Shown here piece by piece: positions 1 through 64,000 of a DNA stretch of 64,000 nucleotides. The translations under genes and the position numbers were made by a program. The stretch's first letter is position 1; every line of letters begins with the position of its first letter. The notes beneath the pieces are model-generated. The model made no database searches. It saw only the letters and a list, made by a program, of their open reading frames with translations, and was not told the origin of the DNA. Source of the DNA: Myxococcus xanthus (GTDB lineage: Bacteria > Myxococcota > Myxococcia > Myxococcales > Myxococcaceae); assembly GCF_006402735.1 (NCBI RefSeq), contig NZ_CP017174.1:6924001-6988000 (forward strand), read 5' to 3'.

Positions 1-252
1 GAAGCGGCGCCCCAGGAGCGGTGGGAACGCGTGTCTCGCGACGAGTTCCAGCGGGCCATCGACCAGCTGCGCCCGCCGCACCTGCGCGACGCCTATCGCC
101 TGCACGTCGCGGGGTTGCGGTACCGGGCCATTGCCCAGCAACTCCGCTCGACGGAAGGGACGGTGGGACGGTGGCTCACGGAGGCGCGGCAGGCGCTGCG
201 CGAGCTGCTGGGCGGCAAGGACGCCTCGCACGAAGGCATGGCTGAATCATGA
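1..252 (+). CDS. RNA polymerase sigma factor, C-terminal part (5' end outside window)
   Basis: The reading frame is open from base 1, so this is the end of a longer gene. About 83 residues are visible. They form a sigma-70 region 4 helix-turn-helix, seen in the stretch YRAIAQQLRSTEGTVGRWL, the part that contacts the -35 element. Its TGA stop overlaps the ATG of the next gene by 4 nt (ATGA), so the two are translationally coupled. The next protein starts with an anti-sigma zinc motif, which fits an ECF-type sigma / anti-sigma pair. The ECF group cannot be assigned without region 2. A GTG at 31 could serve as an internal start but would leave only region 4. Confidence 0.85.
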   Translation, partial: EAAPQERWERVSRDEFQRAIDQLRPPHLRDAYRLHVAGLRYRAIAQQLRSTEGTVGRWLTEARQALRELLGGKDASHEGMAES

Positions 253-3176
253 GCAGCGTCTGCGACAACCTGGAGCGTTTCGTCGACGGGGAGATGCTCC
301 CCGCGGACGCGGAGAACTTCCGCCACCACCTGGCCCGCTGCGCGGCGTGCGAGTCGCGGATGAAGGAGCTGCTCGCCCTGGAGTTGCTCTCCGACGACGC
401 GCTGAACAGCCCGGGGCCGGAGCGCCTCGGCGCGACTTCGCGCTGGAGGAACAAGTCCTGGCTCATGGTGGTGCCGCTCGCGCTCGCCGCGGGCCTGGCC
501 GCGCTCGTGCTGGTCCCCCAGACGCAGCCCACCGACGCCGCCCCCGAGCTCTGGCTGGCGGAAGCGGCCACCCGGCCCCTCGAAGTCCGCCTCACCCATC
601 CCGGCGCGGACGGACACCGGCCCTACCAGGTGATGCGCAGCGGCACGGGCGCCCGGCCCCAGGCCCTGGCGCTGCGCGAGCTGGCCCGGCTGGAGGAAGC
701 GGCGGACCACCGGGGCATCGCCTCGGCCTTCCTGCTGCGCGGTGACCTGGCCCAGGCCTCCGCGTTCCTCGACAAGCTGCCCGCCTCCGCCGACCTGGAC
801 ACGGACCGCGCGGCCCTGGCGCTCCAACAGGATGAACCGGAGAAGGCGCTCGTCCTGCTGGAGCGCGCGCTGAAGCGGAAGCCTCGCCATGCCCAGGCGC
901 TCTGGAACCAGGCGCTGGCGCTCCAGCGGCTCGGCCTGTCACTGCGCGCCGCGGAGTCCTTCGAACAGGTGGCGCAGCTCGGCGAGCGCGGTTGGAGCGA
1001 CGAGGCCGCCCAGCGCGCCCAGGCGCTGCGAAACGCGGCGGAGCAGGAGCGGAAGGACTGGAAGGGCATGCGGCAGGACTGCCAACGCATGGTGGATGGC
1101 GGCGCGCCACTCTCCACCGCGCAGGCGGAGACACTGCCAGGCATGGCGCGCGTGTGCCTCTACAACGCCCTGCGCGCCGCTGCCTCGCCCGAGCGCGTGG
1201 AGTCCCTGCATCCCCTGGCGGTGGTGCTGGACCGCAAGGAGGACGGCACGCACCTGGAAGATGCCCTGCGTCGCACCGCGCGGCGGGACTTCTCCGCACG
1301 CACGCCCCTGGCCAGTGAGTACGCACGCCTCACCCGGGGCGAGGTGAAGGGCGCCGCGCTGGAGTCCTTCCTGTCGCGGCTGCGCGAAGCCCGGCAAGAG
1401 GACCTGCTGCTGGGCGCGCTCGCCTATGCGGACCCGCGCCAGTTCCCGGACGAGTACCGGGCGCTCGCGTTGGAGACGAAGGACCCGTGGTTCGCGCTGC
1501 TGGCCGAGGAGCGGCAGGCCCGGGCGGACGCCCTGGCGGATGCCCCGCAGCGCGCGCGGGAGCGGCTCCAGGCCGCGGTGAAGACGTGCACGGCCTCCGG
1601 GAGGCAGCTGTACCGGTGCATGTTGATGCAGCGGGAGCTGGGGCTGGTGATGGCGCGGCTGCACCGCCCCGTCGATGCACGCGCCCGCTTCGTGGGCGCC
1701 CTGCGCGCCGCGCGCGACAGCCGGGAGTGGGGTTCTCAGCGGAACCTGCTCCAGGACTTGGGACAGGTAGCCCGGACGCAGGGAGACCTGGTGCTGGCCC
1801 GGGCCTACGTGGAGGAGCTGCTGCTCCAGACGCCCGAGGGCTGCGCGGACTCCGAGGTGGCGCTCACCAGCCTGGCGCTCGCGCACCACCGCGCGCTGGA
1901 TGTCGCGGGTGCCCGGGAGCTGCTCGACCGGGCCATCCAGTGCAGTCAAAAGCCCTCCATGGCGCGGCTGGCCCTGCTGGCCGACCTGGCCCGCACGCCC
2001 TTCCGTAAGCCGGAGGACGCGCGGCTGCTGGAGCAGGGCCTGGGGGCGCTGCGCGATTCGGGCACGCAGGACGCGGGGGACCTCGCGCTGCTGCGCCACA
2101 TCGAGGGACGCTTCTACCTGGAGCAGGACGCGCACAGGGGGCAGGCGCTGTTACGGCAGGCGCTGGCCGACACAACCAAGCTGCCGGCGGCGAACGTGAG
2201 CGCGCGCAAGGCCCGCGTCTACAGCTACACGTCACTCATCTTCGACGCGGGCCGGACGGGCGAACTGGCGCAGGGGCTGGCCCTCTTCTCCGAGGAGCAC
2301 GCCATGCCCGCACCGGAGCGCTGCGTGCTGGGCGTCACGGTGGACGACGAGCGGACCTTCGTCGTGGCCCGGGACGCGGAGGGACGCCTCCTCGGCCACC
2401 ACGACACCGGCCGGACGGCGCCGCTGGAAGGCGTCGAAGGCCTGGTGCCCGGCGCGGTGGTGAAGGCCCTGCGCGCCTGCCCCAGCGTGGACATCCTCGC
2501 GAGGCCGCCGGTGCAGGGGCGCGCGGGGCTGCTGCCGTCCGATATCGCCTGGTCCTACCGGGTGGGCGGCCTGCCCAATACGCCGCCGTCCCAAGCGAAG
2601 GCCCAGCGGCTCATCGTGACGGACGTGCTGGCGCCCGCGTCGCTGCACCTGCCCACGCTGCGCGCGTGGAACCCGGCCAGCGACACGGGCGAGGGCCGCA
2701 CCCTGCTCCGCGGAGCCGAGGCCACGCCGCCGCGCGTCCTCGCCGCCATGCGGGATGCAACCGAGGTGCAGGTCCACGCGCACGGCATCATCGACCCGTC
2801 GGTGGCGGATGCCTCCGTCCTCGTGCTCTCACCGGAGGCCACGGGCGGGCGCTTCGCGCTCACCACGGGCGACCTGAAGGGACAGCGGCTGCGGGGCCGG
2901 CCGGTGGTGCTGCTCGCGGCCTGCTACGCGGGCCATACCAGCGCGTACCTGCATGAGAACTTCGGACTGCCGCTGGCCTTCATCGAATCCGGAGCGCGGG
3001 CCGTCCTCGCCGCCACGCAGGAGATTCCCGACGACGAAGCGCACGCCTTCTTCGAGCCCGTCCTCGCGCGGATTCGCGAAGGCGTCCCCGCGACCGTGGC
3101 CCTGCGCGACGAACGTCAGGCATGGTTGCGGCGACACGCCAGCTCCTGGGTCCAGCAGGTGCTCCTCTTCGAGTAG
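249..3176 (+). CDS. Anti-sigma factor with TPR-like region and C-terminal CHAT protease domain
   Basis: 975 residues in four parts. Residues 1-40 carry the anti-sigma zinc motif H27-x3-C31-x2-C34 (zf-HC2 type). Residues about 71-90 are one hydrophobic segment with basic residues before it. Residues about 120-700 are alanine/leucine-rich helical repeats resembling TPRs. The C-terminal ~200 residues resemble a CHAT domain (caspase/separase-like cysteine protease) with the expected His in HAHG (H845) and Cys in LLAACYAG (C892). Coupling to the sigma gene suggests it restrains that sigma factor. If the hydrophobic segment spans the membrane, the TPR and CHAT parts lie in the periplasm, which is unusual for a CHAT protein. 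The domain reading is by motif and the function is inferred. Confidence 0.82.
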   Translation: MSSVCDNLERFVDGEMLPADAENFRHHLARCAACESRMKELLALELLSDDALNSPGPERLGATSRWRNKSWLMVVPLALAAGLAALVLVPQTQPTDAAPELWLAEAATRPLEVRLTHPGADGHRPYQVMRSGTGARPQALALRELARLEEAADHRGIASAFLLRGDLAQASAFLDKLPASADLDTDRAALALQQDEPEKALVLLERALKRKPRHAQALWNQALALQRLGLSLRAAESFEQVAQLGERGWSDEAAQRAQALRNAAEQERKDWKGMRQDCQRMVDGGAPLSTAQAETLPGMARVCLYNALRAAASPERVESLHPLAVVLDRKEDGTHLEDALRRTARRDFSARTPLASEYARLTRGEVKGAALESFLSRLREARQEDLLLGALAYADPRQFPDEYRALALETKDPWFALLAEERQARADALADAPQRARERLQAAVKTCTASGRQLYRCMLMQRELGLVMARLHRPVDARARFVGALRAARDSREWGSQRNLLQDLGQVARTQGDLVLARAYVEELLLQTPEGCADSEVALTSLALAHHRALDVAGARELLDRAIQCSQKPSMARLALLADLARTPFRKPEDARLLEQGLGALRDSGTQDAGDLALLRHIEGRFYLEQDAHRGQALLRQALADTTKLPAANVSARKARVYSYTSLIFDAGRTGELAQGLALFSEEHAMPAPERCVLGVTVDDERTFVVARDAEGRLLGHHDTGRTAPLEGVEGLVPGAVVKALRACPSVDILARPPVQGRAGLLPSDIAWSYRVGGLPNTPPSQAKAQRLIVTDVLAPASLHLPTLRAWNPASDTGEGRTLLRGAEATPPRVLAAMRDATEVQVHAHGIIDPSVADASVLVLSPEATGGRFALTTGDLKGQRLRGRPVVLLAACYAGHTSAYLHENFGLPLAFIESGARAVLAATQEIPDDEAHAFFEPVLARIREGVPATVALRDERQAWLRRHASSWVQQVLLFE

Positions 3177-3211
3177 TCCCCTCCCCTCATCCATCGAGTG
3201 AGTTCATCCCC

Positions 3212-3748
3212 ATGAAGAAGTACCTGCTCCCCCTCTCGTGTCTGTTCCTGGCCTCGGCCTGCCGGCACATCGGCAACACGCCGGACTGGAACCCCTCGGA
3301 GGACATCCCGGCGGGCACCGATGTCCGCATCACCCTGCAAGACGTCCGCAATCCCCAACGGCGCTCCACCTACGTGGTGGACCCGCGCACGGGCACCGTG
3401 GTGGAGCGACGGGATGGCAAGCGTGCATACGCGGTCGCGGACCCCCAGTCGCTCGACACCGAGTCCACGGGCGAGGCCACGCAGGCGGCCCTCGCGCCCA
3501 CCAGCAGCGTCACCGTTGCCATGTCCGTCAACTGCCGGGACTCCCTGACGTCGCCGGATGGCTGTGTGGACCTGGCCATCGACCCCAAGCATGAGACGTC
3601 CGGCGACCCGAACCCCATCAAGGAGGAGAAGCGGCGCATCGCCATCACGGAGCGCTACGTGAAGCAACTGGCCGTGAACGTCCTGCAGACGGCGCACCGC
3701 GCCGGCGTCCAGGTGCACGTGCCCGCGCCCCGGCGCATCTCGAAGTAA
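3212..3748 (+). CDS. Putative outer-membrane lipoprotein downstream of the sigma/anti-sigma-CHAT pair
   Basis: 178 residues. The start at 3212 is chosen because it gives a signal peptide (MKKYLLPLSCLFLASAC) with a lipobox ending at the first cysteine. The residue after that cysteine is Arg, so inner-membrane retention is not expected. The mature protein has few recognisable motifs, two further cysteines (NCRDSLTSPDGC) and a helical C-terminus. It begins 35 bp after the CHAT gene on the same strand and is probably cotranscribed with it. It could be a ligand, substrate or partner of the CHAT protein. I do not recognise a family. Confidence 0.72.
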   Translation: MKKYLLPLSCLFLASACRHIGNTPDWNPSEDIPAGTDVRITLQDVRNPQRRSTYVVDPRTGTVVERRDGKRAYAVADPQSLDTESTGEATQAALAPTSSVTVAMSVNCRDSLTSPDGCVDLAIDPKHETSGDPNPIKEEKRRIAITERYVKQLAVNVLQTAHRAGVQVHVPAPRRISK

Positions 3749-3762
3749 CGGTCCACGCGGGG

Positions 3763-6700
3763 CTACCGCGCGTCCGCCCCCGAGGCTCCCTCGGGGGATG
3801 GAGCCGCCGGCACGAGCCCGCTCAACGTCTCCACGTAGGTGGCGGCCACGCGGAGGAAGCGCGCGCCCTTCACTCCGGTGAGATACTGCCGCTTCATCGC
3901 GCGCGTCGCGCCCACGTAGAACATGGCGCGGCGGATGCGCTCGTTCTCCCGGGCCGAGCGCTCGCGGGCACCGGCCATCCACTGCTCCGCGGTGTCCAGC
4001 GCGTCCAGGCCCGCGAAGAAGACGATGGGGCATTCGTGCCCCTTGCAGGAGAACACCGTGGTGGCGCGCACGTGGTCCACGCCGCTGACGCGGAAGTCCG
4101 TCACGTTGCGCCCACCCTTGCCGCCGTAGGCCTCCGCGGGCACGCCCGCGCGCTTGAGCGCCTCCGTGTACTGGGAGGGCATGACGGGGGCCACCACGAG
4201 AATGTCACTGGGGTGGACACCCTCCTCGCGGATGAGGCGGGCCACCTCGCGAGCCACCTGCCGCGCCTCGCTGGCGCTGGAAGCGAAGCCGCGCACCTGG
4301 GGCAGCACGCCGCCGCGCTCGGTGGACTGCACGCGGAAGAGGCCTTCCAGCGTCTCCTCCGGAAGCCAGACGAGCCCCTCGCGCGCCAGTTCGCCCACCT
4401 TCATGTATTCGCGCATGCCGGGCTCGGCCGCGGCGTGCTGGCGCAGCGGGTCCAGCACCACGTTGAAGGCCACGTCGAGGATGTCCCGGGTGGCGCGGAA
4501 CGTCTCCTTGAGGACGCGGGTGCGGCCACGGAACGACAGCCCTTCAGGCAGCTGCTCCTTGAGCGCGTCGATGGGCACCTGGCCATAGACGTTCTGCGAG
4601 TCGTCCATGAAGAGCTGGAAGCAGCGCACCTCGCGCCCGTCCGGCAGCGTGTCCGGACGCACCAGCGCGTGGAGCATGGCCAGCGCCTTGGCGTCCATGT
4701 CCTGCGCCTCGTCCACGAAGACGCCGTCGAAGGAGGCGGGCGCATGACGGCGCAGCGCCCCCACGTGCCGCACCGTCACCCGCGCGCGCAGCTCGCGCAC
4801 CCGCAAGCGGCCCGCGCGCTGGGCCAGCGCCTCCACCAACAACTTGTCCACCAGCGGGGCCAGCGCACGGTTGAAGAAGGACACCAGCACCTGCGCTTCG
4901 GAGTGCTCCAGCAGGTAGCGCGCCACCCAATGCGCCAGCACGTACGTCTTGCCGCTGCCCGCCACGCCCCGCACCAGGTGGTGCCCGTCGTCGAAGCGGC
5001 GCTCGAAGAGGGACACCTGCTCGTGTGTGAAGAGGGGCTTGCCAGGCCGCGCGCCCGAGATTTCCGCGCCCAGGTCCACCGGCACCGGCGGGGGTGGTGG
5101 CGGCGGCGCGCGCTGCGGCACGGGCAGCGGCTCCAGGCGCAGCGGCTCACCGGGGTGCACGCGAAGGCGCGGCAGCAGCGACAGGAAGCGCTGGGGAATG
5201 GTGGCGGCGCGGGCCTCGTCGCGCGAGGCCAGGACCAGCAGATAGTCCTTCGCGCGGCTGGCGGCCACGTTGAGCATGGGCACCAGCGTGTGGGGAGGAA
5301 AGGGCCTCCCTCCGGCGACGGTGTCCACCAGCACCACGTCATACTGGGTGCCCTGCTGGCGATGGATGGTGGACGCGCTGAAGACGTCCCCGCGCAGACC
5401 CGCGGCATTGCCCAGCCGGCGCAGCAGCGCGGCCTGCGCGCGGTAGGGCGTGACACACAAGACGCTGAGGCCGGAGCGCACCGCCTCGCGCGCCAGGGAC
5501 ACGGCGAGGTTGGCGGACAGCTCGCGCTGGTAGCCGGAGCCCGTCTCCCCGCGTCCGTGCGTAAGGCGCTTCGAATCTCGCGTGAGCCCGTCCAGCACCA
5601 CCCAGCCCGCGCGCACCGCGGGGAACGAGGCCACCGGGGCGGGCCGCTCCGCGCGCTGCTTGACGACGTCGCCATCCTCCAGCGCGCCGCCGTAGCAGAA
5701 GTGGCTCACCACCTTCGCGATGTCCGGGTGCATGCGGTGCTGGGTGCGCAGCAGCAATACGTCCGCGCGCGCCGCGTCCTTCACCGCGTCTTCCAGGTGC
5801 GACAGCCCGCTGCCGCGAAGCCACTTCTGCGTGCCCTTGCCCGCGCCCTCCGCGGCGCGGCTCACCGGGCCAATCTGCTTCGGGTCACCCGCCAGCGTCA
5901 CCCGCTCCGCCAGCGGCCCCATCAACGCGGTGGCCGCGCGGGTCACCATGCCGGCCTCGTCCACCACCAGCCGCGCGAAGTGCCGCTTTCCCTCCAGCTC
6001 CGACACCAGACGCAGCGCGCGGTGCACGGTGACCACCACCAGCGGGCAGTCCCCCTTCTCCACTTCCTTGAGCGTGGGGTCCTTCACCTTGCCGCGCAGC
6101 CCGCGCAGCTCCGCCTGGAGCTTGGCCAGCTCATGGGCGGGACCGCCTCGCACCCGCTGGAGGATGAGCTCCCGCTCCCGCTCCTCGATGCTGGCGCGCA
6201 GCTTGCCGCCCTTGGTGTCCTCCAGCATGACGGTGGGCAGCTTCACCAGCGCCTCGCTCGCGCCGGTGCCGCCACGGAAGATGCTGCGCGCCAGGGGCCG
6301 CAGCGGAATGGGCTCGCGCTCCAACAGCGCGCTGACGCGGAGGACCAGCTCGTCCGCGGCGCGGTTGGTGGGCGCCACGGCGAGGATGCGCTCACCCGGG
6401 AAGGCGCGCAGCGCCCGCGCGATGAGGTCCGCCACGGCCGTCGTCTTACCCGTACCGGGAGGTCCCCAGATGCAGCCCCAGGGCTGGCGCCACAGCCGGT
6501 CGGCCGGAATCAGGGCCTCGTCCCGAGGCGTCAGAGAGACCGGAGGCGCCTCCCCACAGGCGCGGCTCAGAGACTCAGCGAGGGCGTCCTGCCGCTCTTC
6601 GTAAGCGGAGGCCGCCGCGCACAAAGCCTCTGCGAAGTCATAGGGCCGGTAGCACCAGCGGTCCGCGGTCAGCGCGCGGCGGTCCACGTCATCACCGTGG

Positions 6701-7425
6701 CTGGGCGCGGCGAACACCCGCCCCGATTCGAAATCCAGGTGGACGACGTCTCCGCCGAAGACGCACTCCTCCCCCAGGAAGCCGAGCACCGAACCTCCCG
6801 ACCAGTCCGGGTCCGCCGCCGGTCGCGGGATGAGCGACAGCACCCCCGGCCCCTGGAGGCTGACCTCGCGCACGTCCTGCAGCAGCTGCGCTCGGTATTG
6901 GCTGCGCTCGGACAGCAGCGCCTCCCGCAGGTCCTCCGGAAGATACGCGGGCGGAGCCCAGAGCTCGCGGCGCTTCCCGGTGGCCACCGCGGCGCGCATC
7001 GCCTCGCGCTCCGCGGGGCTGACGTCCTCTGGCGCGGAGACATCCCGGGACGGAACGTCCTCTCCGCCTTCCCGTCCTCGCGCCATCCGGGAAACGAGCA
7101 GCAACGGATTCGGGGCCCGGGCCACGTCCGCCTTCTCCTCGGTGGGCTCGGGTGCCTGGGGTGGCTCCACACGCACCGCGGTCTCGGTGCGCCGCAGCGC
7201 CACCTCCTCCTCACGACGCGGCTCGGGTGCCTGGAACGTGTTGCGCCAGCGCGGCACTGAACCTACCCGCTGGGGCGGAGCGGCTTCGGGCGGAGGCGCA
7301 TCGTCGTACTCGACATGCAACTCACGCGTGGACGATGGCGCCTGCGAGTCCCCGTCTCCGGGCTCCGCCGCCTCGCCCGCCCGTCCCGCCTCCGGCCCAC
7401 GCATCATCGGACGCGCGGCCTCCAC
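3763..7425 (-). CDS. Tandem SF1 helicase (IGHMBP2/Dna2-like half plus UvrD-like half)
   Basis: 1220 residues with two complete SF1 helicase motor sets. The first has Walker A GPPGTGKT (about 321-328), motif II VVDEAG (about 487-492), motif III LAGDPKQIGP, QHRMHPDI, STIHRQQGTQYD and VAASRAKD, a pattern of Upf1/IGHMBP2/Dna2-like enzymes. After a poly-proline linker (about 770-785) the second has GVAGSGKT (about 820-827), VDEAQD (about 904-909), FMDDSQNVYG, ETFRATRDI, FSCKGHEC and YVGATRA, a UvrD/Rep-like set. The first ~150 residues are charged and low in complexity. No nuclease motif is visible. The start at 7425 is GTG; ATG codons at 7407 and 7404 are alternatives. Expected role: nucleic-acid unwinding or remodelling. 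Confidence 0.85.
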   Translation of the reverse strand: MEAARPMMRGPEAGRAGEAAEPGDGDSQAPSSTRELHVEYDDAPPPEAAPPQRVGSVPRWRNTFQAPEPRREEEVALRRTETAVRVEPPQAPEPTEEKADVARAPNPLLLVSRMARGREGGEDVPSRDVSAPEDVSPAEREAMRAAVATGKRRELWAPPAYLPEDLREALLSERSQYRAQLLQDVREVSLQGPGVLSLIPRPAADPDWSGGSVLGFLGEECVFGGDVVHLDFESGRVFAAPSHGDDVDRRALTADRWCYRPYDFAEALCAAASAYEERQDALAESLSRACGEAPPVSLTPRDEALIPADRLWRQPWGCIWGPPGTGKTTAVADLIARALRAFPGERILAVAPTNRAADELVLRVSALLEREPIPLRPLARSIFRGGTGASEALVKLPTVMLEDTKGGKLRASIEERERELILQRVRGGPAHELAKLQAELRGLRGKVKDPTLKEVEKGDCPLVVVTVHRALRLVSELEGKRHFARLVVDEAGMVTRAATALMGPLAERVTLAGDPKQIGPVSRAAEGAGKGTQKWLRGSGLSHLEDAVKDAARADVLLLRTQHRMHPDIAKVVSHFCYGGALEDGDVVKQRAERPAPVASFPAVRAGWVVLDGLTRDSKRLTHGRGETGSGYQRELSANLAVSLAREAVRSGLSVLCVTPYRAQAALLRRLGNAAGLRGDVFSASTIHRQQGTQYDVVLVDTVAGGRPFPPHTLVPMLNVAASRAKDYLLVLASRDEARAATIPQRFLSLLPRLRVHPGEPLRLEPLPVPQRAPPPPPPPVPVDLGAEISGARPGKPLFTHEQVSLFERRFDDGHHLVRGVAGSGKTYVLAHWVARYLLEHSEAQVLVSFFNRALAPLVDKLLVEALAQRAGRLRVRELRARVTVRHVGALRRHAPASFDGVFVDEAQDMDAKALAMLHALVRPDTLPDGREVRCFQLFMDDSQNVYGQVPIDALKEQLPEGLSFRGRTRVLKETFRATRDILDVAFNVVLDPLRQHAAAEPGMREYMKVGELAREGLVWLPEETLEGLFRVQSTERGGVLPQVRGFASSASEARQVAREVARLIREEGVHPSDILVVAPVMPSQYTEALKRAGVPAEAYGGKGGRNVTDFRVSGVDHVRATTVFSCKGHECPIVFFAGLDALDTAEQWMAGARERSARENERIRRAMFYVGATRAMKRQYLTGVKGARFLRVAATYVETLSGLVPAAPSPEGASGADAR

Positions 7426-7742
7426 ACCTCGCCTCGCACCGGCCCTGGGCCACCGGTGCCATGCGGGGCCGTTACATCCGGCAGGGCTGGAGAAGACGCT
7501 GCGGCTGCCATGGCGAACATTCGCAAAACCTACACTTCATGACCTGCCCACCCGAACAGGTCGCCACATGTAAGAGGCCGGCCAAGGTAGGGGAGGCTTG
7601 GATCGCCGTCAATGCGCCATACCCAGGGTGCATGCGCGGTGGGTAGGAAGGCAGGCCGCCCCGGTGTACACCCTCTCCAGCCGGGCTTGCTTCCGCGTCC
7701 TCCCGATGTTCTGGGTGGAAGCCCCCCCGCCCCCTCACTGAC
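7426..7742. other. 317-bp intergenic region between divergent helicase and ygiQ genes
   Basis: This spacer must hold the promoters of both flanking genes. I find no convincing coding sequence in it; the one long open frame on the minus strand has no recognisable motif and runs up to the ygiQ start. No clear -35/-10 pair or strong hairpin stood out to me. Confidence 0.5.
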
Positions 7743-9758
7743 ATGGCCTATTCGACGCGCTACGCCCATCCCTTCCTGCCCACCACCCGTGCCGACATGC
7801 AGGCGCGCGGCTGGGAGCAGTGCGACATCATCATCGTGACGGGGGACGCGTACGTGGACCACCCGGCCTTCGGGCCGGTGCTCATCGCGCGCTTCCTGGA
7901 GGGGCGCGGCTTCAAGGTGGGCCTCCTCCCCCAGCCGGACTGGCACTCGGCCGAGCCCTTCAAGGCGCTGGGGCCGCCGCGCATGTTCTTCGGCGTGGCC
8001 GCGGGCAACCTGGACTCGATGCTCAACCGGCTGACGGCCCAGAAGAAGAACCGCTCGGAGGACCAGTACAGCCCCGGCGGGCAGACGAACTGCCGGCCGG
8101 ACCGGGCCACCATCGTCTACGCGCAGCGCTGCCGTGAGGCCTACCCCGACGTCCCCATCATCCTGGGTGGCATCGAGGCCAGCCTCCGCCGCATCGCCCA
8201 CTTCGACTACTGGAGCGAGAAGGTGCGCCGCTCCATCCTCTTCGACGCCAAGGCGGACCTGCTCGTCTTCGGCATGGGCGAGCGCCCCATCATGGAAGTC
8301 GCGGACCGCATGCGCCAGGGCGAGCGCATCCAGGACATCCGCGACGTGCGCGGCACCGCGTACACCATCAACGACGAGGAGATGCGCGCCCTGGAGGCGG
8401 ACCCGGCCAGGCGCGCCGCGGACCGCAAGACGGTGGTGCTGCCATCCTACGAGCAGGTCATCGAGGACAAGCACGCCTTCGCGGTGATGAGCCGCGACTT
8501 CCAGATGGAGACCAACCCGGGCAACGCGCGTCCGCTGGCGCAGCGCCACGGCAACCGCGCCATCTACATGAACCCGCCCGCGCTCCCGCTGGAGGACGGC
8601 GTGGGCACCGCGGGCGCCGAAGGCAAGTCCGTGGCCATGGACGAGCTGTATGACCTGCCCTTCAACCGCGTGCCGCACCCGATGTACCGGGAGCGCATCC
8701 CCGCCTACGAGACGGTGAAGCACTCCATCGTCCTCATGCGCGGGTGCTTTGGCGGCTGCACCTTCTGCTCCATCACCGAGCACGAGGGCCGCGTCATCCA
8801 GAGCCGCTCCGCGGAGAGCGTGCTGCGCGAGGTCCGCGCCCTGCGCCGCATGGGCGACTTCCGGGGCACCATCACCGACCTGGGGGGCCCCACCGCCAAC
8901 ATGTACAAGCTCAAGTGCAAGAGCGAGGACATCGAGAAGCGGTGCCGCAAGCTGTCCTGCGTCCACCCGGGCGTGTGTGAGAACCTCCAGACGGACCACG
9001 GCCCCCTCATCAGCCTCATGCAGGACGTGCGCAAGGAGGACGGCGTCAAGCACGTCTTCATCGCCAGCGGCGTGCGGTACGACCTGGCGGAGCGCTCGCC
9101 GGAGTACGTGAAGGAGCTGGCCGCGCACCACGTGGGTGGGCAGCTGTCCGTGGCGCCGGAGCACGTATCCCCGCGCGTGCTGGAGAAGATGAAGAAGCCC
9201 GGCATCGAGAGCTTCGAGCGCTTCCAGCAGATGTTCGCGTGCGCCAGCGAAGAGGCCGGCAAGGAGCAGTACGACATCCCCTACTTCATCAGCGGCCACC
9301 CGGGCTCCACGTTGGAGGACATGGTGGAGCTGGCGCTGTGGCTGAAGCAGAACGGGAAGCGGCCCCGGCAGGTGCAGGACTTCATCCCCACCCCCATGGC
9401 CATGGCCACCGCCATGTACTTCACGGGCCTGGACCCGCTGAAGATGGAGCCCGTCTACACGGCCCAGGGCCTGCGCGAGAAGCGGCTCCAGAAGGCGCTG
9501 CTGCTCTACTGGAACCCGGAGCAGTGGCCGCTGGCGCGAGAGGCGCTGAAGCTGGCCGGCCGCGAGGACCTCATCGGCCGCGGGCCCCACGCGCTCGTCC
9601 CGCCGGAGTCGCCCGGGGAGGCCGCGCGCCGGCAGCGTACCGAGCGCGACACCGGCGCTGGTGCTTCCGCGCCGCGTCACGAGGCCGCGCCCCGGCCCGG
9701 ACCGCAGGGAACCGCGCGTCCCCGGGCGCGCCGTCCCGGTGGGCCTCGCGCCCGCTGA
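7743..9758 (+). CDS. ygiQ: YgiQ family radical SAM protein
   Basis: 671 residues. The N-terminal ~300 residues match the conserved YgiQ (UPF0313) region, including [19 protein letters not shown]. The radical SAM cluster motif follows as C335-x3-C339-x2-C342 (CFGGCTFC), within a typical SAM-barrel region. The last ~70 residues are Arg/Pro/Ala-rich and look disordered. Family members are iron-sulfur enzymes of unassigned substrate. The ATG at 7743 gives the expected N-terminus ([16 protein letters not shown]), although no strong ribosome-binding site precedes it. It seems to be a single-gene unit, followed by a hairpin at 9787. Confidence 0.93.
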
Positions 9759-9786
9759 GCGCCCTGGGACATGGGAGCCCGAACGC

Positions 9787-9813
9787 GCGGTTTGAATAAA
9801 CCGCCGCGATTTT
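9787..9813 (+). terminator. Likely rho-independent terminator after ygiQ
   Basis: Perfect 7-bp inverted repeat GCGGTTT / AAACCGC (9787-9793 and 9798-9804) with a 4-nt loop GAAT, followed by CGCGATTTT. It lies 28 bp past the ygiQ stop. The stem is also AT-containing enough to overlap the promoter region of the next gene at 9830. Confidence 0.6.
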
Positions 9814-9829
9814 CGTCGGGCCTCCCACC

Positions 9830-10450
9830 ATGCTCAGCCTCCTCTCCGCGTTGTGGCTCGCCACGGCTCCCGTGACGACCTCGGAACAGCCCGTGGTCCG
9901 CCCCCCGCCTCCGCAGTGTGTCTTCTCCCAGGGACGCTCGGTGTGCGGCTACCAGTGCAAAACGACCGGAACACAAACAGCCTGTGCCCGGACGCCCTAC
10001 GGCATCTGCGAGGTCCTGGTGGGAAGCGTGCACTGTTGGGACCCGCCCCTGGTCGCCATCCAGCACCCGCCCACCACGAGCGCGAAGCCGGAGTGCAAGG
10101 AGAGCCGGGGCCAGGTGGCCTGCGGCTACAACTGCCGTCAGTTCAACGGCGAGGTGGCCTGCAACCGGACGCCCTACGGCGTCTGCTCCACGAACTTCAA
10201 CAAGCTGACCTGTTGGGACCCGCCGGACGCCGTCATCCACCAGTACGGCGCGGAGACGCCCGCGCCCCGCTGCCTCAACGCCTCCGAGGACATGGCCTGC
10301 GGCTATGACTGCAAGGCCACGCGCACCGAGGTGCAGTGCGCCAACACGCCGGACGGCGTGTGCCGGCTCGACAACCAGCGCTTCACCTGCTTCGACCCGC
10401 CGTCGTTGCTGCACTGCGACCACAGCGCGCCGCCGCCGCCCCGGCACTGA
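9830..10450 (+). CDS. Secreted protein with three identical-spacing six-cysteine repeats
   Basis: 206 residues. A short hydrophobic N-terminus (MLSLLSALWLATAPVTT) looks like a signal peptide. The rest is three tandem ~55-residue modules, each with the exact spacing C-x8-C-x3-C-x8-C-x7-C-x8-C-[WF]DPP. Shared words are CGY-x-C, TP[YD]G[VI]C and DPP. Six cysteines per module suggest three disulfides, so export to an oxidising compartment is likely. The C-terminus ends in a proline run. I do not know the family. Its neighbours give no functional hint. Confidence 0.75.
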   Translation: MLSLLSALWLATAPVTTSEQPVVRPPPPQCVFSQGRSVCGYQCKTTGTQTACARTPYGICEVLVGSVHCWDPPLVAIQHPPTTSAKPECKESRGQVACGYNCRQFNGEVACNRTPYGVCSTNFNKLTCWDPPDAVIHQYGAETPAPRCLNASEDMACGYDCKATRTEVQCANTPDGVCRLDNQRFTCFDPPSLLHCDHSAPPPPRH

Positions 10451-10593
10451 GACCACACGTCCAGCACGTGTGCCTCGGCACGCGAGTCATGCCCGCGAAG
10501 GGGAGGCCCAGACCCCCTTTGCGGCACTACACGGCTCCGGATAGGGTGCGCCGCCTTTCGCAACATCGCGACACACCCAGGAGCACGTAGACG

Positions 10594-11106
10594 ATGGCCA
10601 GGACAACCCAGGAGCAGACCCAGGAGCGCCACGCGTTTCTGCTCGACCTCTTCCGCCAGCAGCCGGACATCAGCAGCAAGGAGGCGCTGGAGTCCTTCAA
10701 GGATAAGTTTGGCGGCACCATCAACATGAAGACGTTCAACCAGCTCCGAGAGCAGGCCGAGGACGAAGCCGCGACGGCCGTCGCCGCCGCGCCCGCGCCC
10801 GCCCCCGCCCCGGAAGTGGAGGCCGAGCCCGAAGCCGAGGAGACCGAGGCGACGGGGGACGACGCCGCCTCCCGCCTGAAGGCCGCCGCCGCGGCCCCCG
10901 AGGCCATCAATGGCGCGGCCGGCGCCCCCGCCAAGAAGGCCAAGGCGAAGGGCAACGGCCCGAAGAACATCTTCGTGGACGCGCCCAAGGAGCACCTCAC
11001 CTTCCTGGAGGGCATCATCCAGCAGTTCCAGGAGGCCGGTGCCGCCAACATCCGCATCGACCACGCCACGGACCGGTGGATGGTCGTCGTGGTGGACTCG
11101 AAGTAG
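10594..11106 (+). CDS. Conserved-looking hypothetical protein with Ala/Pro/Glu linker
   Basis: 170 residues in three parts. Residues 1-50 are an alpha-helical region (LLDLFRQQPDISSKEALESF) that could be a small DNA-binding or partner-binding fold. Residues about 60-125 are an Ala/Pro/Glu- then Lys-rich linker. The C-terminal ~45 residues form a compact segment starting KNIFVDAPKEHLTFLEG. A good ribosome-binding site (AGGAG, 10 nt before ATG) supports the start. No signal peptide or membrane segment is present. I do not recognise the family. Confidence 0.7.
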   Translation: MARTTQEQTQERHAFLLDLFRQQPDISSKEALESFKDKFGGTINMKTFNQLREQAEDEAATAVAAAPAPAPAPEVEAEPEAEETEATGDDAASRLKAAAAAPEAINGAAGAPAKKAKAKGNGPKNIFVDAPKEHLTFLEGIIQQFQEAGAANIRIDHATDRWMVVVVDSK

Positions 11107-11121
11107 CAGGACCGCTCCCGG

Positions 11122-11144
11122 GCCAGGCGGAGTGCCCGCCTGGC
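11122..11144. terminator. Bidirectional hairpin between convergent genes
   Basis: Inverted repeat CCAGGCGG / CCGCCTGG (11123-11130 and 11136-11143), extended by one G-C pair, with loop AGTGC. It sits between two converging stop codons. There is no T tract, as is common for GC-rich terminators. Confidence 0.55.
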
Positions 11145-11158
11145 TGGGAGGCGCGCCG

Positions 11159-12796
11159 TCAGCGCTCGGCGGACGGCGCCAGCATCTCCAGAGGAAGCAG
11201 CGCGGAACCTGACAGGCGACTCACCTCCAGCGCCTGGCCCGCCCCACTCACGCGCGCCCCCTGGAATCCCGTGGCGTCAGCGGCGCCCTCTTCCCACGCC
11301 ACGAACCAGGCCGCCCCGTCCCACACCACCACGGGCGCGCGTGACGTCGCCCCGGCGGGCAACACGACGGGCACATCGAGCAACTGTCCATCCAGGCTCA
11401 CCCGAGCGGCCAGCATGCCCGGCGTGCCGGAGAGATTCTCACTCCAGACCGCCAGATAGGCATCGGGGCCCCGCGAGGCGGCGACCGGAGGCTTGTGGCC
11501 CCACGGGCGCGTGAGGCGCAGCGCCGGCCTGTCCTTCACCGTGTCATCGTGCGTCACACGGGTCGCCAGGATTTCGTGCGGGCCGAATTCGTCCGTGCCT
11601 GTCGTCGTGCCCGCGTAGGTGACGAGGAACTTGTGGTCTCCGGCCGCCACGGCGGGCGCGATCTCCTGCTGGAAGTCCCCCGTGGAGATGGTGAAGCCCG
11701 ACTTCGAGCCCAGGATGCTTCCGTTGTCCCCCACCCGGACACCGCGTACGCGGTGGATACCCTGCCGGGTGGCATCCCAGACGACGAGCGACTTGTTGCC
11801 ACTGGGCGCCACCCGAGGCCCCGTCTGCTCGCCCTCGCCCGTGGCGATTCCGAAGGCCGCGGGCCCGTCCAACGCGAGGTTCTTTCGGAAACGGGCGCCG
11901 TAGACATCGGCGGTATCGTTCTTGTCGTCCTGCCACACGACGAAGAAGTGGTTGCCCGTCCACGTCACGTCGGGGACGGTTTGAGCGCCCTCACGGACGA
12001 CGAGCGGGACACCGCCAGCCCCATCCAGCCGGATGCCGTCTTTCGTCACCCGGTTCCCAAAGATGTCCGGTGTGAGGACTCCACCGCGCTGGTCGCTCCA
12101 GACGACCAGGAACTGCTTGCCATCCCAGGCCACCGCCGGCTTGATGGCCATGTTGGATTCGGAAACGGAGAGCTGCGTGCGCTCGGACACGTCTCCGTCG
12201 GACGTCACACGGATGGCGTTGATGATGCTCTCCACATCGCCGATGAAGGGGAAGGCGAGCAGACACAGCTTATGCGCGCAGGCGATGCCTGGAGGCCCTC
12301 CCACCTCATCGGAGCCGAAGACGACGAACCGGCGGCGCACATCCCCGTCGCGCTCCACATGGGCGGCCACCAGACCGGAAGCGCTGACCCAGGTGACCAG
12401 GAAGAACTTTCCGTCCCAGGCCACTCGAGGCTGCCCGCCATCCAACCCGCTGCCCGCGTTGATGGGAAAGCCCCCCGGGTCCAGCACCTTCCCCTTGGGT
12501 GTCACCCGCGCGCCGAAGACGCCCCCCTCGCGTTCGTCCTGCCAGACGACCAGGAACTGTTTTCCATCAAAGGCCACGCCTTCTCCCGGCCGCCCCGTGG
12601 GCTGCTTCTTCCACACGGGCTTGCTCTCATCGGACGCGTTGGACGTTTCGGCACGACGGGCCAGCGCATCCAGGACCGCCTCTGGCACGGCTTCGGGCAC
12701 TTCCTCCATCGCCCCACCGCAGGCAGACAGCAGCATTCCCAGAAACACGCCACCCCACCGCGCCGCCCGCGCGGGCTTCCACTTCCCCTGACGCAT
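11159..12796 (-). CDS. Lipoprotein with repeated beta-propeller-like units
   Basis: 545 residues. The start at 12796 is preceded by AGGGGAG and gives a lipoprotein signal ending LGMLLSACGG. The mature part is a series of ~55-60-residue repeats of the form (K/N)xFLVVWxDxR...GxRVxxDGxxLD, with versions such as KQFLVVWQDEREGGVFGARV, KQFLVVWSDQRGG and NHFFVVWQDDKND. Such WxD repeats suggest a multi-bladed propeller on the cell surface. Function is unknown; substrate or matrix binding is possible. The open frame extends further upstream, but that region lacks coding character and overlaps the divergent gene. Confidence 0.82.
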   Translation of the reverse strand: MRQGKWKPARAARWGGVFLGMLLSACGGAMEEVPEAVPEAVLDALARRAETSNASDESKPVWKKQPTGRPGEGVAFDGKQFLVVWQDEREGGVFGARVTPKGKVLDPGGFPINAGSGLDGGQPRVAWDGKFFLVTWVSASGLVAAHVERDGDVRRRFVVFGSDEVGGPPGIACAHKLCLLAFPFIGDVESIINAIRVTSDGDVSERTQLSVSESNMAIKPAVAWDGKQFLVVWSDQRGGVLTPDIFGNRVTKDGIRLDGAGGVPLVVREGAQTVPDVTWTGNHFFVVWQDDKNDTADVYGARFRKNLALDGPAAFGIATGEGEQTGPRVAPSGNKSLVVWDATRQGIHRVRGVRVGDNGSILGSKSGFTISTGDFQQEIAPAVAAGDHKFLVTYAGTTTGTDEFGPHEILATRVTHDDTVKDRPALRLTRPWGHKPPVAASRGPDAYLAVWSENLSGTPGMLAARVSLDGQLLDVPVVLPAGATSRAPVVVWDGAAWFVAWEEGAADATGFQGARVSGAGQALEVSRLSGSALLPLEMLAPSAER

Positions 12797-13003
12797 ACGT
12801 TGCTCCCCTTTGGTTCGACAGGTGGCAACGTCATGCGCGGGAGGTGGCGCAACAATCCTCCCGGTGGGGAGGGAAACGCATCCGTCACGGCGCCCTATCC
12901 ATCCCGTCGGGTCCCTCCCGGGGCGTCCCTCGCTCCAGCGGCTGTCACCGGTCCACCACCTCGCCAACCCGGGAGTAGTCCACGAGGCCTGCCTTGTGGA
13001 TGA

Positions 13004-14026
13004 ATGGCGCGCGTGATGCGCACGCTCCTCATCGCCTCCGTCCTGCTGGTCGCCACCGCCTGCTCGCGCGCCAGCGCCACGCGTCCTGATTCCGCCGTGG
13101 AGCAGCTTGGCGTCCAGGCGCCGCTTCCCAACGAGTGGTCCTCTCCGCTGCACCGAGAGCATCCGCTCACGGGCCGCATCTGGGACGTGAAGGCGGCCCG
13201 ATTCGTGGACGCGGACACCCTGCGCCGCTCGCTCGCCCAGGCCCGCTTCGTGGTGCTGGGAGAGCGGCATGACCAGCCCGACCACCACCAACTCCAGGCG
13301 TGGCTCGTCCAGGCTCTGACCGAGGGAGGCCGGAAGCCCGCGCTGGCCTTCGAGATGCTCGACGTGGGGCAACAAGCAGCGGTGGACGCCTCACTGGCCC
13401 AGGCCCCGCGGGACGCGGAGGCGCTCGCGCTCGCGGTCAACTGGGCGGGCAGTGGCTGGCCGGACTGGGCCCTGTATCGGCCCGTGTTCGCGGCCGGGCT
13501 GGAGGCGGGGCTTCCCATCGTCGCCGCCAACCTGCCGCGCTCGCAGGTGCGCGAACTGGTGATGCGCGGTCCGGAGGCCCTGGCTCCCGAGCTGCGCCAG
13601 CGCCTGTCCTTGGACACGCCGCTGCCCGAGCCGGTGGAGCAGGCGATGCGCCAGGAGCAGGACGAGGCGCACTGCGGTCATCTGCCCAAGGAGATGCTCG
13701 GCCCCATGGTGCAGGCCCAGCGTGCGCGGGACGCGCGCCTGGCGGACCGGCTGTCGAACGCGGACACCGGCCAGGGCGGCGTGCTTATCACAGGCAACGG
13801 CCATGCACGGACGGACCGAGGCGTTCCCGCGCAGCTCGCGGCCCGTGCGCCCGGCAAGGACGTGCGCTCCGTGGGATTGCTGGAGGTCGACCCGAAGCTG
13901 CCCGAGCCGGCGGACTACGCGGCCTCTTTCGGCGCGCAATCCCTGCCCTTCGACTATGTCTGGTTCACGCCGGCGATGCCCATGGAGGACCCGTGCGCGG
14001 CGCTCCTCAAGCGCCCCAAAAAGTAA
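13004..14026 (+). CDS. ChaN-like lipoprotein (haem-binding uptake, Tiki superfamily)
   Basis: 340 residues. The N-terminus MRTLLIASVLLVATAC is a lipoprotein signal; the ATG at 13016 could be used instead of 13004. The mature part carries ChaN/DUF399 hallmarks: FVVLGERHDQPDHHQLQ near residue 85, AFEML, HCGHLPKEMLGPMVQAQ and the distal GNGHARTDRGVP. ChaN of Campylobacter binds haem at a surface involving Tyr and His and is thought to help iron uptake. A protease-like role by relation to Tiki/TraB is an alternative. It is divergent from the propeller lipoprotein and single in its unit. Confidence 0.85.
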   Translation: MARVMRTLLIASVLLVATACSRASATRPDSAVEQLGVQAPLPNEWSSPLHREHPLTGRIWDVKAARFVDADTLRRSLAQARFVVLGERHDQPDHHQLQAWLVQALTEGGRKPALAFEMLDVGQQAAVDASLAQAPRDAEALALAVNWAGSGWPDWALYRPVFAAGLEAGLPIVAANLPRSQVRELVMRGPEALAPELRQRLSLDTPLPEPVEQAMRQEQDEAHCGHLPKEMLGPMVQAQRARDARLADRLSNADTGQGGVLITGNGHARTDRGVPAQLAARAPGKDVRSVGLLEVDPKLPEPADYAASFGAQSLPFDYVWFTPAMPMEDPCAALLKRPKK

Positions 14027-14045
14027 CTCCCGGGGCGCGTGGCGT

Positions 14046-14079
14046 GACATAGCCAATATGTCAGCAATTGGGCTATGTC
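14046..14079. promoter_or_regulatory. Perfect 9-bp inverted repeat upstream of the barrel-like gene
   Basis: GACATAGCC (14046-14054) and GGCTATGTC (14071-14079) are exact reverse complements separated by 16 nt. The element lies 10 bp before the ATG at 14089 and 20 bp after the stop of the preceding gene. It is AT-richer than its surroundings and has no T tract, so an operator or leader structure is as likely as a terminator. Confidence 0.5.
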
Positions 14080-14088
14080 GGCGCGCCC

Positions 14089-15519
14089 ATGACGTCCTCG
14101 CTCCTCGCCGCCTCGCTCATCATCGCTCTGGGACAGAGCCCGGAGTCCGTCTCCACGGAGCCCGCTGCGCCAGAAGGCTCCTTCCTCCAGACGCGCCTGT
14201 CCTTCCTCGCGGGAGACACCGACTTCGGCGCCCCTGATGCCACCACGCGGTTCCACGTCGCGCTGGACGCGCGCACGGCGGAGCTGGCGTCCGGCCTGCG
14301 TGCCGAAGCAGGACTGTCGTTGTTCCTCAATCCGGTCGCCGTCGCCGGCACCACGCTTCAGGACAACGCCAGCTTCTTCGGCCTCCGGTACCAGCCTTCC
14401 TCCTGGGCACCCGATGAGCGTCTGGCAATGACGGTGTTCCCGGTGAGAGCCAACCGGCTGTACATGGGCTACGAGAACCCGGTGGCCTGGGCACGCATTT
14501 CGACCATGACACGCACGGGCCTTGGCGGCGAACCGGGCATGGAGCTGCGCCTGTCGCGGCGGCGATGGGACGCCTTTGTCGCCGCCAAGATCCCCAGCCT
14601 GCAGAACGGCGTGACCACGGAGCGGGAGCGGCGCCTCATGCTCCTGGCGGGTGCCGGGGTAAACCTCTCCCAAGCCTTCCGGATGGAAGCCGCTGCGGCC
14701 AACCTCGACCTGGGCCCCGCGAGCGTGCCCTACGCGGATGCCCGGGAGCGCGACATCTACACGCGCGGCGTGTCCGGGCGGATGATGTGGCGCCATGGCG
14801 TCCCCGTCGGAGCGAACGTCGACCTGGAGCTCTACGAGGGAGACCCGACCTTCTTCGAGCACTTCTTCGCCCCCGACGTCTACCCCGGTGGCTTTGGAGC
14901 CCACGTCGCGCTGGAAGGGAGCTACGTCACCCAGCAACTCCTCGACAGTGAGTCGACCGTGTTGGAGGCCACGCGAAAGCAGGCCGCGCACGCCGCGGCG
15001 CTGGTGACCCGGGTCAAGTGGAACCAGCTCCGGCTTCACGCGCTCGCGTACTACAGGACGCCCTCGTTCATGGTGCTTTCGCAACCGGGCTTCTTCCCGG
15101 CGGAAAGCGCCCTGTTCGAACGGACGGAGGCGCTTGCCGAGCTGTCCGCGACGGTGGGGGCGGACTACTTCCTCCAGGACTGGGGGCTCACGCCCGGCTT
15201 CCTCGTCCGCGTCACCGCCCCGGCCACACTGAAGTCGCCGGTTCCGCGGCCGATGTGGCCGCTCATCACCCCCCTCATCGTTCGGGGCAACAATGGGTAT
15301 TCCGCGCTGCCCGTGGGCGAAGAGCGGAGCCCCATCCTCACCGCGAAGGCCACGGCGCGGTGGGACCTGGGCGAGGTCGCGGGCGTCCTGGCCGAGCTCT
15401 TCTACACACGCGACCCGAACCGGACCACCTATGCCAACGACGACACGGGCGTGGCCACGGTCGTCTGGGATTCGCCGGACATCGTGGGCGGCAACCTGTT
15501 GCTCCAGGTGCGCTTCTAG
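14089..15519 (+). CDS. Putative outer-membrane beta-barrel protein
   Basis: 476 residues. The start at 14089 gives a short signal peptide (MTSSLLAASLIIALGQS). The rest is a long run of alternating polar/hydrophobic strands with many aromatic residues at strand ends. The protein ends in ...LLLQVRF; a C-terminal Phe is typical of barrels recognised by the BAM machinery. No cysteines, helical membrane segments or known domain are visible. A substrate cannot be named. The inverted repeat just upstream may control it. Confidence 0.65.
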   Translation: MTSSLLAASLIIALGQSPESVSTEPAAPEGSFLQTRLSFLAGDTDFGAPDATTRFHVALDARTAELASGLRAEAGLSLFLNPVAVAGTTLQDNASFFGLRYQPSSWAPDERLAMTVFPVRANRLYMGYENPVAWARISTMTRTGLGGEPGMELRLSRRRWDAFVAAKIPSLQNGVTTERERRLMLLAGAGVNLSQAFRMEAAAANLDLGPASVPYADARERDIYTRGVSGRMMWRHGVPVGANVDLELYEGDPTFFEHFFAPDVYPGGFGAHVALEGSYVTQQLLDSESTVLEATRKQAAHAAALVTRVKWNQLRLHALAYYRTPSFMVLSQPGFFPAESALFERTEALAELSATVGADYFLQDWGLTPGFLVRVTAPATLKSPVPRPMWPLITPLIVRGNNGYSALPVGEERSPILTAKATARWDLGEVAGVLAELFYTRDPNRTTYANDDTGVATVVWDSPDIVGGNLLLQVRF

Positions 15520-15552
15520 GAACGGAGCCCCGGTAACGCGGCCCCGTGCGCG

Positions 15553-16473
15553 TCACCCGCCGCGCAGCGTCACCAGTGCTCGCTGGAAGTCCTCGGGCAA
15601 TGGCGCCTCGACGCGGACGGGCTGGCCGGTAGCGGGGCTTGGCAGTTCCAAGGTGAAGGCATGCAGCGCCTGCCGTCCCAGCGCCCGCGCCGCGGCATGC
15701 GCGCGTGCCTCCGGGGGACCGTAGAGTGAATCCGCCAGCACGGGGAAGCCAGCCTCGGAGAGCTGCACACGAATCTGGTGCGTGCGGCCCGTGTCCAGGT
15801 CGACCTCCAACAAGGCGGCATCCGCGAAGCGCTCGCGGACCTCGAAGGAGAGCGCCGCGCGACGCGCGGATGGAACGCGGGTGGTGAAGCGCCGAGGGTC
15901 CGCCGGATCTCTGGAATAGGGCCCCTCCAGGCGCCCCTGTGAGGGAGGCTGCCCCAGCACCAGCGTCCAGTAGCGCTTGTCCACGCGCTTCTCCTGGAAG
16001 GCGCGCAGCAGCGCGGCGGCGGCCGTATCCGTGCGCGCGAAGGCCAGACAGCCACTCGTCTCCCGGTCCAGGCGGTGCACCACGCCGGGCTGAGCCAGGC
16101 CCTCCACGTCGAAGGGCGGACGCTGGGCGGCGAGCAGCCCCACCACCGAGGCCGCGCGCCCTTCCGGCTCCACCACGATGCCCGGGGGCTTGTTCACGAT
16201 GACCAGGGCCGCATCGTCATGAAGCACCGGCAGCACCGGCCCTTCAGCAGAGGCCACCGGCGCGGCGCGAGGCTCAGGCCTTTCGAGCTCAATCTCCTCA
16301 CCGCCCCACAGCTTGCGCGTGGGCTGGCACTTCTTGCCCCGGATGCGAACCGCTCCCGAATCAATCAGGGCACGGGCCCGCTCCAGGTTGAGGCCTGGGA
16401 CCTGCTTCGACAGGAAGCGGTCGAGCCGCTCACCGGCGGCCTCACGAGGAACCTGGACCTTCTGCTGTGCCAT
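15553..16473 (-). CDS. RluA-family pseudouridine synthase
   Basis: 306 residues. The start at 16473 (MAQQKVQVPREAAGERLDRF) begins directly with an S4 RNA-binding domain (about 5-60). The catalytic domain follows, with NKPPGIVVEPEG and the family motif HRLDRETSG, whose Asp136 should be the nucleophile. This architecture matches RluD/RluC/YlyB-type enzymes that convert uridine to pseudouridine in 23S rRNA. The exact site cannot be told from sequence alone. It is divergent from the kinase-like gene, with ~134 bp between the two starts. Confidence 0.9.
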   Translation of the reverse strand: MAQQKVQVPREAAGERLDRFLSKQVPGLNLERARALIDSGAVRIRGKKCQPTRKLWGGEEIELERPEPRAAPVASAEGPVLPVLHDDAALVIVNKPPGIVVEPEGRAASVVGLLAAQRPPFDVEGLAQPGVVHRLDRETSGCLAFARTDTAAAALLRAFQEKRVDKRYWTLVLGQPPSQGRLEGPYSRDPADPRRFTTRVPSARRAALSFEVRERFADAALLEVDLDTGRTHQIRVQLSEAGFPVLADSLYGPPEARAHAAARALGRQALHAFTLELPSPATGQPVRVEAPLPEDFQRALVTLRGG

Positions 16474-16607
16474 GCGCTTCCCGTCCCTCAACGCGGGGGG
16501 CGAGTCAACGTCCTTGGGCGGCGTCCCCGCCACGCCACACGGGAGCATGGCTTGCGGACGACGAGGACGACCCGGAAGATGGCGAAGAATCGACCCGGCC
16601 CGGCCCC

Positions 16608-17522
16608 GTGAATCCGACCTGCCCCACATGTCATACGCCCCACCCTGGTGCCGAGGCAGGTCCGCGACGCACCTGCGCCGCCTGCGGTGCGGACCTCACG
16701 CACGGCGCACAGACGCGAAGCACACCGCCGGAGCCGGACCTCACGGGTGAATCCCTGGCGGGCTTCCAGCTGAACTCCCGCCTGGGCACCGACGCCACGG
16801 GCCGGCTGTACGCAGCGGAAGGCCATGTGGGTCCATGCGTGGTGAAGGTGATGTCTCCCTCGGTGACAGCGGATGCGGAGGCGCGGGCGCGCTTCCACCG
16901 GGAGGCGGAGACACTGCGGAGCCTCCGCCACCCGGACATCGTCCGCGTCCTGGCGGTGGGCGAGGAGCGCGGCCACTGCTGGTACGCCCTGGAGCCCGTG
17001 ATTGCGCCCGGCCTGGAGACGCGGCTGGACCGGGTGAACGCCCTGCCCTTCCAAGAGGTGGAGCAACTGGCGCTGCGGCTGCTCGATGCGCTCGGCGCCG
17101 CGCACGACGCGGGCCTCGTCCACGGAGACGTGCGGCCCCAGAACATCCTGCTCGCGAAGGACGGCGCGATGCTGACGAACTTCGGCCTGTCGCTCGTGCC
17201 TCCTGGTGCCCATGGCTACCAGGCCCCCGAGCAACGACAGCGGGGCCGCGCCATCCCGCAGTCAGACCTGCATGCGCTGGGACGCGTCCTGCACGAGGCG
17301 CTCACGGGAGGCTTGCCGGAGACTCAGCCACTCCCCCGGGGCGTGCCCCGGCACCTGCGCCGGTTGCTGAAATGCCTGCTCTCGGAGGCCATCCAGGACC
17401 GCCCCGACAGCGCCATCTCCGCGCGGCGACTGCTGACCCAGCGTGCGCCGCTGGGCCCCTTGGCCGTGGGCATCGCGGCGCTGCTGGCGATGCTGATGTT
17501 CCTGCTGCTGCGCGCGGCGTGA
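16608..17522 (+). CDS. Zinc-ribbon protein kinase-like protein (probable pseudokinase), membrane anchored
   Basis: 304 residues from the chosen GTG at 16608, which starts the protein at its zinc ribbon (C5-x2-C8 and C23-x2-C26). A Ser/Thr kinase fold follows: Lys80 in VVKV, a C-helix region, HGDVRPQN (H172-G-D174, N179) and then N191-F-G where active kinases have DFG. APE-like QAPEQ is present. A single hydrophobic segment lies near the C-terminus, so the kinase domain faces the cytoplasm. The DFG Asp to Asn change and HRD to HGD suggest weak or no phosphotransfer. An earlier start would overlap the rluA-type gene, so it is less likely. Confidence 0.75.
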   Translation: MNPTCPTCHTPHPGAEAGPRRTCAACGADLTHGAQTRSTPPEPDLTGESLAGFQLNSRLGTDATGRLYAAEGHVGPCVVKVMSPSVTADAEARARFHREAETLRSLRHPDIVRVLAVGEERGHCWYALEPVIAPGLETRLDRVNALPFQEVEQLALRLLDALGAAHDAGLVHGDVRPQNILLAKDGAMLTNFGLSLVPPGAHGYQAPEQRQRGRAIPQSDLHALGRVLHEALTGGLPETQPLPRGVPRHLRRLLKCLLSEAIQDRPDSAISARRLLTQRAPLGPLAVGIAALLAMLMFLLLRAA

Positions 17523-17533
17523 GCGACCCCCGC

Positions 17534-17872
17534 TCAGATCCGCTGGAGCTGGTCGCTGGACATGCGGTGCTTGGGCTTGCGGCGGATGAAGCGGTTCGCA
17601 TCGCCGCGCCGGTAGCAGGTGATGAGGCGCTCCTCGTCGTTGAGCAGGACAATCCACCCACGCGCCTGCCGCGCCACATCCAGGCTCCGCCATGCACGAG
17701 GCAGCTCCCGCTCCAGCACCGTGACGTGCGTCATACCGGTCGCCCGGGTCCGGATGCCAAACTCCAGGATGAAGTCGAGCACATCGTCACGAAGCTGCCG
17801 AAGCGAGCTGCGCTCGACGAAGTGACGCGTGGCGGAAAACCCAGGGGAAACGGGCGGACGGCAAACGGGCAT
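17534..17872 (-). CDS. Small hypothetical protein (DUF4258-like)
   Basis: 112 residues. The start at 17872 is set by a strong AGGAGG eight bases upstream, rather than the ATG at 17902. The core has HFVERSSLRQLRDDVLDFIL, then a GWIVLLNDEERLITCYR segment. This resembles the short DUF4258 / toxin-like fold that ends in a conserved T-x-Y-R. No antitoxin partner is adjacent, so a toxin role is only a guess. It converges with the kinase-like gene (11 bp between stops). Confidence 0.65.
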   Translation of the reverse strand: MPVCRPPVSPGFSATRHFVERSSLRQLRDDVLDFILEFGIRTRATGMTHVTVLERELPRAWRSLDVARQARGWIVLLNDEERLITCYRRGDANRFIRRKPKHRMSSDQLQRI

Positions 17873-18074
17873 GGCGTGGACCTCCTGTTGCCGGGAAGCC
17901 ATTACACATGCCGTTCCAACGCTTCATTCCCAAGATTCCGCGCACTTGGTCGGCTCCGGCACGGCGGACGAATGACATTCCGTCAATTTCCGTGCAGGCG
18001 TGTGACAGCAAGGCGCGGACACCCGGCGCCGGCCCTCCCTGGCCGCTCCGGACACATGGTGTAGAAGGCCCGCC

Positions 18075-19148
18075 ATGCGTTCCGTGCCGAAGCCGCCCCC
18101 CGGTGAATTGCTCCAGGATGCCACCCGCGCCTACGTGCGCGGATATCGCACGGCGTCCCTCTGCGCCGGCATCACCCAGGGAGGCGTGCATCACGTCGAG
18201 ACGCTGCGGAGCAAGGGCGCGCCGCCCTCTGAAAGCGCCATCTTCGCGCTGGGCGAGCTGACCCCGGTCTTCACGGGGGCCCTCCTCGCGTTGCTCGTGG
18301 ACCAGGGCAAGGCGCGGCTCGACATGCCCCTGTCCGAGGTGATTCCCCGGTCGCTGCTCGCGGATGCCACGGCGGGCCGCATCACCCTGGAGCAGTTGGC
18401 GACACACACGTCGGGCATGCCCCACCTGCCTCCCAACCTGGAGCAGAGCGCCCAGACGATGGAGGACCCCTTCGGCCATTACGACGCGAGACACTTCGGA
18501 GAATTCCTCCAGACCTATCAGCCGGAATGGCCGCCGCCGCGCCGCTACGCGCCCTCCATCCTGGGCATGGGTGTGCTGGGCCACGCCCTCTCCCGGCGCG
18601 CGGGACTCAACTACGGACACGCGTTGAGGGACCTGCTCTTCAAGCCCCTGGGCATGGCCGACACCACGCTGCGCTTGTCCGAGGAACAGGAGCCGCGCCT
18701 GACGGCCGGCCACACGGCGCGAGGCAAACCGGTCCCCCAATGGACCTTCCCCGCCCTGCCGGGAGCGGGCGCCGCCTACTCCACCGCGCCCGACCTGCTC
18801 CGCTTCCTCGACGCGAACCTCGGCCGGGGCGACGCGGGCGTCATGCGTGCCCTGCAGATGACACATGTGCCGCGCGCGGAGGCGAACCTTGGGAAGGTGG
18901 GGCTCGGGTGGAGCGTGACGCAGGTGCGCGGTCAGCCGGTGGTGTGGCGCTCCTCCGTCATCCGGGGCTACACCGGCTTCATGGGCTTCGCCGCCGGGGC
19001 GGACGCGGGCGTGGTGCTGCTGGCGAACCATGGCTGGTCCTTCTTCTCCGCGCTCCGTGGGCGCATCCCCCTGCAAGCCCCAGGGCTCGAGCTGCTTTCC
19101 CGTCTCCTCCCGACGGAGGCACAGGTTCGGCGCCCGATGCCGGGGTGA
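18075..19148 (+). CDS. Serine beta-lactamase-fold protein lacking the catalytic SxxK
   Basis: 357 residues with the class C beta-lactamase / D,D-peptidase layout: FALGELTPVFTGALLALLV, then ITLEQLATHTSGMP, then a YAP motif, KPLGMADTTL, and a C-terminal GYTGFMGF region. At the position of the nucleophilic SxxK, the sequence reads E61-L-T-P64, so both Ser and Lys are gone. The YxN motif is Y158-A-P160. The fold looks intact but the hydrolase mechanism should be lost. There is no signal peptide, so it is probably cytoplasmic. It may have become a binding or regulatory protein. Confidence 0.8.
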   Translation: MRSVPKPPPGELLQDATRAYVRGYRTASLCAGITQGGVHHVETLRSKGAPPSESAIFALGELTPVFTGALLALLVDQGKARLDMPLSEVIPRSLLADATAGRITLEQLATHTSGMPHLPPNLEQSAQTMEDPFGHYDARHFGEFLQTYQPEWPPPRRYAPSILGMGVLGHALSRRAGLNYGHALRDLLFKPLGMADTTLRLSEEQEPRLTAGHTARGKPVPQWTFPALPGAGAAYSTAPDLLRFLDANLGRGDAGVMRALQMTHVPRAEANLGKVGLGWSVTQVRGQPVVWRSSVIRGYTGFMGFAAGADAGVVLLANHGWSFFSALRGRIPLQAPGLELLSRLLPTEAQVRRPMPG

Positions 19149-19261
19149 GTCCGCCACACGCGATTGTCTTTCTCTCGTCGGACGCGGCGAAGCTGAACGC
19201 GGTGCTGGACTTCGTGGGTTCTCGCGACACGCGTGCGTTCGTCATCCTCCATGAAGGATGA
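19145..19261 (+). CDS. Possible 38-codon coupled small ORF
   Basis: A GTG at 19145 overlaps the stop of the preceding gene (GTGA). It opens a 38-codon frame with plausible protein-like composition (PHAIVFLSSDAAKL then FVGSRDTRAFVIL). The pattern faintly recalls the first strand-helix-strand of a CheB/receiver-like fold and may be a remnant. Existence as a gene is uncertain. Confidence 0.25.
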   Translation: MSPPHAIVFLSSDAAKLNAVLDFVGSRDTRAFVILHEG

Positions 19262-19289
19262 CCAGAAGGTCTACGTGGCCCCAGAAGCC

Positions 19290-19318
19290 GGCGGGCGCCC
19301 GGAAAATGAGCGCCCGCC
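19290..19318. terminator. GC-rich hairpin between convergent genes
   Basis: Perfect 9-bp inverted repeat GGCGGGCGC / GCGCCCGCC (19290-19298 and 19310-19318) with an 11-nt loop containing AAAA. It lies between the plus-strand hydrolase-fold gene and the minus-strand DoxX-like gene. No T tract follows on either strand. Confidence 0.55.
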
Positions 19319-19365
19319 CTCAGACAACGAAAGCCTGCCTCCAGGAGAGGAACCGTTGCGCGTGC

Positions 19366-19794
19366 TCAGGGCAAGCGGCGCAGGGGCAGCAAGGCCCGGA
19401 GACGTGCGTCCCGCAGGAAAAGCCCCGCCCAGGCGAAAACGGCCACGAGGATGGGGGCGATGAACGGCTCGGACAGGCGCACGTGCGTCGAGGTGGCGCC
19501 GCCGAGGTAGCCCGTGACGAGGATGGCGCCCAATACGGCCGTCTGCGGCACCGCGTAGATCACCAGGCAGATGAGCTCGGCGATTCCAATGGCCAGCAAC
19601 ACCGAGCCAGGGTAGCCAGACTTCTCGATTCCCTGGATGGCTTCGGGTGACTGACCCAGCTTCATCGACGCGCTGAAGGCCAGCGTGGCGACGACGAGTC
19701 CGGTGAAGATGCGTCCCAGCCAGAGCATCCATCCCTTGGTGGCAGGGGCGGACTGCGTGGAGGCCGGAGAGACGGCGGAGGAAGTGCTCGACAT
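19366..19794 (-). CDS. DoxX-like small integral membrane protein
   Basis: 142 residues. After a Ser/Thr/Ala-rich N-terminal tail of ~20 residues there are four hydrophobic segments (about 21-42, 63-85, 86-104 and 110-127). They follow the DoxX_2 pattern, including FSASMKL, PEAIQGIEKSGYP and IAELICLVIYAVPQTAVLGAI. DoxX-like proteins sit in the inner membrane; some are linked to redox stress, but most are uncharacterised. It is a single-gene unit. Confidence in the fold is high and in function low. Confidence 0.8.
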   Translation of the reverse strand: MSSTSSAVSPASTQSAPATKGWMLWLGRIFTGLVVATLAFSASMKLGQSPEAIQGIEKSGYPGSVLLAIGIAELICLVIYAVPQTAVLGAILVTGYLGGATSTHVRLSEPFIAPILVAVFAWAGLFLRDARLRALLPLRRLP

Positions 19795-19964
19795 GAGAGA
19801 GACGCCCTAGGTGGAAGTGGGACCTGGAAGCCTCGCCGATCTAACGGCCCCCCACACTTCTCGACAAGGGAGAGGGCGCAGCGAACAGGCCCATTCGGGG
19901 ATGGATGCGCTGTTGACGGAGAGGTTGGCCGCGCGCTCCAATGGCCGTCACCGGGGGTTGTTCC

Positions 19965-20603
19965 ATGACGGTGCTGTACGAATTGCGCCAGCGCATTGAC
20001 TCACGCTTTCCACTCACCGCCTATGCGGACCCAGCGCCACGCGCATTCCAGCCCGCCGCCCTGCTGGCGTTCGCCACCCGGGTGACGGATGCCTATGCGG
20101 CCGACGCCCGGCACCTCGATGAGGGATGCAGCGGCTCCTGGCGAGCCCTGCTGGCCCACGCCTTCGACGTCTACGAAGCCGTCCGGCCCTGCCTGTCCAT
20201 CCGCTATTCGACGCGCACCGTCTACTCCGGCCCGGAGGACATCGTCGCGGACCTGGAGCGGGGACAGCTCGAAATCAACACCGAGCACTGCGAGCATCCC
20301 TTGTGGACGCCGGAGGAGAACTGCGTCTTCCGCATCGTCCATGACGTGATTCCCCACGCCATGTACGCACGGCCCTTCTCGCTGGAGGGAGAAGTGCTCG
20401 CCTTCCATGACCACGTCCGCCGGGCCCCCGCGGAGGCGAAGCTGGCGCTGTTCACGGAAATCTTCGGCTATGCCGCCATCCGCTACTCCACCGGCGTGTA
20501 TCCTGAAACGCAGAAGTGCATTGCCTTCCCGGAGCTGCTCGCGGACTACGAAGCGGGCTTCCTCCCGCCCGCGGGCAATCCCTCCACGCATCCCGGGACG
20601 TAA
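19965..20603 (+). CDS. Hypothetical protein
   Basis: 212 residues from the ATG at 19965; an in-frame ATG at 19941 would add eight residues. The sequence is soluble and globular, with Tyr/Phe/His-rich patches: an HDVIPHAMYARPF segment, a GEVLAFHDHVRRAP segment and ALFTEIFGYAAIRYSTG. Several histidines and acidic residues cluster there, but I recognise no metal-binding or catalytic motif. No signal peptide is present. I cannot assign a family. Confidence 0.65.
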   Translation: MTVLYELRQRIDSRFPLTAYADPAPRAFQPAALLAFATRVTDAYAADARHLDEGCSGSWRALLAHAFDVYEAVRPCLSIRYSTRTVYSGPEDIVADLERGQLEINTEHCEHPLWTPEENCVFRIVHDVIPHAMYARPFSLEGEVLAFHDHVRRAPAEAKLALFTEIFGYAAIRYSTGVYPETQKCIAFPELLADYEAGFLPPAGNPSTHPGT

Positions 20604-20615
20604 GCCCTTCGAACG

Positions 20616-21137
20616 TCAGCGGCGGGTCGTCTTCTTGCGCGCGGTCCGCGCCGCCGCCGTGTTGCGCACGAACTGCTTGCCGCGCCGGGCCCCTTCGCGC
20701 TTCTTGCGTTCCGTCGCGTGCTTCTGCGCGGGGCTCAGCTGCGCCCAGGCTTTCTTCGGCAGATAGCGGGACGTGGTGCCGCCTTTGCGCGCACGAGCGT
20801 CACCTTCTTGTGTCTGCCATTCCTCCTGCGTCCAGGACGTGAGCGACTTCTGCGTTCCGCCACGGCCGCCCCGGTAGCCCCCACCGGCCTTCTTGTATTC
20901 GGCCGCCACGAGCTGCGCCTTGCGAGCACTCCACTCCCCTGCCTGCCCCCCCTTGCTGCCCCGGAGGATGCGCGCCTTGATGCGCTCGCGCAGCTCCGGC
21001 TCCGTGTACCGGCCGCGGGAAGCGGCCTTCCGAGCGGTGGAACGGGAGGCGGTCTCCGTCTTGCGGGTGGTACGGCCACGCGATGACGAGCGGGCCGTCT
21101 TCACGGCAGGGGTGCGTGAGCGCTTCCGGGTGGCCAT
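20616..21137 (-). CDS. Basic DUF5872-type protein with histone-H1-like tail
   Basis: 173 residues. The start at 21137 is set by GAGGAGG upstream. Residues 1-40 are an Arg/Lys/Ser/Thr-rich tail like histone H1-type proteins. The remainder matches, from memory, the DUF5872 pattern: GGQAGEWSARKAQLVAAEYK, GGGYRGG, SLTSWTQEEWQTQ, then RYLPKKAWAQLSPAQKHAT and KRGEGARRGKQFVRN-like basic words. The family is also seen in phages and large DNA viruses. The strong positive charge suggests DNA or RNA binding. Its stop is 12 bp from the convergent neighbour's stop. Confidence 0.75.
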   Translation of the reverse strand: MATRKRSRTPAVKTARSSSRGRTTRKTETASRSTARKAASRGRYTEPELRERIKARILRGSKGGQAGEWSARKAQLVAAEYKKAGGGYRGGRGGTQKSLTSWTQEEWQTQEGDARARKGGTTSRYLPKKAWAQLSPAQKHATERKKREGARRGKQFVRNTAAARTARKKTTRR

Positions 21138-21219
21138 GTCGTCCTCCTCGCGGTCCGAATACCCGCTCAGGGTGGGAGCGGCGCGAGCCATCCGCAAGCG
21201 CGCCGGCCCTCTGCCCCCC

Positions 21220-21360
21220 TCAGCGCGGCAACGCCACCATGTCCTCTGGATTCACCGGGACGCCCAGCCGTGAGTACGAGAACACCAGGGACGTCTCGAT
21301 GCGGCTCACCTCGGGACGGCCGGTGAAGGACAGGATGGTCAGCCGCCGGAGGTGTTCGGT
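21220..21360 (-). pseudogene. C-terminal remnant resembling an Lrp/AsnC regulator
   Basis: The last ~45 codons of a minus-strand frame read TEHLRRLTILSFTGRPEVSR, then IETSLVFSY, with a stop at 21220-21222. The form (body of helix, then a PxVxRIETSLVF strand) resembles the ligand-binding C-terminus of Lrp/AsnC proteins. Upstream of about 21360 the frame loses protein character and no start or HTH is found. It meets the remnant on the other strand at the same point. Confidence 0.45.
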
Positions 21361-21545
21361 ATCGCGACACAAAGGCCACCGCGCGCCTGCATCAGCACAT
21401 CCTCTCCGTGGGAAACACCGTGGACCCTTACGAGGGCTACCGAGCCTTTCGCGGCCAGAACGCGGACGCCCCCGCGTTGATGCGTGAGCGTGCCTTTCCG
21501 TTGAGCATGGATTCCACAGCCAATGAGTCACCCGTGACACAGTGA
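21360..21545 (+). pseudogene. C-terminal remnant of an M3-family peptidase (oligopeptidase/Dcp type)
   Basis: A plus-strand frame without a start reads ARLHQHILSVGNTVDPYEGY, then RAFRGQNADAPALMRERAF, and stops at 21543-21545. This is the typical C-terminal end of M3 zinc peptidases (ILSVGNT...YxxFRGxxPxxxALMRxRGF). The HEFGH catalytic region is absent, so the gene is a fragment left by deletion or rearrangement. Confidence 0.6.
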
Positions 21546-22708
<1,163 letters not shown>

Positions 22709-22731
22709 ACGGCCGCGCGCGAAGGACCGCC

Positions 22732-23784
22732 ATGAAGAACCGCGCCGTCATTCCCGTAGCCGCGCTGTGCGCCCTGCTGGGTGCGGGCGTGTTCTCATGG
22801 TGGAAGGCCCAGGCGACGCCCACGCCGCCTGGGCCCGCTGTCGCCGCTGTCTCAGCGCCGGTGCCCTCCGCGCCGCGCGTGGGCACACCGGCGCCGCAAC
22901 GTGCCGTGCCCACCGCGTCGCCCGCGGACACGACGTCCGCCGCGCCCGCCCTGCCCCCCATGCCGGGCTCGCTCCAGGACACGGAGGAGGATGGCTCGGT
23001 GCAGGTGGATGCGTCGGGTCACCTGGTGGTGTCGGCGGACCTGCGGCGCCTGTTCGACTACTACCTTTCCGCGATGGGCGAGGAAGGGCTGCCTGTCATC
23101 CGCGAGCGCATCCTCGCCTCGCTGCGGGCCAAGAATCTGCCAGCCGCGGCGATGGAGGAAGCCGTGCGTGTGCTCGATGACTACCTGGCGTATCGCGACG
23201 CGGCGCGCACCTTCGCGGCGAACCACCGGGGCGCGGAGCTGGACGTGGGCGCGCGGCTGGAGTCCCTGCGCGAGCTGCGCCGCGAGCACCTGGGCCCCTG
23301 GGCGGAGGGACTCTTCGGTGACGAGGAGCGGGTGGATGCGGTGTCGGTGGAGCGGATGAAGCTCCAGCAGGACACCACGCTGTCGCCCGAGGAGCGCGAG
23401 CGCCGCATCGCCGCGCTGGATGAACAACTCCCCGCGGAATACCGCGCCAGCCGCGACGAGGCGCTGCGCCCCCTGCGGCAGCAGGCGGTGGAACGGGAGC
23501 TGGTGGAATCCGGTGCGTCGGCCGAGGACCTGCGCCAGCACCGGCTGGCCACCGTGGGCCCGGAGGTCACCGAGCGACTGGAGGCCATGGACCGCGAGGA
23601 GGCCGAGTGGAAGCGGCGACTGGCGGAGTTCCGTTCCCGCCGGGAGGCGCTGGGCCAGTCCGAGCCGAACCCCGCCGCGCGTCAGGCCGCCGTGCAGCGG
23701 CTGCTGTTCGACTCCTTCACCCCGGAGGAGCGCTTGCGGGTGGAGGCCCTGGACGCCATCGACGCGGCGGCCAAAGCTCCCTGA
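22732..23784 (+). CDS. Lipase-specific foldase (Lif)
   Basis: 350 residues. An N-terminal membrane anchor (about 5-24) is followed by a Pro/Ala/Ser-rich linker to about residue 80. The folding domain begins with the signature RRLFDYYLSAMGE (105-117), matching RxxFDY-x2-SAxGE of Lif proteins. The rest is extended, charged, helical sequence rich in Arg and Glu, as in the arm-like Lif structure that wraps the lipase. It acts in the periplasm on the lipase encoded just upstream. The gene ends 3 bp before the convergent OYE gene. Confidence 0.92.
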   Translation: MKNRAVIPVAALCALLGAGVFSWWKAQATPTPPGPAVAAVSAPVPSAPRVGTPAPQRAVPTASPADTTSAAPALPPMPGSLQDTEEDGSVQVDASGHLVVSADLRRLFDYYLSAMGEEGLPVIRERILASLRAKNLPAAAMEEAVRVLDDYLAYRDAARTFAANHRGAELDVGARLESLRELRREHLGPWAEGLFGDEERVDAVSVERMKLQQDTTLSPEERERRIAALDEQLPAEYRASRDEALRPLRQQAVERELVESGASAEDLRQHRLATVGPEVTERLEAMDREEAEWKRRLAEFRSRREALGQSEPNPAARQAAVQRLLFDSFTPEERLRVEALDAIDAAAKAP

Positions 23785-23787
23785 GCC

Positions 23788-24840
23788 TCACAGCGCCGGG
23801 TAGTCCACGTAGCCCTGTGGGCCCGGCGTGTAGAAGCTCTGGAATTGAGGCGCCGTGAGGTCGGCGCCCTTCCGCATGCGCGACACCAGGTCCGGGTTGG
23901 AGATGAAGGGCCGGCCGAAGGAGACCAGGTCGGCCTGCCCCGCGTCGACCGCCGTCTGCGCGCTTTCGCGTGTGAAGCCTCCGTTGACGATGATGGGCCC
24001 GCCGAACCCTTCCCGGATGGCCCGCGCCGTCGCCTCGAAGCCTTCGTGGGGATTGGACACCAGGTGCACATAGAGCAGCCCCTTCAGTGACTGGGCCAGT
24101 GTCGCGTACTGCTCCGCCACCGCGTCATGTGGCGGGAGGTCGTTGAACGTGTTGTAGGGCGACAACCGGATGCCCACGCGCTCGGCGCCAATGGCGTCCG
24201 CGCTGGCCCGCGCCACCTCCGCGACGAAACGCGCCCGGTTCTCGGCGCTGCCCCCATAGGCATCCGTGCGCCGGTTGGTGTGCGGATGAAGGAACTGCTC
24301 CAGGAGGTAGCCATTCGCGCCGTGCAGCTCGATGGCGTCGAAGCCCGCCTCCACGGCGTTGCGTGCGGCCTGGACGAGCTCCTCGCGCGTGGCGCGCAGG
24401 TCCGCGTCCGTCATCGCCTCCGGCACCGGATACGGCTGCAGCCCTTCCGGGTCCGTGTACATCTGCCCTTCGGGACGGACGGCACTGGGCGCGACGATGC
24501 GGGCGCCCGCTGGCAGGTTGAGGGGGTGCGCGATGCGGCCCACGTGCATGAACTGGGCGACGATGCGGCCCCCCGCGGCGTGGACGCTCCGGGTGATGCC
24601 GCGCCAGCCTTCGACCTGCTCCTCCGAGAAGATTCCCGGGATGCGCGCGTAGCCCAGCCCATTGGGAGAGGGCGCGATGCCTTCGGTGATGATGAGTCCC
24701 GCGGACGCGCGCTGCGTGTAGTACTCCCGCATCAAGTCGTTGGGTACGCCGCCCACCGCGCGGCTCCGCGTCATGGGCGCCATCACGATGCGGTTCGACA
24801 GGGCGATATTTCCGAGCCGGTAGGAAGAGAAAAGGGCCAT
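23788..24840 (-). CDS. Old Yellow Enzyme-type alkene reductase (NemA-like)
   Basis: 350 residues. The start at 24840 (MALFSSYRLGN) has GCGGAG upstream. The sequence is a full-length FMN-dependent TIM barrel of the OYE family: NRIVMAPMTRSRA, the FDAIELHGANGYLLEQFL catalytic histidine-containing region, HTNRRTDAYGGSAENRARF, and the C-terminal FMN phosphate site VSFGRPFISNPDL. Such enzymes reduce activated C=C bonds or nitro groups with NAD(P)H. The divergent LysR gene is the likely regulator. Confidence 0.93.
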   Translation of the reverse strand: MALFSSYRLGNIALSNRIVMAPMTRSRAVGGVPNDLMREYYTQRASAGLIITEGIAPSPNGLGYARIPGIFSEEQVEGWRGITRSVHAAGGRIVAQFMHVGRIAHPLNLPAGARIVAPSAVRPEGQMYTDPEGLQPYPVPEAMTDADLRATREELVQAARNAVEAGFDAIELHGANGYLLEQFLHPHTNRRTDAYGGSAENRARFVAEVARASADAIGAERVGIRLSPYNTFNDLPPHDAVAEQYATLAQSLKGLLYVHLVSNPHEGFEATARAIREGFGGPIIVNGGFTRESAQTAVDAGQADLVSFGRPFISNPDLVSRMRKGADLTAPQFQSFYTPGPQGYVDYPAL

Positions 24841-24919
24841 GGGGTTGCTCCGCGGAATGGGGACACCGACAATCTGCGCCCGCCAAGGCTGTTGGCCAAT
24901 GTCATGATTTCGGAAGTAC

Positions 24920-24937
24920 TGTCCGGTCATACGGACA
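24920..24937. promoter_or_regulatory. TGTCCG-N6-CGGACA operator-like palindrome in the OYE/LysR intergenic region
   Basis: Exact 6-bp inverted repeat TGTCCG (24920-24925) and CGGACA (24932-24937) with a 6-nt spacer, in the 97-bp region between the divergent genes. Its right arm ends at the base before the LysR start codon. Size and place fit a regulator binding site, possibly autoregulatory. Confidence 0.55.
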
Positions 24938-25846
24938 ATGCGCCAGGCAGACCCCAACGCTGTCATCGCCTTCGTCGAGGTCGCCGACCGGAAGAGCTTT
25001 CGCGCCGCGGCGCTCGCCCTGGGAGTGCCGAAGTCCACGCTGAGCCAGCGCGTGGCGGCGCTCGAAACGCACCTGGGCGTCCGGCTCTTCTCACGCACCA
25101 CGCGCAGCGTGACGCTCACCGACATCGGCGCCAGCTACCTGCACGAAGTCGCGCCTGCCATCACCGCGCTGCGGGACGCCGAGGCCCTGGTCGGGAAGCT
25201 CCAGTCCCACCCGAGCGGACGCTTGCGGATGACCACGCCCTTCGAACTGGGACAAAGCGTGCTCGGCGAGGTGCTCTCCACCTACGCATCCCGCTATCCC
25301 GAGGTGCGAATCGAGGCCGACTGCACGGACCGCCGGGTGAACCTGGTCGAGGAGGGCTATGACCTCGCGGTACGCATCGGCCCCATGGATGACTCACGCC
25401 TCATCGCGCGCAAGCTCGGGGAGCCTCACCGGCTGGGGGTGTTCGCGAGCCGAGCCTATCTCCAGCGCATGGGCGTTCCAGGCAAGCCGCGCGACCTGGT
25501 GAAGCACCGCTGCCTGGCGATGACGGGCTCCCTCACGCCCACCACCTGGAACTTTCGCGGAGACACGCGCGCGACCTCCGTGGGCATCGTCCCCAGCCTG
25601 TCCGTCAACAGCTTCCGGGTGCTGGTGGCACTGGCGGAGGCGGACCAGGGACTCGTCCGCCTGTCGAGGATTCACGCCTCCGCCGCCGTCGCCGAGGGCA
25701 GGCTCGTCGAGGTGCTCCAGCGGTTCGCGCCGCCGCCCTTGCCCCTCTTCGCCATCTACCCAAGCGCCCGCAACGTCTCACCCGCGGTTCGCGCCATGCT
25801 CCAGGTGCTCACGGACTACTTCAAGCAGCCCCCCTGGTCAGAGTAG
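24938..25846 (+). CDS. LysR-family transcriptional regulator
   Basis: 302 residues. The N-terminal winged helix-turn-helix (about 5-65) reads [20 protein letters not shown], then [20 protein letters not shown]. The effector domain follows, with [14 protein letters not shown] typical of the CrgA/DmlR-like subgroup. The divergent arrangement with the OYE gene suggests it controls that gene. The start abuts an inverted repeat and has no Shine-Dalgarno, so the message may be leaderless or the start slightly different. Confidence 0.93.
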
Positions 25847-25857
25847 CGAGCCAGCGC

Positions 25858-26256
25858 TCACTTCCCAGGGAAGGTGTCGTACTCCACGAGGCCCGGAGTG
25901 ATGTCGTAGTAGTCCCCCTTGCTGCCCAGGTAGATGTGCGCCTTCTCGCGAATGCCGGTGGGCGACTCCAACGTCCCGGCGCAAATCGACATCTTCGCGG
26001 AAGGCGCTTCATCGAACAGCACACTGGAACCGCACTCGACGCAGAAGCCGCGCCGCACCGTGGGCGAGACGGTGTGCCATTTGAGGCCGTGCTCCTCCGT
26101 GAGCCGGAAGCCATCCCGGTCCACGGCCGCGTAGGCCCCGACGTGCCCATGCCATTTTCGGCACTTCGAGCAGTGGCAGTACGTCACCGCCGTCAGCGGC
26201 GCGCTCACCTCATACCGCACCGCTCCGCAAAAGCAGCCACCCGTGTTCTTGTTCAT
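25858..26256 (-). CDS. GFA-family zinc protein (glutathione-dependent formaldehyde-activating type)
   Basis: 132 residues, full length for the family. Cysteine motifs are in the expected order: GGCFCGAVRYE near the N-terminus, CHCSKCRK (27-34) and FCVECGSS (about 91-98), supplying two zinc sites. Proteins of this CENP-V/GFA fold bind zinc, and many are of unknown function; one member accelerates S-hydroxymethylglutathione formation. Single-gene unit. Confidence 0.9.
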   Translation of the reverse strand: MNKNTGGCFCGAVRYEVSAPLTAVTYCHCSKCRKWHGHVGAYAAVDRDGFRLTEEHGLKWHTVSPTVRRGFCVECGSSVLFDEAPSAKMSICAGTLESPTGIREKAHIYLGSKGDYYDITPGLVEYDTFPGK

Positions 26257-26311
26257 GCACTCGTTCTACGACACACGCCACGAGCGAGCGCGTGCAATCC
26301 ACGAGTCGGGT

Positions 26312-26884
26312 TCAATCGTCATCATCATCGTCATCGTAGTCCCCGCCCAAGAAGCCAGCGGCCCGCTCCGGCGACGGCACGTTGAAGGTGCAGGTCAGCT
26401 CACTGCCATCCCTGTAACGATAGACGTAGCGGCCCGCGGCGAAGTCATCATTCACCGCGTCCAGGGTCACCGAGCCCGCCACCGGCGCGCCCGTCGTTTC
26501 GGGAAAGCCCGTCGTCGAGCGTGTCGCCACGCTGGCGAGCCAGTCCACCACCAGCGAGTCCGCCGCCGGCACCAGCCGCCGCCCGTCCTCGTTGGCCAAC
26601 GCCACCGTCACCGGCCCGCCGCTGACGACGGCTCCACTCACGAGCCGGATGTCCACGCCGAACTGCGTCATGCCCACGGCGCCCTTGGGGTCGTAGCTCA
26701 GGTCAATCCAGGTGCCGTGCTGCCCATTCCCGCCGGAGCCATTGCGGATCCACCGGGACATTTCTCCATCGATGGGCCATTTCACACGGGTGCCCAGGAG
26801 AGTGCCTTGGCATTCCCCCGTGGCTTCGGTACCGCAAGCCGTGGTGAGCAGGGTGATGGCAATGATTGGAATGACGACACGCAT
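26312..26884 (-). CDS. Lipoprotein with poly-aspartate C-terminus
   Basis: 190 residues from the ATG at 26884; the in-frame ATG at 26899 is an alternative, and neither has a clear ribosome-binding site. The signal MRVVIPIIAITLLTTAC ends in a lipobox. The mature part looks beta-rich with two cysteines. The protein ends GGDYDDDDDDD, encoded by a (GAT/GAC) simple repeat. The acidic tail could bind Ca2+ or other cations. Family unknown. Confidence 0.7.
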   Translation of the reverse strand: MRVVIPIIAITLLTTACGTEATGECQGTLLGTRVKWPIDGEMSRWIRNGSGGNGQHGTWIDLSYDPKGAVGMTQFGVDIRLVSGAVVSGGPVTVALANEDGRRLVPAADSLVVDWLASVATRSTTGFPETTGAPVAGSVTLDAVNDDFAAGRYVYRYRDGSELTCTFNVPSPERAAGFLGGDYDDDDDDD

Positions 26885-27066
26885 TGAAAATAGAGGCATG
26901 GGCGCCATCATAGATGCGACCGCCAGTCCTTCCGAAAAGCGGCCCCCAGCCGCCGTCTTCCATCCGGGATGACGCATTGCATCCTGACGACCGCAAGGGA
27001 TTGCCTCTCACGGTTTGTCCCCGTCGGCGTGCAAGGCATCCCTGTCGCCCGGTAGCCTTTCACGCC

Positions 27067-27333
27067 ATGCACGAGCAGGAACCCGCAAGGCCCACCGAGG
27101 TCGCGCCCCTTCCAGCGTGGGCCGTGTGGCTGGGCGCCACCGGATGGTGGCTGGCGGACGCCCTCTTCTCCGTGAGCCAGGTGCAGCTCCTGCAACGCAT
27201 TGGCGAGGCGGAGGTCTCCGGGGGCGAGTTGTGGCGCATGTCCCTGGCCAGCGCGCTGCTGCTGGTCGTGGTGGGCCGTGCCACCTTCGTGGTGCTGACC
27301 CAGGACCTCATCGGCTCGGCGCGCCGTGGGTGA
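27067..27333 (+). CDS. Small membrane protein, hypothetical
   Basis: 88 residues. Two hydrophobic stretches (about 18-37 and 58-77) separated by a charged segment suggest a two-pass membrane protein: WAVWLGATGWWLADALFSV and SLASALLLVVVGRATFVVL. The start at 27067 follows the upstream region's stop codons and gives a polar N-terminal tail. It lies 33 bp before yaiI on the same strand and may be cotranscribed with it. No family recognised. Confidence 0.6.
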   Translation: MHEQEPARPTEVAPLPAWAVWLGATGWWLADALFSVSQVQLLQRIGEAEVSGGELWRMSLASALLLVVVGRATFVVLTQDLIGSARRG

Positions 27334-27366
27334 GTCCGCGCGCGAATCCTGAGATAGTCGTCCCGT

Positions 27367-27828
27367 ATGAAAATCTGGGTCGATGCCGACGCCTGCCCGG
27401 GCCCTGTCCGGGACATCATCCTGCGTGCTGGCCAGCGCGTGAAGGTCCACACCGTCTTCGTGGCCAACCGCGCGCTCTCCCTGCCACGGCTGGCCTATGT
27501 CTCCAGCGTGCAGGTGGGCGCGGGCCTCGACGTCGCGGACCAGCACATCGCCCAGCAGGCACAGCCGGGAGACCTGGCCGTCACCCAGGACATTCCGCTC
27601 GCCGCGCTGCTGGTGCCCAAGGGCGTCGTGGTGCTGGACCCGCGCGGAGAGGTCTTCACCGAGGAGAACGTCGCCGAGCGGCTCTCCGTCCGGAACTTCA
27701 TGCAGGAGCTTCGGGAGAGCGGCGTGACGACCGGCGGCCCTGACGGCTACTCGGCCCAGGACCGGCAGCAGTTCGCCGCCGCCCTGGACCGCGAGCTGAC
27801 CCGGCTGGTGAAAGCGGTGCCCAAGTAA
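27367..27828 (+). CDS. yaiI: YaiI/YqxD family protein (DUF188)
   Basis: 153 residues, the normal length for UPF0178. Hallmarks are the N-terminal KIWVDADACPGPVRDIIL, VFVANRALSLP, the acidic motif VGAGLDVADQHIAQ, and GDLAVTQDIPLAALLVPKG. The conserved Asp residues suggest a PIN/Toprim-like nuclease core, but the activity is not established. Likely cytoplasmic. Confidence 0.92.
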   Translation: MKIWVDADACPGPVRDIILRAGQRVKVHTVFVANRALSLPRLAYVSSVQVGAGLDVADQHIAQQAQPGDLAVTQDIPLAALLVPKGVVVLDPRGEVFTEENVAERLSVRNFMQELRESGVTTGGPDGYSAQDRQQFAAALDRELTRLVKAVPK

Positions 27829-27841
27829 AATTCATCCAACC

Positions 27842-27860
27842 CCTCCGAGCGCGGCGGAGG
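27842..27860 (+). terminator. Short hairpin after yaiI
   Basis: CCTCCG / CGGAGG (27842-27847 and 27855-27860) with a 7-nt loop, 14 bp after the yaiI stop. It is short and lacks a T tract, so only a weak terminator candidate. Confidence 0.3.
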
Positions 27861-27899
27861 CATCCTCCTGGCATCCACACCCACCCAGAAAGGTGCTCG

Positions 27900-28382
27900 A
27901 TGAACGACAAGAACCCGTCCGCCTCCGCAGCCGCGACGCTCCCCGAAGGCCCCCGCCTCTCCCTGGCCCTGGTGACGAAGGACGCGCCCGCCGCGCTCGA
28001 CTTCTACACACGGGCCTTCGGCGCCCGGGAGAAGTACCGGCTCACCGAGCCGAGCGGGCGCGTGGGCCACGCGGAGATGGACCTGGGCGGCGTGACGCTG
28101 ATGCTCGCGGACGAATACCCGGAGTACGACATCCTGAGCCCCCAGAGCCGCGGGGGCACGACGTGCTCGCTGAACCTCCGGGTGGATGACGTGGACGCCG
28201 CCGCCCAGCGCGCCATCGACGCGGGCGCCACCCTGGAGCGCCCCATCCAGAACGAGTTCTACGGCGAACGCTCGGCGCACCTGAGAGATCCGTTCGGCCA
28301 TCGCTGGGCCCTCAACGCCCGCATCGAGGATGTCTCCCCCGAGGAGATACAGCGCCGCTTCACGCAGATGCTCCAGGGCTGA
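27900..28382 (+). CDS. VOC-superfamily protein (glyoxalase/bleomycin-resistance fold)
   Basis: 160 residues. Two beta-alpha-beta-beta-beta units are visible: LALVTKDAPAALDFYTRAFG, then the second half ending HLRDPFGHRWALN. Candidate metal ligands include H75-like and Glu residues in GHAEMDLGG and in the GERSAHLRD strand. The sequence resembles the PhnB-like / YdeN-type branch. AAAGGTG lies ~6 nt before ATG. The substrate is unknown. Confidence 0.88.
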   Translation: MNDKNPSASAAATLPEGPRLSLALVTKDAPAALDFYTRAFGAREKYRLTEPSGRVGHAEMDLGGVTLMLADEYPEYDILSPQSRGGTTCSLNLRVDDVDAAAQRAIDAGATLERPIQNEFYGERSAHLRDPFGHRWALNARIEDVSPEEIQRRFTQMLQG

Positions 28383-28391
28383 GGCGCCGGC

Positions 28392-29660
28392 CTACTTCCC
28401 CAGCGACTTCACGAAGTCCGCGCGCTTCTGCACGGAGTCCTCGTTGTCCAGGCTGAAGCTGCGCGCGAGGCTGAAGTCCTCTCGAAGGAACGTGGCCGTG
28501 TCCTCGGCCAGGGCCAGCACGGCCTTGCGCCGCTTGGGCGCCAGCGGCTCGAAGGTGTGGAACACCACGTCGTCCGCCTTCGGGTCGAACTCCCACAGCC
28601 CCACCAGCCGCTCCGCGTCCAGCACGGGGCGGACGAAGATGTGGGCGGCCTCGCCCAGGGTGCCGCCCTTCGCGGAGCCCCACGTTGGAACCTCGATGCC
28701 ATGGTGCTTGGGGTCCGTCACCCAGGCGGGCCCGCCATGCGACGAGACATACAGGTCATGCGCGGGCAGCAGGGACACGGACGTGGCCGCGGGGACCTTC
28801 TCTCGCAAGGCAGCCAGGACGTCCTCGGGCACATAGGCCGCCTCCGAGTACCCCTCCACGGCCACCCGCACCAGCCCCGCCCGCGCCACGGCCGCCTTCG
28901 CGTCCCGCTGCGAGAAGGCCGACCACGCCGCGAAGTCCTCCACCGTCGCCGGACCGAACTGGCGGAAGAAGATGGCCGCCAGCCGCGCGTTGCGCTCCTC
29001 CGCCGCGGCGGGCACCTTGGCCCCGGTGAAGGGGTTGCGAGCCGTCAGCCGCCAGAGGTAGCGCTCCGTGTCCAGCCGCCCCCCCTCCGTGCGGCGCTCC
29101 ACCTTGCCCTCGAACTCCAGGTGGCGCAGCGCGGGCGGCAGCGTCGAGGACAGGCCCACCTTCTTGCCCACCTCGCCCAGGCTGCGCACCACGCCCGCGG
29201 GCATCGCCTTGCGCAGCGCGTCCGTGGACAGCGGCCCCTTGCGCAGCGCCACCAGCGCGGCCTCGGCCACGTCCGCCAGCTCCTTCGCGTCCAGGCCCAC
29301 CTTCTCGTGCTCGCGGTCGGCCCGCTTGCGGTACGCCTCCTCGGCCACGCGCAGCACCAGGGGCACGTGGGCGCGAGGCACCAGGTAGATGCAGCCACGC
29401 ACCGCGGGAACCACCTGGAGCTGGGACGCCTCCGCCGCCGCGTCCAGGTCCGCCCGCCGCAGCCCCGGCGCTCGGGCCCTCACCGCCAGGTACACGTCCA
29501 CGCCACCCAGCGTCCGCACCCAGCCGGTCGCGGCGACCACCTCCTCCAGGCTCCCCTTCAGCGGCTCCGCGAGCCCCTGCGTCCGCAGCCAGTGCGCACG
29601 GGCGCGGGCCAGGGTGATGCTCAGAGCGGAATCAGCGGATGCGGCGGCCTTGCGAGCCAT
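28392..29660 (-). CDS. Winged-helix DNA-binding protein of the AlkZ/HTH_42 type
   Basis: 422 residues. The order of motifs follows the AlkZ (HTH_42) family: an N-terminal helical region, RGCIYLVPRAHVPLV at about 90-105, RKGPLSTDALRKAMPAG, LEFEGKVERR, RFLRP-like VRPVLDAERLVGLWEFDP and the C-terminal charged helix. AlkZ proteins remove alkylated or crosslinked bases from DNA. The catalytic QxQ expected near residues 45-50 seems replaced by VRT here, so glycosylase activity is doubtful. A GGAGGAGACACC ribosome-binding site supports the start. Confidence 0.8.
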   Translation of the reverse strand: MARKAAASADSALSITLARARAHWLRTQGLAEPLKGSLEEVVAATGWVRTLGGVDVYLAVRARAPGLRRADLDAAAEASQLQVVPAVRGCIYLVPRAHVPLVLRVAEEAYRKRADREHEKVGLDAKELADVAEAALVALRKGPLSTDALRKAMPAGVVRSLGEVGKKVGLSSTLPPALRHLEFEGKVERRTEGGRLDTERYLWRLTARNPFTGAKVPAAAEERNARLAAIFFRQFGPATVEDFAAWSAFSQRDAKAAVARAGLVRVAVEGYSEAAYVPEDVLAALREKVPAATSVSLLPAHDLYVSSHGGPAWVTDPKHHGIEVPTWGSAKGGTLGEAAHIFVRPVLDAERLVGLWEFDPKADDVVFHTFEPLAPKRRKAVLALAEDTATFLREDFSLARSFSLDNEDSVQKRADFVKSLGK

Positions 29661-29829
29661 GGTGTCTCCTCCTCCGTCCCCTCTAGTGCGATGGGCCCCG
29701 GCTCCACCAGGGGCACCGCGTGCGAAACCAGCCTGAACGGAGCGCGAGACTGTAGAGCCAGGAACGCCCGGCCCCGGGTGGACGCGTACACCCCTGGCCG
29801 CCCCAGGGCTTCCGGATTACCTGGAGGCC

Positions 29830-30438
29830 ATGCCTACCCTCGTCCTCGTCCGACACGGTCAGTCGCTGTGGAATCAAGAGAACCGCTTCACCGGCTTAGT
29901 CGACGTCCCCCTCACCGACCAGGGTCGCCAGGAGGCCCGGCGCGCGGCGGAGGCGCTGAAAGGCATGGAGTTCGACGTCGCCTATACGTCAGCGCTCATC
30001 CGGGCGCAGGAGACGCTGTCCATCCTCCTGGACTCGTTGGGACAGCAGGTACCCACCATCCGGGACGCCGCCCTCAACGAGCGCAACTACGGCGACCTGC
30101 AGGGGCTCAACAAGGCGGACGCCGCGAAGCGTTGGGGGGACGCGCAAATCAAGAAGTGGCGCCGCTCCTTCGACGTGCCGCCCCCCAACGGCGAGTCCCT
30201 GGAGATGACGGCGAAGCGCGTGTTGCCCTTCTATGAGCGCGCCATCGCCGGGGACCTGCGCCAGGGGAAGAACGTGCTGGTGGTGGCCCACGGCAACTCC
30301 AACCGTTCCCTGGTGATGAAGCTGGACAACCTCACGGGGGAGCAGGTGGTGGGGCTGGAGCTGGCCACCGGGGTGCCGCTCGTCTACGAGATGTCGCCGG
30401 ACGGAGAGGTGCTATCCAAGCGCACCGCGTCCCCCTGA
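29830..30438 (+). CDS. gpmA: 2,3-bisphosphoglycerate-dependent phosphoglycerate mutase
   Basis: 202 residues. Histidine phosphatase fold with LVRHGQSLWNQENRFTG at the N-terminus (phospho-accepting H9), LNERNYGDLQGLNK, and VVAHGNSNRSL for the second His. It interconverts 3- and 2-phosphoglycerate in glycolysis/gluconeogenesis. It is shorter than the ~250-residue E. coli enzyme, as in other compact dPGM proteins. It is divergent from the AlkZ-like gene and followed by a hairpin. Confidence 0.93.
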   Translation: MPTLVLVRHGQSLWNQENRFTGLVDVPLTDQGRQEARRAAEALKGMEFDVAYTSALIRAQETLSILLDSLGQQVPTIRDAALNERNYGDLQGLNKADAAKRWGDAQIKKWRRSFDVPPPNGESLEMTAKRVLPFYERAIAGDLRQGKNVLVVAHGNSNRSLVMKLDNLTGEQVVGLELATGVPLVYEMSPDGEVLSKRTASP

Positions 30439-30452
30439 CTCAGGTGAAGGCA

Positions 30453-30475
30453 CAGGGGGCTACCCATCCCCCCTG
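30453..30475 (+). terminator. Hairpin after gpmA
   Basis: CAGGGGG / CCCCCTG (30453-30459 and 30469-30475), loop of 9 nt, starting 14 bp past the gpmA stop. No T tract. Confidence 0.4.
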
Positions 30476-30632
30476 GAGTCATGGGATACGCACGGCGGCG
30501 CGAGGACGGCTCAGGCCGCTCCAGGGGGAACTTCCGTGGTCCGGAGGCAGGCTGCACGCCCTACCGCGTCCGGTTGAATGTAACCGGCCCCGGCGCGTCA
30601 GATGCTCCGAGCACATGAAAGGACGCTCCCCC

Positions 30633-31301
30633 ATGAAGGCCCTGATCACCTCCCTCGCTCTCCTCTTCGCCCTTCCCTCCCTTGATGCCCACGCCCAGGC
30701 GGAGATGCGCCGTCCGCACGGTCCGCCGCCGGGCCAGCCCATGCCGCAGCCGCACCATCCGAACCAGCCCAGCTACCCGCCGCAGCACTCCGGCAGCCAG
30801 GTGGTGGTGGACCGGCGGGAGTTGAACGAGCGCCTGGACCGGCTGGAGAAGCTGCTGAAGGAAGCCGAGCAGCGGATGAACCGGCAGGAGCGCAACAAGT
30901 TCCGCAACGCCAAGGAGACGCTGAACTCCGTGCAGGACCTGGTGAACAGGGCGCCGCTGCTGGCCACCGTCCTCCCGCCGCCGCCGCCCATGCCGCCCCC
31001 GCAGCCGGCGGTGCGGCCCATCTCGGACAGCGAGCTGCGCCGCATCCACTCTTCCATCTCCCTGCAGACCTTCGCCGAGGACAAGATGCGCGTGCTCGTC
31101 TCGGCGGCCCAGCACCACTACTTCCTGGTCTCCCAGGTGGGCCAGCTCCTGGGCAACTTCCAGTTCACCCAGGACAAGCTGGCGGTGGTGCGCGAGCTGA
31201 AGCCGTACATCCTGGACCCGCAGAACAGCCACATGCTCTACAGCCACTTCTCCTTCTCCAGCGACAAGAAGCGGCTGGACGAGATTCTCTCGCAGCGCTG
31301 A
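30633..31301 (+). CDS. Secreted DUF4476 protein
   Basis: 222 residues. The start at 30633 has AAAGGA upstream and gives a signal peptide ending AHA/QAE. A proline/histidine/glutamine-rich segment follows (about 25-55), then a coiled-coil-like stretch (ELNERLDRLEKLLKEAEQRM). The C-terminal DUF4476 domain (about 130-222) carries ISDSELRRIHSSISLQTF, then KMRVLVSAAQ and LDEIL. The domain is common in secreted or surface proteins of Bacteroidetes and myxobacteria and has no known activity. Confidence 0.85.
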   Translation: MKALITSLALLFALPSLDAHAQAEMRRPHGPPPGQPMPQPHHPNQPSYPPQHSGSQVVVDRRELNERLDRLEKLLKEAEQRMNRQERNKFRNAKETLNSVQDLVNRAPLLATVLPPPPPMPPPQPAVRPISDSELRRIHSSISLQTFAEDKMRVLVSAAQHHYFLVSQVGQLLGNFQFTQDKLAVVRELKPYILDPQNSHMLYSHFSFSSDKKRLDEILSQR

Positions 31302-31335
31302 GCCGCGCGGGCCGACACGTAGACAGCAGGACTCC

Positions 31336-31366
31336 GGGCGTCGCGGGAAGTGCTCCCGCGGCGCCC
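31336..31366. terminator. Strong bidirectional hairpin
   Basis: GGGCGTCGCGGGA (31336-31348) and TCCCGCGGCGCCC (31354-31366) pair over 13 positions with one T-G wobble; the loop is AGTGC. It lies between the converging DUF4476 and hemerythrin genes. Confidence 0.65.
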
Positions 31367-31374
31367 GTCGCGTT

Positions 31375-31953
31375 CTAGAATGAGCACACCGGTCCGCGCG
31401 GGAAGAGACGTCCCGCCGGGACGGGCGTGAAGGCGCGCTCCATGGCCTCCGCGGCCTCCGCCAGCGAGCCATGCGACGCCTCGATTCGGGCGAAGCGCGT
31501 CCGCATCCGGTCCAGGATTCCCGCGGGCAGCAGCCGCCGCGCCATGGGGAACACCTGCGCCTCCTCCACCCCGGTGTGCCCCCGGTACAACCGCAGCCAG
31601 TCGTCGGCCGCGTCGAGCATGCGCGAGGGGTCCGTCTCCCCGCCACGCAGCATCGTCTCCGCCGCGCAGAGCATGGCCACCGCGTGCTCGCTGCCGGTGC
31701 CGTGCTCGCCGGACACCTGGGCCAGCAGCCCGGGCGCCAGCGGCAGCCGGTGCGCCACCATCGTCTGGAAGAGCACCATCTCCTTCGCGTGGTGGCTGCC
31801 ATCAACGAAGGTGAGGAAGAAGTTCGCGGCGCGCAGGAAGAGCGAGGCCGAGACGAACTCCCCATCGCGGCCCTTCGCCACCGCCCGCTCCAGGACCTCC
31901 AGCACGCGCTGGATATGGCGGTGCTCCTGGTTCAACACGTCCAATGCATCCAT
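31375..31953 (-). CDS. Hemerythrin-like (HHE) domain protein
   Basis: 192 residues from the ATG at 31953. The start is preceded by AAGGGG and lies 11 bp after hemN. The HHE four-helix bundle has NQEHRHIQRVLEVLE, DGSHHAKEMVLFQTM, EHGTGSEHAVAML and RGHTGVEEAQVFPMA; these His and Glu residues can build a di-iron site that binds oxygen or NO. Position after hemN and the cbb3 oxidase operon suggests oxygen sensing, storage or iron-centre protection under low oxygen. Confidence 0.87.
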   Translation of the reverse strand: MDALDVLNQEHRHIQRVLEVLERAVAKGRDGEFVSASLFLRAANFFLTFVDGSHHAKEMVLFQTMVAHRLPLAPGLLAQVSGEHGTGSEHAVAMLCAAETMLRGGETDPSRMLDAADDWLRLYRGHTGVEEAQVFPMARRLLPAGILDRMRTRFARIEASHGSLAEAAEAMERAFTPVPAGRLFPRGPVCSF

Positions 31954-31964
31954 GACCGACCCCT

Positions 31965-33338
31965 TCACACCGTGCGGGAAAAGCGGGGGCGCTCCGTCCC
32001 CGCGAGATACGCGTCGAACACCATGGCCACGTTGCGGACGAAGAGCCGCCCCATGGGCGTCAGCTCCAGCTGCGAGCCCGTGCGCGTCACCAGGCCGTCG
32101 TCCTCGAACGCGCGCAGCCGAGCCAGCTCCGGCGCGAAGTAGTCGGCGCCGTCCGGCCCCAAATCCACCCAGAAGTTGCACATGAGCCGGGTGATGACCG
32201 CGCGGCGGCGCTGGTCGTCCGCTGTCAGCGACAGGCCGCGCTCCGTGGCCAGGCAGCCCTGGGAGACGCGCTCGTAGTAGCGCGGCAGCGCGCGGACGTT
32301 CTGCGCATATGCGCCGTCCACGTCGCTGATGCCAGTGCTGCCAATGGCCACCACGTCCAAGGCGGCCTTGATGGTGTAGCCCTGGAAGTTGCGGCCCAGC
32401 CGGCGCTCGGCCTGCGCGCGCGCCAGCTCGTCCTCTGGCACCGCGAAGTGGTCCATGCCAATGGGCCGGTAGCCCGCGGAGACGAACGCCGCGTAGGCGG
32501 AGCGGAACAACTCCAGCTTGGCGCGCCCGCTTGGAATGGCCTCCGCGGGCATGCGCCGCTGGTGCTTCAGCACGTCGGGCATGAACGCGAAGGAGTAGAC
32601 GGCCAGCCGGTCCGGCCGCATCGACAACACCGTGTCCAGCGTGCGGGCCCACCCTTCGGCGTCCTGGTGCGGCAGGCCGTAGATGAGGTCGAAGTTCACG
32701 CCCTTGAAGCCCAGCAGCCGCGCGTGCTCCAGCAGCGCCCGCGTCTCTTCCGGGGACTGGATGCGGTTGGTGACCTCCTGCACGCGCGCGTCGAAGTCCT
32801 GCAGGCCCATGGACACGCGGTTGAAGCCCAGGCTCCGAAGCAGCGTGAGCTGGCCGGGCGTCGTCACGGCCGGGTGGATTTCGATGGCCACCTCCGCGTC
32901 CTGCGCGATGCGGAAGCGGCGGGTGAGCACCGTCCACAGCCGTTCGAGCTGCCGCTCATCCAGGAAGGTGGGCGTGCCTCCGCCCCAGTGAATCTGGGAC
33001 AGGGAGCGCCGCCAGCCGAGCCGCTGCACCACCAGGTCCAGCTCCATCTCCAGATGGTCGATGTACTGGTCCGCCGCAGCCCGGTCACGGCTGATGACGA
33101 CGTTGCAGCCGCAGTACCAGCAGAGGCTGCGGCAGAAGGGCAAGTGCACGTAGAGCGACAGCGGCTCGGCGCGCTCCCGGTTGCCTGCATGCTCGAGCCG
33201 CTCCACCAGATGCTCCGGACCGAAGTCCTTCCGCCACTCGGGCGCCGTGGGGTAGCTGGTGTAACGAGGGCCGGAGACGTCGTACCGGCTCAGCAGGGCT
33301 TCGGGCGGCGTGGGGACTTCCTGGCGGGGGGGCTCCAT
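31965..33338 (-). CDS. hemN: Oxygen-independent coproporphyrinogen III oxidase
   Basis: 457 residues. Radical SAM motif C69-x3-C73-x2-C76 (FCRSLCWYCGCN) with the extra HemN Cys, followed by HWGGGTPTFL, NRVSMGLQDFD, GFKGVNFDLIYGLP and the C-terminal domain with IGMDHFAVPEDELA. The N-terminal YDVSGPRYTSYPTAPEW is typical of true HemN rather than HemW. It makes protoporphyrinogen IX without oxygen, supplying haem when the adjacent cbb3 oxidase is needed. Same strand as cco genes but separated by 138 bp with a hairpin. Confidence 0.95.
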   Translation of the reverse strand: MEPPRQEVPTPPEALLSRYDVSGPRYTSYPTAPEWRKDFGPEHLVERLEHAGNRERAEPLSLYVHLPFCRSLCWYCGCNVVISRDRAAADQYIDHLEMELDLVVQRLGWRRSLSQIHWGGGTPTFLDERQLERLWTVLTRRFRIAQDAEVAIEIHPAVTTPGQLTLLRSLGFNRVSMGLQDFDARVQEVTNRIQSPEETRALLEHARLLGFKGVNFDLIYGLPHQDAEGWARTLDTVLSMRPDRLAVYSFAFMPDVLKHQRRMPAEAIPSGRAKLELFRSAYAAFVSAGYRPIGMDHFAVPEDELARAQAERRLGRNFQGYTIKAALDVVAIGSTGISDVDGAYAQNVRALPRYYERVSQGCLATERGLSLTADDQRRRAVITRLMCNFWVDLGPDGADYFAPELARLRAFEDDGLVTRTGSQLELTPMGRLFVRNVAMVFDAYLAGTERPRFSRTV

Positions 33339-33426
33339 CTCACCGCGTCACCATTCCAAGCCTCGTGCCAGGATCATCCAAGGCGGGGGGAGGAGGAAGT
33401 CGCGCAGGCCTTGCGGCCCCATCCAC

Positions 33427-33451
33427 CCACGGCGCAACGCCTGCGCCGTGG
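33427..33451 (-). terminator. Hairpin between ccoG and hemN
   Basis: Perfect 9-bp repeat CCACGGCGC / GCGCCGTGG (33427-33435 and 33443-33451), loop of 7 nt, 26 bp past the ccoG stop on the minus strand. It may end or attenuate the cco transcript before hemN. Confidence 0.55.
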
Positions 33452-33476
33452 CGCCCCTGAGCGGGGGCACCTTGCC

Positions 33477-34895
33477 CTAACCTCCCGTGGGGGCAGGTCC
33501 CAGGAAACGGGCTTCCATGCGCTTCACTTCACCGGAGGCCGAGTCCGCCACCTCGACGGTGAAGTGGAATGGAAGCTCCGTTCCGCTGCGGTCCACGGTG
33601 ATGAACAGCGGCACCCGGAAGCTCTCCAGCGAGGCGAGCGTCACCTGCGCCTGTGGCACCACCACCTTCGCGGGCACGGGACTGTCCACGCGGATGGTGA
33701 GCACCGTCTCGGAGGGGTTCTTGTTCACCAGGTGCAGCTCGAACTGGTTGCGCACCGTGCCCTGCTCGACGACGTAGGGCATGCCCTGGAAGCGCAGCAG
33801 GTTCGCCTCGAAGGGCACGCGCCGCACGAGGCTCAGCGTGAGGCCCACCACCGCCACCAGCATCAACGCGCCGTAGATGAACAAGCGGGGCCGGAGCACC
33901 CGCCGTGGCTGCCCGTCCAATCCGTTGAGCGAGTCATAGCGGATGAGCCCACGCGGCCGGCCCAGCTTGTCCATGACGCCGTCGCACGCATCCACGCACT
34001 GCGCGCACGCAAGGCAGTCCATCTGCAAGCCATTGCGGATGTCGATGCCCGTGGGGCACACGGCCACGCACTTGAAGCAGTCCACGCAGTCGCCGCGCGG
34101 AGGTGCTGCCGCACCAGGAGGCACCTTGAGCAGCCGCCCCCGGGGCTCACCGCGCCGCGTGTCGTAGCCGACGATGAGCGAGTCCCGGTCCTGCATCGCG
34201 GACTGGAGGCGGCCATAGGGGCACACCACCACGCAGAGCTGCTCACGAAACCACGCGAAGTTGAAGTACAGCGAGCCCGTCACGGCCATGGCCCAGGTGA
34301 AGGCCACCGGCGAAGCCACCGGGCCATCGGCCACCATCGCGACGAGCCCTCCCGCCGAGACGAAGAGGCTCAACGCCGCGTGGGAGATGAGCAGCGACAC
34401 CGCGACGTACGCGCCATGCTTGAGCACCGCCCGCGCCACGCGCACGGGCGTCCACGGCTCCTTCGCGGCCTTCAGCCGGCGCTCCCGGGGCCCATCGAAG
34501 AACCGCTCGATGGGGCGATAGAGCGCCTCCAGGAACACCGTCTGGGGACACGCCCAGCCGCACCACACGCGCCCCAGCCATGCGGTGAAGAACAGCAGGC
34601 CGAAGCCCACCGACGTCAGCAGGAACAGGACGCGCCAGAAGTCCTGCGCGTTGTACGTGCCACCGAAGAGGTAGAAGCGGCGCGCCGCCACGTCCAGGTG
34701 CACCGCCGGGTGGCCCCCCACCTCCACCAGTGGCAGGGCCAGGTAGATGGCGATGAGGACCGCGAAGCCCACCCGCCGCCGGGTGATGAACCGGCCGCGA
34801 ACGTCCGCCGGGTGGAGCGCCAGCCGCGAACCATCCGCGTGGATGGACGTGAGCTGGTCGATACGCGGGCCATCCCGCTGCGGTGCCGCCGACAT
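33477..34895 (-). CDS. ccoG: Cytochrome cbb3 oxidase assembly protein CcoG (FixG/RdxA)
   Basis: 472 residues; the start at 34895 removes an unsupported N-terminal stretch. Membrane ferredoxin of the FixG type: transmembrane segments near 40-60, 85-105, 155-180, 190-215 and 335-355; a WCGWACPQTVF motif; CVDCFKCVAVCP and CLACAQCVDACD for two [4Fe-4S] clusters; and a C-terminal periplasmic Ig-like FixG_C domain. It takes part in copper handling or reduction during cbb3 assembly. Twenty bases separate it from ccoP. Confidence 0.95.
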   Translation of the reverse strand: MSAAPQRDGPRIDQLTSIHADGSRLALHPADVRGRFITRRRVGFAVLIAIYLALPLVEVGGHPAVHLDVAARRFYLFGGTYNAQDFWRVLFLLTSVGFGLLFFTAWLGRVWCGWACPQTVFLEALYRPIERFFDGPRERRLKAAKEPWTPVRVARAVLKHGAYVAVSLLISHAALSLFVSAGGLVAMVADGPVASPVAFTWAMAVTGSLYFNFAWFREQLCVVVCPYGRLQSAMQDRDSLIVGYDTRRGEPRGRLLKVPPGAAAPPRGDCVDCFKCVAVCPTGIDIRNGLQMDCLACAQCVDACDGVMDKLGRPRGLIRYDSLNGLDGQPRRVLRPRLFIYGALMLVAVVGLTLSLVRRVPFEANLLRFQGMPYVVEQGTVRNQFELHLVNKNPSETVLTIRVDSPVPAKVVVPQAQVTLASLESFRVPLFITVDRSGTELPFHFTVEVADSASGEVKRMEARFLGPAPTGG

Positions 34896-34915
34896 GACTG
34901 CATCCTCTCCGTGAG

Positions 34916-35467
34916 CTACGGCTGCTCGGGCTCGCCCTGCGGCTCCTTGCCGCCGGGCGCATTGGTACCTTTGAGCGTGAGCAGGTAGGCAGTGACGGCC
35001 TTGACGCGCTCGGCGCCCAGGGTGCGCTCCCACGCGGGCATGCCCTTGGCCACCACGCCGTCCGCCACGACCTTGTGGATGGCCATGGGCCCACCACCGT
35101 GCATCCAGTACGCGTCCGTCAGGTTGGGACCGATGGAGCCCTGTCCCTGCGCGCCGTGACAGGCCGCGCAGTTCGCCTGGAACACCTGCTTGCCGCTGTC
35201 CAGGGAGGCCGGGTCCTTGGCCAGCGCGAGCAGCATGTCGTCGGACGCCGGGGTGTTCCCGGACGCGCGCTTCGCCACCTCCGCGGACTCGGCGGCGTAC
35301 TCACCGAGCTGCCCGGGCCCCGCCTCTGCGATGTGGTACCAGAACCAGTACCCCGCGCTGAAGATGATGGACGTCCAGAGGATGAACAGCCACCAGTTGG
35401 GCAGGTGGTTGTCGTGTTCCTCGATGCCGTCATAGACGGAGTGCAACAGCGGCTTGTCACTGCTCAT
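34916..35467 (-). CDS. ccoP: cbb3 oxidase subunit CcoP, single-haem form
   Basis: 183 residues. The N-terminus YDGIEEHDNHLPNWWLFIL and the membrane anchor are typical of CcoP. Only one cytochrome c motif is present (C100-A-A-C-H104) with the axial Met in AKGMPAW; classical CcoP has two haem domains and ~300 residues. The gene overlaps ccoQ by 11 nt. It receives electrons from soluble or membrane cytochromes and passes them to CcoO/CcoN. Confidence 0.92.
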   Translation of the reverse strand: MSSDKPLLHSVYDGIEEHDNHLPNWWLFILWTSIIFSAGYWFWYHIAEAGPGQLGEYAAESAEVAKRASGNTPASDDMLLALAKDPASLDSGKQVFQANCAACHGAQGQGSIGPNLTDAYWMHGGGPMAIHKVVADGVVAKGMPAWERTLGAERVKAVTAYLLTLKGTNAPGGKEPQGEPEQP

Positions 35468-35638
35468 GGCCGCCCTCCCCCTTCTCGCTCAGCGGCATCC
35501 GCGCGAGCGTGTCGAAGTCCCCGCTGCGCCGCGCCACGAACACCCAGGCGACGACGCCGAGGAACACCGCGATGAACAGGACCAAGGCGAAGAGGGGCAG
35601 CTCGGTGAGCGACATCCCCTGATAGAATTGCTTGTACA

Positions 35639-35639
<1 letters not shown>
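35457..35639 (-). CDS. ccoQ: cbb3 oxidase subunit CcoQ
   Basis: 60 residues. One transmembrane helix (about 14-36) followed by a short cytoplasmic tail, FVARRSGDFDTLARMPL, as in CcoQ/FixQ, which stabilises the complex. Its start overlaps the ccoNO stop (TGATG) and its end overlaps ccoP, so the three are translated together. Confidence 0.9.
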
Positions 35640-38026
<2,387 letters not shown>

Positions 38027-38030
38027 GGCT

Positions 38031-38222
38031 TCACTCCTGGGAAGCGGAGGGCGGAGGCTCGGGAGCGCCAGGCGCCGGAGCGGCGCTGTCGTCTTCGAGC
38101 GGGAAGAGCGAGAGCCGGTCGGCGTGCTCGTGGTCGCGGTGGCGCACGCTGTAGACGAACAGCAGCACCGAGCTGGCGACGAGCATCAGGCTCACGAAGA
38201 CCTGGAGGACGAGGACGTTCAT
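38031..38222 (-). CDS. ccoS: cbb3 oxidase maturation protein CcoS
   Basis: 63 residues. Its start at 38222 overlaps the ccoI stop by 4 nt (ATGA). An N-terminal helix (MNVLVLQVFVSLMLVASSVL) is followed by a short acidic tail with the typical HRDHEHADRLSLFPLEDD. CcoS is needed to put haem b and CuB into the oxidase. Four bases separate it from ccoNO. Confidence 0.88.
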   Translation of the reverse strand: MNVLVLQVFVSLMLVASSVLLFVYSVRHRDHEHADRLSLFPLEDDSAAPAPGAPEPPPSASQE

Positions 38223-40753
38223 GCCGGCACCTCCCGCAGCGGCGGCGTGGGCGTGGCGGCGGCGCGCTCGCGTGAGGCGGACAGCCACCACACCGTGAAG
38301 AGCACGGTGGCCAGACTGGTGGCGGGCATGGCCACGGCGGCGCGCAGGGGCGTCATCCAACCCGCGAGGCACACGGCGACGGCCACCACGTTGTAGCCCA
38401 CCGCCAAGGCCAGCAGCCGGCGCACCACCTGGCGCAACCGGGCCGACAACCGCAGTGCCTCGCGGATGGCGCCCAGGCCTTCGCCCAGGAGGAAGAAGTC
38501 GCTCTTGCCCGGCATCACCGGCCGGTCGATGGCGGGTGTACCCGCGCAGAGGGCTCGCTCGAAGGCGAGGCTGTCGTTGACGCCGTCGCCCAGGTACAGC
38601 GTGTCCGCCGCGTCCAGCTTCGCGACGGCCTCGGCCTTCTCCTCTGGACGCTGACCACTCAGGGTGTGCTGGGTGGGGATGCCCAGCGCGGCGGCCATGT
38701 CATTCACGCGCCCCTGGCTGTCCCCCGAGATGAGCCACACCTCGCGGCCTTCATCCTGGAGCGCCTGGACCTCGCGGCGCGCGTCGGGACGTACCGACTC
38801 CCGGAGCTGGAAGAAGGCCACCGGCACGCCGTCCCGCGTGAGGACCGGGCCCGCAGCGAGGCCCGAGCCGGAGAGGAGGACCTCCATACGTCCGCTCGGC
38901 CTGGGGTGGCGGCTCGCGGCATTGCCCCACTCCCCCGACACGCCATCCGTGGGCTCGCGCTCCGGCAGCCATGTTTCCACCGTACGCGCCTCGGTGGCCC
39001 AGTCCGCGCGGCCCAGCCGCCAGCGCACGCCGTCTCGATTCAGCTCCAGCCCCTGGCCCGCGAGCTCCGACACTCGCGCCTCGGGGTTGAAACGCGCGCC
39101 TTCCCGAGCCAGCGCGGCCGCGAGGCAGCGGCTGGCGGGGTGGTTGCTGCGCGACACCAGGTCGAAGGCGATGTCGCGCGACGCGGGCGTCAACCCCGCC
39201 ACGGCGGCGCGGTCCACCAACTCCAGCCGCCCCAGCGTCAGCGTCCCCGTCTTGTCGAAGAGCACCTTTCGCACGCGGGGCAGCCGGTCCAGCAGGTCCG
39301 TGCTCCGGATGAAGAAGCCGCCACGGCGCAGGCGCGCCTGGACCAACTCGTAGGCCAGCGGCGTGGCGATGCCGATGGCGCACGGGCACGTCACCACCAG
39401 CAGCGCCACCGCCACCTCCAGCGCCTTGTCCGGCCCGGCGGGCCACCACAGCGCGAGCCCCAACGCGGAGACGAAGAGCACCGTGACGACCCAGCGGCGC
39501 GACACGCGGTCCCAGAAGCGGGTGTGCAGCGCGGGGCCTCCCGCCTCGGTGGGCGCCCGGCGAAGCAACGCCACCAGCGGCGAGTCGGTGAAGGCCTGCT
39601 TCGCCTGGACACGCACGGCCTCGCGCCCGGCGTTGAACGCGCCGGCGGGCAGCGCACCACCCTGCCCCACCGCGCGCTCACCGGGCTCGCCCGTAATCCA
39701 ATCCGTGGACACTCGGGCGCCCGAATCGAGCAGCAGCGCGTCCACCGGCACCAGGTCCCCCGGCGCAATCACCAGCACGTCGCCGTCGGCCACCTCGGCG
39801 GCGCGCACGGTGGCGAGCCGTGCGCCCTCTTCCCTGCGCACGAAGAGCCCTTCCGCCCCGTCGTCATCCAGCAGGAAGCGTCGGTTGCGCTCCAACACAC
39901 GCTGCTGGAGCCACCGCCCCACCAGCATCAACGTGACGAAGGTGTTGAGCGTGTCGAAGTACGCCAGGTCGCCGCGCCCTCCGCGCGCCTGCGCCAGCGA
40001 CATGCCGAACACCAGCAGGATGCCCAGGGCAATGGGCAGGTCCAGGTGGAGCACGCCGCGCCGGAGTCCCTGGAGCGCGGAGCGGAAGAAGGGCCAGCCG
40101 CCCACCACCACGACGGCGGACGACAGCCACAGGCTCAGCCGCGTGAAGAGGCGGAAGACATCACCATCCTCCGGCGTGAGCCCCACGTAGAAGCTCACCG
40201 AGAACAGCATCACGTTCATCGACAGCGCGGCGCAGATGCCCAGACGGATGGGCAGGTCCAGGCTCGTGCGTTCCGGGCGCTTGCGGCTGGGTCCGAAGAG
40301 GTAGCCAAAGCCCTCCACGCCGCGAAGGAACTCCGCCACGTCGAAGGCGCCGCGCCGCCACAGCATTCGCACCTTGCCCAGGGCCGGGTCCACCGTCAGG
40401 CCTGCCCCGCCCTGTTGCCGGCGGAACAGCTCGTTCATCAGCCACACGCATGCGGCACAGTGGATGCCCTGCACGTCCAACTCGAGCGCGCACAGTGGAC
40501 CGGGAATGGCCTCGGCGCGGCTGATGAGCGGCTCCAGCCACGCGAACGCGCGTTCCTTGCGCGGCTCAGGCGCCGGCGCCGTCTTTCCTTGCGCGAGTTG
40601 GTAGTAGCGCGTGAGCCCCTGCCCCACGAGCAGACCGTGCACGGCTTCGCACCCCACACAGCAGAAGTCGCGCGCCGCGCTCCCAGGAGGAACGGGACTG
40701 CCGCAGTGGAGACAGGCGGCCGGAGCAGGCTCCGATGGCGTGGAGGCAGGCAT
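38219..40753 (-). CDS. ccoI: Copper-translocating P1B-type ATPase CcoI (FixI)
   Basis: 844 residues. An N-terminal Cys-rich metal-binding segment (CLHCGSPVPPGSAARDFCCVGC, written here as two CxxC pairs) is followed by a heavy-metal-associated domain with IHCAACVW. The P-type ATPase core has WITGEP, the intramembrane CPC (TCPCAIGIATPLA), FDKTGTLTLG with the phosphorylated Asp, and YLGDGVNDS. CcoI supplies copper for the CuB centre of cbb3 oxidase. It is the first gene of the leftward cco operon, 49 bp from a divergent membrane gene. Confidence 0.95.
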   Translation of the reverse strand: MPASTPSEPAPAACLHCGSPVPPGSAARDFCCVGCEAVHGLLVGQGLTRYYQLAQGKTAPAPEPRKERAFAWLEPLISRAEAIPGPLCALELDVQGIHCAACVWLMNELFRRQQGGAGLTVDPALGKVRMLWRRGAFDVAEFLRGVEGFGYLFGPSRKRPERTSLDLPIRLGICAALSMNVMLFSVSFYVGLTPEDGDVFRLFTRLSLWLSSAVVVVGGWPFFRSALQGLRRGVLHLDLPIALGILLVFGMSLAQARGGRGDLAYFDTLNTFVTLMLVGRWLQQRVLERNRRFLLDDDGAEGLFVRREEGARLATVRAAEVADGDVLVIAPGDLVPVDALLLDSGARVSTDWITGEPGERAVGQGGALPAGAFNAGREAVRVQAKQAFTDSPLVALLRRAPTEAGGPALHTRFWDRVSRRWVVTVLFVSALGLALWWPAGPDKALEVAVALLVVTCPCAIGIATPLAYELVQARLRRGGFFIRSTDLLDRLPRVRKVLFDKTGTLTLGRLELVDRAAVAGLTPASRDIAFDLVSRSNHPASRCLAAALAREGARFNPEARVSELAGQGLELNRDGVRWRLGRADWATEARTVETWLPEREPTDGVSGEWGNAASRHPRPSGRMEVLLSGSGLAAGPVLTRDGVPVAFFQLRESVRPDARREVQALQDEGREVWLISGDSQGRVNDMAAALGIPTQHTLSGQRPEEKAEAVAKLDAADTLYLGDGVNDSLAFERALCAGTPAIDRPVMPGKSDFFLLGEGLGAIREALRLSARLRQVVRRLLALAVGYNVVAVAVCLAGWMTPLRAAVAMPATSLATVLFTVWWLSASRERAAATPTPPLREVPA

Positions 40754-40802
40754 TCACGATGTCACCTTGCGAACGGCATGCCTGTTGCGATGCACCGCGT
40801 TC

Positions 40803-41516
40803 ATGTCGCCCGAACCGGCCGCACTCGCCTCGCTGCTGCACACCACCGCCCCCACCGTCATCGCCGGCGCACTGGGCGCCTTCGTGGTGGGGCTCACGGG
40901 AAGCGTGCATTGCCTCCTCATGTGCGGACCGCTGGCCTGCGCGGGCCTGCCCGGTGTTCCAGGCCCGGAGCGGCGCCGGGCCGTCGTCGCCTACCAGGGA
41001 GCGCGCCTGGGCGCCTATGCCCTCGTGGGCGGCGCACTGGGCCTGCTGGGCGGAGGCGTCACCCAGGCCCTGGCGGTCTCCACGCGCCCCTACCTTCCCT
41101 GGCTGATGGCGGTGGCGCTGGTCGCGTCCGCGCTGGAGCTGGGCAAGCGCCTGCGCCCGCTGCCAGGCATGGCGAACCTCGCGCGGTACGTGACGCGCTG
41201 GGGCGCAAAGTTTTCGTGGACGGGCCGCGCGAGCGCAATGGGTGCGGTCACACCGCTGCTGCCCTGCGGCCTCCTCTATGGCGTCTTCGCGGTGGCGCTG
41301 GCGACGGGTTCCTTTGGAGGTGGAGCGCTGGTGCTCGCCGCGTTCGCGCTCGGCGGCCTGCCCGCCCTGCTGGGGGCGCAGCTTCAGGCGGCCCTGTGGA
41401 AGCACCGCCCGAAGTGGATGTCGCTGCTGCTCCAACGGGCGGTACCGCTGGCGGCGGCGGCGGTGCTCGTCTACCGCGCTGTAGGCACCACCAGCGGCGA
41501 CCCGAGCTGCCATTGA
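40803..41516 (+). CDS. Sulfite exporter TauE/SafE-like (DsbD_2) membrane protein
   Basis: 237 residues. Six hydrophobic segments with GLTGSVHCLLMCGPLACAGL near the N-terminus (His and paired Cys before a membrane helix), VVAYQGARLGAYALVGGALG and GAVTPLLPCGLLYGVFAVAL. This pattern belongs to the DsbD_2 / TauE-SafE group often next to ccoI, thought to act in copper or cytochrome assembly. It is divergent from ccoI. The ATG at 40803 is preferred; upstream codons overlap ccoI. Confidence 0.85.
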   Translation: MSPEPAALASLLHTTAPTVIAGALGAFVVGLTGSVHCLLMCGPLACAGLPGVPGPERRRAVVAYQGARLGAYALVGGALGLLGGGVTQALAVSTRPYLPWLMAVALVASALELGKRLRPLPGMANLARYVTRWGAKFSWTGRASAMGAVTPLLPCGLLYGVFAVALATGSFGGGALVLAAFALGGLPALLGAQLQAALWKHRPKWMSLLLQRAVPLAAAAVLVYRAVGTTSGDPSCH

Positions 41517-41556
41517 GCGCCCTGCCACGGTCCCGCGCGCCACACCACGGCCGGTC

Positions 41557-42198
41557 TCAACCGCCGCGTCGTTTCGAGCCGCGCCGCCCACTCGAAGCAG
41601 CCGGCTCCTTCGGCAGGTGCCGCAATCCCATCCACCCGAGCGCCGCGACGTGGCGCGCGACGTGGTCAATGGTGAAGGAGCGCCCGTCCTCCGCCCACCA
41701 CTGCCCCACCTGCGTCACCATGCCCACCAGCGCGTTCGCATAGATGGGCGCGACCTTGGGGTTGTAGCCGGCGTGCTCGAACTCGCTCTTGAAGATGTCC
41801 GCGACCCGCAGCGCGAGGTCGTCGATGACGCGCGTCAGGCCTCGCCGTCCAGCCGCGAGCGGTGAATCGCGCGTCATCACCGCGAAGCCCGCGGGCTCCT
41901 CCTTCGCGTACGTCATGAAGGCCAGCACCGCCCGTTCGAACCGTTCGCGAGGCGTACCCGTGGCGATGCTCTCCGACACGCGCGTCACCAGGTCATCCAT
42001 CTCCCGGTCCACGATGGCCGCGTAGAGCCCCTCCTTCGCACCGAAGTGCTCGTAGACGATGGGCTTCGACACGCCCGCCTGGTGGGCGACCTCCTCGATG
42101 GAGGTCGCTTCGTAACCCTTCGAGGCGAACACACCTCGCCCCACCGCCATCAACTGGACCCGGCGGTCGGCACCCGACAGTCGCTTCTTCGTCGCCAC
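41557..42198 (-). CDS. TetR-family regulator (divergent from hemolysin III gene)
   Basis: 213 residues from a GTG at 42198, preceded by GAGGT. The N-terminal HTH reads VFASKGYEATSIEEVAHQAG, then VSKPIVYEHFGAKEGLYAAIV. The ligand-binding part is typical all-helical. The C-terminus is Ser/Arg/Lys-rich. The divergent region carries a 23-bp direct repeat that is a candidate operator. The likely target is the hlyIII-type gene and itself. Confidence 0.9.
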   Translation of the reverse strand: MATKKRLSGADRRVQLMAVGRGVFASKGYEATSIEEVAHQAGVSKPIVYEHFGAKEGLYAAIVDREMDDLVTRVSESIATGTPRERFERAVLAFMTYAKEEPAGFAVMTRDSPLAAGRRGLTRVIDDLALRVADIFKSEFEHAGYNPKVAPIYANALVGMVTQVGQWWAEDGRSFTIDHVARHVAALGWMGLRHLPKEPAASSGRRGSKRRGG

Positions 42199-42208
42199 GT
42201 TGACCTCT

Positions 42209-42261
42209 AACCTACCCAACAGTAACTTACTCAACCGGAACCTACCAACTGGTAACTCTCC
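42209..42261. promoter_or_regulatory. Imperfect direct repeats between divergent TetR and hemolysin III genes
   Basis: AACCTACCCAACAGTAACTT (from 42209) and AACCTACCAACTGGTAACTC (from 42239) align with one gap and a few changes, 30 bp apart, about three helical turns. The first copy also holds a small palindrome AGTAA-C-TTACT (42221-42231). The place and AT content suit a TetR operator plus promoter. Confidence 0.5.
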
Positions 42262-42280
42262 GGTGGAGTTGGAGCCCCTC

Positions 42281-42367
42281 ATGTATCCCGTCTCTCGCCG
42301 AGCCGTCTTGCCCGACGCAGCCGAGTTCAACGTCCTCGCCGTCCTCGAATCGCAGGTCCGGTCCTGA
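42281..42367 (+). CDS. Possible 28-residue leader ORF before the hemolysin III gene
   Basis: ATG at 42281 preceded by GGAG (ten bases before), reading MYPVSRRAVLPDAAEFNVLA and ending TGA at 42365-42367. Its stop overlaps a CTG in the frame of the next gene (CTGA). It may serve translational coupling. The peptide itself has no known family. Confidence 0.4.
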   Translation: MYPVSRRAVLPDAAEFNVLAVLESQVRS

Positions 42368-43017
42368 GCGCCCAGGCCGCGGAGAAGCCGAAGCTGCGGG
42401 GTGTCCTGCATCAGTTCGCCGCCACGGGTGCGCTTGGAGCGGGCCTGGTGCTGGTCTCGATGGCCCCGACCGACCGGGCCGCGACTGCCGCCGCCGTGTT
42501 CGCCGTCAGCCTGGTGGTGTTGTTCGCGGTCAGCGCGACCTACCACCGGGTGAACTGGTCCACGCGCGGGAGGACGTGGATGCGGCGCATGGACCATGCC
42601 TCCATCTTCATTCTCATCGCGGGCACCTATACGCCCGTCGCGCTGCTGGGCATCTCCGGGGCCGCGGGCAACCGCCTGCTGCTCCTCATCTGGGCGGGCG
42701 CGCTCGCCGGCGTCCTTCAGTCGCTGTTCTGGATACAGGCCCCCAAGGTGGTGACGGCGGCGTTGGCCGTCGCGGTCGGCTGGACGCTGGTGCCGTACTT
42801 CGATGAAGCACGGCAAGCCCTCACGGGCAGCAACCTGACGCTCATCCTCGCGGGAGGCGTCGCCTACACGGCAGGCGCCCTCGCCTATGCCCTGAAGCGG
42901 CCGAACCTCCGGCCCGGCGTCTTCGGCTACCACGAGATGTTCCACGCGTTGACACTGGTCGGTGCCGCGCTCCACTTCACGGTCGTCCTGCGACTCGTCC
43001 GCGCCGCGACCCTGTAG
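42364..43017 (+). CDS. Hemolysin III / PAQR family membrane protein, non-canonical start
   Basis: 217 residues if translated from the CTG at 42364. The family's conserved first region KPKLRGVLHQFAATGALGAG lies upstream of the first canonical in-frame start, a GTG at 42448, so an upstream start is needed. Seven hydrophobic segments follow, with the metal-site motifs SATYHRVNW, MDHASIFILIAGTYTP and GYHEMFHALTLVGAALHF. Family members are inner-membrane proteins with a possible hydrolase site. A leader ORF ends overlapping the proposed CTG. Confidence 0.75.
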   Translation: MSAQAAEKPKLRGVLHQFAATGALGAGLVLVSMAPTDRAATAAAVFAVSLVVLFAVSATYHRVNWSTRGRTWMRRMDHASIFILIAGTYTPVALLGISGAAGNRLLLLIWAGALAGVLQSLFWIQAPKVVTAALAVAVGWTLVPYFDEARQALTGSNLTLILAGGVAYTAGALAYALKRPNLRPGVFGYHEMFHALTLVGAALHFTVVLRLVRAATL

Positions 43018-43082
43018 ACAGAGGAATGTCGGGGCCAGGGCGCTGGTCACCAGACAACTCGAGCCGGCTCGCCCGGCCGCTT

Positions 43083-43116
43083 GACTAGAATCTGGCTCTA
43101 GAATCAGATTCTAGTC
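43083..43116. promoter_or_regulatory. 12-bp perfect palindrome abutting a TetR start codon
   Basis: GACTAGAATCTG (43083-43094) and CAGATTCTAGTC (43105-43116) are exact reverse complements with a 10-nt spacer that contains a third CTAGAAT copy. The right arm ends directly before ATG at 43117. This is a strong candidate operator for the TetR protein encoded next. Confidence 0.75.
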
Positions 43117-43740
43117 ATGGAGCGAAAACGTCGCAGCGCGACCGGCGAACAGAGCCGTCGTGCCATCCTGGATGCCGCGCTGGATTGCTTCTCCCGGCTT
43201 GGCTGGGCGGCGACGACCATCGAGGATATCCGTAAGGTCAGCGGCGCCAGCGTGGGCAGCGTCTACCACCACTTCGGTGCGAAGGAAGGCATCGCGGTGG
43301 CGCTCTATATCGACTGCCTGCGCCTCCATCAGGAGTCGTTGCGGGCTCGGCTGGAGCGCAAGCACGACGCGGAAGCCTTCGTGCGAACCATCGTCACCCA
43401 CCACATCGCCTGGTCCCGGGAGCACCCGGAGGCCGCCCGCTATCTCCTGCGCATGCGCCGTGAGGAAGCCGTGGCCGCGGCCGAACAGGAGATTCAATCC
43501 GCGACGGGCGACTTCATCCGGGAAGGCTTCAGCCGGCTGAAGACCTACGCACAGTCGGGCGAGCTGCTGCCACTGCCTCCGTCCGTCTACATGCCGCTGA
43601 TGCTTGGCCCCGCCCAGGAGCTGCTGCGTGCCTGGGCCAACGGCCACGTGGAGCTCAAGGCAGGCATCGAGAAGGTCCTCGCCGATGCCGCCTGGCGATG
43701 CCTGCGTCCGGAGACAGCCCCCTCCAGGAAGGTGCCGTGA
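43117..43740 (+). CDS. TetR-family regulator of the hydrolase/hydratase operon
   Basis: 207 residues. The HTH reads DCFSRLGWAATTIEDIRKVS then SVGSVYHHFGAKEGI. The remainder is a typical TetR helical domain ending ELKAGIEKVLADAAW. Its start is flush with a 34-bp palindrome and has no Shine-Dalgarno, so transcription may begin at or near the ATG. The stop shares one base with the next gene's ATG (TGATG). It is expected to repress its own operon until a hydrophobic or acyl ligand binds. Confidence 0.93.
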   Translation: MERKRRSATGEQSRRAILDAALDCFSRLGWAATTIEDIRKVSGASVGSVYHHFGAKEGIAVALYIDCLRLHQESLRARLERKHDAEAFVRTIVTHHIAWSREHPEAARYLLRMRREEAVAAAEQEIQSATGDFIREGFSRLKTYAQSGELLPLPPSVYMPLMLGPAQELLRAWANGHVELKAGIEKVLADAAWRCLRPETAPSRKVP

Positions 43741-44630
43741 TGCGGGATGACGCCCTGCCCTCTCCCGTCGCGACGTCCTCACCGGAGGTCGTCCAGATTC
43801 CCGCCCGGGATGGGCTTCCCCTCGCCGCGACGGTGTACCAGGGGCGCCAGGACAATGGCGTCGTCGTCCAGATCAATCCCGCGACGGCCGTGCCACGCAG
43901 GTACTACGACGCCTTCGCCCGGTTCCTCGCGGGCCGTGGCTTCACGGTCGTCACGTATGACTACCGGACCATGGGGGACTCGGTCGTCGACGCGGCCCTG
44001 CGCAACCAGGCCCGCTTCCAGGACTGGGGCGAGTTGGACACGCCAGCCGTCGTGGACTGGGTGACAGCCCGGTTTCCCGCGCACCGGCTCGCCGTCGTGG
44101 GCCATTCGGCGGGCGGACAGATGCTGGGGCTTGCGGAGAATGCCTCGCGCATCCAGGCCGTGTTGCTGATTGGCTCACAGCACGGCTGGTGGCGGCACTG
44201 GCCTCTCCACCAGGCGCTGCCCCTGGCGGCCATCTGGTACGTCGCGCTGCCCGTCTCCGTCGCGGTGCTGGGCTACTTCCCGGGCCGCGCCGTGGGCTCG
44301 CAGGACGTTCCGGGAGGCATCGCCAATCAGTGGGCGCGCTGGTGCCGCAACCCGAACTACGTCTCCGACGACAATGGCGCGCCGCTGCGGCCGTACAACG
44401 ACCGAGTCCGGGCACGGATACGGCTCTATAGCTTCTCCGACGACGCCATCGCGCCGGAGGCAGCCGCGCGTGCGTTGCTCGACTACTACCCGAACGCGAC
44501 ACGCGAGCACCTGCACCGCACGCCCGCGGAGCTCGGGATGAAGCGAATCGGCCACTTCGGCTGGTTCCGCGCCAGCACGCCCGAGGCCGTCTGGGTGGAA
44601 GCGGCGGATTGGCTTGAACAGACGAAGTGA
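43740..44630 (+). CDS. Alpha/beta hydrolase (serine)
   Basis: 296 residues. The start at 43740 overlaps the TetR stop. Fold features are QIPARDGLPLAATVYQGR, DYRTMGDS, the nucleophile elbow VVGHSAGGQMLG and the C-terminal RIGHFGWFR with the catalytic His; the acid is probably in the YSFSDDAIAPEAA segment. This matches a serine aminopeptidase-like / esterase branch. Together with the following crotonase gene it suggests processing of an ester or acyl compound. The segment HWPLHQALPLAAIWYVALPV is hydrophobic and may form a lid. Confidence 0.88.
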   Translation: MRDDALPSPVATSSPEVVQIPARDGLPLAATVYQGRQDNGVVVQINPATAVPRRYYDAFARFLAGRGFTVVTYDYRTMGDSVVDAALRNQARFQDWGELDTPAVVDWVTARFPAHRLAVVGHSAGGQMLGLAENASRIQAVLLIGSQHGWWRHWPLHQALPLAAIWYVALPVSVAVLGYFPGRAVGSQDVPGGIANQWARWCRNPNYVSDDNGAPLRPYNDRVRARIRLYSFSDDAIAPEAAARALLDYYPNATREHLHRTPAELGMKRIGHFGWFRASTPEAVWVEAADWLEQTK

Positions 44631-44653
44631 CTCCACCACCCAATGAGGGACTC

Positions 44654-45433
44654 ATGAGCAACTTCATCACGGAAGAGACCGAAGGGTTCGTGCGGAAGAT
44701 TGGACTGAACCGCCCCGAGAAGCGGAACGCGATGAACATCGCGCTCATCGAGCAACTCTCAGGTGCGCTGGGGCGGGCCGAGGCCGACGAGAGCATTCGC
44801 GTGTGCGTGCTCTTCGCTCACGGCACCGTATTCACGGCGGGGCTGGACCTCATGGATGTGTTTCCCAGGCTCGGTGACGCCCAGACGCTGTTCAGCGCGG
44901 CGGGCATCGACCCATGGGCGACGCATGGCCCCGCGAGAACGAAGCCGCTCATCGTCGCGGTGCATGGCAAGTGTCTCACGCTCGGCATCGAACTGATGCT
45001 CGCGGCCGACATCACGGTGGCTTCCGAGGACGCCTCCTTCGAGCAGATTGAAATCGACCGCGGCATCTTCCCCTTCGGCGGGGGCACGGCCCGCTGGGTG
45101 CGGACCATGGGTTGGGGCAACGCGATGCAGTACCTGCTGACGGGCGATGCGCTCGACGCGCGTGAAGCGCACCGGTTGGGGCTCGTGCAGCGTGTCGTCT
45201 CGCGCGAGGCGCTGATGGAGACGGCGATGGGCATCGCGGCCCGCATCGCGTCGAAGCCACCGCTCGCCATCAAGGCGACCATCGAAAGCGCGAGGACGGC
45301 CGTCCTCGAAGGGGAGCGCGCCGCGGCGGCGAAGCTCCTGCCGGCCATCCAGCAGCTCGCGACGACCGAGGACGTACAGGAGGCGCTCTCCGCCCACTTC
45401 GAACGCCGGCCCGCGACCTTCCGAGGCCGATGA
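44654..45433 (+). CDS. Enoyl-CoA hydratase/isomerase family protein
   Basis: 259 residues from ATG 44654 (GAGGG upstream). Crotonase fold with KIGLNRPEKRNAMNIALI, the oxyanion region HGTVFTAGLDLMDVF, the HGKCLTLGIELMLAADITVA stretch and IEIDRGIFPFGGG. The subgroup resembles the crotonases annotated as enoyl-CoA hydratase, but substrate cannot be read off. Third gene of the TetR operon, 23 bp after the hydrolase. Confidence 0.9.
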   Translation: MSNFITEETEGFVRKIGLNRPEKRNAMNIALIEQLSGALGRAEADESIRVCVLFAHGTVFTAGLDLMDVFPRLGDAQTLFSAAGIDPWATHGPARTKPLIVAVHGKCLTLGIELMLAADITVASEDASFEQIEIDRGIFPFGGGTARWVRTMGWGNAMQYLLTGDALDAREAHRLGLVQRVVSREALMETAMGIAARIASKPPLAIKATIESARTAVLEGERAAAAKLLPAIQQLATTEDVQEALSAHFERRPATFRGR

Positions 45434-45454
45434 CTCTCTCAGGAGGCCCGGAGC

Positions 45455-45590
45455 ATGCCAGCGCATCCAGAGCCTCATCACGGGGAGCCCACCTCGCTCC
45501 GCGCGTCCGACGGATTCTCGCTCGGCGCGAGCCGCTTTGCCGCCACACCGCCCCTTCGCGGACGCGGCCGGCGTTCCGCAGACCTTCTCC
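45455..45590 (+). pseudogene. Truncated N-terminus of a second alpha/beta hydrolase
   Basis: ATG 45455 has a perfect AGGAGG nine bases upstream and sits 21 bp after the hydratase gene, as a fourth operon member would. The first ~33 residues, including HGEPTSLRASDGFSLGASRF, resemble the N-terminal strand of alpha/beta hydrolases. After about 45545 similarity is lost and the frame runs into the antisense of the next gene. No catalytic residues remain. Confidence 0.5.
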
Positions 45591-45594
45591 CGCC

Positions 45595-46920
45595 TCAGGC
45601 CTGCTCGGTGCGCAGCGTCACCGGATGCTCCTTGAGCCACGCCTGGCAGCGCTCGATGCGCGCGGCGGCGGCAGGCAGGCCCATGCTCAGCAGCAGTTCG
45701 CGATAGGGATCGAAGGCCTCCGGCGTCCACGCGGTGAGCGCCTTGAGGTCGGCCAGCGCCACCATCTCCTCGGGCGTGCGCCCCTCCGCTTCCTTCCGCG
45801 CCGTGAGCAGCGCGGCGAGCGTCATCCGCGCGGGCTCCGCCTCGAAAGCGATGGCGGCATCCATGTACGCCGTGCGGGTGGCGTCATCCGCCGCCGCATC
45901 CTTCGCCTTCTCCCGCAGCCGGTCGAGCAGCCCCACGAGGAAGTCCTCGTCGAGCGCGTCCTTCACCGCCCGCATCAGCCCCGTCACCGCTTCCCGCCGC
46001 ACCGCGGGCTCCGTGCCCGTGGGCAGGGACTTCAGCGCCTGCATCGGGTCCCAGAGCGCGCAGGTGAGCCACAGCTCCTCTTCGGGAGAGAAGACGGCCG
46101 GCGTCGTCGAGGCCCGCAGCCACGCCTCCACGCGGGCGGCGCGCTCCTTGGCCTCGCGGGCGATGCGCTCGGCCAGCTCCGGGTCCTCCTGCACGTACTT
46201 GAGCAACGCGCCCACGTCGCCGCCGCGCGCCTGCTGCAGGGCGGCCTTCGCCTCGTCGGAGAGGGACTCCTCCTCCAGCCCCTTCACCAGCGCCTCGTAC
46301 TTCTGGGACAGCTCCTTGTGCCTGGCGCTCCACTCGCGGAACTGCACGTCGAAGACGACGTCCAGGACGGGGATGTCCTCCGGCCGGGCCTTGCCCATCC
46401 GCTTGGACGCGGAGGCCAGCAGCGTGCCCACGCCAATCGCCCTCCGGTCCTCGGCGGACAGTCCAGGCGTGGACATCTTGGACATCAGCGCGGCGCCGAG
46501 CGCCTCCAGGAACGCGGGCGTGCCCAGCGCGCGCACCGTTCCCACCAGCAGCTCGCGTCGGGCGCTGGAGGCGTCCTGGTCCGCGTTCTCCGACAGCCGG
46601 GCCAGTTCCTTCCCCACGTGCTCGGAGAAGTCCTTCACGTCGAAGCGCAGGCCGGGCACCGGGCCCCAGCCCGTCATCAGGTCCGCCAGCCGCTCCAGGG
46701 CACCGGACAGCTTGGACACATCGGGGTCGCCCAGCACTTCCATCGCCGCTTCCAGGTCGACCCTCAGGGGCGCGGCGGGGGCGGCGGGCGGCGAGGCCCG
46801 GGCCCGGTCCTCGGAGGCATGGCAGACCTTGTACTTCTTGCCACTGCCACAGGGACACGGGTCGTTACGGCCGGGCTTCTTCGAGCTCAAGGGGTCCTCA
46901 GGGGGTCGCGTGTGCGACAA
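45595..46920 (-). CDS. SEC-C motif protein, otherwise unknown
   Basis: 441 residues, TTG start at 46920; a second TTG at 46890 would begin SSKKPGRND and is equally credible. The N-terminus holds the SEC-C zinc motif GRNDPCPCGSGKKYKVCH. The other ~400 residues are helical, Ala/Glu/Leu-rich, with no recognised domain. SEC-C motifs are found at the SecA C-terminus (SecB and zinc binding) and in many uncharacterised proteins. No signal peptide, probably cytosolic. Confidence 0.8.
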   Translation of the reverse strand: MSHTRPPEDPLSSKKPGRNDPCPCGSGKKYKVCHASEDRARASPPAAPAAPLRVDLEAAMEVLGDPDVSKLSGALERLADLMTGWGPVPGLRFDVKDFSEHVGKELARLSENADQDASSARRELLVGTVRALGTPAFLEALGAALMSKMSTPGLSAEDRRAIGVGTLLASASKRMGKARPEDIPVLDVVFDVQFREWSARHKELSQKYEALVKGLEEESLSDEAKAALQQARGGDVGALLKYVQEDPELAERIAREAKERAARVEAWLRASTTPAVFSPEEELWLTCALWDPMQALKSLPTGTEPAVRREAVTGLMRAVKDALDEDFLVGLLDRLREKAKDAAADDATRTAYMDAAIAFEAEPARMTLAALLTARKEAEGRTPEEMVALADLKALTAWTPEAFDPYRELLLSMGLPAAAARIERCQAWLKEHPVTLRTEQA

Positions 46921-46967
46921 GGAGAGTCCACGACGACGCTAGGAGTAGGCATCCCACCGGGCGGGAA

Positions 46968-48035
46968 TCAAGCAGCGCCTGCGTCGAAGGCGACACGCTC
47001 CGCCTCCGTAAGCCCCAAACCCTGTGAGCAGCCACGCTCCTTCGCGCGGATGCCCGCTTCCAGCACGGCCTGGACGGCGACGGCCTGGATGGGCGTCACG
47101 GGGTTGCGCGCCCCTCCCAGCAGGGCATCCCGAATGCCCGCGTAGTACTGACGGTAGTCTCCTGCTGAAGCGACGGTGGGGGCGCCATCCCGCCCAGGAG
47201 CCTCACCCCACGCCGAGCCTTCCGGGGACTCACCCGTCACCAGACGCGGCACCTGCGGCTCCCTACCCAACGTGAGCCACGACCCTCGTGAGCCATGCAC
47301 GGCGAAGCGAGGCATCGTGGCCGCGATGAGCATGGACGCCTGGAGCACCACCTGCCGCCGTGGATAGACGAGCGTGTACTGGAACCAGTCATCCACGAAA
47401 GCGCCCTCTCGCAGCGTCTCGCGCGTACCCGACACGGACTCCGGCAATCCAAACAGTTGCAGCGCCTGGTCAACGAGGTGCGGCCCCAGGTCGAACCACA
47501 CGCCCGCCCCAGGACCTATCTGTTCCCGCCACTGGCTGCGAACCTCGGGACGGAATCGGTCGAAGCGTGACTCGACGTGCGCCACGTGTCCCAGGGTGCC
47601 TTCCGCTAGCAGTGCCCTCAATGCCAGGAAGTCGGTGTCCCAACGCCGGTTGTGGAACACCGAGAGCAGCAGGCCGCGCGACTCCGCCACGGCGCGCAGC
47701 GCGCGGGCTTCCTCCAGGGTGATGGTGAAGGGCTTGTCGACGACGACGTGCTTCCCTGCCCGGAGCGCGGCCTCCGCCAGTGGCACGTGGAGTTCATTCG
47801 CCGTGGCGATGACGACCAGGTCCACATCGGGGTGCGTCGCCCCGGCTTCATGGGAGCCGCAGAAGGTGACGTTCGGCAGCGTGGAGCGCACCGCCTCTTC
47901 CTGGCGCGAGGCGACGACCTGGAGCACCAGCCCGTCCACACCTTGAATCAGCGGGGTGTGGATGTACCTGCCCGCGATGCCGAAGCCCAGCAAGGCCACT
48001 CGGAGAGGTGCTCGTCCAGGAGAGGAATCGGCCAT
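46968..48035 (-). CDS. Gfo/Idh/MocA-family oxidoreductase
   Basis: 355 residues; the ATG at 48035 is chosen because the Rossmann fold starts soon after (VALLGFGIAGRYIHTPLI). Other hallmarks are VVIATANELHVPLAEAALRA, GKHVVVDKPFTITLEEARAL and the C-terminal domain with GAGVWFDLGPHLVDQALQLF. It uses NAD(P)(H) on a sugar or inositol-like substrate, as in YdgJ/YhhX-type members. The stop lies 47 bp upstream of the SEC-C gene start, same strand. Confidence 0.92.
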   Translation of the reverse strand: MADSSPGRAPLRVALLGFGIAGRYIHTPLIQGVDGLVLQVVASRQEEAVRSTLPNVTFCGSHEAGATHPDVDLVVIATANELHVPLAEAALRAGKHVVVDKPFTITLEEARALRAVAESRGLLLSVFHNRRWDTDFLALRALLAEGTLGHVAHVESRFDRFRPEVRSQWREQIGPGAGVWFDLGPHLVDQALQLFGLPESVSGTRETLREGAFVDDWFQYTLVYPRRQVVLQASMLIAATMPRFAVHGSRGSWLTLGREPQVPRLVTGESPEGSAWGEAPGRDGAPTVASAGDYRQYYAGIRDALLGGARNPVTPIQAVAVQAVLEAGIRAKERGCSQGLGLTEAERVAFDAGAA

Positions 48036-48060
48036 GGCGCACCCTACCCTGGAAAGGGCA

Positions 48061-48090
48061 ACGCCGCCCGTCGAGGAGGACGGGCGGCGT
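48061..48090 (-). terminator. Terminator of the alternative complex III operon
   Basis: Perfect 12-bp repeat ACGCCGCCCGTC / GACGGGCGGCGT (48061-48072 and 48079-48090) with loop GAGGAG, 73 bp past the actF stop, followed on the minus strand by TGCCCTTTCC. Confidence 0.7.
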
Positions 48091-48163
48091 CGCGGTGGGG
48101 GAGCGGGCTTCCGGGGAGGCCTCGGCGCCGAGGCTTCCACCGCTCCCTTTCTCTGGAACAGGC

Positions 48164-49360
48164 TCAGGTGTGGTGGTGCAGGCTCTCCACCAGGTACGGG
48201 TCACCCACCGGCACCATGGGCGTGGAGCGCACGGTGCGCGTCACCGCCAGCGTGAAGAGCGCGGCCATGCCCACGAAGCCGGCCAGCTCGAACACGCCCA
48301 GGGCCACGCCGTCCGGCTGCAGGCCGGGCACCACCATCAGGTACAAGTCCAACCAGCGTCCCACCAGGAGGATGGCCGCCACGCGCAGCAGATGCGACGG
48401 ATTGCGCTTCGCCGGCCGGGGCAGCAGCAGCACGAAGGGCAACGCCCAGTTGAGCGCCACGTTCACATAGAAGGCCACGGCCCAGGTGCCGTGTAGCCGC
48501 GTGACGAAGTAGACCGTCTCCTCCGGGATGTTCGCGTACCAGATGAGCAGGAATTGCGAGAACCACAGATAAGCCCACAGCGTGGCGAAGCCGAACATCA
48601 GCTTGCCCAAGTCGTGCAGGTGGCTGGTGTTGAGCTGCGGCAGCGCACCCGCGCGGTGGAGCAGAATCGCCGTCACGGTGATGGCACACACGCTGGAGCT
48701 GAGCAGGCCGGCCACGTTGTAGAGCGCGTAGATGGTGCTGAACCAGTGCGGCTCCAGCGTCATCAGCCAGTCGAACGCGGCCAGACAGAAGGTCAGCGCG
48801 AAGAGAACCAGGAACACGGCCGACACCGTCACGTTGCGCCCGGCCAGCTCCGGGGAGCGCTCCGCGTCCTGCCGCAGGGAGATGCGCCGCAGCATCCACG
48901 TGAAGCCCACCCACAGCGCCAGCATCACCACCATGCGCACCGCGAAGAAGGGCACGTTGAGGAAGGCGGCCTTCTCGTGCAGCAGGTGGTCCGTCTCCAT
49001 GACGCCCGGCCTGGCCCACGGGTACAGCGAGGACACGAAGGGCAGCAGCGCCAGAATCGTCACCGCGCCCCAAGGCACGTAGGCCGCGAAGGCCTCGGGG
49101 ATGCGCTTGAACACGGTGAACCAGCCCGCGTTGGCCACGTACATCAGCGCCAGGAACACCGCCCCGCCCAGGCCCAGGCAGAGGAAGTAGAAGCCGCTGG
49201 TGAGCAGGCTCGTCAGGGCACGCTCACGCGCGATGGCCAACCCCGCCACCAGGATGCCCAGGCCCACGCCGGCCAACACCTGCGCCGCGCGGTGCACGGC
49301 GGGAGGAACCTCGAAGCCGCTGGTCGAAACAGCGGCCTCCTCATGCGTCGAAGCACTCAT
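48164..49360 (-). CDS. actF: Alternative complex III subunit ActF
   Basis: 398 residues; start at 49360 overlaps the actE stop (ATGA). About ten membrane helices of the NrfD/PsrC type, as in ActC, with PWGAVTILALLPFVSSLYPW, LTFCLAAFDWLMTLEPHWFS and YANIPEETVYFVTRLHGTW. In alternative complex III, ActF pairs with ActC in the membrane and is considered part of the quinol oxidation/proton path. Last gene of the operon. Confidence 0.93.
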   Translation of the reverse strand: MSASTHEEAAVSTSGFEVPPAVHRAAQVLAGVGLGILVAGLAIARERALTSLLTSGFYFLCLGLGGAVFLALMYVANAGWFTVFKRIPEAFAAYVPWGAVTILALLPFVSSLYPWARPGVMETDHLLHEKAAFLNVPFFAVRMVVMLALWVGFTWMLRRISLRQDAERSPELAGRNVTVSAVFLVLFALTFCLAAFDWLMTLEPHWFSTIYALYNVAGLLSSSVCAITVTAILLHRAGALPQLNTSHLHDLGKLMFGFATLWAYLWFSQFLLIWYANIPEETVYFVTRLHGTWAVAFYVNVALNWALPFVLLLPRPAKRNPSHLLRVAAILLVGRWLDLYLMVVPGLQPDGVALGVFELAGFVGMAALFTLAVTRTVRSTPMVPVGDPYLVESLHHHT

Positions 49361-49926
49361 GGCACGTCCTTCCGCGCCGTCCGCGCGGGGTCCTGCAAGG
49401 TCCGGACGTAGTGGACAATCTTCCACCGGTCCTCCGGAGCCACCTGCGAGCCATGGGCCGGCATCAGCCCCTGCCCGTGGGTGATGATGTGAAACATCTG
49501 TCCGTCCGGAAGCTGCCTCGCGTGCTCCGCCAGCAGCGACGGCGGCATGGGGAAGCGCGCGGTGACGAGCCCGTCTCCCAGGCCCTCCGTGCCGTGGCAC
49601 GGCCCGCAGTAGCGCGAGAAGGTCACCTTCCCCCGCGCCAGCACCTCCGGCGATGCCGGGTACGGGTTCTGGAGCTCCCGCCCCGCGCGTGCCGCCTCCT
49701 CGGTGCCCGCGGCCAGGTGCAGCGGCTGATGCCCACGCGGCACCGTCCCCTTCACCGGCGCCAGCAGCGTCTTGCCGTCCACGGTGACGGGGTTGGCCGA
49801 GAAGGTGTCGAACGGCACGGACGACACCATGTCCGGCGCGTATTCGAAGTTGGGCCGCGTCTCGTCCTGCTCGCAGCCCGCGACGGTCAGACTCAGGACC
49901 ACCACGCCCAGGTGCAGCCTTCTCAC
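49357..49926 (-). CDS. actE: Alternative complex III monohaem cytochrome c subunit ActE
   Basis: 189 residues. Lipoprotein signal ending LTVAGC. Residues about 100-180 form a cytochrome c domain with the CGPCH motif and an axial Met (FPMPPSLL or GLMPAHG). It is exposed on the periplasmic face and passes electrons from ActA/ActB to the oxidase. Overlaps actF and actD by 4 nt each. Confidence 0.92.
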   Translation of the reverse strand: MRRLHLGVVVLSLTVAGCEQDETRPNFEYAPDMVSSVPFDTFSANPVTVDGKTLLAPVKGTVPRGHQPLHLAAGTEEAARAGRELQNPYPASPEVLARGKVTFSRYCGPCHGTEGLGDGLVTARFPMPPSLLAEHARQLPDGQMFHIITHGQGLMPAHGSQVAPEDRWKIVHYVRTLQDPARTARKDVP

Positions 49927-50447
49927 GACGCCACCTCCTCCAGCAGGTCCGTCGCCACCGCGCCATGGCGGCGCATCAGGTCCTCGGCCGCGTCCAGCTC
50001 CGAGGGTGCCTCGCGCGGCGCCACCGCGATGGCGAACCGGTCATCCGTGACACGCGGGAGCACCGCGCGGCGGCTCCCCGGGAAGAGCTTCGCCCGCGCC
50101 AGGAAGGCCGCCACCGTCGCCAGCGCCGCGAACAGCACCGTCAGCTCGAAGGTCACCGGGATGAACGCGGGGAACGAGTTGAAGGGCTTGCCGCCCACGT
50201 TGAGCGGCCAGCTCACCACGCTGGTGTAGTACTGGAGAGACAGCGCCAGCGTGCAGCCCAGCAAGCCCGCGCCGAAGCACACCCACGTGAGGCGGCTGGG
50301 CTTGAGGCCCATGGCGTCGTCCAGGCCGTGCACCGCGTACGGTGTGTACACGTCGTGGAGGACGAAGCCCGCCTCGCGCACCGCGCGGGTGGCGTCGAGC
50401 ACCTGCGCCTCACTGTCGAAGTAGCCGATGAGAACCGGGGCACTCAT
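49923..50447 (-). CDS. actD: Alternative complex III membrane subunit ActD
   Basis: 174 residues. An N-terminal soluble ferredoxin-like fold ([36 protein letters not shown]) is followed by two membrane helices (about 57-78 and 100-120) with [20 protein letters not shown] between. This matches ActD (DUF3341). Overlaps actE and actC by 4 nt. Confidence 0.93.
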
Positions 50448-51922
50448 ACAGGTACATCCTTTCGGGTGGCGATGGCCAGCGGCACCGGCGACACGGGCCG
50501 GTGGGCCACGGGGTGCGGCTCCTCGGCGACCGGCTTCGCGGGCGGGCGCGGCTGCGTTTCATGACCTTCGCGAGCGAAGCCCAGCACGCTCTTCACCTCG
50601 CCGATGGAGATGATGGGCAGCACGCGGACGAAGAGCAGGAACAGCGTGAAGAAGAGGCCGAAGGTGCCGATGAAGGTCCCCACCTCCACCATCGTCGGCG
50701 TGTACATGGCCCAGCTCGACGGCAGGAAGTCGCGGTGGAGGCTGGTGACGATGATGACGAAGCGCTCGAACCACATGCCCACGTTGATGACCAGCGACAG
50801 GACGAAGATGGCTGCGGGCGAGGTACGTATCTTCTTGAACCAGAAGAGGTGCGGCGACACCACGTTGCACGTCACCATGATCCAGTAGGCCCAGGCGTAG
50901 GGGCCGAAGGCGCGGTTCATGAAGGCGAAGCGCTCGTAGGGGTTGCCCGAGTACCAGGCGATGAAGAACTCCGTCGCGTACGCCAGCGACACCAGGCCAC
51001 CCGTGACGATGATGATTTTCGTCATGTTCTCCAGGTGGCGCAGGGTGATGAGGTGCTCGTAGCCCAGCACTACGCGGGTGATGATCATCAGCGTCAGCAC
51101 CATGGCGAAGCCGCTGAACACCGCGCCCGCGACGAAGTACGGCGGGAAGATGGTGGTGTGCCAGCCAGGGATGACCGACGTGGCGAAGTCCATGGAGACG
51201 ATGGTGTGCACGCTGAGCACCAGCGGCGTCGCCAGGCCCGCCAGCAGCAGGTACACCGTCTCGTAGCGGCTCCACGTCCGGTTCGAGCCCGTCCACCCCA
51301 GCGACATCACCTTGAAGACGGCCTTGCGAATCCCCGCCTTCGCCCTGTCGCGCACCGTGGCCAGGTCCGGAATCAGGCCCACGTACCAGAACACCGCCGA
51401 CACGGTGAAGTACGTGGAGATGGCGAACACGTCCCACAAGAGCGGCGAGCGGAAGTTCACCCACAAGCTGCCGCGGTCGTTCGGATACGGCATCACCCAG
51501 AAGGCCAGCCACGGCCGGCCCATGTGGATGAGGGGGAAGAGCGCCGCGCACATGACGGCGAACAACGTCATCGCCTCCGCCGCGCGGTTGATGCTGGTGC
51601 GCCACTTCTGCCGGAAGAGGAAGAGGATGGCGGAGATGAGCGTGCCGGCGTGGCCGATGCCCACCCAGAACACGAAGTTGGTGATGTCGAAGGCCCAGCC
51701 AATCGTCTTGTTGAGGCCCCACACTCCGATGCCCGTCGCCACCTGGTAGCCGACGATGCCGGCGCCCGTGCCGAGCACGGACACCGCGATGCCGAAGGCC
51801 ACCCACCACTTCCACGTGGGGGCCCGCTCCATGGGGGCGCAGATCTCCTCGGTGAGCTGGCCCAGGGAGCGCGGCTCGGTGACGAGCGGTTCGCGCAGCG
51901 GGGACAGATGCTGGTTGCTCAT
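50444..51922 (-). CDS. actC: Alternative complex III membrane subunit ActC (NrfD-like)
   Basis: 492 residues with ten or so membrane helices. Conserved words are [70 protein letters not shown] and [20 protein letters not shown]. This is the PsrC/NrfD-like quinol-binding subunit beside the iron-sulfur subunit ActB. Overlaps actD and actB by 4 nt each. Confidence 0.95.
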
Positions 51923-54897
51923 GTGCCGCTTCCCGACCCGGTGTTCCGGATCTTCGTGAGGTAGGTGATGGACGACCCGATGTTCAGCTCCTCCAGCAGC
52001 CGGAACGCGCGCCCGTCCTTCGCCAGTCGCGCCACCTGGCTGTCCGGGTCGTTCACGTCACCGAAGTGGATGGCCTTCGCGGGGCAGCTCTGCTGGCACG
52101 CCGTCTGGATGTCCCCGTCACGCAGCGGGCGGCCTTCCCGGTTCGCGGCGGCCTTGGACTCCTGGATGCGCTGCACGCACATCGAGCACTTCTCCATGAC
52201 GCCCCGGCTGCGCACCACGACGTCCGGGTTGAGCACCATCCGCTCCAACGGCTCGGCGTGCTCGTAGTCGAACCAGTTGAAGCGGCGGACCTTCGTGGGG
52301 CAGTTGTTGGCGCAGTACCGGGTCCCCACGCAGCGGTTGTAGACCTGCTGATTGAGGCCCTCGCTGGAGTGCACCGTGGCCAGAACCGGGCACACCGTCT
52401 CGCACGGCGCATTCTCACAGTGCTGGCACATCATCGGCTGGTGGACGACCTGGGGATTGGCTTCGTCACCCTGGTAGTACCGATCGATGCGCATCCAGTG
52501 CATGTCCCGCCGGCGCAGCACCTCCTCGCGCCCCACGCTGGGGATGTTGTTCTCCGCCTGGCACGACACCACGCAGGCCGAGCACCCCGTGCAGGCGCTC
52601 AGGTCCACCGCCAGCGCCCACCGGTGCCCCTTGTACTCGTGGCCGGACCACAGGGAGAGCGAGTGCCCTCCCCCGCCGTGCCCCGCCTGCACCTCGTTGC
52701 CCGCGCGCGGGTTGGCCAGGAAGGCGGCCAGCTCCGCTTCGCGCACGTGCGGCCGTCCCTCCAGCCGGTGGTGCGTCTGCGTCAGCGCCAGGGGCTGCTG
52801 CTCGCCCGTGGCCTGCACCGTGACGCCGGGGACCATGCGCCGCGCCCGTCCGTCCACCACCGCCGACAGCGGGTAGCCGTTGACGCCGATGCCGTCCGCG
52901 ACGCGCCCGGCCTGCGTGCGGCCGTAGCCCACCGCCACCGCGATGACGGAGGGGTGCGTTCCCGCCTGCACCAGCACTGGCAGCGACAGCGTCGTGCTCC
53001 CCGCCCGGACCTGGACGACGTCGCCGTCCTTCAACCCCAGCGCCGTCGCGCGGGCCGGGGCGATGCACGCCGGGTTGCCCCACGTCACCTTGGTGATGGG
53101 GTCCGCCACCTCCTGGAGCCAGGCGTTGTTCGCGGGCGCGCCATCACGCAGCGCCACCGTGGGGTACAGCACCAGCTCCCACTCCGCGGCATGACGGGCC
53201 ACGCCGGCCAGCGCCTTCGCCAGCCCTTCCTCGCGGAAGGCGGGTGCTTCCGGCGCGGCGTCGCTGAGCGTCACCACGCCCCGGCGGAGGGCATCGTCCC
53301 AGAAGGCGCCGAAGCCCTGCCCCAGGCCGCTGGCCCGGGGGAAGACCTCTGACTCCCAGCGCGCGCGGAGGAAGTCGTAGTGCGGCTGGGGTGCTCCCGC
53401 CCACTGGAGGAGCGACTCCACACCGCCGCGCGTCTCGTGCAGCGGCGCCACAGCGGGCTGACGCAGGGACACGACGCCCCGGCGCACCTCCGCGTCGCCC
53501 CACGACTCCAGCGCGGTGGACTCAGGTGCATGGAGGCCCACGTGCACGGCCGTCTCGTCCCGCCGGTCGCTGGTGGACAGCGTGAGCGGCACGCCCTTCA
53601 GCAGCGCCGCCAGCTCCGCGCCGCGCGGGTCGCTGTAGACGGGATTGGCGCCCATGAAGAGCACCGCGCCCACGCTGCCGGCGCGCAGCTCGGTCAGCAG
53701 CGTCCCCAAGGACAGCGCGTCCGCGTCCAGCGTAGTGCCGTCCGCCAGCGACACCGTGTGGCCCTCGTTGCCCAGCAGTGCGTTGGCGGTGTTGGCCAGC
53801 ACCTGCGTGGCCACGTCATCACCGCCCGCCACCACCAGGGCTTCCTGGCGCTGGGCCCACAGCGAGTCCGCGAGCTCCACCCTCGCGGCCTCGTCCAGCG
53901 CGGGCGGCGGCAGCGACGGCAGTCCGGGCACCTCGCGGCCCGCCTTCACCGCCAGCCGCCGCACCAGGTCCGCCAGCACCAGCGCCACATCGGAAGGCGC
54001 CACCACGAAGCGGCGGTCCGCGGCGGCACCGGTGAGAGTCATCACCGGCTCCACCTGGAAGTGCCGCGACATCGTCCGGCGCCGGGCCGCGTCGCGCGAC
54101 TCCGCGTACTGCCGGGTGAAGGCCACGGGCGACACCCACGTCCCCAGGAAGTCCGCGCCGAAGCTGGCGATGACGGCGGCCTTGTCGAAGCGGTAGTCCG
54201 GCACGGCGCGCACGCCGTGCGTGACGCGGTGGGCGTCGGCGATGGCGGCCAGCTCGCCCAGAGCTTCATCGCGCACGGTGCGCGCGGTGGGGTACGCGGT
54301 CAGGAAGCGCTTCACGGCCGCCTCCGCCGTGGGCCCCAGGTGCCAGGGCAACACCACGCGGATTCCCTTCCCCACCTCGGTGGCCTTGCGCAGGGCCTGC
54401 GTGACGTCCGCGTCCAGGTCCGTCCAGGACACGCGCGTGGCGCCGCGAGTGGGGTAACGGGCGCGGCTCGCGTCATAGAGGGACAGCACCGACGCCTGGC
54501 CCACCGCGCACACGCCGCCGCGAGACACGGGGTGCTCGTCGTTGCCTTCCACCTTGATGGGGCGGCCATCGCGCGTCTTCAGCAGCAGGCCGCACCGGGC
54601 GCTGCACCCGTTGCAGGTGGACGCGTACCAGAGCGCCAGCCCCGGCGTGACTTCATCCGGGCGCGCCACGTAGGGAATGATTTGCTGCACCGGCGCGCGC
54701 TGGCAGGCCACCATGGCCGCCGCGGCGCTCAGGCCCATCAGCTTGAAGAAGTCACGGCGGCTGTTCGCATCCGGAGGCGTGGCGGCGACGCCCACCGGGA
54801 GCGGCTCCGCGAATTCATCCTGCGTCTGTGCGAGAGCGCCAAGGTCGCCAGCGCGCTCCGCCAGGCTCTGCCAGTACTTGGGAAGTGGGTCGGACAT
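51919..54897 (-). CDS. actB: Alternative complex III iron-sulfur subunit ActB
   Basis: 992 residues. A Tat signal ([20 protein letters not shown]) ends in a lipobox-like Cys. Residues about 90-720 resemble the molybdopterin oxidoreductase fold, with [19 protein letters not shown] near the start; ActB is known not to bind molybdenum. The C-terminal ~250 residues are a four-cluster ferredoxin domain: [38 protein letters not shown] and CSMCVQRI with CQQSCP. It links ActC to the haem subunits. 12 bp separate it from actA. Confidence 0.95.
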
Positions 54898-54909
54898 GGA
54901 TGGGACTCC

Positions 54910-55539
54910 TCAGCGGTGGCAGCTCGAGCAGTCCGTGGGGGGCTGCAGGATTCGAGGGGCCTTCAACGGCTCCGGCGCGGGCGCACCGGACGACAAGGCC
55001 AACAGCTCTCCAGCGCGGGGCGCGGAAGGCGGCGGCGCGGACACCTGCTTCGCCGCCGTGTCGCGGTGGCAGTCCAGGCACCAGCCCATCGTCATGGGCT
55101 CCTTCTGCTCCACGCGCACCATCTCCTGCACGGGCCCGTGGCACGTCTGGCAGTCCAGGCCCGCGCTCACGTGGCTGGCATGGTTGAAGTACGCGTGGTC
55201 TGGCAGACGGTGGATGCGAACCCACGCCAGCGGCTTGTTCTCCGCCACCGCGGCCGCGACCTTCTTGATTTCGGGCGAGTCCGTCTTCACCTGCGTGTGG
55301 CAGTTCATGCACACGCTGGTGGAGGGCACGCCGGCGTGGCGGCTCTTCTCCGCGCCCACGTGGCAGTACTGACAATCCAGGCCGTACTGCCCGGCGTGGA
55401 CGGCGTGGGAGAAGGCCACGGGCTGCTCGGGCATGTAGCCCTGCTGGTTGTTCACCGGGCCGCTGCATGCCGTCAGGGACAGGGCCAGCCAGCCAGCGGT
55501 CAGGGCACGACAAGGGAAGCGAGTCGAGGCGTCTTTCAT
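54910..55539 (-). CDS. actA: Alternative complex III pentahaem cytochrome c subunit ActA
   Basis: 209 residues with a lipoprotein-like signal ending LSLTAC. Five CxxCH haem motifs are visible: CQYCH, CMNCH, CQTCH, CLDCH and, at the very end, CSSCH, with extra His residues (FSHAVHAG, FNHASHVS) as axial ligands. This matches ActA of Rhodothermus-type complexes. It faces the periplasm. 18 bp separate it from the upstream gene. Confidence 0.94.
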   Translation of the reverse strand: MKDASTRFPCRALTAGWLALSLTACSGPVNNQQGYMPEQPVAFSHAVHAGQYGLDCQYCHVGAEKSRHAGVPSTSVCMNCHTQVKTDSPEIKKVAAAVAENKPLAWVRIHRLPDHAYFNHASHVSAGLDCQTCHGPVQEMVRVEQKEPMTMGWCLDCHRDTAAKQVSAPPPSAPRAGELLALSSGAPAPEPLKAPRILQPPTDCSSCHR

Positions 55540-55557
55540 GACGGGTGTGCCGCCGCG

Positions 55558-56166
55558 TCAGCGGGCGGTCTCCTCCCGAGGCGTGACGAGCAGGGGCGCG
55601 GTGATGGGCTCGGGCCGCGCGCGGATGAAGAGAGCCAGCGCCAGCACCACCATCCCGAACAGGGTGTGGAACTGGACGATGAAGGGCGCCTGCGCCAGCA
55701 GCGACGCGTCCGGCTGGAAGGCCAGCACCGAGCGCAGGTACGGCACCACCACGTGGACGTACCAGGCAGAGCCCCAGCGCACCGCCACCGCCAGGTAGAT
55801 GCCGGAGAGGGACTGCGCGAACAGCAACCCCAGCAGCGCGGCGGTGCTCCACTGCCCTTCCCGGACGCGGCGCACCGTCAGGCCCGCCAGGCCCCAGGCG
55901 AGCAGCAGCGCGCCGATGAGACTCACCGCCTCCAGCGTGAAGAGGCGGCCCGGCGACGCATTGAAGGCCTGCATCACGCGCGGCGCCAGCAGCCCCAGCA
56001 GATGGTTCAGGCCCACGATGGCGGCCCCCGCCAGCACGGCCCGTCCCGATTGCGTCCAGGGCGTGGGGGCACTCGCGGGTGCGCGTGCCATCAGCCGGCG
56101 CGCAACTCCCGCCACGGCCGCGCCCGCCGCCACGTAGGGGATGGCGGAGAAGAGGGCTTCACTCAC
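55558..56166 (-). CDS. NarI-like membrane protein upstream of actA
   Basis: 202 residues with about five membrane helices. The C-terminal half (SGIYLAVAVRWGSAWYVHVV, then FHTLFGMVVLALALFIRARP) resembles the nitrate reductase gamma subunit NarI. Only H55, H138 and H167 are present; NarI uses four His for two haems b, so one or no haem is likely. It overlaps the upstream cytochrome gene by 4 nt and precedes actA by 18 bp, so it is probably made with complex III. Quinone contact is a reasonable guess. Confidence 0.78.
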   Translation of the reverse strand: MSEALFSAIPYVAAGAAVAGVARRLMARAPASAPTPWTQSGRAVLAGAAIVGLNHLLGLLAPRVMQAFNASPGRLFTLEAVSLIGALLLAWGLAGLTVRRVREGQWSTAALLGLLFAQSLSGIYLAVAVRWGSAWYVHVVVPYLRSVLAFQPDASLLAQAPFIVQFHTLFGMVVLALALFIRARPEPITAPLLVTPREETAR

Positions 56167-56972
56167 GGCTGACCTCGCTTGGTGTGCGCGTTGAAGGCAA
56201 CGCCCATGAACCCGAGCACCGCGAGCATTCCGACGAGGCCCAGGTAGAAGAAATCCCTGTCCGTGCGAGGCTTGCTGCCGTCGCGCGACACGTCCGCGAG
56301 GTACGCCTTGAGGGCGTATTGCTCCTCCTCCTCCAGCGGGGCCTTCGCGTACAGCGCGGCCATCATCGGCGTGTCCAGCTTCGCCAGCAGAGGCCGCATG
56401 CCGCGCTCGCCCATGCGCGCGAAGGCGAAGGTGAGGTTGGGCCCCAGCGTGCCGCCGCCCGCCACGCCCAGCCCGCGCACGTCATGACAGCCGAAGCAGG
56501 CGGGACCGCCCTTCGCCAGGGCTTCCGTGCCCTCGAAGAGCCGGCGGCCGCGCGCAATCTCTTCCGAAGTCGCGTCCGTGCCCATCTTCGCCGCGGGCGA
56601 TGGCTTGCAGCCGCCCATCCCCTTCTGCGTGCAGTCGCGGAAGAAGGCGTAGAGGGCGCCGAGCTCCTCGGGAGCGAGCTGCTGGTCCGGCATGCGGATG
56701 CCGTTGAACTGCTTCAGCAGCGCGTTGGCCACCGGGTCGCCTTCGTCGATGACGGCGCCGGGGCTGGTGATGAAGCGGGTGACCCATGCTTCGTCGCGCC
56801 GCTCCATGACGCCGTGCAGGTCCGGCCCCACGCGGTCGCCCTCGCCCACCGTGTGACAGGTGGCGCAGCGCTGCGTGAAGAGCGTGGCCCCTTGCGAGGC
56901 GCTCTGCGCTCCCGCCACTGGCGCCGCCACCAGGGCCAGAAGCTGAATGACGGGGACGAGCCCCCGCGCCAT
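56163..56972 (-). CDS. Membrane-anchored diheme cytochrome c, first gene of the act operon
   Basis: 269 residues from ATG 56972 (AGGAAGGA about ten bases upstream); an ATG at 57005 is in frame but less well placed. Signal peptide ends around VAGAQS. Two cytochrome c domains carry CATCH (about 35) and CFGCH (about 160). A C-terminal membrane helix (FFYLGLVGMLAVLGFMGVAF) anchors it with most of the protein in the periplasm. The layout recalls a cytochrome c1-like electron acceptor. Overlaps the NarI-like gene by 4 nt. Confidence 0.87.
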   Translation of the reverse strand: MARGLVPVIQLLALVAAPVAGAQSASQGATLFTQRCATCHTVGEGDRVGPDLHGVMERRDEAWVTRFITSPGAVIDEGDPVANALLKQFNGIRMPDQQLAPEELGALYAFFRDCTQKGMGGCKPSPAAKMGTDATSEEIARGRRLFEGTEALAKGGPACFGCHDVRGLGVAGGGTLGPNLTFAFARMGERGMRPLLAKLDTPMMAALYAKAPLEEEEQYALKAYLADVSRDGSKPRTDRDFFYLGLVGMLAVLGFMGVAFNAHTKRGQP

Positions 56973-57091
56973 GCGCGGTCGTCCTTCCTGGGCATGTGTC
57001 CGCATCGCCGCGTGCCCCTCCTCGAAGGGAGGCCGGGCTCACTGCCCGGCACGCACGACACGAATTGCAATGCGAGGGCCAGAATGACGAA

Positions 57092-57129
57092 AGGCCAACA
57101 CCCAGGCGAACATGCGTGGGGGTTGGCCT
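57092..57129 (-). terminator. Terminator between the small membrane gene and the act operon
   Basis: AGGCCAACACCC (57092-57103) and GGGGGTTGGCCT (57118-57129) pair with one mismatch; the loop is 14 nt. On the minus strand the stem is followed by TTCGTCATTCT. It would end the transcript of the gene at 57189. Confidence 0.6.
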
Positions 57130-57188
57130 GATGCGCGCAGCATTTGCGCCGCGCGCCGTGATTCAGCGCAGCATTTACCCGGCGCGGC

Positions 57189-57587
57189 TCACATCGCCGT
57201 CGTGGTGAACACGCCACGGCCAATGGCCATGATGCCGCCGATGATGAAGACGATGGACACCACCACGCCCACCAGCGGCAGCACGAAGGCCGGCTGCGGC
57301 TTGCGGCGGTTGATGGACAGCGTCGCCTGCGCCACACCGGCGGCGAGCACCATCATCACGATGTGCCCGATGAGCGCCGGGTAATAGAAGCGCGTCACCA
57401 GCACGCCGACGCCCAGCAGTACCTGGAGCTGGAGCAGCCCGGAGTAGGCCGAGCCCAGGATGCGCCCCAGCTTGTCGAAGGGCTTCCGGGTGGCGAGCCC
57501 GTAGGCGAAGTACGCGAGGGCCAGGATGCCAGCCAGCAGCACCAGATAACGGAGCCCGGAGTGGGCGTAGAAGAGCATTCGGTCCAT
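57189..57587 (-). CDS. Small four-helix membrane protein
   Basis: 132 residues with four hydrophobic segments (about 11-28, 45-63, 71-88 and 102-122). Conserved-looking parts are FYAHSGLRYLVLLAGILAL, YYPALIGHIVMMVLAAGVAQ and a charged loop INRRKPQPAF. H9 and H75 could be haem ligands, but this is speculative. Such proteins are often found beside cytochrome genes; here it follows a cytochrome c peroxidase by 41 bp. Family not assigned. Confidence 0.7.
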   Translation of the reverse strand: MDRMLFYAHSGLRYLVLLAGILALAYFAYGLATRKPFDKLGRILGSAYSGLLQLQVLLGVGVLVTRFYYPALIGHIVMMVLAAGVAQATLSINRRKPQPAFVLPLVGVVVSIVFIIGGIMAIGRGVFTTTAM

Positions 57588-57628
57588 GGACCTTGCTGCT
57601 TAGCAACGCGCGGGGCGCCGCGCACCTT

Positions 57629-58738
57629 TCAAGACGGGTCCGGCTTGGGCGTCTTCGCGGTACTGGGCGGCAGTTGGGGCCGAGCGATGAACTCCGCGGG
57701 GGGCAGCTCCCCCGTGAGGCTCTTGAGGAAGGCGACCAGGTCGTCCACCTCGGGGTCCGTCAGCGTGCGCGCCAGTTGGTGCTTCGCCATCAGCCGCACC
57801 ATCTGCGGCAACTCCACCACGCTGCCGTCGTGCAGGTACGGCCCCGTCTTGTCTACGTTGAGGAGCGTGGGCACGCGGAACTTGCCCCGGTCATCCTCGT
57901 TCTTCGTGGCGTCGAAGCGGCCCGCGTCCTTCAGGCCCGGGTAGTCCTCGATGAGGCCCAGCTTCTGGAAGGAGGTACCGCCCACGGCGGGGCCGTTGTG
58001 GCAGGTGGTGCACCCGGTGGTGGCGAAGAGCTGCAGGCCCCGCTGCTCCTGCTCCGTCAGCGCGTCGTGCTTGCCGCCCACGAAGGAATCGAAGCGCGAG
58101 GTCGTGACGAGCTTGCGCTCAAAGGCGGCGATGGCGCGCGCGGTGTTGGCCATGGTCACCGGCTTCTTGTCGCCCGGGAAGGCCTCACGGAAACGCTTCG
58201 TGTACTCCGGGATGGAAGTCAGCGTGGCCAACACGCGCTTCTCATCCGGCATGGCCATCTCCACCGGATTGAGGATGGGGCCCGTGGCCTGCGCCTCCAG
58301 CGTGTCCGCGCGCCCGTCCCAGAACTGCGCGATGTGCCCGGCCGCGTTGTACACGGTGGGCGAGTTGCGCGTGCCCTTCAGCCCCTTGTGGCCATCCGAC
58401 AGCGCCTTGTTGTCCACGCCGAAGGTCGTCAGGCCATGGCAGGTGCTGCAGGACACGTCGTGGTTCTTCGACAGGCGCGGCTCGAAGTAGAGCATCCGCC
58501 CCAGCGTCACCTGGGCGTCGGTGTCCTCAGGGGGAGGCGGCGCGTCCTTGCGCATGGGCAGCGGCTTGAAGAAGTGCGCGAGCTGCTCGGCCGTCATCGG
58601 CTTGGGCGCCGGCAGCTTCTGGGCTTCCGGCGCGGCCACGGGCGCCTCAGCGGGCGGCGGCGTCCGCTCACACCCCGTGAGCGCACTGACGCCCAGGGCG
58701 GACAGCGACAGCAGCGAGACCCACCGGTTCTGAATCAT
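57629..58738 (-). CDS. Diheme cytochrome c peroxidase lipoprotein (MauG/CcpA family)
   Basis: 369 residues; GGAGG seven bases before ATG 58738. The lipobox is LTGC (C23). Two haem motifs are present: C97-S-T-C-H101 with VSCSTCHGL and C243-T-T-C-H247, in the arrangement of bacterial diheme peroxidases. Other words are [20 protein letters not shown] and [18 protein letters not shown]. It reduces H2O2 to water in the periplasm with electrons from cytochromes. Its lipid anchor and position upstream of the act operon suggest membrane association with the respiratory chain. Confidence 0.92.
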
Positions 58739-58973
58739 GGAAGCCCTCCATGGCCACTTCGATAGCGCGGCGCAACCTAGCAGCAAGCAGCCTGGGAGGA
58801 ATGCCGCGTCGTGACATCCCTGCACGTCCGCTTTCAGGACCCATCAGCCACCGGGCTGCCTTCCCGCTCTGGAAGCACTCGAACAACCAGGGCGGCCTGC
58901 GGGATTCCTGACAGCGCGCTACCTCCCAGTCTCAGGCCGCCGTGCGTGCTTCGGCCAACAGGGCCCCTGTGCT

Positions 58974-59786
58974 TCAGGGCCGGGCGCGTGGCGCATCGAG
59001 CGGCATCGACGAGACGACGGAGGACGGATGCGGGACGACAGCGGCGGTGGACCGGTGGAGGACGTGGAGGTGCTCGTCTGCCGGAAGTGCCTGATGAAGG
59101 GCGGCGCGCGTGCCGGAGGACTGGACCTGCCGCGCTGGCTCCAAGGCACGCTCACCGAACGCGGCCTGGGGGAACAGGTCCGCGTGCTCCCCTCCGGCTG
59201 CATGAACCAGTGCCCGCGCGGCAAGGTCACCGTGCTCGTCTCCAGCGCCTCCGGCCGCGGCGGCGCCCTGGTGACGGTGGACCCGAGGCTGCATCGAGAG
59301 GATCTGGTACAGCTCGTCGAACGCCATGCGCGTGGCGAGCCCGCTCGGGAGGCCCCCGTCCCCAGCGACGCGGAGGCGGAGCGCGACGGGGCGACGTAGC
59401 CGCGCCCGGCGGGCCACCTCGGATGGCGTGTCGTCACGGCGGAAGACGAGCCGGTCCACCACGTACGACACCGCGAGCCCGGACGCCGTGCCCACCGCGT
59501 CCCACGCCAGGTCCTTCATCGAGAACGTCGTCCCGCGCCCCAAGTCATAGAGTTCCTTGCCCACTCCCGCGCCCATCGCGAGCCCCGCGCCGGTGAGCCA
59601 GCGCGCGTGGGGATTGTCGAAGAGCAGCGCGCCACCGGCGTACCCCGCGCCCGCGAACATGAAACACGCCGCGAAGTGCTTGGGCTTGTCCGGCCCCAGC
59701 CACTCATCACCCGACGCGGCGCGCGCACCGAGAGGAGCCAGGAGGACAAGCATCAGCAAGCTGGGAAGCAGGGCGTGCAGGCGCAT
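58974..59786 (-). CDS. DUF2279/YfiM-like protein with C-terminal region antisense to a ferredoxin gene
   Basis: 270 codons. The N-terminal ~130 residues are credible: a signal peptide ending ARA, the DUF2279 motif DKPKHFAACFMFAGAGYAGG, then GAGVGKELYDLGRGTTFSMK and DLAWDAVGTASGLAVSYVVD. From about residue 130 (base 59399 down to 58974) the frame is read antisense to the ferredoxin gene and is Ala/Gly/His-rich without protein-like character. The real end may therefore be lost or frameshifted. Predicted to be secreted or membrane associated. Confidence 0.65.
   Translation of the reverse strand: MRLHALLPSLLMLVLLAPLGARAASGDEWLGPDKPKHFAACFMFAGAGYAGGALLFDNPHARWLTGAGLAMGAGVGKELYDLGRGTTFSMKDLAWDAVGTASGLAVSYVVDRLVFRRDDTPSEVARRARLRRPVALRLRVAGDGGLPSGLATRMAFDELYQILSMQPRVHRHQGAAAAGGAGDEHGDLAARALVHAAGGEHADLFPQAAFGERALEPARQVQSSGTRAALHQALPADEHLHVLHRSTAAVVPHPSSVVSSMPLDAPRARP
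59028..59399 (+). CDS. Thioredoxin-like [2Fe-2S] ferredoxin
   Basis: 123 residues; GGAGGAC just before ATG supports the start. Four cysteines are in the thioredoxin-like ferredoxin arrangement, C18-x2-C21 and C58-x3-C62 (VCRKCLMKGG and SGCMNQCPRGKV). The region between has helices as in that fold. It may carry electrons in an unknown pathway. Its 3' two thirds overlap the opposite gene. Confidence 0.82.
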   Translation: MRDDSGGGPVEDVEVLVCRKCLMKGGARAGGLDLPRWLQGTLTERGLGEQVRVLPSGCMNQCPRGKVTVLVSSASGRGGALVTVDPRLHREDLVQLVERHARGEPAREAPVPSDAEAERDGAT

Positions 59787-59905
59787 GTCCTTCCCTGTAG
59801 CACCACACGACCCGTCAGGGCGCCCTGTCTCTCCGTGAAGTGGGGGCTGGCGGGTTCATGCGTTTTCGAGACGTGGCCCGAGTCACGGCCTATGCTGGGG
59901 ACCTC

Positions 59906-61006
59906 GTGAGTCAACTCGGCCCTACCTTCACCTTCCAGAAACGAGACACCCGACACCCCGGGCTCGACTGCGCGCGCGGGCTCGCGGTGATGGCGATGGT
60001 CATTGGCCACACGCTGGACGCGGTGTTGTCGCCGGCCGTGCGTGCGGACGTGTGGGTCCAACATTACTGGGCCTGCCGAGGCATCACCGCCCCGCTGTTC
60101 CTGATGGTCGCCGGGTGGGCCGTGGTCGCGGCGCTGGGTTCGAAACCCACGGCGGCCCGGGACACCTACGGTAAACGGGTGCGGCGCGCGCTGTTGCTCA
60201 TCTTCCTGGGCTACCTCGTCCACTGGCCCGGGTGGTCCACGGTCATCCAGATGGGGCTGACTGAGCAGATGCTGTCCAAGGTGCTCGTCTTCGACGCGCT
60301 CCAGTGCATCGGCTTCGCCCTCCTGGCGGGCGCCACCCTGCTGGCGGTGACGCCGGGACGCTGGGGACGCACGGTGATGCTGGCGGTGGTCGCGGTGGGC
60401 TTGCCGCTGGTGAGCGCGACCATGTGGACCCTGGGCGAAGGGTTGCCCGGGCCGCTGACCCAGCTCATCGGCAGTGGCGGCGCCAGCCGCTTCCCCTTCT
60501 TCCCGTGGGCCAGCTACTTCTTCGCGGGCGCCCTGGCCGCGAGCCTGCTGGGCACCCTGCGCCCCGGCGTGCCCCAGGGGCTGGCGCTGCTGATTCTGGG
60601 CGGCGGCCTCTTCTGGTTCATGCGCGGGCAGAACCAGGACTGGGGCACCGCCAGCGCGTGGCTGGTGGCCTACCGCGTGGCCCAGGGAATGATGGTGCTG
60701 GGCGTGGTCAACCTGCTGCCGCGGAAGGTCAGCGGCCTGCTGGCGCCCCTGGGCCGCCTGTCGCTGTGGGTCTACGTGATGCACCTGCCCATCGTGTACG
60801 GCTGGTCCAGCTACGCGGGCCTGTCCAGCCGCGTGGGTCCCACCCTGACGCTCCCGGAGGGACTGGGCATTGGCGTGTCGCTGCTGGTGGCCTGCGGCCT
60901 GCTGGCCCGCATCGGGACGTGGCTGAGGGACCAGGCCCGGCCGTGGCGCACCGGCTCCACCACGCTGGAAGCCAGCGTGGGCAGCCTGGGCTCGCGCGGG
61001 AGCTGA
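59906..61006 (+). CDS. DUF1624-type multipass membrane protein (HGSNAT-like acyltransferase fold)
   Basis: 366 residues from GTG 59906, which has GGGGACC upstream; ATG 59858 in frame is an alternative, and a TATGCT at 59891 that could be a -10 element argues for the later start. About ten membrane helices. The N-terminal LDCARGLAVMAMVIGHTLDA, then YWACRGITAPLFLMVAGWAV, resembles the catalytic-domain motif of heparan N-acetyltransferase-like proteins (DUF1624). The His after the RG segment may be catalytic. Substrate unknown. Confidence 0.8.
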   Translation: MSQLGPTFTFQKRDTRHPGLDCARGLAVMAMVIGHTLDAVLSPAVRADVWVQHYWACRGITAPLFLMVAGWAVVAALGSKPTAARDTYGKRVRRALLLIFLGYLVHWPGWSTVIQMGLTEQMLSKVLVFDALQCIGFALLAGATLLAVTPGRWGRTVMLAVVAVGLPLVSATMWTLGEGLPGPLTQLIGSGGASRFPFFPWASYFFAGALAASLLGTLRPGVPQGLALLILGGGLFWFMRGQNQDWGTASAWLVAYRVAQGMMVLGVVNLLPRKVSGLLAPLGRLSLWVYVMHLPIVYGWSSYAGLSSRVGPTLTLPEGLGIGVSLLVACGLLARIGTWLRDQARPWRTGSTTLEASVGSLGSRGS

Positions 61007-61021
61007 CGTCCGGGCGGCGCG

Positions 61022-61600
61022 TCAGCTCCGCCGGGGCTCCTCCTCGGTGAACTCGGCGTCCACCTCCGACTGCGGGCCCTGAGGCCTACGGGCCACGGTG
61101 CCGCCGGCGTCCGGCTCCAGGACACCGGTTTGCGGCGAACGCGGCACGGGGCCTCCAGGAAAGGGGCTTCCCACGGAGGCGTGGAAGCCGCCACCAAACG
61201 CCCCGCCACCGAAGGTCGTGACGTGCATCGAGCCATCACGCACCTTGCGCTCCAGGGTGCGGCGCACGCGCGCGGAGATGAGGCGCCGCACGGGCGGCAG
61301 CAGGAGCAGCAGCCCCACGACGTCGGTGATGATGCCGGGGATGACGAGCAGCACGCCGCCGGCCAGCACCAGCACGCCACTGAGGATGCCTTCCTCAGGC
61401 ACCTGGCCGCGCGCCATGGACTCACGCCAGTGGCGCAGCACCCGCCTGCCCTCCCGCCGGGAGAGCGCGGTGCCCACCAGGCCGGACACCAGCACCCAGG
61501 CAAGCGTGGGCATGGGCCCTATCTGCCGGCCAATGGCCAGGAGCAGGTAGAGCTCGAGGAAGGGCACCACGATGAGGGCGAGGAGGAGGTAGCGGAACAC
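61022..61600 (-). CDS. fxsA: FxsA family membrane protein
   Basis: 192 residues, GTG start with GGGAGC upstream. Conserved FxsA part (1-110): PFLELYLLLAIGRQIGPMPT, GLVGTALSRREGRRVLRHW, LVLAGGVLLVIPGIITDVVG and LLLLPPVRRLI. The C-terminal ~80 residues are Gly/Pro/acidic and look disordered. FxsA suppresses phage F exclusion in E. coli; its normal role is unknown. Confidence 0.9.
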   Translation of the reverse strand: MFRYLLLALIVVPFLELYLLLAIGRQIGPMPTLAWVLVSGLVGTALSRREGRRVLRHWRESMARGQVPEEGILSGVLVLAGGVLLVIPGIITDVVGLLLLLPPVRRLISARVRRTLERKVRDGSMHVTTFGGGAFGGGFHASVGSPFPGGPVPRSPQTGVLEPDAGGTVARRPQGPQSEVDAEFTEEEPRRS

Positions 61601-61648
61601 GCTCCCAAGGTAACTCTTCGAGGGGGGCCGTGCTCGTCTTCCGCCGCG

Positions 61649-62179
61649 TCAGCGCCCGCCGAGCTGCCCCACCAGGGAGTCCACCACCAGGTACAGGGCC
61701 ACGAAGACGCCAATGGCGATGAGGACCATGCGCGTGGAGAGCTGGAAGCCGCGGGAGCCTTCCGTCTCCAGCGCGTAGCTGCCCGCGCCCATCGCCTCGG
61801 GCACGCCGGCAACCTCGCCCGCGTAGCGCGCCGTGCGGACGTACTGTTCCATCACTCCGGCGTCGTCATTGCCGGTCAGCGAGCGGCCCAGCTGCGGGTC
61901 CACCAGCCGGACACCGGCCTCGGAGGCCAGGGCCGCCGCGGCCTCCACGGCCTCGCGCATCAGGTCGGGGCGGTCCGACAGCGGCACGCGCAGCTCGGTG
62001 GCCACCACCTGGCCGCCCTCGCGCAGCTCGCCGATGTCGACGTCGCCGTTCTTGAAGGACCACCTGCGCACGCCGTCCGGCCGAGCGACCACACCCCGCT
62101 CGGAAAGGAGGGCATCCACCCGCGCCGCCTCATAAGGCGAACCCGGCGTCATCGTCTGGAGGAGCAACTCGTATCTCAC
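61649..62179 (-). CDS. Hypothetical protein with C-terminal membrane anchor
   Basis: 176 residues, GTG start at 62179. The N-terminal ~140 residues are soluble and mixed alpha/beta (DLMREAVEAAAALASEAGVR). The C-terminus holds one membrane helix (STRMVLIAIGVFVALYLVVD), so it may be a tail-anchored inner-membrane protein facing the cytosol. I do not recognise the family. It is divergent from rlmI and close to fxsA (same strand). Confidence 0.68.
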   Translation of the reverse strand: MRYELLLQTMTPGSPYEAARVDALLSERGVVARPDGVRRWSFKNGDVDIGELREGGQVVATELRVPLSDRPDLMREAVEAAAALASEAGVRLVDPQLGRSLTGNDDAGVMEQYVRTARYAGEVAGVPEAMGAGSYALETEGSRGFQLSTRMVLIAIGVFVALYLVVDSLVGQLGGR

Positions 62180-62208
62180 GCGGGTTGCGAGTATACGCCG
62201 CGAACGCC

Positions 62209-63519
62209 ATGTCCACCTCTTCCAAGCCCCCCTACCCGCGCCGAAGCGGAAACCGGCCCTCGGGCCCCTCCTCTCAGCAGCAGGGCCGGGGCCGCCCCCA
62301 CGCCCGCCCCGAGAAGCCCGCCCCGGACCGCACCTCGCCCGAGCTGGGCCCAGACGGCCTCCCCCAGGTGTCGCTGCTGCGCCGCGGCGTGGAGCGCTGG
62401 CAGGGCGGCCACCCGTGGATCTACCGCGCGGACCTGAATGGCGACCCCGGGCTGCCCGGCGGCGAGGTGGTGCGCGTGACGGACACCCGGGGATGGTTCC
62501 TGGGCAAGGCCTTCTATTCGAAGCACTCGAAGATTTCCCTGCGCTGGCTCTCCTTCGACGACGTCGCGGTGGACGCGGACTTCTTCCGGGAGCGGCTCCT
62601 GGCCGCGGAGCGGCTGCGCCAGCTGGCGCTCCCGGGGGAGAAGACGTACCGGCTGGTGCATGGCGAGGCGGACGGCCTGCCCGGGCTCGTGGTGGACCGC
62701 TACGGCGACTTCCTCAGCGCGCAGTTCCTGGTCCCCGCCATGGAGCAGCGCAAGGCGCTCATCGCCGACCTGCTCCAGGCGCAGTTCAACCCGCGCGGCA
62801 TCATCAACCGCTCCGACGTGGGCGTGCGCAACCTGGAGGGCCTCACCCCGGAAAAGGGCGTGCTGCGCGGTGAACACCCCGGACCGGTGTCCTTCGACGA
62901 GGGACTGGTGAAGATGCGCGCGGACCTGCTGGAGGGCCAGAAGACGGGCGCCTTCCTGGACCAGCGCGAGAATCACGTCATGGCCGCGCACTACGCCCAC
63001 GGCGAGGCGCTGGACTGCTTCTCCTACGTCGGCGGCTTCGCGCTCCAGCTCGCCACGCGGGCCAGGCACGTCACGGCGATTGAAATCTCCGAAGCGGCCT
63101 CCGCGCAGCTGCGGGAGAACGCCGCGGCCAACAAGCTGAGCAACCTGGACGTGGTGGTGGCCAACGCCTTCGACTTCCTCCGCGACGCGGTGGACGACGG
63201 CAAGCGCTTCGACACCATCGTCCTGGACCCGCCATCCTTCGCGAAGAACAAGGACGCCATCCCCGCCGCGGTGCGCGGGTACAAGGAAATCAACCTCCGC
63301 GCCATGCAGCTGTTGCGGCCCGGCGGCATCCTCATCTCCGCCAGTTGCACGTACCACGTGGACGAGCAGGCCTTCGAGGACATGCTCGCCTCCGCCGCCG
63401 CGGACGCCCGCCGTCGTGTGCAAATCATCGAGCGCCGCGGCGCCAGCAGGGACCACCCCGTGCTGCTCAACCTGCGCGAGACGCGTTACCTGAAGTGCTT
63501 CGTGCTCCGGGTGCTCTGA
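62209..63519 (+). CDS. rlmI: 23S rRNA (cytosine-C5)-methyltransferase RlmI-like
   Basis: 436 residues from ATG 62209. The first ~50 residues are Ser/Pro/Gln/Arg-rich and look disordered. A PUA domain follows (about 55-125, RGVERWQGGHPWIYRADLNG), then EADGLPGLVVDRYGDFLSAQ and a class I methyltransferase domain with LDCFSYVGGFAL and the catalytic-loop LDPPSFAKNK. SCTYHVDEQAFEDML near the C-terminus is typical. It matches RlmI (m5C1962), though related enzymes can have other targets. Confidence 0.9.
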   Translation: MSTSSKPPYPRRSGNRPSGPSSQQQGRGRPHARPEKPAPDRTSPELGPDGLPQVSLLRRGVERWQGGHPWIYRADLNGDPGLPGGEVVRVTDTRGWFLGKAFYSKHSKISLRWLSFDDVAVDADFFRERLLAAERLRQLALPGEKTYRLVHGEADGLPGLVVDRYGDFLSAQFLVPAMEQRKALIADLLQAQFNPRGIINRSDVGVRNLEGLTPEKGVLRGEHPGPVSFDEGLVKMRADLLEGQKTGAFLDQRENHVMAAHYAHGEALDCFSYVGGFALQLATRARHVTAIEISEAASAQLRENAAANKLSNLDVVVANAFDFLRDAVDDGKRFDTIVLDPPSFAKNKDAIPAAVRGYKEINLRAMQLLRPGGILISASCTYHVDEQAFEDMLASAAADARRRVQIIERRGASRDHPVLLNLRETRYLKCFVLRVL

Positions 63520-63529
63520 GGACACGCCC

Positions 63530-64000
63530 ATGCGGACGCGGGACTGGGACGACGAGGAGGACGACGCGCCCCTGGGTGGCACCCGCGAACGGGAGCGCGC
63601 GCTGAAGGAAGTGCGCGCTGTCTACCGCCAGGCGGACGCGGCCTACGCCCCCTACTCCTGCCCGGCCAGCGGCGAGTGCTGCCAACTGGCCATCACGAAG
63701 CGCCAGCCCTGGCTGTGGCAGCCCGAATGGGAGCTGCTGTCCCGAGGACACCCGCTGCCGCCACCTCGCCCGGACGGCGGCTGTCCCTACCTGGACGCCA
63801 CGGGCCTGCGCTGCTCGGTGTACGCGGACCGGCCCTTCGGCTGCCGGACCTTCTTCTGCCAGCGCATCCAAGGCCCCTCACGCCAACCAGCGGAGACGGT
63901 GGCCACGCTGCTGGAGCGGCTGGAGCGTGTGTCTCAGCGCGTGGCCCCTTCACTGAAGGCTCCGCGCCCTTTGCTGGACTGGCATGCGGAGGCCTGGCGC
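63530..64000 (+). CDS. YkgJ-like cysteine-cluster protein (3' end outside window)
   Basis: Open from ATG 63530 to the end of the window with no stop (157 codons). GAGGA lies about eight bases before the ATG. Cysteines fit the YkgJ (CxxxxxCC ... C ... C-x9-C ... CR) zinc/iron cluster: C44, C50-C51, C85, C95, C105 and C110 in SCPASGECC, GCPYLDATGLRC and RPFGCRTFFC. The family is thought to bind a metal cluster; function unknown. 10 bp after rlmI, so probably cotranscribed. Confidence 0.85.
   Translation, partial: MRTRDWDDEEDDAPLGGTRERERALKEVRAVYRQADAAYAPYSCPASGECCQLAITKRQPWLWQPEWELLSRGHPLPPPRPDGGCPYLDATGLRCSVYADRPFGCRTFFCQRIQGPSRQPAETVATLLERLERVSQRVAPSLKAPRPLLDWHAEAWR

Follow-up and report, generated by a model that had tools for sequence, protein, structure and literature searches.

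The three genes that open the window (the whole 64,000-nucleotide stretch of Myxococcus xanthus DNA analyzed here) center on a 975-aa protein which, judged from its sequence and its structural model, is a member of the DdvA-type transmembrane TPR-CHAT anti-sigma factors, with the CHCC zinc domain, the transmembrane helix and the TPR-CHAT fold of that type and an ECF sigma gene directly upstream (Table 1). On balance, and by a modest measure, we favor reading the trio as a DdvA-type membrane signaling operon, in which an envelope signal would lead to cleavage by the CHAT domain, release of the sigma factor and feedback on the operon. The architecture holds up, but DdvA had already shown it. What is new is a fast-evolving lipoprotein encoded in the operon, together with a promoter-like element unique to that operon; the existence of split paralogues in which CHAT is carried by a separate membrane protein; and the tendency of CHAT genes of this family to precede a gene for a small exported protein or a short peptide.

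Table 1. Positions, in window coordinates, of the three genes and of the domains and residues discussed in the text
Feature	Position	Strand	Basis or remark
ECF sigma factor gene, 3' part	1..252	+	Whole gene at genome 6923659-6924252 (L005:5659-6252)
Transmembrane anti-sigma factor with TPR-CHAT ectodomain, DdvA paralogue, 975 aa	249..3176	+	ORF, Pfam, AlphaFold2, structure match
zf-HC2 zinc-binding anti-sigma domain, residues 5-34, ligands C5 H27 C31 C34	261..350	+	Pfam
Single predicted transmembrane helix, residues about 71-89	459..515	+	Hydropathy, positive-inside bias
Helical TPR-type repeat region, residues 142-683, predicted periplasmic	672..2297	+	AlphaFold2, conserved Cys pairs
CHAT (caspase/separase-like) domain, residues 690-975 by model	2316..3173	+	Pfam, structure matches
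Codon of catalytic-position His845	2781..2783	+	Alignment
Codon of catalytic-position Cys892	2922..2924	+	Alignment
Lipoprotein, 178 aa, lipobox Cys17, Cys pair C108/C118	3212..3748	+	

The sigma factor (197 aa) begins at a GTG at genome position 6923659, 342 nt upstream of the window, exceeds the Pfam cut-offs for both Sigma70_r2 and Sigma70_r4_2, and scores 75.4 bits against TIGR02937. The end of its gene shares 4 nt (ATGA) with the anti-sigma start, and a gap of 35 nt separates the anti-sigma stop from the lipoprotein gene. Around the anti-sigma gene lie, as immediate neighbors, a response regulator gene, the sigma and lipoprotein genes and a helicase gene. The sequence-only reading that preceded this analysis had described one protein joining a zf-HC2 domain, a single hydrophobic helix, helical repeats and a CHAT domain with an intact His845/Cys892 pair, followed 35 bp later by a lipoprotein gene. 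Pfam, hydropathy and AlphaFold2 recover the same architecture, and the two residues and the intergenic distance are as it gave them. It had also suggested that a conserved neighborhood would strengthen the case, and the order sigma, anti-sigma-CHAT, lipoprotein is kept in all 28 orthologues, which come from 26 of the 27 genomes of the genus and from two of a neighboring genus. In each of them, the sigma and anti-sigma genes overlap at stop and start, and the lipoprotein homologue begins 26-36 nt past the anti-sigma stop. Because the gene, the overlap and the lipoprotein all recur in these orthologues, we rule out that the trio is a product of chance or a reading-frame artefact.

The closest structural relatives of the AlphaFold2 model in the PDB are 8rot and 8rw5, both DdvA, deposited as a transmembrane anti-sigma factor (Foldseek E 2e-50, TM 0.79; alignment to 8rot_A with Z 46.8 over 863 residues, rmsd 3.8), and phmmer aligns the protein with DdvA across residues 2-975 at 37% identity (E 5.6e-139). 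These entries, with 8rlz, belong to the DdvA-DdvS pair of M. xanthus (Bernal-Bernal et al. 2024, Sci Adv 10:eadp1053, as cited in PMC12288465). Both proteins combine zf-HC2, one membrane helix, a TPR-CHAT ectodomain and a His/Cys pair, both have an overlapping ECF sigma gene, and both contain the cysteine pairs 447/457 and 692/744. Our protein differs from DdvA in having two extra cysteine pairs, an upstream element of its own and a lipoprotein gene next to it; in genome G118, the neighbors of DdvA are its sigma gene and a gene for a 115-aa protein, and no lipoprotein follows. The surroundings of DdvA in G118 also include further genes that resemble part of a defence island. In G118, a protein identical (100%) to the solved DdvA coexists with an orthologue of ours at 97% identity, and DdvA and our protein are therefore paralogues. 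Orthologues of our protein in M. xanthus share 95-97% identity with it. The tree, read without one row that is in the wrong reading frame (L152), likewise groups DdvA with other members and apart from the clade of our protein, and no close DdvA was found in the window's own genome. This coexistence and the separate clades rule out that the locus is the DdvS-DdvA system itself. The DdvA structure paper is said to describe, in its abstract, a TPR-CHAT domain in the periplasm whose His-Cys site is incomplete, and reportedly goes no further than proposing that DdvA cleaves itself in trans before the sigma factor is released. If so, the central idea of the sequence-only reading, a built-in periplasmic protease that couples envelope cleavage to sigma release, had already been put forward for a paralogue.

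The CHAT match (PF12770) spans residues 813-963 and scores 52.7 bits against a cut-off of 24, and the conservation of the catalytic pair is complete: among homologues covering the site, at 33-97% identity to our protein, His845 is present in 89/89 and Cys892 in 88/88, with His862 and Cys907 as their equivalents in DdvA. Structural comparison of the model gives Z scores of about 20 for the Craspase TPR-CHAT protein, about 18 for separase and about 17 for gingipain. On this Pfam score and invariant dyad, the 975-aa protein belongs with the CHAT peptidases, as a predicted protease. It is possible, though we consider it doubtful, that CHAT instead serves as a sensor or as a scaffold for dimers, with protease activity low or absent, and that the sigma factor is freed when the protein changes conformation or when other proteases of the envelope act. 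The Pfam alignment covers only positions 122-270 of the 289 in the profile, that is, the C-terminal half, as if the N-terminal half were reduced, and this would suit such a role, as would the reportedly incomplete site of DdvA. Yet His845 and Cys892 are strictly invariant while the neighboring His843 varies (present in 82 of 89), a pattern that speaks against such a role. The family also contains split systems, in which a CHAT-less zf-HC2-TM-TPR protein has a separate TM-TPR-CHAT gene at a distance of about 2 kb (8/8 genomes examined). A Cupin_8/JmjC gene stands between the two partners in the window's genome, L061/L062 form a second split pair, and the CHAT-less anti-sigma is preceded by a sigma gene of its own wherever its flank was read. 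That several separate lineages use such CHAT-less anti-sigma factors could again be taken to favor a scaffold-like CHAT; all those seen, however, lie near a separate TM-TPR-CHAT gene, and the split systems indicate that CHAT can come from another membrane protein.

These patterns rest on 97 reading frames extracted with their flanking DNA. Of the 145 genomes searched in the order, 67 contain relatives, and each genome of the genus has several. With a profile of the CHAT domain alone, a genome of the genus yields about 3 to 12 matches. The family is nearly confined to a single bacterial family, with one further genome (G008) from another family in the order. A phylum-wide search with the CHAT-domain profile returned distant matches in other families; zf-HC2 was not found in these sequences, whose N-termini were truncated, and they appear to be ordinary CHAT proteins. 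Wherever a member of our family retains zf-HC2 and its flank is available, the gene directly before it encodes a sigma factor.

The lipoprotein is conserved in position and far less so in sequence. Its lipobox cysteine and one further cysteine pair are kept in 27/27 aligned sequences, the orthologues diverge to 24-30% identity, and no relative was found elsewhere in its own genome or in phages. Its structural model is of modest confidence (pLDDT 67), with no PDB match at E below 0.5 and no recognizable fold. Across the family, a lipoprotein-like ORF follows 39/88 genes, compared with 3/211 control genes of the same genome, where the 39 include related sequences and represent about eight independent lineages. 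Such genes also follow members without zf-HC2 or sigma (L059, L060, L063, L064 and L066), and the association therefore tracks the CHAT part of the protein. The clade of paralogue L007 and its sister groups differ: their next gene is an ORF of 50-70 aa carrying a (D)PPPE..GL motif, and 27 such ORFs were found. The closest pair of these ORFs differs at 7, 7 and 21 sites by codon position, and since the differences concentrate at third positions, the ORFs look like real genes. These observations bear on a further reading, in which CHAT is an envelope effector that cleaves the downstream small protein or is controlled by it, and the anti-sigma part just reports the reaction. We regard this as distinctly unlikely. 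The constant presence of the lipoprotein gene in the orthologues, its enrichment over control genes and its occurrence beside members that lack any anti-sigma part would all fit; set against them are the low identity among the lipoproteins with no obvious conserved cleavage site in the aligned orthologues, the many family members without a lipoprotein, and the reduction of the count to about eight independent lineages.

Sequence and prediction together place the zf-HC2 domain on the cytoplasmic side, followed by one inner-membrane helix and a TPR-CHAT ectodomain in the periplasm. The zf-HC2 match scores 27.0 bits against a cut-off of 22.2; its ligands C5, H27, C31 and C34 are conserved in homologues (the last three nearly invariant) and identical in DdvA. 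The hydrophobic segment has a mean Kyte-Doolittle value of 2.51, compared with at best 1.28 anywhere else in the protein, and it is the strongest N-terminal hydrophobic segment in all family members long enough to carry one. Among the zf-HC2 members, 76/77 have more positive charge in the 15 residues before the helix than in the 15 after it, and members without zf-HC2 still open with a hydrophobic helix. TPR matches to the repeat region are weak in Pfam, and its helices are backed by the AlphaFold2 model, which was built with 62 family sequences (pLDDT 88). The cysteines of the exported part (278/303, 447/457, 532/565 and 692/744) are mostly kept or lost as pairs. In full-length family sequences, both members of 692/744 are found in 84/84, C447 and C457 in 80 and 81, C532 and C565 in 75 and 77 (phi 0.87), and C278 and C303 in 29 and 28 (phi 0.97); DdvA has lost both cysteines of 278/303 and of 532/565. 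This is the pattern expected of periplasmic disulfides and lends independent support to the predicted topology; it falls short of proof, since only a few lineages have the 278/303 pair. The helix as a membrane anchor and a CHAT domain outside the inner membrane, both conjectured from the sequence at the outset, thus hold up as predictions. Of the two results that would have spoken against the sequence-only reading, a helix that is no membrane segment and a His/Cys pair that varies among homologues, neither is borne out by these comparisons. It is barely credible that the helix is no membrane segment and the whole protein cytoplasmic, as the low AlphaFold confidence at residues 51-96 might hint, given the conserved helix, the charge bias, the paired cysteines, the helix that still begins members without zf-HC2, and the deposition of DdvA as transmembrane. 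Low AlphaFold confidence is usual for isolated membrane helices.

In the operon model that we favor, the zf-HC2 domain would tether its cognate ECF sigma factor to the membrane while the TPR-CHAT part, possibly with the operon lipoprotein, senses an envelope signal. The signal would turn on the His/Cys CHAT protease, which might then cut the ectodomain of its own protein or of a dimer partner, and further proteolysis would free the sigma factor. The lipoprotein could be a ligand, an inhibitor or a substrate. Feedback would arise if the sigma factor drives its own operon, lipoprotein included, through an upstream element, and a candidate is CGAAGRGA-N12-CGTT (CGAAG-N15-CGTT), which lies 48-53 nt before the sigma start in 28/28 orthologues and is missing upstream of all the other sigma genes examined. 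Apart from the copy at this locus, the window's genome has the full element at one further site, inside an unrelated coding region. We infer that the promoter is autoregulated and its regulon very small.

Three known arrangements resemble this one in part. RseA/RsiW-type anti-sigma factors are membrane-anchored and are cleaved by a separate protease, with release by regulated proteolysis. Membrane anchoring and the expected mode of release are shared with our protein, whereas here the protease-like domain is built into the anti-sigma factor. A CHAT protease that relieves a sigma inhibitor has a precedent, by analogy, in the Craspase of type III-E CRISPR, where Csx29 cleaves Csx30 and inhibition of the ECF-like CASP-sigma is relieved (PMC10028731). 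The likeness extends to the TPR-CHAT fold; however, Craspase is cytoplasmic and RNA-activated, with protease and sigma inhibitor as separate proteins, and our locus has no CRISPR part. The absence of Cas7-11 among the immediate neighbors and the predicted membrane anchor rule out that our protein is a Craspase. In ECF54, sigma genes lie near genes for CHAT proteins, subtilases or carboxypeptidases, proteolysis has been proposed, and the group is described as having no anti-sigma factor (PMC8999054). Proximity of an ECF sigma gene to a CHAT gene is common to both, but in our case anti-sigma and CHAT are joined in one protein, and the presence of the zf-HC2 anti-sigma domain excludes an assignment to ECF54.

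DdvA has been the one solved example of its kind, and a 2015 paper on DdvA still gave its inducing signal as unknown. Here, it takes its place in a family that is expanded in the genus and keeps an invariant catalytic pair. As a tentative and rather unlikely generalization, the periplasmic TPR-CHAT family of myxobacteria may consist of dedicated protease-partner pairs, gated by or acting on the small exported protein or (D)PPPE peptide encoded downstream, and mostly wired to transcription by fusion to a zinc anti-sigma domain. The conserved partner gene and the family-level patterns deserve follow-up: the small downstream genes are candidate ligands, inhibitors or substrates, and as such would offer a direct handle on what switches DdvA-type systems on.

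The two-block element upstream of the sigma gene is kept in all 28 orthologues of the operon, 48-53 nt 5' of the sigma start, and is essentially unique in the M. xanthus genome. The response regulator encoded 5' of the sigma gene has an uncharacterised C-terminal part, and at the other end of the operon the helicase-like gene is convergent with the lipoprotein gene.

Features in and around the operon and at related loci (L005, the operon with flanking DNA; L006 and L007, other loci with TPR-CHAT genes)
Feature	Coordinates	Strand	Remark
Two-block element, CGAAGRGA-N12-CGTT	own genome 6923607-6923630		just 5' of window; conserved in orthologues
Response regulator gene	own genome 6922814-6923536 (L005:4814-5536)		directly 5' of sigma gene
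1220-aa protein, two helicase-like parts (AAA_11/AAA_12; UvrD-type)	window 3763-7425	-	
Split system	L006:5361-8141 + L006:9641-11601 (own genome ~1147360-1153600)		
Short ORF with (D)PPPE..GL motif	L007:6443-6643 (own genome ~6302442-6302642)		directly 3' of zf-HC2-TPR-CHAT gene

The split system begins with the gene for a membrane TPR-CHAT protein that has no zf-HC2 domain. Next comes a Cupin_8/JmjC gene, encoded on the opposite strand, followed by a sigma gene that overlaps the gene for a zf-HC2-TM-TPR protein lacking CHAT; this arrangement is found again in seven other genomes. Five further loci (L059, L060, L063, L064 and L066) encode TM-TPR-CHAT proteins without sigma or zf-HC2, and even there a lipoprotein gene lies ~40-45 nt 3' of the CHAT gene.

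The short ORF at L007, for which a Pfam search gave no match, has counterparts at 26 further loci, as 50-70 aa ORFs directly 3' of other zf-HC2-TPR-CHAT genes, with the motif repeated in some. Their third-codon-position bias suggests that these ORFs are real genes.
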